A stretch of 38,529 nt of DNA from a virus. The notes beneath the pieces are model-generated. The model saw only the letters and a program-made list of their open reading frames with translations. It was not told the origin of the DNA and did not search any database. Below, piece by piece: positions 1-38,529 of this stretch. Where the stretch lies: IMG/VR virus record IMGVR_UViG_3300033145_000381, positions 1-38,529 of that record; one strand, 5' to 3'. Position numbers and translations under genes: made by a program. Every line of letters starts with the position of its first letter. Within the stretch, counting starts at the first letter, position 1.

Positions 1-98
1 ATAACGATAACCGTGAGAAGCTCGCCGGGTTTTATAGCCGGATGGGATTTAAAGAGCTCGAGATCCATTATATAAAGGACTTGCCTAATGCCATTTAA
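1..98 (+). CDS. GNAT acetyltransferase, 3' end (partial, duplicate of the right-end gene)
   Basis: This is the C-terminal part of the acetyltransferase encoded in full at 38034-38513, seen again because the window ends repeat. Base 1 is the second base of a codon. The reading frame ends at the TAA at 96-98 and overlaps the portal start by 11 bases. It is one gene in the circular genome and should not be counted twice. Confidence 0.9.
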   Translation, partial: NDNREKLAGFYSRMGFKELEIHYIKDLPNAI

Positions 99-114
99 AA
101 TAAAACGCAAAAAC
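1..114. repeat. Terminal direct repeat, left copy
   Basis: These 114 bases are identical to the last 114 bases of the window (38416-38529). The repeat spans the 3' end of the acetyltransferase gene and the first codons of the portal gene, and reading frames continue cleanly across it. It therefore marks either circular closure of an assembly or a short true terminal redundancy. The unique length is about 38,415 bases. The sequence alone cannot separate the two explanations. Confidence 0.95.
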
Positions 115-1716
115 GCCAAGATGATTATGTCGACCTGGGACAAGATGCTATCCGATCGTGCGCATTGGGAGGTAAATTGGGCCGAGGTTGTCCGTCTCTG
201 CATCCCTCACAAGGAAAACTTTTTCGGAAAACGCACTCCCGGGACAAAGTTGCCGGTAGATCTTTACGACTCAATACAGATCATCGCCGCTCAAGTATTC
301 GCCGCCGGTATGCAGGGATATATGACAAATCCCTCGAGCCGTTGGTTTGAGGTTGGCATGAAGGAGAAAGAGTTTACGCAAATTGACGAGGTTAAGATAT
401 GGCTCAAAGAGGTTGAGGACAAGACTTTTGATGCGCTCAATCAAAGCAATTTCAATCAAGAGATACATGAGACTTACCAGGATCTCGGAGTTATCGGGAC
501 CGCCGATTTATTCGAGGAGGAGGATCCAAAAACAGACGTCCGCTTTTATGCCCGGCCAATGGATGAGATCTGCATTATTGAGGATGCACAAGGCAGAGTC
601 GACACGGTATATCGCAAGTTTAGATTGACAGCAAAGCAAGCCTTTGAGAAGTGGGGAAACAAAGCCGGCAAGTCTGTACTTGAAGCCTGGGATCGTGGAG
701 ATATCAATAAACGGATTTGGTTTATTCATGCGATCGAGCCTCGTTATCATAGAGATTTCTCCAAAGAGGACGGACTCAATCTACCGGTTGCGTCGATTTA
801 CGTCAACGTGGATGATAAAGTAAAGGTTAATGAGTCCGGCTATTTCGAGTTTCCGCACTTTGTTCCTAGATACGCAAAGAACTCCGGAGATCAGTATGGT
901 TATTCTCCGGCGATGAGCCTGGCAGCAAATATTAAGATGCTCCAAGAGATCGGGAAAACTATCATCAAAGGCGCTCGAAAGATGATAAACCCAGCTCTCG
1001 TTTTGCCTCACGATGGATATGTTCTACCTCTAAGGACCGGGGACGGCGCAATCAATTACCGGTTGCGAGGGAAAGCAACCGATGTGATCCAGGAGTTAGG
1101 TGTCAAGGGCAACATCCCGGTTGGTCGGGATATCCAAGAGGACTATCGATCAATGATCCGCCAGGGCTTTTTTATGGATCTGTTTTTAATGTTAATGAAT
1201 CAGACAAAGCAAATGACGGTCCCCGAGGTCCAGGAGCGCATGATCGAAAAGATGCTCATCCTCGGACCGGTTATCGGTAGGATCCAGGCCGAGCTATTGG
1301 ATCCAATCATCGAGCGGACAGTTAATATCTTAATCAGGCGTGGAAGGATCTCTCCTCCTCCGGAAGTTATTGCCGGTCGTGAGTATAGGATCGTTTATAT
1401 CTCGCCTTTAGCAAAGGCGCAGAGAGCATCCGAAAGCAACGCTATCGTTGATTGGTTGGGGATTGTTGGGGAAATGGCTAAATTGGTCCCATCGGCTTTA
1501 GATATGATCGAGGTCGATCGGGTAATCGAGAGGCTTGCGGAAATCAAAGGCGTTTCTCCGGATCTTGTTACAAATTCCGACGAGAGACGAAGAATACGCA
1601 GCCTTAAACAACAACTCCAAGCACAGATGCAAGAGATCGCTATGCTCAAGGAGGCCGCCGGCGCAATGAAAGACGTCGGAGCGGCAGAAAAGAATCTCGC
1701 AGGAGCTAACGCATAA
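88..1716 (+). CDS. Portal (head-to-tail connector) protein, podovirus type
   Basis: The 542-residue product matches the podovirus head-to-tail connecting protein family (T7 gp8-like) in length and character. The N-terminal third has the family's pattern of a helical segment containing WDKMLSDRAHWEVNW, then a stretch around YDSIQIIAAQVFAAGMQGY, with a charged helical C-terminus. Portal dodecamers form the unique vertex of the procapsid, dock the terminase and pass DNA. The ATG at 88 follows an AAAGGA ribosome site and lies inside the end of the acetyltransferase gene, so translation is probably coupled. The Bbp19-like and scaffold genes follow at once, the usual portal-scaffold-capsid order. 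The family call rests on sequence pattern and context. Confidence 0.9.
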   Translation: MPFKIKRKNAKMIMSTWDKMLSDRAHWEVNWAEVVRLCIPHKENFFGKRTPGTKLPVDLYDSIQIIAAQVFAAGMQGYMTNPSSRWFEVGMKEKEFTQIDEVKIWLKEVEDKTFDALNQSNFNQEIHETYQDLGVIGTADLFEEEDPKTDVRFYARPMDEICIIEDAQGRVDTVYRKFRLTAKQAFEKWGNKAGKSVLEAWDRGDINKRIWFIHAIEPRYHRDFSKEDGLNLPVASIYVNVDDKVKVNESGYFEFPHFVPRYAKNSGDQYGYSPAMSLAANIKMLQEIGKTIIKGARKMINPALVLPHDGYVLPLRTGDGAINYRLRGKATDVIQELGVKGNIPVGRDIQEDYRSMIRQGFFMDLFLMLMNQTKQMTVPEVQERMIEKMLILGPVIGRIQAELLDPIIERTVNILIRRGRISPPPEVIAGREYRIVYISPLAKAQRASESNAIVDWLGIVGEMAKLVPSALDMIEVDRVIERLAEIKGVSPDLVTNSDERRRIRSLKQQLQAQMQEIAMLKEAAGAMKDVGAAEKNLAGANA

Positions 1717-2021
1717 TGGCATTATCAGAAATAGAAAGAGAAGCAGCAAGGAAGCAGATCGAAAAGGAGAACGCTCTCCGGACAGCATACCGCCGAAAGT
1801 TTGGATCCGGTGATGTTGACGATCGGCTAATTATGGAGAACCTCGAGGATGTTTGTTTTGCACGGAGGCCGGCCTTTGAAGAAAACGAGGCCAATCAACC
1901 GTATACAACATTCCATCGAGACGGCAAAAGATCGGTTTTATTGCACATCAAAACGATGGCAACCGAGAAACCTCTGGACGAGGAGAAAATGTTAAAGGAG
2001 CTAGAAAACAATGAAGAATAG
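1716..2021 (+). CDS. Bbp19-like small phage protein
   Basis: This 101-residue protein has an AYRRKFGSGDVDDRLIMENL segment followed by a DGKRSVLLHIKT segment. That matches the recurring layout of the Bbp19-like family named after Bordetella phage BPP-1 (YRRxFGxxxxxxVLxDL ... GxRxVxLxI). Members lie next to portal genes in many podoviruses; their role is not settled, and a head-assembly function is inferred from position only. The first third is a charged helix. The start shares one base with the portal stop, and the gene overlaps the scaffold gene by 11 bases, so the three are probably translationally coupled. Confidence 0.7.
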   Translation: MALSEIEREAARKQIEKENALRTAYRRKFGSGDVDDRLIMENLEDVCFARRPAFEENEANQPYTTFHRDGKRSVLLHIKTMATEKPLDEEKMLKELENNEE

Positions 2022-2937
2022 ACAACTTATGTCCGCAATGTCGGGCAACATAAGCCTATTAGGGTTTACGATCAAGATGGATGGCGAGCCAACAGTCGAG
2101 TCTTTACAGGCCGAACTTAAAACAGCCAACGAAGGTTTGACAGCAGCCAACGAAAAAGTAACGGTATTTGAGGCAGCAAAAGGGGATTGGAAAACCGGCA
2201 TCGATCCGGAACACGCTACCAATCCGAATCTCCAAAAGTTTGAGACAGCAAAGGATTTATTTACATCCTACACGGAGTTGCAATCTAAGATAGGCGCCGA
2301 CACGCTTACCGTGCCAAAGGATGCGAACGATGCGACAGCTTGGGACGCTTTAGCAACAGCTCTCGGAGTGCCAAAGACCGGAGCGGAGTATAAGATCACG
2401 GATATTGCACGTCCGGAGGGGATGCCGTTGGATCAAAAGCAGCTTGACGCATTTAAGGAGAAAGCTCACGAGCTGAGATTATCTCCTAGTCAAGTCGACG
2501 GACTCAACAAGTTTGTCGTTGAGAACAATGTCCAATTATTTAATCAGCTAAAGACCGACGAGACAGAAAAAGCCAAATCGGTTGAGACGGAAATGTCCAA
2601 CGAGTTGGGAGCGAAGTGGCCGGAAGCGAAAGACGGCGCTCAAAAGGTTATCGATAAATTTGCCCCGGAGGATAAAGAGATCGGTCCAAAGATCTTGAGT
2701 GATCCCGGAGCAATCCGTATGTTGGTCAAGATATGGGAGAAAATGTCCGAGGATGGATCCATCGAGGGCGATGGTGGAACCGGACGCTTGTCTCCGGTAG
2801 AGGCAAGAGCAGAGATCAACAAAATTATGGGCGACGATAAACATCCCTATAATGTCAACGATGCGCCTGGCCATAAAGAAGCCGTCGAGCGAATGACAGC
2901 TCTTTACGCTATGGAAGATGCAGGAAAAAAACAGTAA
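2011..2937 (+). CDS. Scaffolding (capsid assembly) protein
   Basis: The 308-residue product is strongly acidic, lacks cysteine and is predicted to be mostly helical, with a coiled-coil-like stretch near residues 25-50 and a PEGMPLDQKQLDAFKEKAHE segment in the middle. Its position between the portal side and the major capsid gene, together with this composition, fits a podovirus scaffold that templates the procapsid and is then released. The start at 2011 lies in the previous gene, 10-15 bases after AAAGGAG. A 144-base gap follows before the capsid gene, containing only an 8-codon ATG frame and a trivial 4-bp hairpin. The assignment rests mainly on context; scaffolds diverge quickly. Confidence 0.75.
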   Translation: MKNRQLMSAMSGNISLLGFTIKMDGEPTVESLQAELKTANEGLTAANEKVTVFEAAKGDWKTGIDPEHATNPNLQKFETAKDLFTSYTELQSKIGADTLTVPKDANDATAWDALATALGVPKTGAEYKITDIARPEGMPLDQKQLDAFKEKAHELRLSPSQVDGLNKFVVENNVQLFNQLKTDETEKAKSVETEMSNELGAKWPEAKDGAQKVIDKFAPEDKEIGPKILSDPGAIRMLVKIWEKMSEDGSIEGDGGTGRLSPVEARAEINKIMGDDKHPYNVNDAPGHKEAVERMTALYAMEDAGKKQ

Positions 2938-3081
2938 CTTAACACCGGACAACCGGCAACGGCCCGGCATTGAGTTTTAGTTTCCGGACAACCTCGAAAG
3001 AGGCCCAAAAATGGATCAACGACCTGGCAACAGATAATCAGAGATCAAAATTAGATCAACTTAACCCAGGAGGAAAAGACA

Positions 3082-3984
3082 ATGTTTAAAAAAATCCATG
3101 CAATTTTAGGTCTAACTTTCAAGGGAGACTCTCCGGAAACGCTTTACGCTAAGCAGTATTCCGACGTCGTTACTTTGAAAGCGCAGCAGAAAAAATCTAG
3201 GCTTCGCAATACGGTCATGCTTAAAATGGATGCCCGAGGCGAGGAAACTTTTATGGACCAAGTGGACTCGATCGATGCTGTGGATATTACATCACGGTAT
3301 CAGGCAACTCCGGTCCACGAGCCTAGCCACGCCAGGCGTCGAGTATCATTGATCGGATCCGTAGTTAATCCGGTCCTTGATCCTAACGATAAGGTCAAGA
3401 TGATCGTCGATCCGACTTCATCTTACGTTATGATCGGCTCCGCAGCGATGGGCCGCAAGATTGATGATCGTATCATCACGGCGGCAACCGGTACAGCATA
3501 CACCGGCAAACTTGGGACGACGCCTGTAACATTGCCGGTAACCCAAAAAGTTGTGCATGGGGGAGAAGGATTTACCCTATTAAAATGGCTTGAGGCTCTC
3601 CAGATCCTCGAGGAAAACGATGTGGACGATGACGAGGAGAAATTTCTTGTTATCTCTGCAAAGCAAAAAACAAGTCTGTTAAACACAACCGAAATCAAAT
3701 CGATCGATTACAATGGCGTAAAAGCTCTTGTTGATGGTAAGGTCGACACGTTCCTCGGTTGCAAAGTTATCCGATCGCAGAGATTGGGAACGGACTCAAA
3801 CGGCGATCGCCAAGTGTTGTTATACACTCGCTCAGGCATTGGCCTTGCAATCAGCGAGGAAGTTGTGGCCCGGATTGATGAAAGGCCCGACTTAAACTAT
3901 GCCAAGCAAGTTTATTTCCGTATGCACATCGGAGCAACTCGTCTCGAGGAGGAGAAAGTTGTCGAGATCGCTTGCAACGAATAA
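3082..3984 (+). CDS. Major capsid protein
   Basis: The 300-residue product follows the scaffold gene and has features of a podovirus capsid family: a DSIDAVDITSRYQATPV segment, MIVDPTSSYVMIGSAAMGRK in the middle, and a C-terminal YFRMHIGATRLEEEKVV. HK97-fold capsid proteins assemble the icosahedral shell. The start is certain because AGGAGG lies just upstream of the ATG. The first 15 residues (MFKKIHAILGLTFKG) closely resemble those of the next protein downstream (MFKYLHAALGQSLKG), a resemblance the rest of the two proteins does not share. The strong ribosome site and the terminator after the next gene are consistent with high late expression. Confidence 0.87.
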   Translation: MFKKIHAILGLTFKGDSPETLYAKQYSDVVTLKAQQKKSRLRNTVMLKMDARGEETFMDQVDSIDAVDITSRYQATPVHEPSHARRRVSLIGSVVNPVLDPNDKVKMIVDPTSSYVMIGSAAMGRKIDDRIITAATGTAYTGKLGTTPVTLPVTQKVVHGGEGFTLLKWLEALQILEENDVDDDEEKFLVISAKQKTSLLNTTEIKSIDYNGVKALVDGKVDTFLGCKVIRSQRLGTDSNGDRQVLLYTRSGIGLAISEEVVARIDERPDLNYAKQVYFRMHIGATRLEEEKVVEIACNE

Positions 3985-4035
3985 GCGGCCGGGCATAATT
4001 AAATAACAACCCTTTTTTAATTGGAGGATCAATCA

Positions 4036-4509
4036 ATGTTTAAATATCTTCATGCAGCTTTAGGGCAGAGCTTAAAAGGCTTTGCGACGGTTTTAGGCGT
4101 TAACCGTACCAAGATGGACAACGCCATTGGATCCAACATCGTTGAGCCGGGACAGGATGGCTCCAACATCAAGATCCAACACGATACCTATGAGCTTGCG
4201 GCTCTGGATATCGACGATGTTATCAAATTAGGAAACACCTTGCCGAAGGGCGCAAGGATTATCCAGATCATCGTTACCCACGATGCTTTGGGCGGATCAA
4301 CAACGCTTGATATCGGAGACGGCGAGGATGATGATCGTTACGACACAGCGATCGACACATCAAGCTCCGGTCAAGTTTTCTGCGACAATATCGCCGGCAA
4401 GGGGTATGAGATCGGCACGATCGCATTGGACAACCAGATCCAGGCCACGCTCGAGGGCGCAGCCGGGACCGGGAGTCTTGTTGTTGATATCCTTTACGCT
4501 CATGCTTAA
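4036..4509 (+). CDS. Putative capsid decoration or minor head protein
   Basis: This 157-residue protein follows the capsid gene. I take the ATG at 4036 rather than the in-frame TTG at 4021 because GGAGG at 4023-4027 is well spaced for it. The C-terminal two thirds look beta-rich (ARIIQIIVTHDALGGSTTLD ... SLVVDILYAHA), as in head decoration or fibre proteins. Nine of the first 15 residues match the capsid N-terminus. No family is recognised; the head role is inferred from its place between the capsid gene and the terminator, before the tail genes. Confidence 0.55.
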   Translation: MFKYLHAALGQSLKGFATVLGVNRTKMDNAIGSNIVEPGQDGSNIKIQHDTYELAALDIDDVIKLGNTLPKGARIIQIIVTHDALGGSTTLDIGDGEDDDRYDTAIDTSSSGQVFCDNIAGKGYEIGTIALDNQIQATLEGAAGTGSLVVDILYAHA

Positions 4510-4520
4510 TTTTCTCTAAC

Positions 4521-4565
4521 GAGGACAGGGGGGGCTTAACATTCACGCCCTCCCCTCCTCATTTT
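4521..4565 (+). terminator. Rho-independent terminator after the head genes
   Basis: A GC-rich inverted repeat pairs GAGGA (4521-4525) and GGGC (4532-4535) with GCCC (4547-4550) and TCCTC (4556-4560), with a G-rich/C-rich middle that can also pair. The 11-base loop is TTAACATTCAC and the 3' arm is followed by ATTTTAA. The T-run is short (4), so termination may be partial. Its position after the capsid and decoration genes and before tail tubular A parallels the T7 terminator after gene 10, which limits read-through from head to tail genes. Confidence 0.75.
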
Positions 4566-4582
4566 AACCGGAGGAGATTATC

Positions 4583-5161
4583 ATGGCGTCCAAAGTGCAA
4601 ATTGTGAATATGGCCCTTGTCCAATTAGGGCAACCAACAATCCTCAGCTTGACGGATAATACAACAAATGCAAAACGAGCCAATGCTATTTATGATATTG
4701 TCCGTCAGATGGTACTACAAGCTCACCCCTGGAACGGATCCACAAAACAGGCTGTCCTTACTCAGTTAGCGACTACTCCCGATTTTAAATGGACATACAG
4801 ATATTCTTTGCCGGCAGATTCTCTCCGCCCTTTATTCACGGACAAGGATCGAGGGAATGAACGAAAATGGCAACAATACGGTAATGAGATATGGTCAGAT
4901 CACGGAGAGCTTTCTCTTGAGTATATTTATAACAACGAGGACACGACTCTTTTTAGTCCCGGGCTTGTCATGGCATTATCTTCCAGGCTTGAGGCAGAGT
5001 TGGCTTATCCGATAACCGGATCCACGTCTCTCGCAGAGGCAAAGCTAAAAATATATGATGATCTGAAATTGCCGGAGGCAAAGGCTCTCGATGCGCAAGT
5101 TGGAGCAACTCAACAGCTAGACGACGGAGTTGATAATTGGGAGCAATCAAGATATGCCTAA
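4583..5161 (+). CDS. Tail tubular protein A (T7 gp11-like)
   Basis: The 192-residue product has the typical tail tubular A opening, a helical IVNMALVQLGQPTILSLTD followed by AKRANAIYDIVRQMVLQAHP WN, then an SLPADSLRPL segment and a C-terminal helix with ALSSRLEAELAYPITGS. This family forms the adaptor ring between portal and nozzle in short-tailed phages. The ATG follows CCGGAGGAG at good spacing. The gene overlaps the start of the tail tubular B gene by 8 bases, matching the T7 gene 11-12 order. Confidence 0.9.
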   Translation: MASKVQIVNMALVQLGQPTILSLTDNTTNAKRANAIYDIVRQMVLQAHPWNGSTKQAVLTQLATTPDFKWTYRYSLPADSLRPLFTDKDRGNERKWQQYGNEIWSDHGELSLEYIYNNEDTTLFSPGLVMALSSRLEAELAYPITGSTSLAEAKLKIYDDLKLPEAKALDAQVGATQQLDDGVDNWEQSRYA

Positions 5162-7631
5162 AACTGCGCCCATCCAATCGAGCTTTAATTCCGGAGAGCT
5201 TTCCGAACTTATCGGAGGCCGGATTGATATTGCCAAGTATTTCAACGGCGCATCGCTCATGGAAAACTTTTACCCTCTACAATACGGCGGCGCTCAACGC
5301 CGGCCAGGATCGATCTTTGTGGCAGAGGTAAAGGACTCATCCAAAAAAACACGCCTGATAGATTTTGAGTTTTCAACGACGGACGTCTACACTATCGAAA
5401 TGGGAGATCTCTATATGAGATTTTACCGGAATAGAGGGGCGGTCCTTGAGGGAAATATTGTTATTACTAATATCTCCTCGGACGATCCGGGACTTGTTAC
5501 TACGGACGGAGCGCATGGTTACAGCGATGGAGACGAGATTGTTGTCTCCGAAGTCGTCGGAATGACGGAGGTAAACTCAAAAAGATATATCGTCGCCAAT
5601 AAGAACGCAACGGATTTTGAATTGACGGACAAAGATGGAGAGGATGTTGATACGTCCGGTTTTACTGCGTATGATTCCGCCGGAGTTTGTAATCGTGTCT
5701 TTGAACTCACGACGACATATTTAGAGGCCGACATTTTCGATATTGATTTTACCCAATCGGCAGATAAAATTTATATGGCTCATCAAGAATACCATCCGAA
5801 AGTAGTCTCAAGGACCGGGCATACAGCATGGACGATAGCAGATTTCGCTTTTGAGGGTGGACCGTTTCAGCCGGTCAACACGACGGCAATAACTATGACG
5901 CCTAGCACGGATGCGGTTGGCGCCGGAGCAACTCTCACGGCGTCCTCCGCTTTCTTTACGGCCAATATGGTCGGTGGCGTTATCCGAGTTAAGGACGGTT
6001 GGGCGGATATCACGGCCTATGCGTCCTCGACCTCGGTAACAATCGAGATCTTTGTTGCCCTGGGGACCGGTCCGGCAGCCGTTACGGATTGGGCTATTGG
6101 ATCGTGGTCGGATGAGTTTGGATATCCTGGATCCGTTACATTTTCAGAGCAACGTCTATGGTGGGGATCCTCTCCAACGCAACCACAAAACGAGTGGGGA
6201 TCCGAGACGGCAGTATTTACAAATTACTTGCCAGGATCCAACGCATCTGATCCGATCGATATTGAGATCCTAAATACTAAAGTAAATGCGGTCCATTGGA
6301 TGATCGAGGGACCGGGAGGATTGGTTGGAGGAACTCCGGCCGGAATATCTGTCCTTAATGGTGGAGGCTTTGATGAGGCGATCACGCCGGCAAATCAAAG
6401 GAATAGACGGCATACGACTTATGGATCCAAAAAGATAAAGCCGGCACAGATCGGCGAGTTTATTTATTACATACAAAAAGATGGCTTGACGATGCGAGAG
6501 TTTGGTTACTATTCGGAGACTTACTCCGAAAAAGGCCGAGCATTAGATCAGACGGTCCTTGCACAACATATTTTAAGCTCCGGCGTTACCGACATGGCTT
6601 ATCAGCAATCGCCAAATAATATTTTATGGTGTGTCCGTACAGATGGACAGCTCGCAGCGCTAACCCGGGAGATCGATCAAGAGGTTACAGCATGGAGTCG
6701 GCATATCATCGGCGGAACGTATAACACCGGGGATGCAGTTGTTGAGACGGTAACAACAATCCCGGCAACAGATTACGATGAGGTTTGGATTATCGTCAAG
6801 AGAACGATCAACGGAGTAACCCGGCGATATGTTGAATACCTGGCCGATCCGCTTTTGGATGATCTCGACTCTGCGAGGTTTCTCGACTCCGAGCTTACTA
6901 AAGATGATCCGGTTGTGATCTCCGGAGCGACGGTAGCGTCTCCGGTTGTTGTTACAGCAACGGCTCACGGATTCAGTAATGGAGATCTCGTAAAGATTTA
7001 TGACATCCTCGGTATGACAGAGCTTAACGCAAATACTTACAAAGTGGCCGGCAAGACGGACAATAATTTTCAGCTTACTAATGTTGACGACGACACGGAC
7101 ATAGACGGATCCGCATTTACGGCATACCACTCGGCCGGCGTAGTCAGGAAAAAGGTTACAGCATTGACAGGACTCGAGCATCTTGAGGGCGAAGTGGTAA
7201 GAGTCCTCGGGGATGGAGCGGTCCAGGTTGACCAGACGGTAACAGGCGGAGCGATCACAGCGTCAACGCCGGCGGCCATCTTCCGAGTTGGGAAGCATAA
7301 GAAAGCAAGGCTCCGGACAATGAGGTTTGAGTCCGGATCCGCAACCGGCACGGCCCAGGGAAAACATAAGAGGATCTATAATATTTTTGTCCGGCTTTAC
7401 AAGACCGTCGGATTTTCAGTTGGTTACGATGAGGACAGCGCAGAGGAGCAAGAGTTTCGCACGGCCGACATGGATCTTGATAGGGCCGTGCCTCTATTCT
7501 CCGGAGATAAAAATATCCCATTTCCTCCGTCGGATGATGAGAGGGATGGATATGTTTACATTGAGCAAGATAATCCTTTGCCATGCACGATTATTTCATT
7601 GATGCCAAAAATGGAATTACACGATACATAG
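5154..7631 (+). CDS. Tail tubular protein B (T7 gp12-like nozzle) with two FCCH-like inserts
   Basis: The 825-residue protein opens with PIQSSFNSGELSELIGGRID followed by LMENFYPLQYGGAQRRPGS, the recognisable beginning of the gp12-like nozzle family. I place the start at the ATG at 5154, with GGGAG upstream, rather than the in-frame TTG at 5130. Residues about 104-180 and 585-665 are two copies of one domain, each with AHG(Y/F)S(D/N)GD, GMTE(V/L)N, a (F)(E/Q)LT block and a TAY(D/H)SAGV end. These resemble the so-called E1 FCCH-like domain often found in phage tail proteins. The nozzle closes the tail and takes part in DNA ejection; the duplicated domain may face outward and add surface contacts. 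Confidence 0.9.
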   Translation: MPKTAPIQSSFNSGELSELIGGRIDIAKYFNGASLMENFYPLQYGGAQRRPGSIFVAEVKDSSKKTRLIDFEFSTTDVYTIEMGDLYMRFYRNRGAVLEGNIVITNISSDDPGLVTTDGAHGYSDGDEIVVSEVVGMTEVNSKRYIVANKNATDFELTDKDGEDVDTSGFTAYDSAGVCNRVFELTTTYLEADIFDIDFTQSADKIYMAHQEYHPKVVSRTGHTAWTIADFAFEGGPFQPVNTTAITMTPSTDAVGAGATLTASSAFFTANMVGGVIRVKDGWADITAYASSTSVTIEIFVALGTGPAAVTDWAIGSWSDEFGYPGSVTFSEQRLWWGSSPTQPQNEWGSETAVFTNYLPGSNASDPIDIEILNTKVNAVHWMIEGPGGLVGGTPAGISVLNGGGFDEAITPANQRNRRHTTYGSKKIKPAQIGEFIYYIQKDGLTMREFGYYSETYSEKGRALDQTVLAQHILSSGVTDMAYQQSPNNILWCVRTDGQLAALTREIDQEVTAWSRHIIGGTYNTGDAVVETVTTIPATDYDEVWIIVKRTINGVTRRYVEYLADPLLDDLDSARFLDSELTKDDPVVISGATVASPVVVTATAHGFSNGDLVKIYDILGMTELNANTYKVAGKTDNNFQLTNVDDDTDIDGSAFTAYHSAGVVRKKVTALTGLEHLEGEVVRVLGDGAVQVDQTVTGGAITASTPAAIFRVGKHKKARLRTMRFESGSATGTAQGKHKRIYNIFVRLYKTVGFSVGYDEDSAEEQEFRTADMDLDRAVPLFSGDKNIPFPPSDDERDGYVYIEQDNPLPCTIISLMPKMELHDT

Positions 7632-7642
7632 AGGAGTTAAAT

Positions 7643-8107
7643 ATGGGATTTGCGACAGCCGCTTTGCTCACAGGAATTGCCGGGACCGGCTTAACTGCCT
7701 ACGGCCAATATAGGGCCGGACAGGATGCAGCAAACGCCGAGGAATATAACGCATCGATCGCATTAAAAGAGGCGGAGATCGCTAAAGTAAAAGGAAAGCT
7801 CGACGTCGATCGACAGAGGAAATTTGCAAGGAGATTTCAAGCGGAGCAAACGGTGGCCATCGCCAAGTCCGGGATAGCTTTCCAGGGATCCGCTTTTGAG
7901 GTTTTCAAGGACAGCGCCGAGGAGTTAGAGCTTGATGCTTTAATCTTAGAATACAACTCGGCAATCGAGCAATCGAGAGCTATCGATGAGGCAGACGTCC
8001 GGAGGGCAAGCGCAAAAAGGATCCGATCGGCCGGAATATTAGGCGCAGCAACAACCGTGTTGACTCAATCAGCCTCATTTTTAGCCGCACAAGGAAAAAA
8101 GGATTAA
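7643..8107 (+). CDS. Internal virion protein (T7 gp14-like)
   Basis: The 154-residue product starts with an Ala/Gly-rich hydrophobic stretch (FATAALLTGIAGTGLTAYG), continues as a long charged helix, includes the QTVAIAKSGIAFQGSAFEV segment frequent in gp14-like ejection proteins, and ends in another Ala-rich helix. The ATG at 7643 is preferred over one at 7583 because GAGGAG (7631-7636) is correctly spaced. In T7, gp14 leaves the head during infection and helps form a channel across the outer membrane. Its place between the nozzle gene and two larger ejection genes supports the call. Confidence 0.75.
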   Translation: MGFATAALLTGIAGTGLTAYGQYRAGQDAANAEEYNASIALKEAEIAKVKGKLDVDRQRKFARRFQAEQTVAIAKSGIAFQGSAFEVFKDSAEELELDALILEYNSAIEQSRAIDEADVRRASAKRIRSAGILGAATTVLTQSASFLAAQGKKD

Positions 8108-8110
8108 ACG

Positions 8111-9577
8111 ATGCCAAAAATACCACAAGCAACATCAAAACAAGCTCTCTCGGGGAAAGCTCCAAGCGTAAAAGTTTCTCCCGGGAGTTTTGCCGTTACC
8201 GGACAAGCAATAGAAAAAGCCGGCAAGGCGCTATCGGTAGTCTCGGCCAGGTTTAAGGATCTGCAAAACCTCGAGGAATATACCTCCGGAATGACAGGCG
8301 CAAAGAGGGCGCTCAAAGATCTCGAAGTTAAGGCGGCGGCGGATCCGGATATATATACGATGGATCAAAGATACTCCCAGGAAATAAACAAGATCAAGGC
8401 AAACGCCGCAAAAGGGATCTCCGATCGTGAAACTCAAATAAGATTTGGCGTCGAGTTGGATAATTTTTCAAGGACGAAAGAATTTAATATCCGGACGATT
8501 TCAAGAGGCAAACAGATTGATCGATCAAAGGCGACTCTCCTTAATGATATGGACCAATCAAGACAAGACTATTACGATGCAAGCTCTCCTCTCGAACGCA
8601 AACAGCTATCCAATCAAGTCGAGTTTAGGTTATCGGAACACGCCAGGCTCGGAGTTATAACCGAGAAGTCTGCGGCAGAAACAAAAAAGGCGTGGGATGA
8701 TGATGTGCGAATTGGTCAAGTTAGTTATGACGCATCAATAGATCCGGCATTGGCAAAGAAAAACATTGAGGATGGCGCCTACAAGCTAAACGCTAAAGAA
8801 AAAGAGGAGGCGTTAAACGAGGTCGCCGCATTGGTAAAGAAACGAGAGGCAAGAAAAGAGGTTGATTTATTTCGTGGATTTAACGCCAATGAGGAGAATG
8901 TTGTCAATCAGATTGAGGATTTAAAAGTTTCCGATATTGATCGCCTGGAATTGATGGGATCAATCGGATCGCCTAATGGGATATCTAAAAAGTTTGCAGT
9001 AGTGGCCAGGAGAGCTATTACATCGGCAAAGGCTGAAAATCCGACGGTCGATGTTGGTAAATATAACGAGATACTCGACGAATTTGTGAACCTTAAAGTT
9101 ATCAAGAAAAATAAAAAGAAACGAACGGTATCCTCACTCGAGGATATTATGAAATTTAGAGTCAAGGTCATGTCCAGTTACGCCGATGGAGATATCCTTC
9201 AAGGGCAAATGCAGACGTTTCTTAAAGACGTCTCCCAGGTTTACGCAGACAAGCTAACCGATAAGGCAGAGGAAAATCTAAAGCTCGCAGATCCGGCGCC
9301 CTGGTTTGACATATTCGATTGGACTAAAAATTACAGCGATGATTTACCGGCGGCCAGGATGCGGATCGCCGAAAGTATGTTGGAAAAGATCGAAGGTGGC
9401 AAGGACCCACAGGAGGCAGCTACCCTGGCCATTGATGAGGAAAAATTAAACTCAAACGAAATGTATCGTCTTTATAAGGGTAAGAAAAAAGGCGATCCAA
9501 TAGAGACTCCGGCCGGAACAGTAATTTTTGACGGACTCGATGAGGATGGCGAGCCGATGATTAAGGATCCAGAATAA
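8111..9577 (+). CDS. Internal virion protein (T7 gp15-like position)
   Basis: The 488-residue product is predicted to be almost wholly helical and charged, with no signal peptide or enzymatic motif that I recognise. The N-terminal 40 residues are rich in Ala, Lys and Ser and low in acidic residues, then come long helices. Size, composition and position after the gp14-like gene and before a 1,348-residue gene match the gp15-like ejection protein, which builds the periplasmic tunnel with gp16. It starts 3 bases after the previous stop and its last base is the first base of the next start codon. The family assignment is from gene order more than from motifs. Confidence 0.65.
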   Translation: MPKIPQATSKQALSGKAPSVKVSPGSFAVTGQAIEKAGKALSVVSARFKDLQNLEEYTSGMTGAKRALKDLEVKAAADPDIYTMDQRYSQEINKIKANAAKGISDRETQIRFGVELDNFSRTKEFNIRTISRGKQIDRSKATLLNDMDQSRQDYYDASSPLERKQLSNQVEFRLSEHARLGVITEKSAAETKKAWDDDVRIGQVSYDASIDPALAKKNIEDGAYKLNAKEKEEALNEVAALVKKREARKEVDLFRGFNANEENVVNQIEDLKVSDIDRLELMGSIGSPNGISKKFAVVARRAITSAKAENPTVDVGKYNEILDEFVNLKVIKKNKKKRTVSSLEDIMKFRVKVMSSYADGDILQGQMQTFLKDVSQVYADKLTDKAEENLKLADPAPWFDIFDWTKNYSDDLPAARMRIAESMLEKIEGGKDPQEAATLAIDEEKLNSNEMYRLYKGKKKGDPIETPAGTVIFDGLDEDGEPMIKDPE

Positions 9578-12500
9578 TGTCAATGAGATTGAAAGACTTT
9601 TTAAGTACACAGACAACGGTTGACGAGACTCCCGGAAGGATGCGACTTGCCGACTTTATGACAATGGATCGTAAAACTACCGGAGAGGAGGGCGCTCAAT
9701 TCGACGCCGCCGGTTTCTTCCAGATAACAGACGAGCAAAGGTCGGAATGGGAAGGGCAAGGCCCGATCGGATATTTTGAGAGTGCGCAGCGAGTCGATAA
9801 AACTGAAATGATCCCGGTATGGGGAGCGGTAGAAGGGATGAGCAGGTCGATTGGACTCAAAAATGCGGCAGATCGGATCCGTGCGGACAATTACGAATTT
9901 GCTCCCGGGAAGAAAGCGCAAGATCTCGATCAAGTTAATAAATATCTTTTTAAACTCGCAGAGGAGCAAGTCCGGACCGTTACGATCGGCGGAAAGATCA
10001 TCGCCGGCGCAAGCGAATTGCCGGCATATATGGCCGAATTTCTTGCGACCGGAGGCATTGCGGCTCTAGGAAGGAAGGGAGTCAAGACGGCCGTTAAGCA
10101 TACGGCAAAGAACGGACTCCGGGGAGTTGTTAAAAGCGCTATAAAAAAGAACGCCATGAGAGTCGCCGGAGCATCGGCCGGCGCTGTTACGAGGACCACA
10201 ATCGGTATGCCTCATCGAGTTATTGAACAATACCAGGAGCGACAGCTCAACTCACAGCTTGCACTCACGGATAAAGGTTTTACGTTCCTTGAGTCCGCCC
10301 AGGAGAAACCTTTTATCTCGTTTATGAAAGCATACGGCGACATTGTTATTGAGAATTTATCAGAGGTTGCCGGTCCGGCATTAACGGCCGGAGCAAAGAA
10401 GATCATCCCGGCTAAAATGTCGAAGGTTTTAGCGGCTGCCTGGAAAAAGCTACATCCTAACAAGGCCGTAACAAAGCTATTTACGAAAGCCGGTTATAAC
10501 GGATTTGTCGAGGAACTCGGGGAGGAACGTCTCGGGGATCTCTTGAGAGCTGTAACCGGTGTCGAGGATTTTGGCGCCGGCGATGGAGCTAATGTTTTGG
10601 ATCGAGTTTTTGCATCGATACCTAACTCCGAGGAGTTTATGGTTGAGGCCGGGATTCTTGCAATACCCGGAGCGGCCAGGGCAACCGGATCCCAAGCGGT
10701 CCAACTGTATCGAAACCGGGTAAAGCAAACTCCGAAAGAGCAACGCCCGGGAAATATTGCAATCAACGAAGAAACCGGAGAGCCGATTGAGATCGATGGT
10801 CGGGAGATTACGGAGAAGGAACTCAACAAACTCGTTGAGGATATTGCGAAAGAGAGAGGAGACGTTGAGCTTGATGCCGAAGGAAAGCCGATTGTTAAGC
10901 CGGCTCCGGAGCCTAAAAAAGAGGCGCCCACACTCGAGCAGAAGATCCAGAAGATCAGCGAGGATTTTAAACGCAAAGAGACGAAAGCAAAAAAAGAAGT
11001 TAAGGCGGTCCAGGAGGAAATCATTAAAACGCTCGGAGAGTCAGATCTCACGGCCAACGATAAAGCTAAATTTATCAAATCGATTAAGAATATCCAAACG
11101 GTCGAACAATTTGAGAGACAACTCCCGGAGATCCAGGAACGGATCCAGGCGCTCGAGAGCAAGGCTTTTGCCCGGGACGTCAAATCAAAGATCAAAAAAG
11201 AGCTTAAAAAGATCGAGCCGACTAAGGTTGCCGGCAAACCGGTCGGAAAATTCACTCCGGAGATCCAAAGGATCCTTGATAAGCTCTCAGAGGCCTCTAA
11301 ATTGACCAAGACGGAGGCCCAGGCTCAAGCCGTATCTAACGTCGAAATGATGGGCGATCGTATGCCTACGGCCGAGGAGGCGCTAAATAATCGTATGCTA
11401 ACGCTTATGGGAGGCCTTGAGGACTCAACCGACGCCGATTTCCTTAATGATCTCCTGGATGAGATCCAAACGATCAAAGCAACCGGCAAAGCCGGCAAGC
11501 TATTACGTCAATTCGCAACGGCCGAGCGTTTCGATCAGATGAGAACGGATGCCAGGCAATCGATCATAGGAGACAAGCCTCCGGAGATCACAACAAAAGA
11601 AGAAAAAGAGTCTCGAGAAAAAAGCGCAAGAAAGAGCTTTTTTATCGGCCAATACGGATGGGACAATAAAATGGATTATCTGTCTCAAGACGATAAAACG
11701 TCAAAAGAAAATCAGAGCAATCTCTCTAAAATGGCCAGGGTAAGCAGAGAGATCCAGGAGGAAAAAGGCGGCAACCGAAGGAATGGAGAGAAGGTTGTCG
11801 ATATGGTTGCTCGATCTTTTGGTTTTCAAGGAAGTAGAGCTAAGAGAGAAAGACAGATGATCCGCCAATTACGCCGGGACTCGAAGATTATCGATCTCGG
11901 GAACTTTACGAACCGGAGAGGTGAGTATATTAAATTTGAGATCTCAAAAGCCCAAGCTCGCAAGCTCTGGATGGAGTTGCAGGATCCTACTCTCCGGGAA
12001 TCTCTTACCGGCGAGGAGCAAGTTGCCGCCGGCTTTGCCGAGATCCGAGGAAACGCATACAGCGAGGAAATGATAAACGAGATCAATATTTTCTTGACGG
12101 AGGAAGATAAGGCTCTCGCAAGAGAGCAGCTTAAATTTTACCGGGATTATTGGAAAACTGTCAACAAAGCATATCAGATCCGATACGGTGTGGATCTTCC
12201 TTTCAATGAGTTTTATTCTCCTATCCGCCGAAAAGGCTATACTACAGAATCCGGAAACGAATTTTTACAAGACGTCGGTTTCCGCCGAGGAGTGGGATCC
12301 GGATCCTTAAAGTCCAGGCAGCAGAACCTCCGACCGCTTGCTTTGCAGAATGATATCGAAGTTATGCAGCGACACATCCTAGAAATGGAACACTTTAAAA
12401 CCTGGGCCGGCAAGATCCAGGATCTCAATGCAATATTTGATGGCGAAACTCGGGAACTTATAAGGAGGAAATACGGATCTTCTATACTAAAGTCGATCGA

Positions 12501-13623
12501 CTTTCATATTCAAAGTTTTACATCCGGAGGGATCGAAAAGGCCAAAGGTTTCGAGGCGTGGGTCGACATTCTTCGAGTTAATTTTACTCAATCCGTGCTT
12601 TCTTTAAAGGGTGCGCTTACAGTAAAGCAGATAGTTTCTTTTATTGCATATGCTGATAATGTTCCTACTGCTGATTTTGCCAGGGGCGTTGCCGAGTTTA
12701 CAGCTAACCCTATCGCAAAAACAAAGATTCTCATGGATTCCGAGCTTTTAAGGGCTAGGGGGAAAGGTTGGACTCGAGACACTAAAGATGCGTTTGCGTC
12801 TCAAGAGTTTTCTGCATTAAGAGCGACTCCATCATTTAAAAATATGCTTATGTTTACGTCAAGGTGGGGCGATAAGGGTGCAATTCTTCTCGGGGGATGG
12901 TCCGTGTATTCACACGCAAAACGCCAGGGCAAGAGCCATGAGGAGGCCATTATTGAGTTTGAAGATGCGACATCATCCGCCCAACAATCAGCAGATCTCG
13001 ACCAGTTGTCCGATTGGCAGCGAGGAGGTCCTCTCGCTAAAATGTTCACAATGTTTACGTCCTCGCAAAATCAATATTTTCGTAAAGAGGTAAGCGCTAT
13101 CCGGAACCTTATCAAGGGACGAATGTCGCCACAACAGGCAGCCAAAAGGATTTTGATCTATCACTTTATGCTCCCGATGCTTTTCCAATGGGTTAGTGAT
13201 TTCGGGAAATGGGACGAGGACGAGCAACTCCGAGCGGCCGTCCTGGGGTCATTCAATGGTATATTTATCGTCAAGGATATGCTTGACATGATTGTTCGTT
13301 TGGGTATTAAAGGATATAAAGATTCAGATATCGCAATTTTTGACTCGGAACTCGAGGCTTTTCAGTTTGCAGAGGGTGTCTATAAGGCAATGCGAGAAAT
13401 AGATCCAAACGATATTTGGATGGAGGATATCATCGAAGCATCAAAAGAATTATTGGCAGGAGCAGTCGGTCCTAGATACGGCCTACCAATCAAACAATTA
13501 TTTAATGCAGCCGAAGGACTCGAGGATCTTGGAGAGGGAGACACGGTTGAGGGAGTCTTAAAGCTTGGCGGCTTTTCGCCTTACATTGTCGAAAAGAAAA
13601 TCGATAAACCGGGGATATTCTAA
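9577..13623 (+). CDS. Large internal virion (ejection) protein, gp16-like / polyvalent-protein-like
   Basis: At 1,348 residues this is the largest product. Residues 1-130 hold two copies of an MRLxDFxx motif (MRLKDFLS near 3, MRLADFMT near 22). An amphipathic Ala/Gly-rich helical zone around 140-230 could insert in membranes. A Lys/Glu-rich coiled coil spans about 445-560, and the C-terminal 500 residues resemble the helical region of large phage ejection or polyvalent proteins (SDWQRGGPLAKMFTMFTSSQ, then AAVLGSFNGIFIV). I find no lytic transglycosylase motif, which T7 gp16 carries at its N-terminus. Position after the gp14/gp15-like genes supports an ejection role; the membrane insertion is inference. 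Confidence 0.7.
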   Translation: MSMRLKDFLSTQTTVDETPGRMRLADFMTMDRKTTGEEGAQFDAAGFFQITDEQRSEWEGQGPIGYFESAQRVDKTEMIPVWGAVEGMSRSIGLKNAADRIRADNYEFAPGKKAQDLDQVNKYLFKLAEEQVRTVTIGGKIIAGASELPAYMAEFLATGGIAALGRKGVKTAVKHTAKNGLRGVVKSAIKKNAMRVAGASAGAVTRTTIGMPHRVIEQYQERQLNSQLALTDKGFTFLESAQEKPFISFMKAYGDIVIENLSEVAGPALTAGAKKIIPAKMSKVLAAAWKKLHPNKAVTKLFTKAGYNGFVEELGEERLGDLLRAVTGVEDFGAGDGANVLDRVFASIPNSEEFMVEAGILAIPGAARATGSQAVQLYRNRVKQTPKEQRPGNIAINEETGEPIEIDGREITEKELNKLVEDIAKERGDVELDAEGKPIVKPAPEPKKEAPTLEQKIQKISEDFKRKETKAKKEVKAVQEEIIKTLGESDLTANDKAKFIKSIKNIQTVEQFERQLPEIQERIQALESKAFARDVKSKIKKELKKIEPTKVAGKPVGKFTPEIQRILDKLSEASKLTKTEAQAQAVSNVEMMGDRMPTAEEALNNRMLTLMGGLEDSTDADFLNDLLDEIQTIKATGKAGKLLRQFATAERFDQMRTDARQSIIGDKPPEITTKEEKESREKSARKSFFIGQYGWDNKMDYLSQDDKTSKENQSNLSKMARVSREIQEEKGGNRRNGEKVVDMVARSFGFQGSRAKRERQMIRQLRRDSKIIDLGNFTNRRGEYIKFEISKAQARKLWMELQDPTLRESLTGEEQVAAGFAEIRGNAYSEEMINEINIFLTEEDKALAREQLKFYRDYWKTVNKAYQIRYGVDLPFNEFYSPIRRKGYTTESGNEFLQDVGFRRGVGSGSLKSRQQNLRPLALQNDIEVMQRHILEMEHFKTWAGKIQDLNAIFDGETRELIRRKYGSSILKSIDFHIQSFTSGGIEKAKGFEAWVDILRVNFTQSVLSLKGALTVKQIVSFIAYADNVPTADFARGVAEFTANPIAKTKILMDSELLRARGKGWTRDTKDAFASQEFSALRATPSFKNMLMFTSRWGDKGAILLGGWSVYSHAKRQGKSHEEAIIEFEDATSSAQQSADLDQLSDWQRGGPLAKMFTMFTSSQNQYFRKEVSAIRNLIKGRMSPQQAAKRILIYHFMLPMLFQWVSDFGKWDEDEQLRAAVLGSFNGIFIVKDMLDMIVRLGIKGYKDSDIAIFDSELEAFQFAEGVYKAMREIDPNDIWMEDIIEASKELLAGAVGPRYGLPIKQLFNAAEGLEDLGEGDTVEGVLKLGGFSPYIVEKKIDKPGIF

Positions 13624-15206
13624 TGACAGTAACGAAACAGATAAACAAAGTTATTTTTGTAGGGACAGCGACAACGGACGTCTATCCATATAGCCCTACT
13701 TTTAGCATTTTTGCGGCGACGGATCTTGTCGTCAATGAGGTATTGATCGCAACCGGCGTCTTGACTCCTCTAACGCTTGATGCAGTTACAGGAGGATTTA
13801 CGGCGGATCTTGACGGAGAGGGAGAGTTTGACGGCAACATCACTCTCTCGGATGGCAACTTGCCGGCTACGAAAAAGCTCGTTATCCAAAGCGTCCTCCC
13901 ATTTACTCAACAATCCGACTATACGTCCTTTGGGCCATTGCCGGCCGAAACGCATGAGAGAGGCCTGGACCGTGTTGTTAAGATTTGCCAACAGTTGCAA
14001 GAGCAGATCGATCGGAGCATTAAAGTATCGATTGATACAGAAGAAGCGGCAACAAGCGATGAATTGATCGCACAGATCAACGCCGCCGCAATAGCCGCAG
14101 AGGCAGCACAATCGGCAGCAGAGACGGCGGAGACTAATGCAGAGGCCTCAGAGCTTGCAGCAGCAGCGAGCGAAGCAGCAGCAGCAGCGAGCGCCGCCTC
14201 CGTTGTCGTCGATGATGTTACGCTTGAGAAAACAACTGATATCCATATTAAAGACGGAGGGGTTGATACGACTCAATTAGCCGCTTTGGCCGTTGAAACT
14301 GCGAAGATTGATAACGATGCCGTAACAGAGGCAAAGATCGTAAATGATGCTGTACAAAAAGAGCATATCAATTCCGATGTAGTCCGGGCAGACAATGGGC
14401 TTTCTCAACACACGGACGGATCCTTGCAAGTAGATCCTTCCGATACAAATCCGGGCCTTGAGATCTCAGACGGTGGTGTTCGTGTAGATTCAGATGAGTC
14501 GACTATTGAGCGAGATGCCGGAGGTATTCGGGTTAAAGACGCCGGGATTTCTACGGCAAAACTTAAAACTTCTCAAGGGGAAGTAAGCTATGCTCCCGGT
14601 GGTAGCGGACATGGAGGATATGCTATTTTGATTGCCGGGGAGGGAACCGCTACCGGTGAAGTCCACATCGGAAGCGTAACAACTTCGTACACCACTAAAG
14701 TTAGTATCGTTATTGGTGCAGGCGAAGGCCATCTTACTTTACCCGGCGGAGAATATGGATTTTATCCTCAAAGCAAATCTGGCTCACCGGGCGGTAATGA
14801 AACAGGATATTGCCAACAAAGATATGTTACAGCTTCCGGTCAAGATCATTGGATTTTTTTACTTATAGACAAAATAACCGGAGATATAAGAGCTGCGTAT
14901 TCTGCGCCGGATCATCCGATGTATGGGAACGGTGGAGACATTCAAGAGGTTCCGCATCCGTTTATTGGGAATGATTTGACAGGATTGGAAATTGTTATTC
15001 TAGGGAAATCTGATGTAGCAGAAGTCAAGGATAGGTCTACTAAAAAAGATACTATTCTGACAATAATAAATCGTGATTATACCGTCGATGTATCAAAAGA
15101 GGAGCCTTACGAGCCTTTGCATACAGGCCAATTCATAGATGAGGATCCGGTGATGGTTGATGTGCTGCCTACCGGCTTAAAAGTTAGGAAATTGAAGCAT
15201 AAATAA
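13623..15206 (+). CDS. Tail fibre protein
   Basis: The 527-residue protein begins with a beta-rich virion-anchoring region typical of podovirus tail fibres (YPYSPTFSIFAATDLVVNEV, then LPFTQQSDYTSFGPLPAETH and RVVKICQQLQEQIDRSI). An Ala/Glu-rich trimeric coiled-coil stretch lies at about 150-200, and repeated short beta units follow (VDTTQLAALAVE, AKIDNDAVTEAKI, GISTAKLK). From about 14,600 on, GATC sites become scarce, suggesting that the receptor-binding tip was exchanged more recently than the shaft. The tail fibre sets host range. The start codon shares a base with the stop of the gene before. Confidence 0.85.
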   Translation: MTVTKQINKVIFVGTATTDVYPYSPTFSIFAATDLVVNEVLIATGVLTPLTLDAVTGGFTADLDGEGEFDGNITLSDGNLPATKKLVIQSVLPFTQQSDYTSFGPLPAETHERGLDRVVKICQQLQEQIDRSIKVSIDTEEAATSDELIAQINAAAIAAEAAQSAAETAETNAEASELAAAASEAAAAASAASVVVDDVTLEKTTDIHIKDGGVDTTQLAALAVETAKIDNDAVTEAKIVNDAVQKEHINSDVVRADNGLSQHTDGSLQVDPSDTNPGLEISDGGVRVDSDESTIERDAGGIRVKDAGISTAKLKTSQGEVSYAPGGSGHGGYAILIAGEGTATGEVHIGSVTTSYTTKVSIVIGAGEGHLTLPGGEYGFYPQSKSGSPGGNETGYCQQRYVTASGQDHWIFLLIDKITGDIRAAYSAPDHPMYGNGGDIQEVPHPFIGNDLTGLEIVILGKSDVAEVKDRSTKKDTILTIINRDYTVDVSKEEPYEPLHTGQFIDEDPVMVDVLPTGLKVRKLKHK

Positions 15207-15218
15207 AAGGAGATCACT

Positions 15219-16106
15219 ATGTCATTTAGAGGCGGAAAATCAAAAGTAATTGTTTTATCAAAGGAGCACGTCGACGCTCAAAGAGGGGTGGATCTCAAAA
15301 ACTTTCAAGATGAGGTTGCTATGTGGAGACAGAAGGTCGAGGATGCAAAAGAGGAGCTTGCCTCTATACAGGCTAAAATTGAGCAAAGCCAAAACGATCA
15401 TAAGCAATGGTTGATCGATAAGACGGCGGAGATAAGTGGAGACATTGCAAAGCTCGAGGAGGCTAGAGTTATTTCGATCGATGAGCATGACAAGAAAAGG
15501 GAGGAGATCCAGTCTATTGTTGATAGGGACGAAGAAATCTTGAGTCGAACATTATCCGCAGAACGCAGAGGACGAGAAGAAAAGGAAAAAAGCGCTCAAT
15601 ATTTATCAGACGTCCAGGCGGAGAGATCCAATATCGAGGCAAAGCAATATAAACTCGAGAGCGATATTAAACATAATCAGGAGATCCTTAACGAGACAAA
15701 CTTCCGGATCAAAAAGAATAAGGAGGCCCTACAATTAGGAGAAGAAAAGAGGCACGAACTTATCCAGATCCAGGGGCGCATCGATGGCGGTCTTGAGAGG
15801 CAAGTTGCGGTCGAGTCCTCCAATGAGGATCTAGCCAAAAAAATAGCCGAGCAATTAAAGACTCTCAAAGAAAAGCTCGCTCAAGCCGATAAATTGTCCA
15901 GGGATCAGAGAGAGTTTGCTGTAAAACAGAACGAGTATGATCTATGGTTAAAGGATAAAGCAGCAAAAGAGGCGGCGCAAATCGCAAAGGATAACGAGCT
16001 TAACGCATTGGAAAGGGCATTGCGAAAACAAGAATCCGATATCAAACGCCGGCTCGATATAGTTAAATCATTAGAACAAAAACAAGGAGGGGATCATAAT
16101 GGATAG
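15219..16106 (+). CDS. Long coiled-coil protein of unknown function, tail-fibre neighbour
   Basis: This 295-residue product is almost entirely heptad-patterned and charged from about residue 25 to the end, with runs such as ERRGREEKEKSAQYLSDVQA. It has no cysteine, membrane segment or catalytic motif. AAAAGGAG lies just before the ATG. It sits between the tail fibre and a small beta-rich protein and overlaps the latter by 8 bases, so a structural or fibre-assembly (chaperone or connector) role is plausible but unproven. Dense GATC sites show it shares the composition of the phage backbone. Confidence 0.6.
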   Translation: MSFRGGKSKVIVLSKEHVDAQRGVDLKNFQDEVAMWRQKVEDAKEELASIQAKIEQSQNDHKQWLIDKTAEISGDIAKLEEARVISIDEHDKKREEIQSIVDRDEEILSRTLSAERRGREEKEKSAQYLSDVQAERSNIEAKQYKLESDIKHNQEILNETNFRIKKNKEALQLGEEKRHELIQIQGRIDGGLERQVAVESSNEDLAKKIAEQLKTLKEKLAQADKLSRDQREFAVKQNEYDLWLKDKAAKEAAQIAKDNELNALERALRKQESDIKRRLDIVKSLEQKQGGDHNG

Positions 16107-16500
16107 GAACACTTTTATTGACATAATGGCAATCGAAGGAGCAGCATCAATCGCCGTCGCAACTACCGGGACGGCTTGGTCAAAATCTTTTAAGATGCCA
16201 AAAAACAGATCTTTCGCTTTAGAGCTAAAGGTCGAGAGTCCCGGTACGGTTACGGTTGCCGTATGGCTTGAGCAAGGCAACGAGGAATTGACTGCGGCCG
16301 AGGAGAGCTTGACAAATGCAAACTATGTGATCCCGGAAACCGACAGCGCTTTATTTTCTCCGGCATCGGCAAAGGTTTACATGGTTGACCTCGGACCGGT
16401 TGTTTCAAAGTTTGCACGGATCAAGTTTATTGGTAGCGGCTCCAATGATGCCGGCACAATAATAACAAGGGCGAGGATTGTATTAAGTGAAAATGCGTAA
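16099..16500 (+). CDS. Small beta-rich virion-associated protein, function unknown
   Basis: The 133-residue protein has alternating hydrophobic strands (RSFALELKVESPGTVTVAVW, KVYMVDLGPVVSKFARIKFI) and looks like a beta-sandwich. AAGGAGGGG precedes the ATG. Its last codons (RARIVLSENA) recur in slightly changed form 98 bases downstream as RVRLVLSENS, showing that the end of this gene was once duplicated in tandem. Position after the tail fibre genes suggests an adhesion or fibre-tip accessory role; no family is recognised. Confidence 0.55.
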   Translation: MDRNTFIDIMAIEGAASIAVATTGTAWSKSFKMPKNRSFALELKVESPGTVTVAVWLEQGNEELTAAEESLTNANYVIPETDSALFSPASAKVYMVDLGPVVSKFARIKFIGSGSNDAGTIITRARIVLSENA

Positions 16501-16598
16501 TCTATTACTCGCAATCCTCATCGCTATCTTATCAATCGGGTGGTGATGGGGATCCAACTATAATGAGAGTGAGGCTTGTTCTAAGTGAAAATTCATAA
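16487..16598 (+). pseudogene. Tandem-duplication scar: broken signal-peptide start plus leftover 3' end of the previous gene
   Basis: Starting at the GTG at 16487 (or ATG at 16493), a frame encodes a signal-like sequence ending IAILSIGW, then TGA at 16544-16546, then WGSNYNE. The next intact gene starts at the GTG at 16585 and reads LFSLGWKWGSNYNEG, so the broken copy matches it with a stop in place of the Lys codon. After the broken copy, 16563-16598 encodes MRVRLVLSENS, a near copy of the previous gene's C-terminus (24 of 30 bases identical). The order end-start-end-start shows that a two-gene unit was duplicated and its middle deleted. The 12-codon remnant may still couple translation to the GTG at 16585. 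Confidence 0.75.
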
Positions 16599-18525
16599 AT
16601 TAAAAACAATCGTAATCATATTAGGGATGCTCTTTTCTCTAGGTTGGAAATGGGGATCAAATTATAACGAGGGGCGCATCCCGGCGCATGATGTGAGATT
16701 AAATGTTGATAATTTTGATACCAATTTAAGCTCCTCGGACACGGACGTACAGGCAGCGATGGACACGTTGGACGATTTAATTGCCGGAGCATCTTCTCCT
16801 TTAACTACAAAAGGGGATCTCTATGGTTTCTCGACTGTTGATGCAAGGATCCCGGTCGGAGCGAACGGACAGCTCTTACAAGCCGATAGCACTCAAGCAT
16901 TGGGCGTTAAGTGGTCCACAATAGCCGGCGCCGGTGATGTAACGGCAGCAGCAGCGCTCGGAGACAATCTCTTGATTCGTGGCGATGGCGCCGGGAAAGG
17001 TGTCCAGAATAGCGGTATTAGCATTGATGATTCAGATAATATCACAGGAATAAATGATTCCAGTATAAAGCGAACCATAAACACGCCGATAGATTCTCAA
17101 TCAATTACGGCCGCTTCCGATACAATAACATCTACAAATACTATTAATAACATTTCTTCCGACGCTGATTATTTAATGACAGCTACGCCGACGATAAGTG
17201 CCGGCTCTGATGGTCAATGGCTTGTTCTTAGAAATACAGGAAATTTTGTAATCACGTTACAAGATAATGGGATATTGGGTGGTTCTGATGTATTTCACGG
17301 CGGTTCAAACGGAACTATTAACCCTGATGATTTAGCGACTTTATTATATACAGCGGAGAATGGCGGCGGTTGGGAGATACAATCTCACCCGAATACGCAA
17401 GTTTCCAGTAATGCTAGTTCAATTACCGTAAGAGCAAGTGAGGCTTTAGGATCTGCCCTTCTTCCTGTTTATATTTCAGGCTACAACGTCGGATTAAGTT
17501 TAATGACAGTAGGCATTGCCGACCAGGATGATCCAGCTAAGATGCCTTCAATCGGGATAACTATTTCGGCTATATCAAATAATGCAACAGGGCAAATCGT
17601 TACAAGCGGTGTAATCGAAAATGTTAATACAAGTGCTTTTTCTTTAAACGATGCTCTTTATGTGAGTGATTCAGGCACATTAACAAACACTAAGCCTACG
17701 CTTGATGACATACAGGCGGTTGCTAGGGTGAGTCGATCTAACGCTTCTACTGGTTCTGTTATGGTTGTTGGGGCCGGAAGGTCTAACGATGTGCCTAGAT
17801 CCATGTCAGCGACGAGTTTATTGTTATCCGGATTAACGGCTTCTGAGTTATTAGGAACAGACGCTTCTAAAAATCTTGTATCTCTTGCCGTCGCAACCTA
17901 TCCTAGCCTCGCAGAATTTGCTTGGCTTAAGGGCATGACTTCAAAGGTAATTGACGACGACCAGATAGACACCTTCGCAGAGCTTGATGCTGTTGTTGCC
18001 GACAAGGCATTAGTTAATAAAGCCGATGGTGCTGTTTGGTCAGGAGTGCATAATTTTGGTGGGGCTACTACCCTTGAAATCCCACAAGATAAAACGACGG
18101 CAGTTGAAGGGCAAATTACAGTAGATGGTACGTCGGGGCAATTCAGGTATCATGGCAATTCAGCGCAGAGGGTTTTGTCCTATTTATATCCTGATTCAAA
18201 AACTGTTGAAAATATAGCGGCGGCAGACGACGCAGTTCCTTTCGGCAGCAAAACATACGCCAGGGTAATTACAAAAGTCGGGTGTCGGTGTATAGGTACT
18301 TGTACGACAGCCGCAGAATTTTCATTCTCTGATTCAGCAGCAAACGCTTTTACTTTAGCGGCTACTCCGACGTGCGCAACCACAGGAGCAATAACCTATC
18401 AAAATGTAAATTCCGGCGGTGCTTTAATCGCTGGTGAAGGAATGTTATTTAATGTAACCAATGCGGTTAGCCCGGAAACGGATTGGTACGAAATCACTTG
18501 GGAAGAAACAATAACAGCAGACTAA
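16585..18525 (+). CDS. Tail-fibre-like or adhesin-like protein with N-terminal signal sequence
   Basis: The 646-residue product starts at a GTG and has a positively charged N-terminus followed by a hydrophobic core (TIVIILGMLFSLGW), unlike ordinary tail fibres. The body is Ser/Thr/Gly/Asp-rich and beta-rich, with TTKGDLYGF and VGANGQLLQADS motifs common in phage tail and surface proteins, and a C-terminal region with four cysteines (CRC, CTT, TPTCATT) within about 45 residues. It could be an exported adhesin, a host-surface decoration or a fibre with a hydrophobic anchor. GATC density is at chance level here, unlike the genes upstream, suggesting acquisition from another source. Confidence 0.6.
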   Translation: MKIHKLKTIVIILGMLFSLGWKWGSNYNEGRIPAHDVRLNVDNFDTNLSSSDTDVQAAMDTLDDLIAGASSPLTTKGDLYGFSTVDARIPVGANGQLLQADSTQALGVKWSTIAGAGDVTAAAALGDNLLIRGDGAGKGVQNSGISIDDSDNITGINDSSIKRTINTPIDSQSITAASDTITSTNTINNISSDADYLMTATPTISAGSDGQWLVLRNTGNFVITLQDNGILGGSDVFHGGSNGTINPDDLATLLYTAENGGGWEIQSHPNTQVSSNASSITVRASEALGSALLPVYISGYNVGLSLMTVGIADQDDPAKMPSIGITISAISNNATGQIVTSGVIENVNTSAFSLNDALYVSDSGTLTNTKPTLDDIQAVARVSRSNASTGSVMVVGAGRSNDVPRSMSATSLLLSGLTASELLGTDASKNLVSLAVATYPSLAEFAWLKGMTSKVIDDDQIDTFAELDAVVADKALVNKADGAVWSGVHNFGGATTLEIPQDKTTAVEGQITVDGTSGQFRYHGNSAQRVLSYLYPDSKTVENIAAADDAVPFGSKTYARVITKVGCRCIGTCTTAAEFSFSDSAANAFTLAATPTCATTGAITYQNVNSGGALIAGEGMLFNVTNAVSPETDWYEITWEETITAD

Positions 18526-18536
18526 AAGGGGGAGAA

Positions 18537-19292
18537 ATGAAAAAAATAGCACTCGTATTATTACTTTGTTTGGCCGTGTTGCCAATAACAGCTGTCCAGG
18601 CTCAGAATGTTGAATCAGAAGGAATTGGAATAATGCTTGATTACGACAGGGGAAGCATTGTTGCAAGAACAAGGTATACATTAAATGGACAAGCCATACA
18701 AGTTGGCGAAACGAGATACGATAAAGATTCCGGCGTTAATGAAGAAGGTAAGGCCGAGGAAATTGTGATAGGAGAAAAAATTGATCTTGCTGTGGAACAG
18801 CACCGGCAAAATTTAATCAAGAGAATAGCAGCAAACAGAGCATTTATTAATGAAGAAAAATTAAAAAGGCAAACGGAATTATCGCAAGCTGTTTTAGATA
18901 AACTTCCTGATATGATTTCAAAAGAAGAAATTATTGAGGGGGTAAAATATAAAGTTGTGATAGATGAATTAAAGATAGAGAATAAAAAGGGGAAGATTCA
19001 AGGGCGAAGGAGATATTCAGTTGAGGATGTATTTGTTTATTCACAAGAGATTAATTTTGACGAAAGGATTGAAGAAGAAGGGGATGCAGTAGATGCTCTT
19101 GTTGCTAATGTTATAACACAAGGCCAAAGGTTAAAGAAAAATCTTGATATGATTGAATTACTGAAACCAACGTATTTAGGCAAAAAAGGTGAAAATACTG
19201 AGGCAATCGAAACTTTTAAAGGTATAGACATAAAGGTTACTTATGACCAAAAAAATACTGTTACTGATACTATTATCGCTATTCCTGAATAG
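18537..19292 (+). CDS. Secreted protein of unknown function (signal peptide)
   Basis: The 251-residue product begins with a textbook Sec signal peptide (MKK, hydrophobic ALVLLLCLAVLPITA, cleavage after VQA at about residue 22). The mature part is charged and mixed helix/strand, with no cysteine and no recognised domain. I chose the ATG at 18537, preceded by AAGGGGGAG, over an in-frame GTG/ATG further up that would bury the signal peptide. The gene is AT-rich with a single GATC, and it overlaps the next gene by 50 bases, an unusually long overlap. It lies between two other exported proteins. Confidence 0.7.
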   Translation: MKKIALVLLLCLAVLPITAVQAQNVESEGIGIMLDYDRGSIVARTRYTLNGQAIQVGETRYDKDSGVNEEGKAEEIVIGEKIDLAVEQHRQNLIKRIAANRAFINEEKLKRQTELSQAVLDKLPDMISKEEIIEGVKYKVVIDELKIENKKGKIQGRRRYSVEDVFVYSQEINFDERIEEEGDAVDALVANVITQGQRLKKNLDMIELLKPTYLGKKGENTEAIETFKGIDIKVTYDQKNTVTDTIIAIPE

Positions 19293-20763
19293 TCACGCAT
19301 GGGCGGCTACTAACTGGTGCGACGATGCTAATACAGAAGTTTGTGTAACCTATGAGGATGGCGGTAGTGATCCAACAGATAAGAGTCAGAACGAGTTTAC
19401 GATAACGAACAATGGAGTTAGTATAACAAGCGGCTCTCCTCCAGATACTTATTCTACATACTATGGCGATTACGAACAGGATAATCCTGACCAAATGACT
19501 CTTGACGACCCTACTGGAATACTAGACTACGAGGGCAATGGTGAGGACTTTTCTTTGTGTATGTGGGTTGATGATGAAAATTCTTCATCTTACACAGGAT
19601 TAATGGCTATCTATGATACCAATGATGATTTTTGGAGATTTATGATATGGAATGATGAAAAGCTCAATCTTTCGCTAGACGCTATAGACACTTTCTCAGA
19701 CAGCGTTTTATCTTCTACTGGATGGCAACATATATGTGTTACAGCAGATAGAGATGGAAGTTCAGTATTCTACCAAAATGGAGTGGCCGACGGTGGAGGA
19801 GCATTAAGTAGTGAAGCGTTGGATATAACATCTACAACTTTGGTTTTTGGAGATAGCCACAACGTAGGTCAAGATTATGATGGTTTAATGGATGAACATT
19901 TAGTATATACAGGACTATTAGATCCAACTGACATAAACGAAATAATGATAGGGGGTTTAGTGGGGGTATCTCCAGAAGTTAATTGGTGTGAACATGCTGA
20001 AATAGGAACCTGTCTAAATAAAGAAGAAGGCTCCGGAGAAACTACCGAGGATCAGAGTGCTAATAATTATGATGGAACTTTTTTGGGGGCCGGTGAACCG
20101 AATTGGAGTGCTACTGTTCCTGGTAGCGGAGATGGGTTTCAAGGGGATTCCGATTGGTCTTTAGATTATGATGGTAGTGATGATTATATTAGTGTCACAA
20201 CTATGGGGAGTTTTGGTACAGGTTTAGATACCGATTTTCTTGTTTTTACCACTTGGTTTCAAACTAGCGATACTAGTAATATAATGACGTTAGCCGGACA
20301 ATTTAATGCAACAGACAATAGGTCAGATTTTGAGTTTGTTATAAATAAAGACAATACGGATTCTCTTAATGCTCACGATCTTAAATTTTTTAGAAGGGAT
20401 GATGATGCTCGAATAAGGGCGGGAACTGTAACAAAAGCTAGTGGGGTAGCTGATGGAAATTGGCATCATGTAGTATTTTCTGTATCAGATTCAGCTCATA
20501 ATGTTTACCTAGATGGAGTTTCTCAAAGTGTTACACAACAAACTGGCAATACTGCTGATAATATGCAAAATTTTGAAAATGTTGTAACAATAGGTGCAAG
20601 AAATTTAAGAGGAACACCGGACGTGTTCTTTGACGGGTTAATAGATGAAACTGCTTTGTTTTCATTGGCCTCTGCGTTTGACAGTACTGACATAAACAGC
20701 ATTATGATATTCGGATTAGTGCAAACTGCGCCGGCCGCAGGCAGAACAAGAAGATTTTTTTAA
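19243..20763 (+). CDS. Secreted two-repeat LamG/concanavalin-like protein
   Basis: The 506-residue product has a signal peptide (LLLILLSLFLNSHAWA, cleavage near residue 22) and two tandem LamG-like jelly-roll repeats. Each begins NWC (residues 24 and 247) with a second cysteine 8-9 residues on, and ends with a DG(L)(M/I)DE strand. The second has the hallmark DGNWHHVVFSVSDSAHNVYL. LamG domains usually bind glycans or proteins, so an exported surface-binding or adhesin role is likely. Only four GATC sites occur in 1.5 kb and codons are AT-biased compared with neighbours, a sign of recent transfer. The start at 19243 is fixed by the signal peptide, although its ribosome site is weak. Confidence 0.75.
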   Translation: MTKKILLLILLSLFLNSHAWAATNWCDDANTEVCVTYEDGGSDPTDKSQNEFTITNNGVSITSGSPPDTYSTYYGDYEQDNPDQMTLDDPTGILDYEGNGEDFSLCMWVDDENSSSYTGLMAIYDTNDDFWRFMIWNDEKLNLSLDAIDTFSDSVLSSTGWQHICVTADRDGSSVFYQNGVADGGGALSSEALDITSTTLVFGDSHNVGQDYDGLMDEHLVYTGLLDPTDINEIMIGGLVGVSPEVNWCEHAEIGTCLNKEEGSGETTEDQSANNYDGTFLGAGEPNWSATVPGSGDGFQGDSDWSLDYDGSDDYISVTTMGSFGTGLDTDFLVFTTWFQTSDTSNIMTLAGQFNATDNRSDFEFVINKDNTDSLNAHDLKFFRRDDDARIRAGTVTKASGVADGNWHHVVFSVSDSAHNVYLDGVSQSVTQQTGNTADNMQNFENVVTIGARNLRGTPDVFFDGLIDETALFSLASAFDSTDINSIMIFGLVQTAPAAGRTRRFF

Positions 20764-21158
20764 TGACAGAACAAACGACAATTAGAGCGCTCGCTGCGGT
20801 GGCCCGGGATTGGGGACCGCTTTGGACGATCGCTACCTTGTTTGCTATTTACTTAATAGCAGAAAAAATTTATCATCACCGAAAGAGATCTCAGTACAAC
20901 ATCCTCGACAAACAGAGGGACCATGAGATCCAAAAATTAAGAACAGCTCGAGGAGAAATTTTACACGAATTGAGCGAGGCCAAACTTGATTTTGAAAAGC
21001 GCATAGCAGACATACGAGTTGAACTCGAAAAACGGACGACGTATACCTGGATGGAGGAGAAAGTCCTCCCGAGGATCGATAAATTGACAACGACAGTCGC
21101 AGAGTTTAAGTCAACGGTTGATCTGCTTATTAAGCAAGGTTTCAATAATAAGCAATGA
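20763..21158 (+). CDS. Membrane-anchored coiled-coil protein, possible lysis (holin/spanin-type) gene
   Basis: The 131-residue protein has one hydrophobic segment (residues about 18-34, PLWTIATLFAIYLIAEK), then a basic cluster (KIYHHRKR) and a long coiled coil. Size and location after the tail fibres match where T7-like phages keep their class II holin and Rz-type genes. The basic residues after the membrane segment would favour a cytoplasmic C-terminus, which argues against a classical inner-membrane spanin. The start shares one base with the previous stop. GATC density returns to the backbone level here. Confidence 0.5.
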   Translation: MTEQTTIRALAAVARDWGPLWTIATLFAIYLIAEKIYHHRKRSQYNILDKQRDHEIQKLRTARGEILHELSEAKLDFEKRIADIRVELEKRTTYTWMEEKVLPRIDKLTTTVAEFKSTVDLLIKQGFNNKQ

Positions 21159-21382
21159 TGAATGAACGACGACAATTAGAAAGGCGTAATATGGATTTAC
21201 ATCAAATCACTAAAGAGATGGATAATCTGTCTCATACACTTATAGATTTAAAAACAATAGCAAAATGCTGTGAGGCAACATTGGGATCGATCAAGCCGAG
21301 GATCGGTATATTAGAGGAAAGACAAGATCGTTTAGCTGTCGACTTAGCAGCAGCAACGGAGAAAAAACCTAATGAGAGTTAG
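21155..21382 (+). CDS. Small coiled-coil protein, unknown
   Basis: A 75-residue charged protein with helical heptads (IGILEERQDRLAVDLAAAT) and two adjacent cysteines (AKCCEA). It starts at one of two adjacent ATGs overlapping the previous stop and overlaps the hydrolase gene by 11 bases, so it is part of a coupled set. No signal peptide or known family is seen. It could partner the upstream membrane coiled-coil protein. Confidence 0.5.
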   Translation: MMNERRQLERRNMDLHQITKEMDNLSHTLIDLKTIAKCCEATLGSIKPRIGILEERQDRLAVDLAAATEKKPNES

Positions 21383-21860
21383 ATTTGCATTTTTCAATTA
21401 CAATAAGAAAAAGGTCAATGCAATCATATCGATCTGGACCTGGCTCTTTAATCCAAAGACGCCGCACGTTAGCCACGTCGAGCAAGGTTTTCTATTAGGT
21501 GGTGAGTGGAGATATTTCTCCTCTACAACTAGAGGCAACGATAAAGGGACAAGATGGATCTCTGCCAAAGGTTTATTTAGACATCCGGAGCGGTGGGAGA
21601 TCATCGAGATCGAGGTCGAGCATACTAACGAAATGATCTCGAGAGCCAACAGCATCGTTGGATTGCCTTATGATTGGCTTGGTATTTCTGGATTTGCGAC
21701 GCCTTTCGGATTGCTAAATAAAAAGTTAGCCTGGTATTGCTCCGAGGCTTGTTATTTTGTCCTCTCGGGGAAATGGAAAAAGCGGATATCCCCGAGGAGA
21801 CTTTACTCATATATAAACAAGAAATATGCTAATAAACTAAGGAGAGTGTCCAATGCTTAA
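21372..21860 (+). CDS. Permuted papain-like (NlpC/P60- or YiiX-type) hydrolase
   Basis: The 162-residue product shows the circularly permuted NlpC/P60 arrangement, with a His block first (HVSHVEQGF, residues about 32-40) and a Cys block later (AWYCSEACYFVL, about 119-130), preceded by GLPYDWLGI. Enzymes of this fold cleave peptidoglycan peptides or lipid amides. In a phage late region it may be a virion- or lysis-associated wall hydrolase or a host modifier. It has no signal peptide. It starts in the end of the coiled-coil gene and its last 8 bases overlap the lipoprotein gene, suggesting that they act together at the envelope. Confidence 0.7.
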   Translation: MRVRFAFFNYNKKKVNAIISIWTWLFNPKTPHVSHVEQGFLLGGEWRYFSSTTRGNDKGTRWISAKGLFRHPERWEIIEIEVEHTNEMISRANSIVGLPYDWLGISGFATPFGLLNKKLAWYCSEACYFVLSGKWKKRISPRRLYSYINKKYANKLRRVSNA

Positions 21861-22113
21861 AAAATTATCCGTAATTTTTGTCTGTTTATTATTAGCCGGT
21901 TGCGCTCATGTTTCAATAACCGAATCAATTTTCGACGGAGAGACAAACGGATTTAATCCTTACGGCAACGGCGATGCAAAGATTTCCAGAGTATCAGCCT
22001 GGGGAACAAGTGAAACGCTAGTTTTAGAAGCAATGGAGATCTATAGATCTTTAGTAGTTGTCGAGGACAGAGATACCGAGCTGTCAAGCGGAAAGGAGGA
22101 GATTATAGAATAA
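21853..22113 (+). CDS. Small lipoprotein
   Basis: The 86-residue product has a clear lipobox: the hydrophobic stretch ends LLLAGC with Cys17 as the predicted lipidated residue, giving a mature protein of about 70 residues. There is an AAGGAG site before the ATG. The following His/Val/Ser-rich and acidic residues do not look like the Pro-rich outer-membrane spanins, but a lipoprotein next to a hydrolase and a membrane coiled-coil protein is in keeping with a lysis or superinfection-exclusion role. The lipobox is the best single indication of a Gram-negative-type envelope. Confidence 0.7.
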   Translation: MLKKLSVIFVCLLLAGCAHVSITESIFDGETNGFNPYGNGDAKISRVSAWGTSETLVLEAMEIYRSLVVVEDRDTELSSGKEEIIE

Positions 22114-22115
22114 GA

Positions 22116-22144
22116 TTGACCGGGGGAATAAATACGACTAGAAT
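22116..22144 (+). promoter_or_regulatory. Sigma70-type promoter for the secreted protein and O-antigen polymerase genes
   Basis: TTGACC at 22116-22121 (5 of 6 to TTGACA) and TAGAAT at 22139-22144 (5 of 6 to TATAAT) are separated by the ideal 17 bases. The 70-base gap before the gene at 22184 also has GGGAG as its ribosome site. With no promoter seen at the neighbouring late genes, this suggests that the two-gene cassette downstream can be transcribed by itself, as in moron genes. Confidence 0.65.
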
Positions 22145-22183
22145 GTATACAGTTAAAAAATCAATCAAAAGGGAGATAAGACA

Positions 22184-22711
22184 ATGAAAAGATTATTAAT
22201 AGCATTATTGGTTTTAGGTCTGATGGCAGTAACGGCTCCGGCTATTGCGGCCGTTGGCTTTACTATCGAAGGACAAAGTAAGCGAGGAGAGGCTACAACC
22301 CTCAACTTTGTTGGTCCGGACGCAATGACTTTTAATGGAAGCAAGCTAAATATTCCTGTCGTAGATGAGGATCTCTATGCGGCCGGCATCGCAGACGGCG
22401 GAGCAACGTCTATGGCGTCGAGCGATCTAGCTGTCCCGATTGGGTATTCTTATATTCGGAAAGCTATTGAGCAAACGGACACCGCATTTATAGCCGGGAC
22501 AATGGCCGACGGAAAGCCTGGACAGCTTTTGACGCTTCATATTACGGAGCAGCCTGGCTCTCAAGTCTTTACGGTTACACCGGCAACGTCGACCGGTTTC
22601 GCATCTATCGGCTTTGATGCCGTCGGCGAAATTGCGACGTTTTGGTTTGTGGACGATACGACCGGATGGGTTTTGTTTGGCAGCACAAATGCAACAATCA
22701 ATTTACCATAA
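22184..22711 (+). CDS. Secreted beta-rich protein with a virion-type C-terminal domain
   Basis: The 175-residue product has a signal peptide (MKRLLIALLVLGLMAVTAPA, cleavage after AIA A near residue 23). From about residue 100 it has a beta domain with GQLLTLHI, QVFTVTP, IGFDAVGEIATFWFV and TGWVLFG, a pattern common in phage and prophage structural proteins. A signal peptide on such a domain is unusual: it may be displayed on or released from the host envelope rather than built into the virion. It is the first gene behind a good promoter and lies 3 bases before the O-antigen enzyme. Confidence 0.65.
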   Translation: MKRLLIALLVLGLMAVTAPAIAAVGFTIEGQSKRGEATTLNFVGPDAMTFNGSKLNIPVVDEDLYAAGIADGGATSMASSDLAVPIGYSYIRKAIEQTDTAFIAGTMADGKPGQLLTLHITEQPGSQVFTVTPATSTGFASIGFDAVGEIATFWFVDDTTGWVLFGSTNATINLP

Positions 22712-22714
22712 GGC

Positions 22715-23797
22715 ATGAGAAAAGCACTCTCGTATTTATTACCCTTATTAGTCGCTTTCTTTGCCTTATGTCCCCCGATTGACTTCCGGGTTCCTAGTCC
22801 GACCGAGCATTGGCCGTTTTTAATAACAGCCGCCGGCTTCCTGGGGATCCGGATCCTTTTTATGCGAGTCAATCCGATCGTTAAAGTGGTCCCTCTGATC
22901 GCTTTAATAATCTGCTTTTTTGGATCCATTCAAGTTGTTTGCTTCAACGCATATGTCCAGATCGTCTTTTGCGCATACCTCTATATCGGACTTACCCGGA
23001 TGCACTCCTGGCGCCCCATGTTTGCCACGTTAAAAGCCCTCCTGGTGTTCAACGCCCTACTCTTATTTATGCAATATATGGGATCCGATATGATGCTCAA
23101 TTTCGGACTCGCCTATGAGATCACTTGCTATGGAGTTGTTGGCCAACATATGCAGATGGGATCCTTTTCTTTGGTCCTAGCGAGCGCCCTGGCGATCATT
23201 TCGCCCTGGTTCCTCGTATTCCCTATTATAACGGCCTTGATCTGTAACTCATCCTGGACCATTGCTTGTGTAGGATCCGGCGCTCTAGCCTATGCTGCGG
23301 CTCGTAGGAAGTGGCTCCCTGTGGTCATGGGGATCCTCCTGGTGGTCGGGTTTGTCTATATGGCTCACGCAACCGGCAAGATTCCGGCAAATACCGGAGG
23401 CAACGGCCGGCTCGAAGTTTGGCGCCGAACTGTTCACTTGTTGAACGATAGGCCCTGGAACGGATGGGGACCGGGATCCTTTAAAGGTGTTTTCCCGGCG
23501 CTTTCGGATATGACCGGGATCCCCTGGAAAACAGCGCACAACGATTGGCTCCAATTTGCTTTTGAGTTAGGTTATCCGGCTTTTAGTTATCTCGTTATGG
23601 CCTGGATGTTTTTATTTTACAAGCTCGTTAAAAATTGCCAAAGATCCGGAGCGCCGATTTTGATCGCCGCCTTTGTTATGATCTCCCTCGATATGATTGT
23701 CCACTTCCCGACGAGGATGGAACAATGCAACCCTCTCATCCTTACCCTCCTGGCTTACATCCAATTATGGCTCCAAAAAACATCGATAGAAATATAA
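22715..23797 (+). CDS. O-antigen polymerase/ligase-like membrane protein (Wzy/WaaL family)
   Basis: The 360-residue product has about 10 hydrophobic segments and the family's large periplasmic loop: NGRLEVWRRTVHLLNDRPWN at about residue 228, then GWGPGSF, and the AHNDWLQFAFELG block near 274-287. These are the conserved R, G-x-G and H-N elements of the Wzy_C family. Family members polymerise O-antigen units or ligate them to lipid A-core in the inner membrane. In a phage it most likely alters host surface polysaccharide, as in serotype conversion or exclusion of competing phages. GATC and GGATCC are dense, so the gene has long resided in this genome. The start follows the previous stop by 3 bases with a weak AAGG site. 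Confidence 0.85.
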   Translation: MRKALSYLLPLLVAFFALCPPIDFRVPSPTEHWPFLITAAGFLGIRILFMRVNPIVKVVPLIALIICFFGSIQVVCFNAYVQIVFCAYLYIGLTRMHSWRPMFATLKALLVFNALLLFMQYMGSDMMLNFGLAYEITCYGVVGQHMQMGSFSLVLASALAIISPWFLVFPIITALICNSSWTIACVGSGALAYAAARRKWLPVVMGILLVVGFVYMAHATGKIPANTGGNGRLEVWRRTVHLLNDRPWNGWGPGSFKGVFPALSDMTGIPWKTAHNDWLQFAFELGYPAFSYLVMAWMFLFYKLVKNCQRSGAPILIAAFVMISLDMIVHFPTRMEQCNPLILTLLAYIQLWLQKTSIEI

Positions 23798-23808
23798 AAT
23801 AAAATCGC

Positions 23809-23837
23809 TTGACATTGTTTTACTTTCGTTTTACCAT
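23809..23837 (+). promoter_or_regulatory. Early-type sigma70 promoter with direct-repeat operator
   Basis: TTGACA (23809-23814), a 17-base spacer and TACCAT (23832-23837) form a strong -35 with a moderate -10. Inside it, GTTTTAC occurs twice (23817-23823 and 23828-23834), 11 bases apart, one helical turn. The first gene downstream has a ribbon-helix-helix-like N-terminus, a fold that often binds such tandem sites, so autorepression is plausible. This promoter heads the endolysin-nuclease-RusA block. Confidence 0.7.
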
Positions 23838-23861
23838 ACCAAACATAAAGGAGGTGGTCAA

Positions 23862-24212
23862 ATGGCATTAAAAACGATTGTAAATTTTAGATCCACAAAA
23901 GATGAAAAGTATCTCATGTGTCGAGAAGCAAAGCGGAGAGGAGTAACCCTTTCCGTTTTTTTGTCTCTACTATGGGAGGAGGACAAGGAACGCCGGGATA
24001 ATTGGCGCAAGCTAAAAGACTATGTGCGTCAAGTTACTAATCGCCTGGTCAAACAGGGTGTAATAAAAAAAGGTGTCTGTGAAGATTGCGGAGATTCGGA
24101 CGTCGTACCTCACCATGAGGATTATTACAATCCATATAAGGTTGTTTGGGTTTGCAAAAAACATCATAAAGGAAAGGAGGCGATCAACGATGGAACAGGT
24201 CGACAGAGCTAA
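23862..24212 (+). CDS. Ribbon-helix-helix plus zinc-finger (HNH-like) protein, likely regulator
   Basis: The 116-residue product has an N-terminal strand (KTIVNFRS) and two helices matching a ribbon-helix-helix DNA-binding fold. Its C-terminal half has CEDCGDSDVVPHHEDYYNP then VVWVCKKHH, a C-x2-C/H-H/C-x2-HH zinc site common in phage proteins and related to HNH folds. AAAGGAGGT precedes the ATG. As the first gene behind a promoter with tandem GTTTTAC sites, it may repress its own operon; a nuclease role for the zinc domain is less likely because no extra catalytic His is clear. Confidence 0.6.
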   Translation: MALKTIVNFRSTKDEKYLMCREAKRRGVTLSVFLSLLWEEDKERRDNWRKLKDYVRQVTNRLVKQGVIKKGVCEDCGDSDVVPHHEDYYNPYKVVWVCKKHHKGKEAINDGTGRQS

Positions 24213-24699
24213 AAATCAAGACGTAAAAGAGGCGGCCATACTAATGATTATCGTTTTAGTGTTATTCCTGACGCAGTTAATTAGTTGCGATCCGGCCTTT
24301 TCAGCCGAGAGGAATTATAACAAAGCTGTAATCCATCACACCGATAGCGGATGCTCGACAACGATCGAGGATATCCGCCGGTGGCACGTCGACGAGAATG
24401 GATGGGATGATGTTGGCTATCATCTTGTCATTGCTTGCGACGGATCCATTCTCCCAGGGCGAGACTATTACAAGAAAGGCGCCCATGCCCGGGGCCGCAA
24501 TCATTGGGCCGGGATTGCTTTAATTGGTAAAGAAAGTTTTACCGATGCACAAATAACAACACTCCTCATGCTTTTACCGGCTCTCCATATTACGGAGGCA
24601 GAAGGGCATCACGAACAATGCCCAGGACCGGGCATCGATGCCGGCCTCTGGAAGTTAATCAATCACGTCGTATCAGAGCAACGGAGGTTTCCTAAATAA
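24190..24699 (+). CDS. Endolysin: membrane-targeted N-acetylmuramoyl-L-alanine amidase (T7 lysozyme-like)
   Basis: The 169-residue product is an amidase_2 enzyme that cuts the bond between N-acetylmuramic acid and L-alanine. The zinc ligands expected from T7 lysozyme are visible: His49 or His50 in VIHHTDS, His140 in EGHH and Cys144 in QCPGPG, with Tyr77 in VGYHLV. The residue before the Cys is Gln where T7 has a catalytic Lys nearby. Residues 14-33 are hydrophobic, ending DPAFSA, so it is exported or anchored (signal-arrest-release style), unlike cytoplasmic T7 lysozyme. I chose the ATG at 24190, with AAAGGAGG 9 bases upstream, over an upstream in-frame start. It overlaps the previous gene by 23 bases. 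Confidence 0.85.
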   Translation: MEQVDRAKNQDVKEAAILMIIVLVLFLTQLISCDPAFSAERNYNKAVIHHTDSGCSTTIEDIRRWHVDENGWDDVGYHLVIACDGSILPGRDYYKKGAHARGRNHWAGIALIGKESFTDAQITTLLMLLPALHITEAEGHHEQCPGPGIDAGLWKLINHVVSEQRRFPK

Positions 24700-24875
24700 T
24701 GGACGATGCTATCGTTGAGAAATTGATATCAAATATCAAGAGAGAGATCCGGGAGCTTACCAGGACGGAACACATAGAGCCGACTTATCTTGACTTTATT
24801 GAATGTCCTTTGGACATTGTGAATGAGACGATCGACGGAGAATATGACAAAGCAAAAAGGGGGATCCTCGAATGA
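24699..24875 (+). CDS. Small acidic protein, unknown (58 residues)
   Basis: The frame starts at an ATG sharing a base with the endolysin stop, has GGAGG upstream at 24682-24686, and ends in TGA overlapping the next ATG by 4 bases. That tight fit supports a real gene. The product is helical and charged (KRGILE end, LTRTEHIEPTYLDFIECPLD middle) with no motif I know. Confidence 0.6.
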   Translation: MDDAIVEKLISNIKREIRELTRTEHIEPTYLDFIECPLDIVNETIDGEYDKAKRGILE

Positions 24876-26995
24876 GCCTAGTAAACTTTATCTGTCCGGA
24901 CGGAGGGAGGATCTCCGTTGATAAATGCCTACAACAAGGCGGTTGTCGCATGGGAGATCGATGCGCAACTCGTCCCTACCTAATGATGGCCAAAACAGAA
25001 AGACCGGTAAGAGCAAAATGTATTAAGTGCGGAGAGATCTATTCTCATCCGCCAGGGAGCCAAAAGTTTTTCTTTAAGTGCGATTATTGCAACGGCGATG
25101 TTGAGTATCTACCATCAACGACGCAGTTGATCCAGGGAACAAAAGCAGCTTTCCTTAAACTAACAACCGACTTTAGTATCTCTCCGGATGGCCGGGCCTT
25201 TATGATTACAGGGACCAAAGGACACTCGGCTCTCGAGAGTTTCGAGGATGAATTAAGTTTTGTCGAGGAGAAGTTTGAGGATGCAAACGAAACAGGAATT
25301 GCAGACGTATTGACCGTTGAGGATGGCGAGACTATCCTTTCCGATTATAAGGTGTCTGGATCCTACAAAGTGGCCAAAGCTCTCGGGTTTGTAACGGTTG
25401 CCGAGCCTATCGATGGAGAGTTTTTCAAGTCCGGTCCAAGAAAAGGCGAGCAGAAAACTCGCAAAGTTGTCCGGAGGATCCTCAAGGAGATCGATCGCTT
25501 TGAGTGGGCCTTGCAGTTGAACAAATACAGGATCGAATACGAGAAGCGTGGATTTAAAGTCGACAAGATGAAAATCCAATGCGTTGTCCGGGATGGTAAC
25601 ACCTACATCGCAAGGCAAAGAGGAGTCTTTCGCAACGTCTATTATTTCGATATCGAGAGATTGGACGATCAATTTGTTTTAGACTACTTTGCAAAAAAGA
25701 AAAAGGATCTCTTGTTGGCCCTAAAGATTGGTCGATGGGATCCGATTTGTAGCAACCTTGAGTGTTGGGATGGACTCAAGTGCGCCTCATATTGCGAGTG
25801 CGCTGCGAGCTGTCCTCAAGGTAAATATTTAATGAGGGAAAAACTAAAGGAGGGTGATACTATGCCAATCAAAGGCCTATCAGAAACAAGGCGCTTGCCG
25901 AGGATGGGAAAACTTAGGCTCGGAGTGATGGTCGAAAGTCCGGGGAAAAATTCATATCCAAAAGAAGTGAAACATTTTATCCTGGATCCGGCTGTTGCCA
26001 ATCCAGAAGAACATAAAAAGCTCATCGATATTTTTGAGTCCAAGTATGGAAAAGAGCCGACCTCGATCGATATCATGTTTCCGGTCGCAGATCTTGAGCA
26101 TATCTTTCCGCAGTATTACAAGAGTTATGGCTCCGGATCTCTAATGAAATGCAAGGGCGATGGATCAAAGGCGGAGACAAACGACCAGGAGTATATGTCA
26201 AAGCTAAAAAACATCGGGGACGGCGACTTTGGAAAGATCGTCGAGTGCGCCGGCAAAAATTGCCCTTACTATATGAGTAAGAAATGCTCCGAGGTCGCAA
26301 CGCTTTCGGTCCTATTGCCGGAGTTGCCGGGATCCGGAGTTTGGCAAGTTTCGACAGGATCTATCCACTCGATCCTCAATCTAAACTCTTGTTTTGATTA
26401 CATCCGTGCGCTTGCCGGACGTTTTCACATGATCCCCTTGAGGTTGGAACGCCGGGAGCAAGCTATCTCTCACGACGGAAAGAAAACAAAGCACTACGTC
26501 CTCCATATCAATCTCGAGCTTTCCTTAAAGGATCTCCAAAATAGAGCAATGATCGATCCGGTTAAGTCCGCTATGGAATTGCCGCCGATCGCCGACGAGG
26601 CAAAAGATCTCTATCTCGAACATAACGAGACGATCAATCCGGAAACGCCTCCGATTGAGCCGGAAGTTGTCGACTCGGAGTCTCCTCCGCCTCAACCTCT
26701 CCCGGACCAATTAGGAAATAATGATGGAACAGATCCGGGACCTAACCAAAAGGCTCAAAAGACTACGCAGCCGGCCGGATGGGACGATGATCCGACTCCG
26801 GAACAAGCCGAGCTTGCAATGCAAATCGAGGCGGCAATCAAAGAGTGTGAAACAACCGTGATCCTTAACGGAGTAAAGGGGCATTTCGAGCCTCACTTTA
26901 GAAAGGACTCTAAGGATCTTACAGGGAAGCAGCGCCAAGATCTAAACGAAACCTTTAAAAAACACGCAGCAGTTTTGATCGAGGATAAGAAATAA
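24872..26995 (+). CDS. Fusion of a Cas4/RecB-like PD-(D/E)XK nuclease with a gp3-like recombination-directionality-type domain
   Basis: The 707-residue protein joins two domains that I would expect as separate neighbours. Residues 1-330: an N-terminal Cys-rich part (C8, C19, C25, C31 and the pairs 50/53 and 70/73), His118, the nuclease motif GIAD (Asp145) ... SDYK (Asp158, Lys160), then QLNKYR (215-220), and a Cys cluster near 292-315 that may hold metal. From Met331: LPRMGKLRLGVMVESPGKNS, MFPVADLEHIFPQ, an S-x-x-x-KCKGDG block and a CPYYMSKKC block resemble phage gp3-like RDF proteins. A Pro-rich linker and an acidic helical tail follow. The nuclease probably processes DNA ends for recombination; no integrase is present for an RDF to act on. 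An internal start exists at 25862. Confidence 0.75.
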   Translation: MSLVNFICPDGGRISVDKCLQQGGCRMGDRCATRPYLMMAKTERPVRAKCIKCGEIYSHPPGSQKFFFKCDYCNGDVEYLPSTTQLIQGTKAAFLKLTTDFSISPDGRAFMITGTKGHSALESFEDELSFVEEKFEDANETGIADVLTVEDGETILSDYKVSGSYKVAKALGFVTVAEPIDGEFFKSGPRKGEQKTRKVVRRILKEIDRFEWALQLNKYRIEYEKRGFKVDKMKIQCVVRDGNTYIARQRGVFRNVYYFDIERLDDQFVLDYFAKKKKDLLLALKIGRWDPICSNLECWDGLKCASYCECAASCPQGKYLMREKLKEGDTMPIKGLSETRRLPRMGKLRLGVMVESPGKNSYPKEVKHFILDPAVANPEEHKKLIDIFESKYGKEPTSIDIMFPVADLEHIFPQYYKSYGSGSLMKCKGDGSKAETNDQEYMSKLKNIGDGDFGKIVECAGKNCPYYMSKKCSEVATLSVLLPELPGSGVWQVSTGSIHSILNLNSCFDYIRALAGRFHMIPLRLERREQAISHDGKKTKHYVLHINLELSLKDLQNRAMIDPVKSAMELPPIADEAKDLYLEHNETINPETPPIEPEVVDSESPPPQPLPDQLGNNDGTDPGPNQKAQKTTQPAGWDDDPTPEQAELAMQIEAAIKECETTVILNGVKGHFEPHFRKDSKDLTGKQRQDLNETFKKHAAVLIEDKK
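25846..25864 (+). promoter_or_regulatory. Internal ribosome binding site and in-frame start inside the fused nuclease-RDF gene
   Basis: AAAGGAGG at 25846-25853 is followed, 8 bases later, by an ATG (25862-25864) in the same frame, at codon 331 of the long gene, where the RDF-like domain begins (MPIKGLSETRR). It is one of the best ribosome sites in the window. It would yield a 377-residue protein from 25862 to 26995 as well as the full-length fusion. This looks like a former gene start kept after loss of the upstream stop. Confidence 0.75.
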
Positions 26996-27195
26996 TGGAC
27001 CGGCCTATATTAGAGTCGAGCCAAGTCTACGGCGGAGGACCTTATTGTAATCCGTCAGATCATCCGGCCGAAAGGCCGGAGGATCAAGGTCCATTTATCT
27101 GCGGCTATTGCAATGAGCGAGAAGTCAAAGAGGATGGAGACATTTGTCCGGAATGTTTCTCAGGAATGGAGGATAAAGAAGATGAAAAAAATTGA
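26995..27195 (+). CDS. Small zinc-ribbon protein
   Basis: A 66-residue protein with two CxxC pairs (CGYC and CPEC, 16 residues apart) and an acidic C-terminus. The ATG shares one base with the previous stop. It overlaps the next gene by 14 bases. Such zinc ribbons occur in phage early regions; no specific role can be read from it. Confidence 0.6.
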   Translation: MDRPILESSQVYGGGPYCNPSDHPAERPEDQGPFICGYCNEREVKEDGDICPECFSGMEDKEDEKN

Positions 27196-27418
27196 CGAAT
27201 TAAAATTGAGGTTAAGAAGTCTCGGGGCGTTTAGCTCTGTCCAGATTAAAGAGATCGGGCATCAGATCTACTTGACGACCGCTTATCGTAGAGTGCAAGA
27301 AATGGTCGCCAGGGGAGATACTTTTATGAGGATCCCTGCGGCAGAGTGTATCTTGAGAGGGTTGGTTAGGAAAGACAACAAGCGGATTGCCTGGTTTGAA
27401 TTAAAGGGGGGATCTTGA
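27182..27418 (+). CDS. Small winged-helix-like DNA-binding protein
   Basis: The 78-residue product starts at the ATG at 27182 (GGAGG upstream) rather than 23 codons earlier in frame. It is basic and has a helix-turn-helix-like part (SSVQIKEIGHQIYLTTAYRR) followed by a segment with RGLVRKDNKRIAWFEL that could be a wing. This layout fits a small winged-helix regulator, placed just before RusA and overlapping its start. Target unknown. Confidence 0.5.
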   Translation: MKKIDELKLRLRSLGAFSSVQIKEIGHQIYLTTAYRRVQEMVARGDTFMRIPAAECILRGLVRKDNKRIAWFELKGGS

Positions 27419-27807
27419 TTAGATCGTATGAACTTGTCCCGGTCGCAAAGCCTCGAATGACACAACGAGATCGATGGTATAAGCGTCCGGCAACAAAAAA
27501 GTATTGGGATTTTAAAGAGAGAGTCCAGGGGTTTAGGATCGACGTCCCCGAGTCCGGATCTCATATTCTCTTTATTCTTCCGATGCCGGCATCTTGGTCG
27601 AAGAAGAAGAAAGCGGCTATGTATGGAACTCCACACCAACAAAAGCCGGATAAAGACAATCTCGAAAAAGCATTGTTAGACGCTATATTTGACGACGATG
27701 CTCATGTTTGGGATAGTCGAGTCTCAAAGTTGTGGGGATATACCGGGATGATTGTTATCGAGGAAGATTGCGAGATCCCTTTTAGCATTTCCAATATGTT
27801 ATCTTGA
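27415..27807 (+). CDS. rusA: RusA-like Holliday junction resolvase
   Basis: The 130-residue product carries the RusA signature KPDKDNLEKALLDAIFDDDA, residues 77-96, with the conserved Asp79, Asp81, Asn82, Lys85 and the later Asp cluster that holds magnesium. RusA dimers resolve Holliday junctions and branched DNA made during recombination-dependent phage replication. The start is a TTG at 27415 overlapping the preceding TGA, with AAGGGGGG upstream; no later ATG would keep the N-terminal strand. It sits with a nuclease and an SMC-like ATPase, forming a recombination group. Confidence 0.88.
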   Translation: MIRSYELVPVAKPRMTQRDRWYKRPATKKYWDFKERVQGFRIDVPESGSHILFILPMPASWSKKKKAAMYGTPHQQKPDKDNLEKALLDAIFDDDAHVWDSRVSKLWGYTGMIVIEEDCEIPFSISNMLS

Positions 27808-27819
27808 AAGGAGTTAATT

Positions 27820-28203
27820 TTGTCGAGAGAATATGGAAAGGTCCTATTTTTAGATAAAGAAATGACTCAAGGGGACGTTAATCAAATGGTCCAATTTTTT
27901 AGGGCGCATGATCTATTCATCGACGCAATATCCCCGGAAGGATTGATGCAGGTCCCAAACGAGAGATTGTTTGATTACATGATGGATCCTTATAAATATA
28001 TGGCTGCTCGTCATGGAATTAGTCGAGAGGCTTACGTTGAATGGGTAGATCATTACAACGAGCCTCTATGTAAAGCAACAACGAAAAAAGGGAGGCGTTG
28101 TCGATCTATGTCTTACATCCCTATGGATCCGGTTAAGTATTTTGAAGAAGGAGACCGGGTAAAATACTGTGTTCAACATTATAAAATGTATGGAAGGAGC
28201 TAA
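27820..28203 (+). CDS. Protein with C-terminal CxxxTxxGxxC zinc motif
   Basis: The 127-residue product starts at a TTG (27820) seven bases after AAAGGAG. Its C-terminal 45 residues hold CKATTKKGRRC followed by KYCVQHYK, a compact zinc site seen in many phage proteins near HNH and RusA genes. The N-terminal part is helical. No catalytic residues are clear; function unknown. Confidence 0.55.
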   Translation: MSREYGKVLFLDKEMTQGDVNQMVQFFRAHDLFIDAISPEGLMQVPNERLFDYMMDPYKYMAARHGISREAYVEWVDHYNEPLCKATTKKGRRCRSMSYIPMDPVKYFEEGDRVKYCVQHYKMYGRS

Positions 28204-28205
28204 TA

Positions 28206-28412
28206 ATGGGGAGAGATTATCAACCGTCAACGTGCCGCTCTTGCGGCGCTAAAATCATGTGGGTTGAAACGAAAAAAGGTAAGAATATGCCGATCGACCA
28301 CAACGAGAATCTCGAGAGTCTTTGGGCCGAGAGGACAAAGCCGATGTTTGATGCCGAGTCCATGACGTCACATTTCGACACTTGTCCGAACGCATCGGAT
28401 CATCGGCGATGA
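28206..28412 (+). CDS. Small zinc-finger protein
   Basis: A 68-residue protein with CRSCGAKIMWVETKKGKNMP and a later SHFDTCP, the common phage ribbon in which CxxC and H-x3-C bind zinc. GAAGGAG precedes the ATG. It overlaps the next small gene by 4 bases (ATGA). Function unknown. Confidence 0.6.
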   Translation: MGRDYQPSTCRSCGAKIMWVETKKGKNMPIDHNENLESLWAERTKPMFDAESMTSHFDTCPNASDHRR

Positions 28413-28561
28413 GCATATTTACTTACTACTTTAAACTTTTATTTACACCCGAGCCGATCGCTCCAATAGTGATCGTTGTCTTTGGCGGCTTGATGTTTTG
28501 GGCCGGCCATAGTAAGAGAGGAAAACATGAAAATAATACAGTTAAACGCACAGAACATTAA
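28409..28561 (+). CDS. Small membrane protein (50 residues)
   Basis: The frame opens with ATGA overlapping the previous stop and encodes a hydrophobic segment (APIVIVVFGGLMFWAG) followed by a basic tail (HSKRGKH). Its end overlaps the ATPase start by 35 bases. The organisation is typical of a small coupled membrane gene; no function is assignable. Confidence 0.5.
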   Translation: MSIFTYYFKLLFTPEPIAPIVIVVFGGLMFWAGHSKRGKHENNTVKRTEH

Positions 28562-29789
28562 GAACCTAAAAGCAGTTGAGATCCGGCCGGATGGATCCGC
28601 CGTTGTATTAGAGGGAAAGAACGGCGCCGGCAAGAGTGCGATCCTTGATGCAATCTTTACAACGCTAACCGGCAAACGTCTCGAGGATCCTATCCGGCAC
28701 GGCGAGTCGAAAGCTCAAGTTGTTGTCGACCTGGGAGATCTCCTTGTTACAAAATCCTGGACTCAAAAAGGCGAATATCTCAAGGTTGCCAACAAGGACG
28801 GCGCAGAGTATGGCTCTCCGCAACAAAAGCTCAACGAGAGAATCGGGAGCTTGTCGTTTGATCCCCTGTCATTTAAGTCTCTGAAAGATCAAGGTCAAGT
28901 CGATTATTTACAGGATCTCGTCGGGCTTGATTTTACTGAGTCTCTTGATAAGGAAAAGGCCGCCTTTGATGAGAGGACGGCTGTCAACCGGGTTGTTAAA
29001 AACCTGGCCGTTGAGATCTCAAATATGGATCCGGCGGATCCGAAAACGGCAACCGAGGAAATCTCTATGGCCGCAGCGCTTTCCGTACTTAAAGATCTAA
29101 AGCGCTGGAAAGAGGAGTATAATGCGAGCCTTGATGCAAGAGATCAAAAGGAGGAGGACGTCGAGGATGCAAAAAGGCAAATCATCGATCGGGAAAAACG
29201 GATCGAATTATTAAAGGAAGAAATTGTCGAATTTAACGCCGTCCTTGTTGATAGACAAAAGATCTTATCCGATCACGTCTTGCCAAAGGAGATCATGGAC
29301 GGACAAATCGAGAAAGCCGAGGACGGCTTGCAGAACCTCGAGGCGACCAACATCAGGATCCGGGCAGCCAATACTTATAAAGAAAAAAGATCCTCTTATG
29401 AGGGCGCTTGTAAGGACGCCGACGAGCTTACGAAAATGATTGATGAGTACAAGGCGATCCGAGGCCGTATGCTTAAAGATGCAAACTATCCGGTCCCTGG
29501 CCTATCGATCACGGAGCAAGGCGTCGACTACAACGGCGTATTATTTACCAGGCTATCAACCGGTCAACAAGTGAAAGTCTCAACAGCGATCGCTATGGCC
29601 TTAAATCCGGATCTCCGGGTAATCTTGATCCGAGAGGGATCCTTGCTTGACCGTGAGGGCCTCGAGTCGGTTGTCGAAATGGCAAAGGATAAGGATTATC
29701 AAATCTGGATCGAAAAAGTTGCCGACGAAAAATCCTCCGGGATCTTCATCGAGGATGGATCCGTCAGGGAGGGGGAAGCAGTTGTTTAG
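28527..29789 (+). CDS. RecF/SMC-like AAA ATPase
   Basis: The 420-residue product has Walker A GKNGAGKS (residues 30-37), a central coiled coil (about 190-310) and a C-terminal LSTGQQVKVSTAIAMAL signature around 342-358. The Walker B position reads VILIREGSLLD, without the usual Asp-Glu pair; this R-(D/E)-G-S-L-L-D form recurs in phage ATPases of this type, so it may still hydrolyse ATP. Relatives act on DNA ends or gaps in repair and recombination. GAGAGGAAAA precedes the ATG. It follows RusA and the Cas4-like nuclease gene in the same transcription unit, which supports a recombination role. Confidence 0.82.
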   Translation: MKIIQLNAQNIKNLKAVEIRPDGSAVVLEGKNGAGKSAILDAIFTTLTGKRLEDPIRHGESKAQVVVDLGDLLVTKSWTQKGEYLKVANKDGAEYGSPQQKLNERIGSLSFDPLSFKSLKDQGQVDYLQDLVGLDFTESLDKEKAAFDERTAVNRVVKNLAVEISNMDPADPKTATEEISMAAALSVLKDLKRWKEEYNASLDARDQKEEDVEDAKRQIIDREKRIELLKEEIVEFNAVLVDRQKILSDHVLPKEIMDGQIEKAEDGLQNLEATNIRIRAANTYKEKRSSYEGACKDADELTKMIDEYKAIRGRMLKDANYPVPGLSITEQGVDYNGVLFTRLSTGQQVKVSTAIAMALNPDLRVILIREGSLLDREGLESVVEMAKDKDYQIWIEKVADEKSSGIFIEDGSVREGEAVV

Positions 29790-30231
29790 GTCCTACAAAC
29801 AAACAGATCGATCGAGCTGTGTTGCCTGTGTTGCCGCTATGGCAACCGGCACGTCCCCGGAGACTTTTGTCGCATATGTAAAGGCAATCCATCCGGGAGA
29901 GGACGTCAAGCCGCCGTATTCGGATATCGATCTGCAAAAATACCTCCTACAATTCGACACGATTATAGGAGTAGGCGCCGGGACCGTCTCAAAGGACAAC
30001 GACGGAGAGTTGTTTGGAGAGGCATCCTTCAATATAAAGGAGTACCCGGCTTATGTGTCCGTTAAGTCCGAACGAGACGAGCAGTACGAACACGCTTTAT
30101 ATTGGGATGGATCGCAACTTTGGGATCCTAATCCAATGAGCGCAGATGGCCGGGATCCACTATCTTATCAGATCGTCGGATGGTGGCCGGTTATTGAGTT
30201 AAAGCATAAAGTTTTACCGCCGTTAAATTAA
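29782..30231 (+). CDS. C39-like cysteine-peptidase-fold protein
   Basis: From the TTG at 29782 (GGGAGGGGGAAG upstream) the 149-residue product opens FRSYKQTDRSSCVACVAAMA, with a Cys at the start of a helix, and later has EHALYWDGSQLWDPNP. The order Cys ... His ... Asp matches the catalytic triad of papain-like C39 peptidases. Such proteins may cut or bind host targets, or be inactive. It overlaps the ATPase gene by 8 bases. The fold call is from motif order, so moderate. Confidence 0.6.
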   Translation: MFRSYKQTDRSSCVACVAAMATGTSPETFVAYVKAIHPGEDVKPPYSDIDLQKYLLQFDTIIGVGAGTVSKDNDGELFGEASFNIKEYPAYVSVKSERDEQYEHALYWDGSQLWDPNPMSADGRDPLSYQIVGWWPVIELKHKVLPPLN

Positions 30232-30264
30232 ACCGTATCACTAACCAGGAAAGGAAAAACCAAA

Positions 30265-30915
30265 ATGAAAGAGCTAGTATTTCCAACACCGCACGGACCG
30301 GTTGTATTGCGTCCTCGCCAAGTTATTAAGGCGGAGGGTATTTACTTTATGATCGAGTCTGTGAACGAAGTACGAAACGGCCGGCAACTCCGGGCGTATC
30401 AGTTGAACGAGGCCGATGCGCTCAAGTATTATGTTCCGACCGCTCCGGCCGTAGCAGCACCGACGGCCGGCCAGGTCCCGGCTCATGTAGCGCAAACGGT
30501 CCCGGAGACAACACCGGCAGCAGCCGCAGCACCGGCCGCACCGGCAACACCGCCTCCGGCTGCGGCAATACCGCCTCCGGCAACGCCTGGCCAAGTCCCA
30601 GGGGCAGAGGCAGCACGTCCGGGAGAGGTCCCAACGGAACCGGCTCCGGAAGCGGCTCCTCCTGGGGAGGTCCCGGCATCGATGGTGCCAGGAACCGGCA
30701 ACCCGGAAGATGGTCCGAAACCGATCCAGGGTTTGACGAAAGAGGAAACTCAAGCCGGCCTTGCGGACGGAAGATACACCCAGGACTCGGAGGGCAATGT
30801 CTTTGCGAACCCGGACGCTCCGTCGGGAGATCCTAGAGACACGCCTAATCATATTATTAACCCGGCGGCTGCGGATAACCTCACGAAAGAGCAAATCCAA
30901 GACGCCCAAAAGTAA
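30265..30915 (+). CDS. Pro/Ala-rich protein with ordered N-terminus
   Basis: Of 216 residues, the first 55 look folded (LVFPTPHGPVVLRPRQVI, then YFMIESVNE). Residues about 60-150 are a Pro/Ala/Thr/Gly repeat tract containing GQVP, GEVP and AAPAAPATPPP, and the end is polar with Asp/Asn and Pro. Such tracts act as flexible spacers. AAGGAAAAACC precedes the ATG at the expected place. No known function; it lies between the peptidase-like and replication-O genes. Confidence 0.5.
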   Translation: MKELVFPTPHGPVVLRPRQVIKAEGIYFMIESVNEVRNGRQLRAYQLNEADALKYYVPTAPAVAAPTAGQVPAHVAQTVPETTPAAAAAPAAPATPPPAAAIPPPATPGQVPGAEAARPGEVPTEPAPEAAPPGEVPASMVPGTGNPEDGPKPIQGLTKEETQAGLADGRYTQDSEGNVFANPDAPSGDPRDTPNHIINPAAADNLTKEQIQDAQK

Positions 30916-30924
30916 GAGGAAGTT

Positions 30925-31263
30925 GTGGCCAATCCCCAAGTCGAGAAAGGCCACGTCCGGATCAGCAACGAGTTATTCGATGCGATCATCAATTACAAGG
31001 GATTAACCGGCGTGGATCTAAAACTGATCTTTTTTGTGATCCGTAAAACCTACGGATGGAACCGCAAGAAAGTACAATTTTCCTATGGGGATGTGGCCCG
31101 AGGATGCAATGTCGATCGTGCCGGCGTATTGAAGTCGATACGTCGGCTCGTCGACCAAAAGGTCCTCTTTATTCAGCACACAACCGGGGACCGGAACTCG
31201 AACATAATAGGACTCAACAAAAATTACGATCAATGGATCAATAACGTATCATGGGAGGGATGA
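30925..31263 (+). CDS. Replication protein O-like, DNA-binding domain only
   Basis: The 112-residue product starts at GTG (30925) after GAGGAAG. It reads ANPQVEKGHVRISNELFDAI, then FFVIRKTYGWNRK, the conserved start of the lambda O/Phage_rep_O N-terminal domain, with a winged-helix-like remainder. In lambda this domain binds palindromic iterons at the origin and the C-terminal half recruits P helicase loader. Here the C-terminal half is missing and no P- or DnaC-like gene is visible, so helicase recruitment must come from the host, perhaps through DnaA. A candidate iteron origin lies 2.6-3 kb downstream. Confidence 0.8.
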   Translation: MANPQVEKGHVRISNELFDAIINYKGLTGVDLKLIFFVIRKTYGWNRKKVQFSYGDVARGCNVDRAGVLKSIRRLVDQKVLFIQHTTGDRNSNIIGLNKNYDQWINNVSWEG

Positions 31264-31265
31264 AC

Positions 31266-31916
31266 ATGGAAGTCAAAAAGCCGATTATGGATCAAATTCA
31301 AACGCTCAAAGGGGCCGAGTTTATTTGCGAGTTGCCTGTTTGGGCCAACAGGAAAGGGGCGGAGTTAGTTGCTTATAAAACAACGGTGATCCTACTACAT
31401 AAAGACAAAGAGCCTCATTATCTCGACACGGAGAAAAGGATCTTTGTTAAGGTCGAGAGCGCCGAGATACTCGAACACCTTGCCAAGATTAAGAAGCGCA
31501 AGGATGAGGCTGCGGCCAAAGCGAAGGAAAAAAAGAAGCCGGCAAAAAAGAAAAAGTTGCCGGACGTGCTGCGCTGCAAGAGGACCGTATCGATCTCCGC
31601 TCGGTACAGTTTTACGGTTAAGGAAAGCAGCATCATTGCCAGGGATCTCGGCCGACGCACTATCGATAAGGCCGGAGTCGAGGATGAGAAAAAATCCATC
31701 ATGTCCGATTTTAAGGACCGCCTGGACCGGATCAGTATGGACGTCAATAAATTGTCTCGCAACATCGTCGATGGTTACGAGTATCGAGACTTTAATTGCT
31801 ACATTGTCAAACATTTTAAGGAGAAGGTTAAGCGTTTCCATAACAAGCTCAATGATGAGGTTGTGGATGAGGCGCCGTTGGATCCTTCCGATTATCAGTT
31901 GGACCTCGAGGACTAA
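31266..31916 (+). CDS. Lys-rich protein of unknown function
   Basis: I take the ATG at 31266, with GGGAGGG 6-7 bases upstream, over ATGs at 31251 and 31260, giving 216 residues. The N-terminal 60 residues include CELPVWANRKG, then ILLHKDKEPHYL, shared in outline with a small protein at 32099. A basic low-complexity stretch (AKAKEKKKPAKKKK) and a helical C-terminus follow. It could bind nucleic acid; nothing specific is recognised. Confidence 0.5.
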   Translation: MEVKKPIMDQIQTLKGAEFICELPVWANRKGAELVAYKTTVILLHKDKEPHYLDTEKRIFVKVESAEILEHLAKIKKRKDEAAAKAKEKKKPAKKKKLPDVLRCKRTVSISARYSFTVKESSIIARDLGRRTIDKAGVEDEKKSIMSDFKDRLDRISMDVNKLSRNIVDGYEYRDFNCYIVKHFKEKVKRFHNKLNDEVVDEAPLDPSDYQLDLED

Positions 31917-32102
31917 ATGAAATACTGCGGACTCGCTTATGATGATAAGGCTTTTAAAATTGACGGCCCGGCCTTTGCGTACTCTTTAATGGTAGATGCA
32001 AAACTCAAAGAGGACAGATGCGAGTCCCGGTTTATTAAATGTATAACTCCAATAATCGAAAAGACGGCCGTAATCATGGTCGAAAATGGGCTGTTAAAAT
32101 GA
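31917..32102 (+). CDS. Small protein, unknown
   Basis: The ATG directly follows the previous stop and the TGA overlaps the next ATG by 4 bases, so the frame fits a coupled gene. The 61-residue product has an apparently helical second half (CITPIIEKTAVIMVENGLLK) and two to three cysteines. No motif. Confidence 0.45.
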   Translation: MKYCGLAYDDKAFKIDGPAFAYSLMVDAKLKEDRCESRFIKCITPIIEKTAVIMVENGLLK

Positions 32103-32314
32103 TCGAAAAACGCCATAGCAAAACAACAATAATTAGAGTACCCTGTGGGCGGCCGGTTGAGATCCGGCTGCCTGTTTGGGCCAACGATGAGGCAAAGATC
32201 CGGGTACAAGCGGATCCGACTCAACTTTGGCGACATATTATTTTATTGACACAACCGGGACATTTTACTCATTACTACAATCAAAGGACGGAAAGGTGGA
32301 AAGCCTTAAAATAG
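32099..32314 (+). CDS. Small protein with LPVWAN motif
   Basis: From ATG 32099 (ATGA overlap) the 71-residue product reads VEIRLPVWANDEAKIRV, then HIILLTQPGHFTHYYNQRTE. Its LPVWAN and ILL-x4-HY pattern recurs in the protein at 31266, with 17 identical bases at the motif, suggesting a small shared domain. Function unknown. Confidence 0.5.
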   Translation: MIEKRHSKTTIIRVPCGRPVEIRLPVWANDEAKIRVQADPTQLWRHIILLTQPGHFTHYYNQRTERWKALK

Positions 32315-32338
32315 CTTGTCCGGAAAGGAAAAAAATCG

Positions 32339-32881
32339 ATGTTTATCAAAATCAAAAATCATCTTATCAACTTGGCGCACGTTACCGATATCATAATCCA
32401 TGAAAAGGAAAAGGAGATCTTGTTTTTCTTCTCAAACGCCTCGGACTCACACCTTAAATATACGGTGTCCGGGAAAGATGGGAAAGGGCAAATCATTTCA
32501 CAAGCGGAATACGATCGCCTTGTAGATCTATGTTCGATCGACGGATATGAGGGAGCGGATGGGTTGTTAGATATTATGGATCCATTCAAGGACCTCAATC
32601 CTCTAAAATGCGTCGGCTTTGAGGAGTTTTTACAAATGGAACATGGAGCGCAGTTTGTCGGGACCAAAGACACGATCGTCGATGGTTATGCCGACTGGAT
32701 CTCGGATATGGATCCGGAGGATTTGATCCGGTTGGGGGACAAATATGCAAAAGTCAAGGCGGCCGCTTTCGGAAGATGCCGGGCGTGTGGATGCACGGAC
32801 GAACACGCCTGTCAAGGTGGATGCTCCTGGCTTACGCCGGCGCATGATCTTTGCTCCGCCTGTGGGGGAGGCGATCATTGA
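32339..32881 (+). CDS. Protein with C-terminal Cys-rich zinc domain
   Basis: The 180-residue product opens MFIKIKNHLINLAHVTDI and ends in CRACGCTDEHACQGGCSW followed by LCSAC, a zinc-binding module repeatedly seen in phage early proteins. AGGAAA lies upstream of the ATG. The last codons overlap a Phd-like antitoxin gene by 4 bases. No enzyme motif in the middle. Confidence 0.6.
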   Translation: MFIKIKNHLINLAHVTDIIIHEKEKEILFFFSNASDSHLKYTVSGKDGKGQIISQAEYDRLVDLCSIDGYEGADGLLDIMDPFKDLNPLKCVGFEEFLQMEHGAQFVGTKDTIVDGYADWISDMDPEDLIRLGDKYAKVKAAAFGRCRACGCTDEHACQGGCSWLTPAHDLCSACGGGDH

Positions 32882-33027
32882 AAAAAATTACTATGATGCA
32901 ACTCCGAAAAACGCCCGGCAAATATATTTATTGGCTTGTCGGGCATAACCGGGAGTCGTTTATCGTTACCAATCAAGGCAAGCCGATCGCAAAAATAACG
33001 CCTTATAAGGGGGAAAAGAGAAAATGA
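32878..33027 (+). CDS. Phd/YefM-like antitoxin, apparently orphan
   Basis: The TTG-initiated frame (overlapping the previous TGA) encodes 49 residues: ITMMQLRKTPGKYIYWLVG followed by ESFIVTNQGKPIAKITPY. This is the Phd/YefM signature (MxxLRxxPG ... VTNxGKPxAxI). Family members repress their own promoter and neutralise a toxin. No toxin is recognisable beside it, so it may neutralise a host toxin or serve only as a repressor. Its stop overlaps the next ATG by 4 bases. Confidence 0.7.
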   Translation: MKKITMMQLRKTPGKYIYWLVGHNRESFIVTNQGKPIAKITPYKGEKRK

Positions 33028-33464
33028 AACCGATCGCTTTTAAAAATTCAAACACGGTGTACGCAAAGGATCAGCCGGAATATTTAGACTTGCCGGCACT
33101 CCGTATGGAAAATGGCCAGGTAACGAGCTTGTGGAGCTTGTCCTGGATCGAGCGGATCCGGATCTTATTGTCGGGCCGGATGTTTTTTACTGTCTGGACC
33201 TTTAATAATCCGCTACAACCACAACGGCCGCACTTGGATCTTTCGGAGGTTGTTAAGATCCCGGAGCCGGTGGAGGGTTGGAAGCTCCCGGACGGCGAGC
33301 TTGAGGTCCGGTTTAAATATTCAACAGGGGAGGAGCGGATATATAATGTCCAAAGGAGCGCTGTCATTGCGCTTGAGGAGGGATCTTCACTACGGATTGA
33401 AACGTCGCATCCAAAACATCGGGAGGAGTGTCGTATAAGCGTCCAGGAGGCGCTCAATTTATGA
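33024..33464 (+). CDS. Common phage protein of unknown function, extended C-terminus
   Basis: The first 70 residues have the pattern of a widespread phage protein (MKPIAFKNSNTVYAKDQPEY, then SLSWIERIRILLSGRMFF and TFNNPLQPQ). The remaining ~75 residues add a domain ending RIETSHPKHREECRISVQEA. That end resembles the separate protein at 33628 (RIEVTHPKYAETFLAIEV), so the domain may have been duplicated or fused. Function unknown. Confidence 0.6.
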   Translation: MKPIAFKNSNTVYAKDQPEYLDLPALRMENGQVTSLWSLSWIERIRILLSGRMFFTVWTFNNPLQPQRPHLDLSEVVKIPEPVEGWKLPDGELEVRFKYSTGEERIYNVQRSAVIALEEGSSLRIETSHPKHREECRISVQEALNL

Positions 33465-33631
33465 TAGGATCCGCAAGAGTAAACGGTGTCCGGGTGTGCA
33501 AGTTTGAAATACAAGAGCCGTCTCTCTTATCAAAAGCGATCGGCTTTTGGAGCGACAAAGTTGTCCCGGTCCTCTTATTGGCGGCATCCTATTTATGCTT
33601 TGCTATTGCATTGGGAGGGATTCTGTCGTGA
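33461..33631 (+). CDS. Small membrane protein (56 residues)
   Basis: From ATG 33461 (ATGA overlap; AGGAGG at 33445-33450) the product ends in a hydrophobic helix (VVPVLLLAASYLCFAIALGG). It overlaps the next gene's GTG by 4 bases. Unknown role. Confidence 0.5.
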   Translation: MIGSARVNGVRVCKFEIQEPSLLSKAIGFWSDKVVPVLLLAASYLCFAIALGGILS

Positions 33632-33810
33632 GTAAATACGATCAAACAATCACAAGTATTGTCATTGATTTTGGAAAGGGCGTCAAGCGAGATTATCAAC
33701 TTAATAAAGAGTTGAGCGATGCTATCTCTAACGGCCGAGCTATTCGTATAGAGGTAACTCATCCGAAATATGCGGAGACTTTTCTCGCTATTGAGGTTAA
33801 ACCATTATGA
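33628..33810 (+). CDS. Small protein with HPK-type domain (60 residues)
   Basis: Starts at GTG 33628, with GGGAGGG upstream, overlapping the previous stop. The product (SIVIDFGKGVKRDYQLN ... RIEVTHPKYAETFLAIEV) resembles the C-terminal half of the protein at 33024. Unknown function. Confidence 0.5.
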   Translation: MSKYDQTITSIVIDFGKGVKRDYQLNKELSDAISNGRAIRIEVTHPKYAETFLAIEVKPL

Positions 33811-34004
33811 GCAAATGCTTACTAATAGCCCTGTGGATAACCCTGTTAACAACTTGTGGATTGCTTGTGTATTGGATGGTTTGCTGTTGTCTGTGGGCAA
33901 CAAAGGTGTTGTCTCCAGGCAACAGACGTGTTGTCTCCAGGCAACACCCTATATATACAACCAATGAAAGACAACAAAAACAATTAGTAGTTTCGCTCTA
34001 TTAG
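33807..34004 (+). CDS. Possible small membrane protein overlapping the origin
   Basis: An ATGA overlap and GAGG at 33793-33796 favour a start at 33807; residues 4-30 are hydrophobic. The frame, however, runs through the DnaA boxes and the 22-bp iterons, whose period is not a multiple of three. It may be a fortuitous open frame over regulatory DNA, or a short gene carrying the origin as lambda O does. Confidence 0.35.
   Translation: MSKCLLIALWITLLTTCGLLVYWMVCCCLWATKVLSPGNRRVVSRQHPIYTTNERQQKQLVVSLY
33832..33863 (-). promoter_or_regulatory. Two DnaA boxes
   Basis: TGTGGATAA at 33832-33840 is the exact complement of the consensus DnaA box TTATCCACA. TGTGGATTG at 33855-33863 matches 8 of 9, and the two starts are 23 bases apart in the same orientation. 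They lie just before the palindromic iterons, the usual order in iteron origins that use host DnaA. Confidence 0.7.
33886..33951. repeat. Three tandem 22-bp palindromic iterons
   Basis: GTTGTCTGTGGGCAAC (33886-33901), GTTGTCTCCAGGCAAC (33908-33923) and the same 16 bases at 33930-33945 are spaced exactly 22 bases apart, two helical turns. Each is an inverted repeat (GTTGTC/GGCAAC arms, one mismatch). Spacing, symmetry and the adjacent DnaA boxes fit origin iterons bound by an O-type dimer. A fourth, perfectly symmetric relative lies at 35409. Confidence 0.8.
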
Positions 34005-34008
34005 AGCG
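33994..34008. promoter_or_regulatory. 15-bp perfect palindrome, possible operator
   Basis: CGCTCTA-T-TAGAGCG is a perfect odd palindrome of 7-base arms located 32 bases before the ATG of the basic protein gene. There is no T-run after it, so an operator is more likely than a terminator. It could be a binding site for a dimeric repressor of the 34040 gene or part of the origin. Confidence 0.5.
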
Positions 34009-34039
34009 CTGCTGTTGAAAATCTTGGAGGTTTAACCCT

Positions 34040-34567
34040 ATGGATAAAAAAGGCATTAAAAAAATCAAGACTCTACATAAGAAACTCGTTAAAGAGGCAA
34101 GCAAGCATCCATCGAGATTAAGAAATGCGTTGAAGGATAATTTTGAGGAAACGATGGACAAGAAAGCAAGGATCAAGAATGTAAAGATCAAAGCAAAAGG
34201 ATCCTCATCCGGTACGGTTAAGGTTGAAACATCAACAAAGGATCCAAAAGATATTGCTCACAAGGATATTTTACAGATCATCTATGATTTACTACCAGGA
34301 GCAAAGACCAAAGCCGGTAAGCAAAAAAGATCAAACAAAAACGCATCGGATTTGATATATAAGGCGGTCCTTGATTATCTCATCCGTGAGCGCAACGTGA
34401 TTAAGATCCGAAACCATGTAATCCTTGAAAGCGACACATATCAAAAGCTCCGTGAAAGAGCTATGGTCGAAGGATCTAAAATCGGTGCTGACGCCGTTTT
34501 TAAGCGATTCAAAAAGAAAAGCCTGTGGAGACGGTTAAGGTGTGCCTTTAAAGGCTACGTTCATTGA
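34040..34567 (+). CDS. Basic protein of unknown function near the origin
   Basis: The 175-residue product is strongly Lys/Arg-rich and mostly helical (KIKTLHKKLVKEASKHPSRL at the start; ADAVFKRFKKKSLWRRLRC at the end). Its central part has ILQIIYDLLPGAKT and DLIYKAVLDYLIRERNVIKI, the latter reminiscent of a helix-turn-helix. GGAGG lies upstream of the ATG. Position just after the origin and the charge suggest DNA binding, for example an origin-associated or nucleoid-like protein; no family is recognised. Confidence 0.5.
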   Translation: MDKKGIKKIKTLHKKLVKEASKHPSRLRNALKDNFEETMDKKARIKNVKIKAKGSSSGTVKVETSTKDPKDIAHKDILQIIYDLLPGAKTKAGKQKRSNKNASDLIYKAVLDYLIRERNVIKIRNHVILESDTYQKLRERAMVEGSKIGADAVFKRFKKKSLWRRLRCAFKGYVH

Positions 34568-34613
34568 ATACAGCTTATTAACAGGTATCTAAAAGAGGGG
34601 AGGGGAGAGAATT

Positions 34614-34928
34614 ATGACATGGATAGAAGTCCGCAAGGATGTAACATTTAATAGGATGGCAATGATTTTCCTTTGGATTGTGCTACTGCTTGACTGTATA
34701 GTCGTGCATGGCTGTCTGAGGAAAGAACAACAAGAGGCGATCAAGAGTGTCAAGGAAGTGGCTCAAGTAAAGAAGGATCTCATTAAAATAAAAGACGATC
34801 TATCGTATGAAAAGAGCGTTTTCTGGAAACAAAAAGAGATTGTCAGCGAGATCCAGAGGATGCTCGAGAATCATTACGGCCATGTTTACATCGATAAGAG
34901 GCCGATTTATTGGAGGGAGGATCTATAA
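34614..34928 (+). CDS. Membrane-anchored coiled-coil protein (spanin-like topology)
   Basis: The 104-residue product has a basic N-terminus (RKDVTFNR), one membrane helix (MAMIFLWIVLLLDCIVVHG) and a coiled-coil tail (QKEIVSEIQRMLENHYG), the topology of an inner-membrane spanin with the C-terminus outside. GGGGAGGGGAGAG precedes the ATG. No overlapping outer-membrane partner is seen here, so a lysis role is only a possibility. Confidence 0.45.
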   Translation: MTWIEVRKDVTFNRMAMIFLWIVLLLDCIVVHGCLRKEQQEAIKSVKEVAQVKKDLIKIKDDLSYEKSVFWKQKEIVSEIQRMLENHYGHVYIDKRPIYWREDL

Positions 34929-35108
34929 ATGGCAGCTTATATTTGTGCAAAGCAATATCGTGGGGTATTGGTAGGAGGAGGATGGTACGGCGACGAGCCG
35001 TATTGCCATAGTTTCGTTGATAAGCCCGGCGAGGATTGTGCGGAGTGTAAGGCGGTTATCAAGACGATCGAGAAGCAACGAGATAAACCAATCATATCGG
35101 AGGAGTAG
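34929..35108 (+). CDS. Small Cys-containing protein (59 residues)
   Basis: Starts at an ATG immediately after the previous stop, with GGAGG upstream. It has Cys6, a PYCHSF block and a CAEC pair, so it could bind zinc. It contains a glycine/tyrosine stretch (GGGWYGDEPYC). It ends one base before the next ATG. Unknown. Confidence 0.5.
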   Translation: MAAYICAKQYRGVLVGGGWYGDEPYCHSFVDKPGEDCAECKAVIKTIEKQRDKPIISEE

Positions 35109-35246
35109 ATGAGTATAGATCCGGGAACAAACGAAAACTTTTACGATCCGAGGTTTGATAAAAAGACATTGAAGTTTTGCGATCGATGTAAAGCAATGAA
35201 GTCTCGATCACATATTAAGAAGTGCAAAAAGAGAGGCAAATTATGA
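35109..35246 (+). CDS. Small zinc-finger protein (45 residues)
   Basis: The ATG follows the previous stop directly, with GGAGG about 10 bases upstream. The product ends FCDRCKAMKSRSHIKKCKK, a CxxC/H-x3-C zinc finger with a basic tail. The stop overlaps the next ATG by 4 bases. Possible nucleic-acid binding. Confidence 0.55.
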   Translation: MSIDPGTNENFYDPRFDKKTLKFCDRCKAMKSRSHIKKCKKRGKL

Positions 35247-35389
35247 ACGCAAAGAAAGCTAAAGCGCTCCGCCGGTTTGTTTTTAACATCATGGCAACCA
35301 GGCGGACCAAAGCCTCATGCAAACAACTCTACGCAGCCGCAAAGAAAGATTATGCTTGCGGTCGCATCGTTATCGATAAGTCTCAATAA
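35243..35389 (+). CDS. Small basic protein (48 residues)
   Basis: From an ATGA overlap the frame encodes a basic helical product (AKALRRFVFNIMATRRTKAS, then AAAKKDYACGRIVIDK). It is the last gene before the terminase promoter region. No motif; real by its coupling. Confidence 0.45.
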   Translation: MNAKKAKALRRFVFNIMATRRTKASCKQLYAAAKKDYACGRIVIDKSQ

Positions 35390-35408
35390 TCCCCCCACGT
35401 CGAGCGTC

Positions 35409-35424
35409 GTTGCCGCCAGGCAAC
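35409..35424. promoter_or_regulatory. Solitary perfect copy of the iteron palindrome
   Basis: GTTGCCGCCAGGCAAC has perfect GTTGCC/GGCAAC arms and matches the iterons at 33886-33945 in 14 of 16 bases. It ends 27 bases before the -35 of the terminase promoter, a position used by activators and some repressors. The protein that binds the origin may therefore also control late or packaging transcription. Confidence 0.6.
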
Positions 35425-35451
35425 AGGATAAATCAATATCCTGGAAACTCC

Positions 35452-35482
35452 TTGACAAATCCATAAACATTATGCCTATAAT
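35452..35482 (+). promoter_or_regulatory. Strong sigma70-type promoter for the terminase/late genes
   Basis: Perfect TTGACA (35452-35457) and perfect TATAAT (35477-35482) with a 19-base spacer, longer than the ideal 17. The long spacer suggests that an activator or topology affects strength. Transcription would begin near 35489, right at the first base of the RNA structure downstream. Confidence 0.75.
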
Positions 35483-35490
35483 GTAAGCAT

Positions 35491-35563
35491 AACGGCTTGG
35501 GATGTATCATTACAACCTCGGGAGAGTCCGGACACCCTCCCGGGGTTGACCTCATAAGCCGTT
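35491..35563 (+). ncRNA. Structured leader RNA ahead of the small terminase gene
   Basis: An outer 8-bp stem pairs AACGGCTT (35491-35498) with AAGCCGTT (35556-35563). Inside it a 12-bp stem pairs CAACCTCGGGAG (35513-35524) with CTCCCGGGGTTG (35537-35548), with one G-U pair, around a loop AGTCCGGACACC. The 5' side linker is 14 bases, the 3' one 7 bases. It begins at the predicted transcription start and is followed by no T-run, so it is not a simple terminator. It may be a 5' stabiliser, a regulator of terminase translation, a pac/cos element or a packaging RNA. I know of no matching family. Confidence 0.6.
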
Positions 35564-35599
35564 TAATCCCATGCTAGAACAATGAGAGAGGACTACTGC

Positions 35600-35956
35600 A
35601 TGGGCGTAGATGATATGAAGAAGTATAGATTTAAACCCGGCGAGTCCGGAAACCCTCTCGGCCGGCCCAAAGGCTCCCGAAACATCACAACCAACCTCAA
35701 AGAACTACTCGAAATCGAAATCGAAACGGAAGATCCACTCTCCGGAGAAAAGACAACCATGCCGGTTGCAGCTTTACTCAATGCCCGGCTTGTGCGCAAG
35801 GCTCTTGATGGATCAGAGAAAGCGATCCGGGAGATCTACGATCGCATTGAGGGACGTCCAAAACAAAAGCTCGATGTTACAGCCGATGCAAAGATTAAAG
35901 GATTTCTTAATGCCTGTATGTCTAAGGCCGTCAAAGGCAATGAGGGGGCCGCATGA
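35600..35956 (+). CDS. Small terminase-like protein (DUF5681)
   Basis: The 118-residue product begins with KPGESGNPLGRPKGSRNITT, the defining DUF5681 motif found in proteins encoded beside large terminase genes, followed by a helical segment with RLVRKALDGSEKAIREIYDR and GRPKQKLDV. I place the start at ATG 35600 with AGAGAGGA 7 bases upstream; an ATG at 35582 lacks a site. It lies behind a strong promoter and a structured leader and overlaps the large subunit by 4 bases. Role: recognition of phage DNA for packaging, inferred from context. Confidence 0.8.
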   Translation: MGVDDMKKYRFKPGESGNPLGRPKGSRNITTNLKELLEIEIETEDPLSGEKTTMPVAALLNARLVRKALDGSEKAIREIYDRIEGRPKQKLDVTADAKIKGFLNACMSKAVKGNEGAA

Positions 35957-37530
35957 TCCAGGCTGTAAACCAATCAGTCGAATATAATGAGGATGCGATG
36001 ATCGAAACTTATCGCAAGATGCACAGATCCCTTGTTGACTTCCGGGCGATCGGACTCATCAATGATCCGACAGACGAGGCGCCGCCGGCAAACTTTCATT
36101 TCCAATGGTCCCATCTTCTATTAGCCGGTATGGATAACGAAGCGATCGAGGGATATCGAGAGAGCGCCAAAGGCCAATACGTCCTCCGGTCCTTTCCGCT
36201 TTACCGCTTGAAGTTTCCAAAGAGATCCCAATCATATATCGTTTTAATTAAAGCCAATCAGAAGCTCGCAGAGAATAAGCTGCTTGAGATCGAGGACGAA
36301 TACTCGAACAATCCGCTATTAAACGCTAATTGCGAGGAGATCAAAGTCCGGTCCGGTAAAGTTTTCTCGGTGGACGTCCGGGATGAGCAAGGCGAGATTA
36401 TCAACATCCGCATCGAGGCCTATGGTAAGGGAGCATCCATCCGGGGATTATCCAACTTAGATCGTCGTCCGGATATCGTAATCATCGATGATCCCCAGGA
36501 CAAAGAGGATTCAAAGTCCGAGACGGTCCTTGCGAACGATTGGGATTGGTTCCTATCTGATATCATGTTTTTGTCGAAGAAGTGCCGCATATTCCTTATT
36601 GGTAACAACATGGGCGACAAGTGCATCATTGAGCAAGTGCGCAGAAATGCACAGATCCTCGGGTTTAACTTCCGTCGAGTTCCGGTTATGAATAAGATGG
36701 AGATCCCATTGTGGCCAATCCGGGAAGTCCGGGAGAATATTCTCAAAGAGCGAGAAGCGTACCGATCGATCGGCAAGATTGATATTTGGCTGCAAGAAAG
36801 AATGTGTCTCTCGATTGACGAGGAGACAAAGGTATTCAAAAAGATCTATCGTGCGTACTACTCGGCCGGGAACAAAATAAACATCGCCGGTCAATCATCG
36901 ATCTATGTAACTTTGGATCCGGCATCGAGCAAAGAGAAATCATCTTGCTATCGTGCTTTTGTCGTCAATGCAGTAACTCCCGATAATCTTTGGCATCTTA
37001 TGGACGTGCCATATGGCTTTTGGGACTCGGTGGAATTGATCGACCAAATGTTTGATATCGTTTGCAAGTGGAGGCCTGTATGCGTTGGGATCGAGAAAGG
37101 TATTTATAAGCAAGTGATTGAGCCTTTCATCGATATTGAAATGCGTCGTCGAAACATTTACTTTGAGATCCGTCCATTGGAGCATGGTAAGGAAGGATCC
37201 AAACTCGAGAGGATCAAGATGCTCGCTCCTCGCTTTAAGGTTAAGACAATCCTATTCCCAACGGAGCCGGTGGATCCCTGGGTTGCGGAAATGGAGGCCG
37301 AAATGGAGGGCGTTACAAAGGATCGGATCAAGAGTCTCCGGATCGATCTCGTCGATGCCCTGGCAATGCAATCGCAGATCGCAGAGCCTCCGGTTAGAAT
37401 GTCGTCGATATATACAACTCCAAAGGGAAAGAGAATCATCCCGGGTATGGAGCCTAAAATACAACAGATGATCCAGGGATCGAGACAGTATCATCCCTCA
37501 CAATTACCGAGACAGGCCATAACAGATTAA
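35953..37530 (+). CDS. Terminase large subunit
   Basis: The 525-residue product has an ATPase domain with Walker B DIVIIDDPQD (about residues 175-184, preceded by IRGLSNLDRRP), an SKKCRIFLIGNNMG motif-III-like stretch, and a C-terminal RNase H-like nuclease: VTLDPASSKEKS with the first Asp, VGIEKGIYKQ, and RIDLVDALAM with the last Asp. The Walker A site reads ESAKGQY (near residues 74-80), a deviant A-K-G in place of G-K-S/T, as in some podovirus enzymes. It powers DNA packaging through the portal and cuts concatemers. Confidence 0.9.
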   Translation: MIQAVNQSVEYNEDAMIETYRKMHRSLVDFRAIGLINDPTDEAPPANFHFQWSHLLLAGMDNEAIEGYRESAKGQYVLRSFPLYRLKFPKRSQSYIVLIKANQKLAENKLLEIEDEYSNNPLLNANCEEIKVRSGKVFSVDVRDEQGEIINIRIEAYGKGASIRGLSNLDRRPDIVIIDDPQDKEDSKSETVLANDWDWFLSDIMFLSKKCRIFLIGNNMGDKCIIEQVRRNAQILGFNFRRVPVMNKMEIPLWPIREVRENILKEREAYRSIGKIDIWLQERMCLSIDEETKVFKKIYRAYYSAGNKINIAGQSSIYVTLDPASSKEKSSCYRAFVVNAVTPDNLWHLMDVPYGFWDSVELIDQMFDIVCKWRPVCVGIEKGIYKQVIEPFIDIEMRRRNIYFEIRPLEHGKEGSKLERIKMLAPRFKVKTILFPTEPVDPWVAEMEAEMEGVTKDRIKSLRIDLVDALAMQSQIAEPPVRMSSIYTTPKGKRIIPGMEPKIQQMIQGSRQYHPSQLPRQAITD

Positions 37531-37542
37531 TAGGAGGACATG

Positions 37543-37866
37543 ATGCGCACAAATCATATGATATTAGGACGGACATTAAAAGCCGGTTTCTTCACGAGCC
37601 TTGCATTAGCGATCGGAGGAGGACTAGCAATCGGAGCCGGCGTACAAAGCGTGTTGAGGCCAAAGCAAAAGTCTCAAGCAGCTCCGGCAGCAACTCCTAT
37701 AAAAACTCCGGACGCCTCAACATTGCAGCAAAAGGCAGCCGATACAGCGTCCGAGACAGCGCTCAAGAAACGTCGGGCAAGAACGACAACAGTTTTAACC
37801 GGTCCCCGGGGATTATTGACGGAGCCTAAAACCGAGCAAAAAGGCCTCGCCGGGACGTTAGGATAA
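37543..37866 (+). CDS. Small virion-region protein with LTGPRG motif
   Basis: ATGs at 37540 and 37543 both follow AGGAGG (37533-37538); 37543 has the better spacing, giving 107 residues. There is a hydrophobic Gly/Ala segment (FFTSLALAIGGGLAIGAGV), then a Pro/Ala/Thr stretch, then RRARTTTVLTGPRGLL and an AGTLG end. The R-x-x-T-x-LTGP-x-G pattern is common in short proteins near phage head genes. A structural or assembly role is inferred. Confidence 0.6.
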   Translation: MRTNHMILGRTLKAGFFTSLALAIGGGLAIGAGVQSVLRPKQKSQAAPAATPIKTPDASTLQQKAADTASETALKKRRARTTTVLTGPRGLLTEPKTEQKGLAGTLG

Positions 37867-37867
37867 T

Positions 37868-38032
37868 ATGAAATATCCGAGAAAATGGGAAGAAATAAAC
37901 AACGATGATACAGCCGGAGCCGCACGTCTCAAAGTGTTTGGAGGGTGGATCGTTTGTGCATGGAGCAATATCGAAACATCAGAGTCAATATGCTTTGTCC
38001 CGGACAAAATACATGAGTGGGAGTTGGAATAA
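37868..38032 (+). CDS. Small phage protein (54 residues)
   Basis: The frame starts one base after the previous stop and ends one base before the acetyltransferase ATG. The product includes LKVFGGWIVCAWSN and ICFVPDKIHEWELE, the GGW(I/L)V ... FVPDxxHxWE pattern seen in many short phage proteins. Function unknown. Confidence 0.65.
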   Translation: MKYPRKWEEINNDDTAGAARLKVFGGWIVCAWSNIETSESICFVPDKIHEWELE

Positions 38033-38033
38033 T

Positions 38034-38513
38034 ATGCAAATACGACAAGCAGAGAAAAGAGATATCCCTCAAATGATCCCAATGGTCCGGGCTTTCCATA
38101 AGGAAACGCTCGAGCCTTTTGGTATGGGTTATGACACGCTATCGGTGGAGAAAACGCTCACAGCTTTTGTTGATTATCACGTTGGACTTGTTGTTGAGGT
38201 TGATGGAGATCTCCCGGGATCCACGCATATCGTCGGGTTGATTGGCGGCGCCATTGTCCCATCGTTTACAGATCTCCGGATCAAGATATTCTATGAGTCG
38301 ATGTGGTATGTCCTCCCGGAGCATCGTGGAGGATCTAACGGTATCAAGCTCCTCAAATTAGTTGAGGATTATTGCGTTAAGGTAGGAGTCAATAAGATCG
38401 TGATGATTGGGATGTATAACGATAACCGTGAGAAGCTCGCCGGGTTTTATAGCCGGATGGGATTTAAAGAGCTCGAGATCCATTATATAAAGGACTTGCC
38501 TAATGCCATTTAA
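38034..38513 (+). CDS. GNAT-family acetyltransferase next to the portal
   Basis: The 159-residue product starts at ATG 38034; earlier in-frame ATGs would overlap the previous gene. It has the GNAT layout: N-terminal strand and helix (MQIRQAEKRDIPQMIPMVR), ESMWYVLPEHRGGSNGIKLL with the acetyl-CoA-binding R/Q-x-x-G-x-G-like loop as RGGSNG, and the YSRMGFKELEI end. Relatives lie between terminase and portal in many podoviruses. Target unknown; a head or host protein is possible. The stop is at 38511-38513 and overlaps the portal start when the circle is joined. Confidence 0.82.
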   Translation: MQIRQAEKRDIPQMIPMVRAFHKETLEPFGMGYDTLSVEKTLTAFVDYHVGLVVEVDGDLPGSTHIVGLIGGAIVPSFTDLRIKIFYESMWYVLPEHRGGSNGIKLLKLVEDYCVKVGVNKIVMIGMYNDNREKLAGFYSRMGFKELEIHYIKDLPNAI

Positions 38514-38529
38514 AATAAAACGCAAAAAC
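38416..38529. repeat. Terminal direct repeat, right copy
   Basis: Identical to bases 1-114; joining the ends restores the acetyltransferase-portal junction with an 11-base overlap. See the left copy for the interpretation. Confidence 0.95.

Follow-up and report, generated by a model that had tools for sequence, protein, structure and literature searches.

The window (i.e., the whole stretch of DNA analyzed here, covering positions 1–38,529 of the record IMGVR_UViG_3300033145_000381) carries a 114-nt exact direct repeat at both of its ends, and the genome of this phage is therefore considered complete. Among its genes are those for a T7-like head-tail connector, capsid and terminase. The locus of interest is a long gene in which a nuclease-like and a Gp3-like half share one reading frame:

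24872–26995, plus strand: fused nuclease and Gp3-like gene of 707 aa, running from ATG to TAA without internal stop; 12 further fused loci were found
24872–25861, plus strand: N-terminal part (residues 1–330), a divergent PD-(D/E)XK, Cas4/RecB-like putative exonuclease of the phrog_2139 type
25019–25090, plus strand: zinc-ribbon-like CxxC...CxxC insertion (residues 50–73), present only in this phage's copy and a gap in 12/12 other fused homologues
25846–25853, plus strand: internal Shine-Dalgarno (SD) sequence AAAGGAGG, spanning Lys-Glu-Gly codons
25862–25864, plus strand: internal ATG (codon 331), separated from AAAGGAGG by an 8-nt spacer and leaving 377 aa
25862–26995, plus strand: Gp3-like protein of 377 aa, with an OB-fold-like core holding C97, C129, C134 and C142, followed by an acidic, Pro-rich tail
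27415–27807, plus strand: RusA Holliday-junction resolvase (PF05866, E-value of 9e-13), downstream within the same gene block
28527–29789, plus strand: SbcC/RecF-like AAA ATPase (phrog_1499), downstream of the fused gene

The first-pass annotation had described a single open frame of 707 codons with an ATG at codon 331, located 8 nt after AAAGGAGG, and both descriptions are correct. Homologues of the SbcC/RecF-like ATPase also lie near the fused gene in the relatives L070 and L079. Annealases of the RecT (PF03837) or ERF (PF04404) families were found in none of ten records. Elsewhere in the genome, an O-antigen ligase/polymerase-like membrane protein (22715–23797; PF04932, E-value of 9e-14) is possibly a host surface modifier, a nozzle-like tail protein (5130–7631) gives two matches to PF16190 (ubiquitin-activating enzyme E1 FCCH domain; E-value of 1e-21), and a stretch of ~650 bases ahead of the terminase genes (34928–35582) is devoid of long ORFs save for 35277–35486.

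The nuclease and Gp3 halves

The proposed nuclease–Gp3 fusion was supported. The N-terminal half scored weakly against known families and yielded no Pfam match above cut-off, but PHROG 2139 ("exonuclease") matched it with an E-value of 6e-7 in this phage, 7e-11 in its relative L073 and 2e-39 in a homologue from a Selenomonas plasmid. Across 15 aligned sequences, the residues H118, E122, D145, D158-x-K160 and Q215-x3-Y219 were invariant. This H...E / D / D-x-K / Q-x3-Y pattern is the same as that of PD-(D/E)XK enzymes, and these motifs predict nuclease activity. The invariant cysteines of this half are located towards its N-terminus (C8, C19, C25 and C31) and its C-terminus (C293, C304, C308 and C314); in the Cas4 family, four Fe-S cysteines occur, with one N-terminal and three C-terminal to the nuclease core. 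A first structure model of the full-length protein was poor (pLDDT of 54).

The C-terminal half is a true homologue of the phiC31 recombination directionality factor (RDF). Residues 346–548 of the fusion matched PF18897 (Gp3-like) with E-values of 5e-44 to 6e-44 and 150.6 bits (curated cut-off of 23.6 bits), and sequence profile comparison with the phiC31 RDF yielded an E-value of 1.3e-12. Moreover, a Gp3 model built from 61 sequences (pLDDT of 89.4) had the phiC31 RDF in the excisive synapse as its sole strong structural match (9teh_I, Z-score of 12.5). The structural rows following this match were nearly all OB-fold ssDNA binders, i.e., BRCA2 (4.2), T4 gp32 (3.7), RB69 gp32 (3.3), and further RPA, CST, Cdc13, POT1 and MCM N-terminal domains, yet with weak Z-scores of 2 to 4.2 (under 5, and below what the tool regards as telling). 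Such scores provide a lead only, and a common fold does not equate to a common function. The four conserved cysteines of the core and the acidic, Pro-rich tail fit with this lead; phiC31-family RDFs likewise carry four predicted zinc ligands (PMC11530663).

The extreme C-terminus was also compared among homologues. An SSB-like -IPF end, a further sign in this direction, occurred in 6/56 Gp3 proteins versus 10/753 other ORFs, although the latter include true SSBs and five of the six Gp3 proteins belong to one clade. These EIPF or DIPF ends, found on the separate Gp3 proteins of L101, L107, L110, L111, L112 and L138, resemble the C-terminal tip through which SSB brings in replication and repair proteins. 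In one fused phage (L073), a classical SSB is present as well, so that Gp3 is not simply the SSB of that phage. According to the phiJoe paper, the phiC31 and Bxb1 RDFs act in phage replication as well (PMC5311408).

Fused, separate and single-half relatives

Single-protein scans yielded no close relatives; these were retrieved by a motif pattern followed by alignment scans. In total, 12 further distinct fused genes were found, located on 11 viral contigs (L068, L069, L070, L073, L077, L079, L080, L090, L092, L093 and L096) and in one Thiothrix MAG (L082); a search of 369 genomes from the Thiothrix class returned only this known match. The relatives are mostly metagenomic contigs without cultured hosts, and the fused gene of L069 runs past its contig end. 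Fused homologues are 47–69% identical among themselves. Since twelve independent relatives show the same arrangement, with the same fused frame recurring in 13 separate assemblies, an assembly error or frameshift could be ruled out.

In viral loci carrying both parts, the window-type nuclease was always fused to Gp3. The nuclease alone was encountered on Selenomonas plasmids (L085, 2486–3379, pSRC4; L086, 2498–3388, pSRC3), downstream of a DnaB-like helicase gene and with no Gp3 in the stretch read. In the Gp3 tree, the 13 fused genes fell within one clade of 15 rows (support of 95/93), together with L100 and L103. The gp3 genes of the latter two (L100, 4001–4756; L103, 4001–4786) are nested among the fused ones, and the nuclease was found neither nearby nor elsewhere in their contigs. 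Although a tree is no proof, its simplest reading is that the fusion arose once and that the nuclease was subsequently lost once.

When relatives were compared for separate genes, as the first-pass annotation had suggested, gp3 stood alone in most of them and started at a methionine matching codon 331, the position at which separate gp3 genes begin by annotation or inference; an SD precedes it. In most phages, gp3 genes adjoin Cas4/RecB-type exonucleases. In phiC31 and in phages of Bacteroides, Elizabethkingia, Streptomyces, Microcystis and Arthrobacter, a separate gp3 follows shortly after an exonuclease gene of the PD-(D/E)XK or Cas4 type. The early block of phiC31, with its order of exonuclease gene 1, gene 2 and gene 3 and its homologous Gp3, resembles the fused locus, but phiC31 has separate genes and a serine integrase, whereas the genes are fused and no integrase was detected in the phage studied here.

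In the closer relatives L098, L101, L102, L107, L109, L110, L111 and L115, the end of a Cas4-like nuclease gene runs 8–23 nt past the gp3 start in another frame, because of which the SD of gp3 resides inside nuclease codons. These pairs thereby share their gene order and an SD in the end of the nuclease with the fused gene, but differ from it in nuclease subfamily and in the use of two frames. An origin of the fusion through loss of a single stop, as proposed earlier, is not supported: the fusion is old (one clade with 13 fused genes and two nested genes lacking the nuclease), its nuclease belongs to another subfamily than the separate ones, and loss of a single stop would not join the separate pairs since these mostly overlap in another frame. 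Some GC-rich phages (e.g., L010, L040 and L064) have a long open stretch in frame ahead of gp3; these were considered as further fusions and rejected, as the nuclease lies in another frame.

The internal start signal

The AAAGGAGG site has a predicted SD:anti-SD energy of –12.1 kcal/mol, a value matched or exceeded at 0.4% of the codon positions of the fused gene and at 0/16 of its other internal Met codons. Folding of the internal ribosome-binding region is weak in this phage and four relatives, with a stability not above that of shuffled sequences, and a search for internal promoters revealed promoter-like sites at a frequency not exceeding that in shuffles.

Both the junction ATG and a GGAG/GAGG-type SD in front of it were present in 13/13 fused genes, with varying codons and phases for the SD. 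Specifically, the SD is written as AAG GAG (Lys-Glu) in seven genes, as AGG GAG in L068 and L077, as tcG GAG Gat in L079, as AGG AGa in L082, as GAG GTG in L092 and as c GAG Gaa in L093. When amino acids were kept fixed and codons were redrawn according to the codon usage of each gene (2000 draws), the summed junction SD energy was –70.4 ± 9.0 kcal/mol versus –122.0 kcal/mol observed, and none of the 2000 draws was as strong. The corresponding z-score was –5.9 at the junction versus 0.01 ± 1.07 at 36 control positions, and no other internal Met in the 13 fused genes equalled the junction SD of its own gene. Four-fold degenerate sites between fused genes are saturated (0.28 vs. 0.25 expected), making the fused lineages nearly independent at the codon level, so that common ancestry cannot account for the SD codons. 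An SD and start codon within the ORF are thus conserved beyond the requirements of the protein and, because the SD exceeds both codon resampling and the other internal Mets, internal initiation is under selection.

In 10/11 genes, the internal SD has a stronger predicted energy than the one ahead of the full-length start, suggesting that free Gp3 would be produced in excess of the fusion. The possibility of two products, raised in the first-pass annotation, is supported by the conservation of SD and ATG in 13 divergent genes, and both the 707-aa fusion and a free 377-aa Gp3 are very probably made.

Possible roles of the two products

Several known genes offer points of comparison. Gene 4 of bacteriophage T7 specifies two products, the 4A primase-helicase and the 4B helicase, from in-frame starts; like the fused gene, it is a phage replication gene with two in-frame products, but its domains are unrelated and its N-terminal part is a primase. 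In Cas10d/Cas11d and Cas11b, the C-terminal part of a large protein is also made alone as a subunit (PMC10327210; PMC11899642), although these are CRISPR effector subunits, unlike a phage nuclease–Gp3 pair. The Rpn (recombination-promoting nuclease) proteins RpnL and RpnS share one PD-(D/E)XK nuclease gene, in which an internal start in the same frame yields a separate C-terminal protein and the SD lies within Lys-Glu codons shortly ahead of the Met (PMC10327210).

We consider it probable that one gene delivers both a fusion and free Gp3: an exonuclease would be held to an SSB-like replication/recombination protein, of which an unfused form would be produced as well. Initiation at 24872 would yield the 707-aa Cas4/RecB-type exonuclease–Gp3 fusion, and independent initiation at codon 331 would yield the 377-aa Gp3 by itself, at a level that probably equals or exceeds that of the fusion. 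Gp3 would be a zinc-containing OB-fold protein that binds (and possibly anneals) ssDNA in replication or recombination. The exonuclease would resect DNA into single strands, free Gp3 would coat these strands, and the fused copies would keep the nuclease at the Gp3–DNA complex. The open frame, the conserved fusion, the selection on the internal start and the homology of Gp3 with the phiC31 RDF stand as results of the sequence analysis; it is the product pair, the product ratio, the ssDNA binding, the nuclease activity and the tethering that we infer in this scheme.

The main rival is an Rpn-like regulation by the short form, in which free Gp3 would restrain or position the fused nuclease through mixed oligomers, as RpnS does with RpnL. 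The shared nuclease type and the origin of the Rpn C-terminal part from an internal start speak for it, as does the very similar Lys-Glu...Met layout targeted by the Rpn RBS/start mutations K240R, E241D and M244L (PMC10327210), and the fused gene, too, would be expected to yield more of the short form. However, Gp3 stands alone in most phages and occurs without a fused nuclease in L100 and L103, which argues for a separate function of Gp3 itself. Moreover, Rpn tails are small, variable and antitoxin-acting and change fast, whereas the C-terminal product here is a conserved 240-residue PF18897 domain that is found as a separate gene as well (PMC10327210). We regard regulation by the short form as unlikely. 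It is less likely still that a single fused product is made, with the internal SD and ATG left over from once separate genes or only tuning elongation. Separate gp3 genes do begin at this methionine and have an SD, but a relic would decay, while SD and ATG were kept in 13/13 fused genes despite an identity of about 50%, saturated synonymous sites and altered phase and residues.

The first-pass annotation had further called the Gp3 part RDF-like. If it were an RDF for a serine integrase, the fusion might couple excision to the nuclease. The Pfam family name and the true homology with the phiC31 RDF fit such a role, which is nevertheless very improbable: the complete genome of this phage has no match to PF00239 (serine recombinase) or PF00589 (tyrosine integrase), and PF00239 found no match in the other fused viral records searched, while the PF00239 search recovered phiC31 as a control. 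Extending the exonuclease–Gp3 scheme to the whole family, we tentatively propose, at somewhat less than even confidence, that Gp3/phiC31-RDF proteins are basically OB-fold ssDNA-binding replication/recombination proteins that partner Cas4/RecB-type exonucleases, here delivered tethered and free from one mRNA, and that control of integrase direction in phiC31 is a secondary use.

Genes within genes are known as such; the pairing of a nuclease with Gp3 appears to be undescribed, and the open-access literature searched described neither a Cas4–Gp3 fusion nor a link between RDFs and the OB fold. Standard annotation would record one gene and one protein for the fused frame. A start conserved in 13 divergent genes is a clear addition to the few known genes-within-genes, and one that pairs a nuclease with its partner. 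The gp3 gene of phiC31 is widely used in genome engineering, and the present data bear on the nature of RDFs, since exonucleases are the usual neighbours of the Gp3 family and, in this case, no integrase was detected. The role of gp3 before integrase control thereby becomes directly testable.
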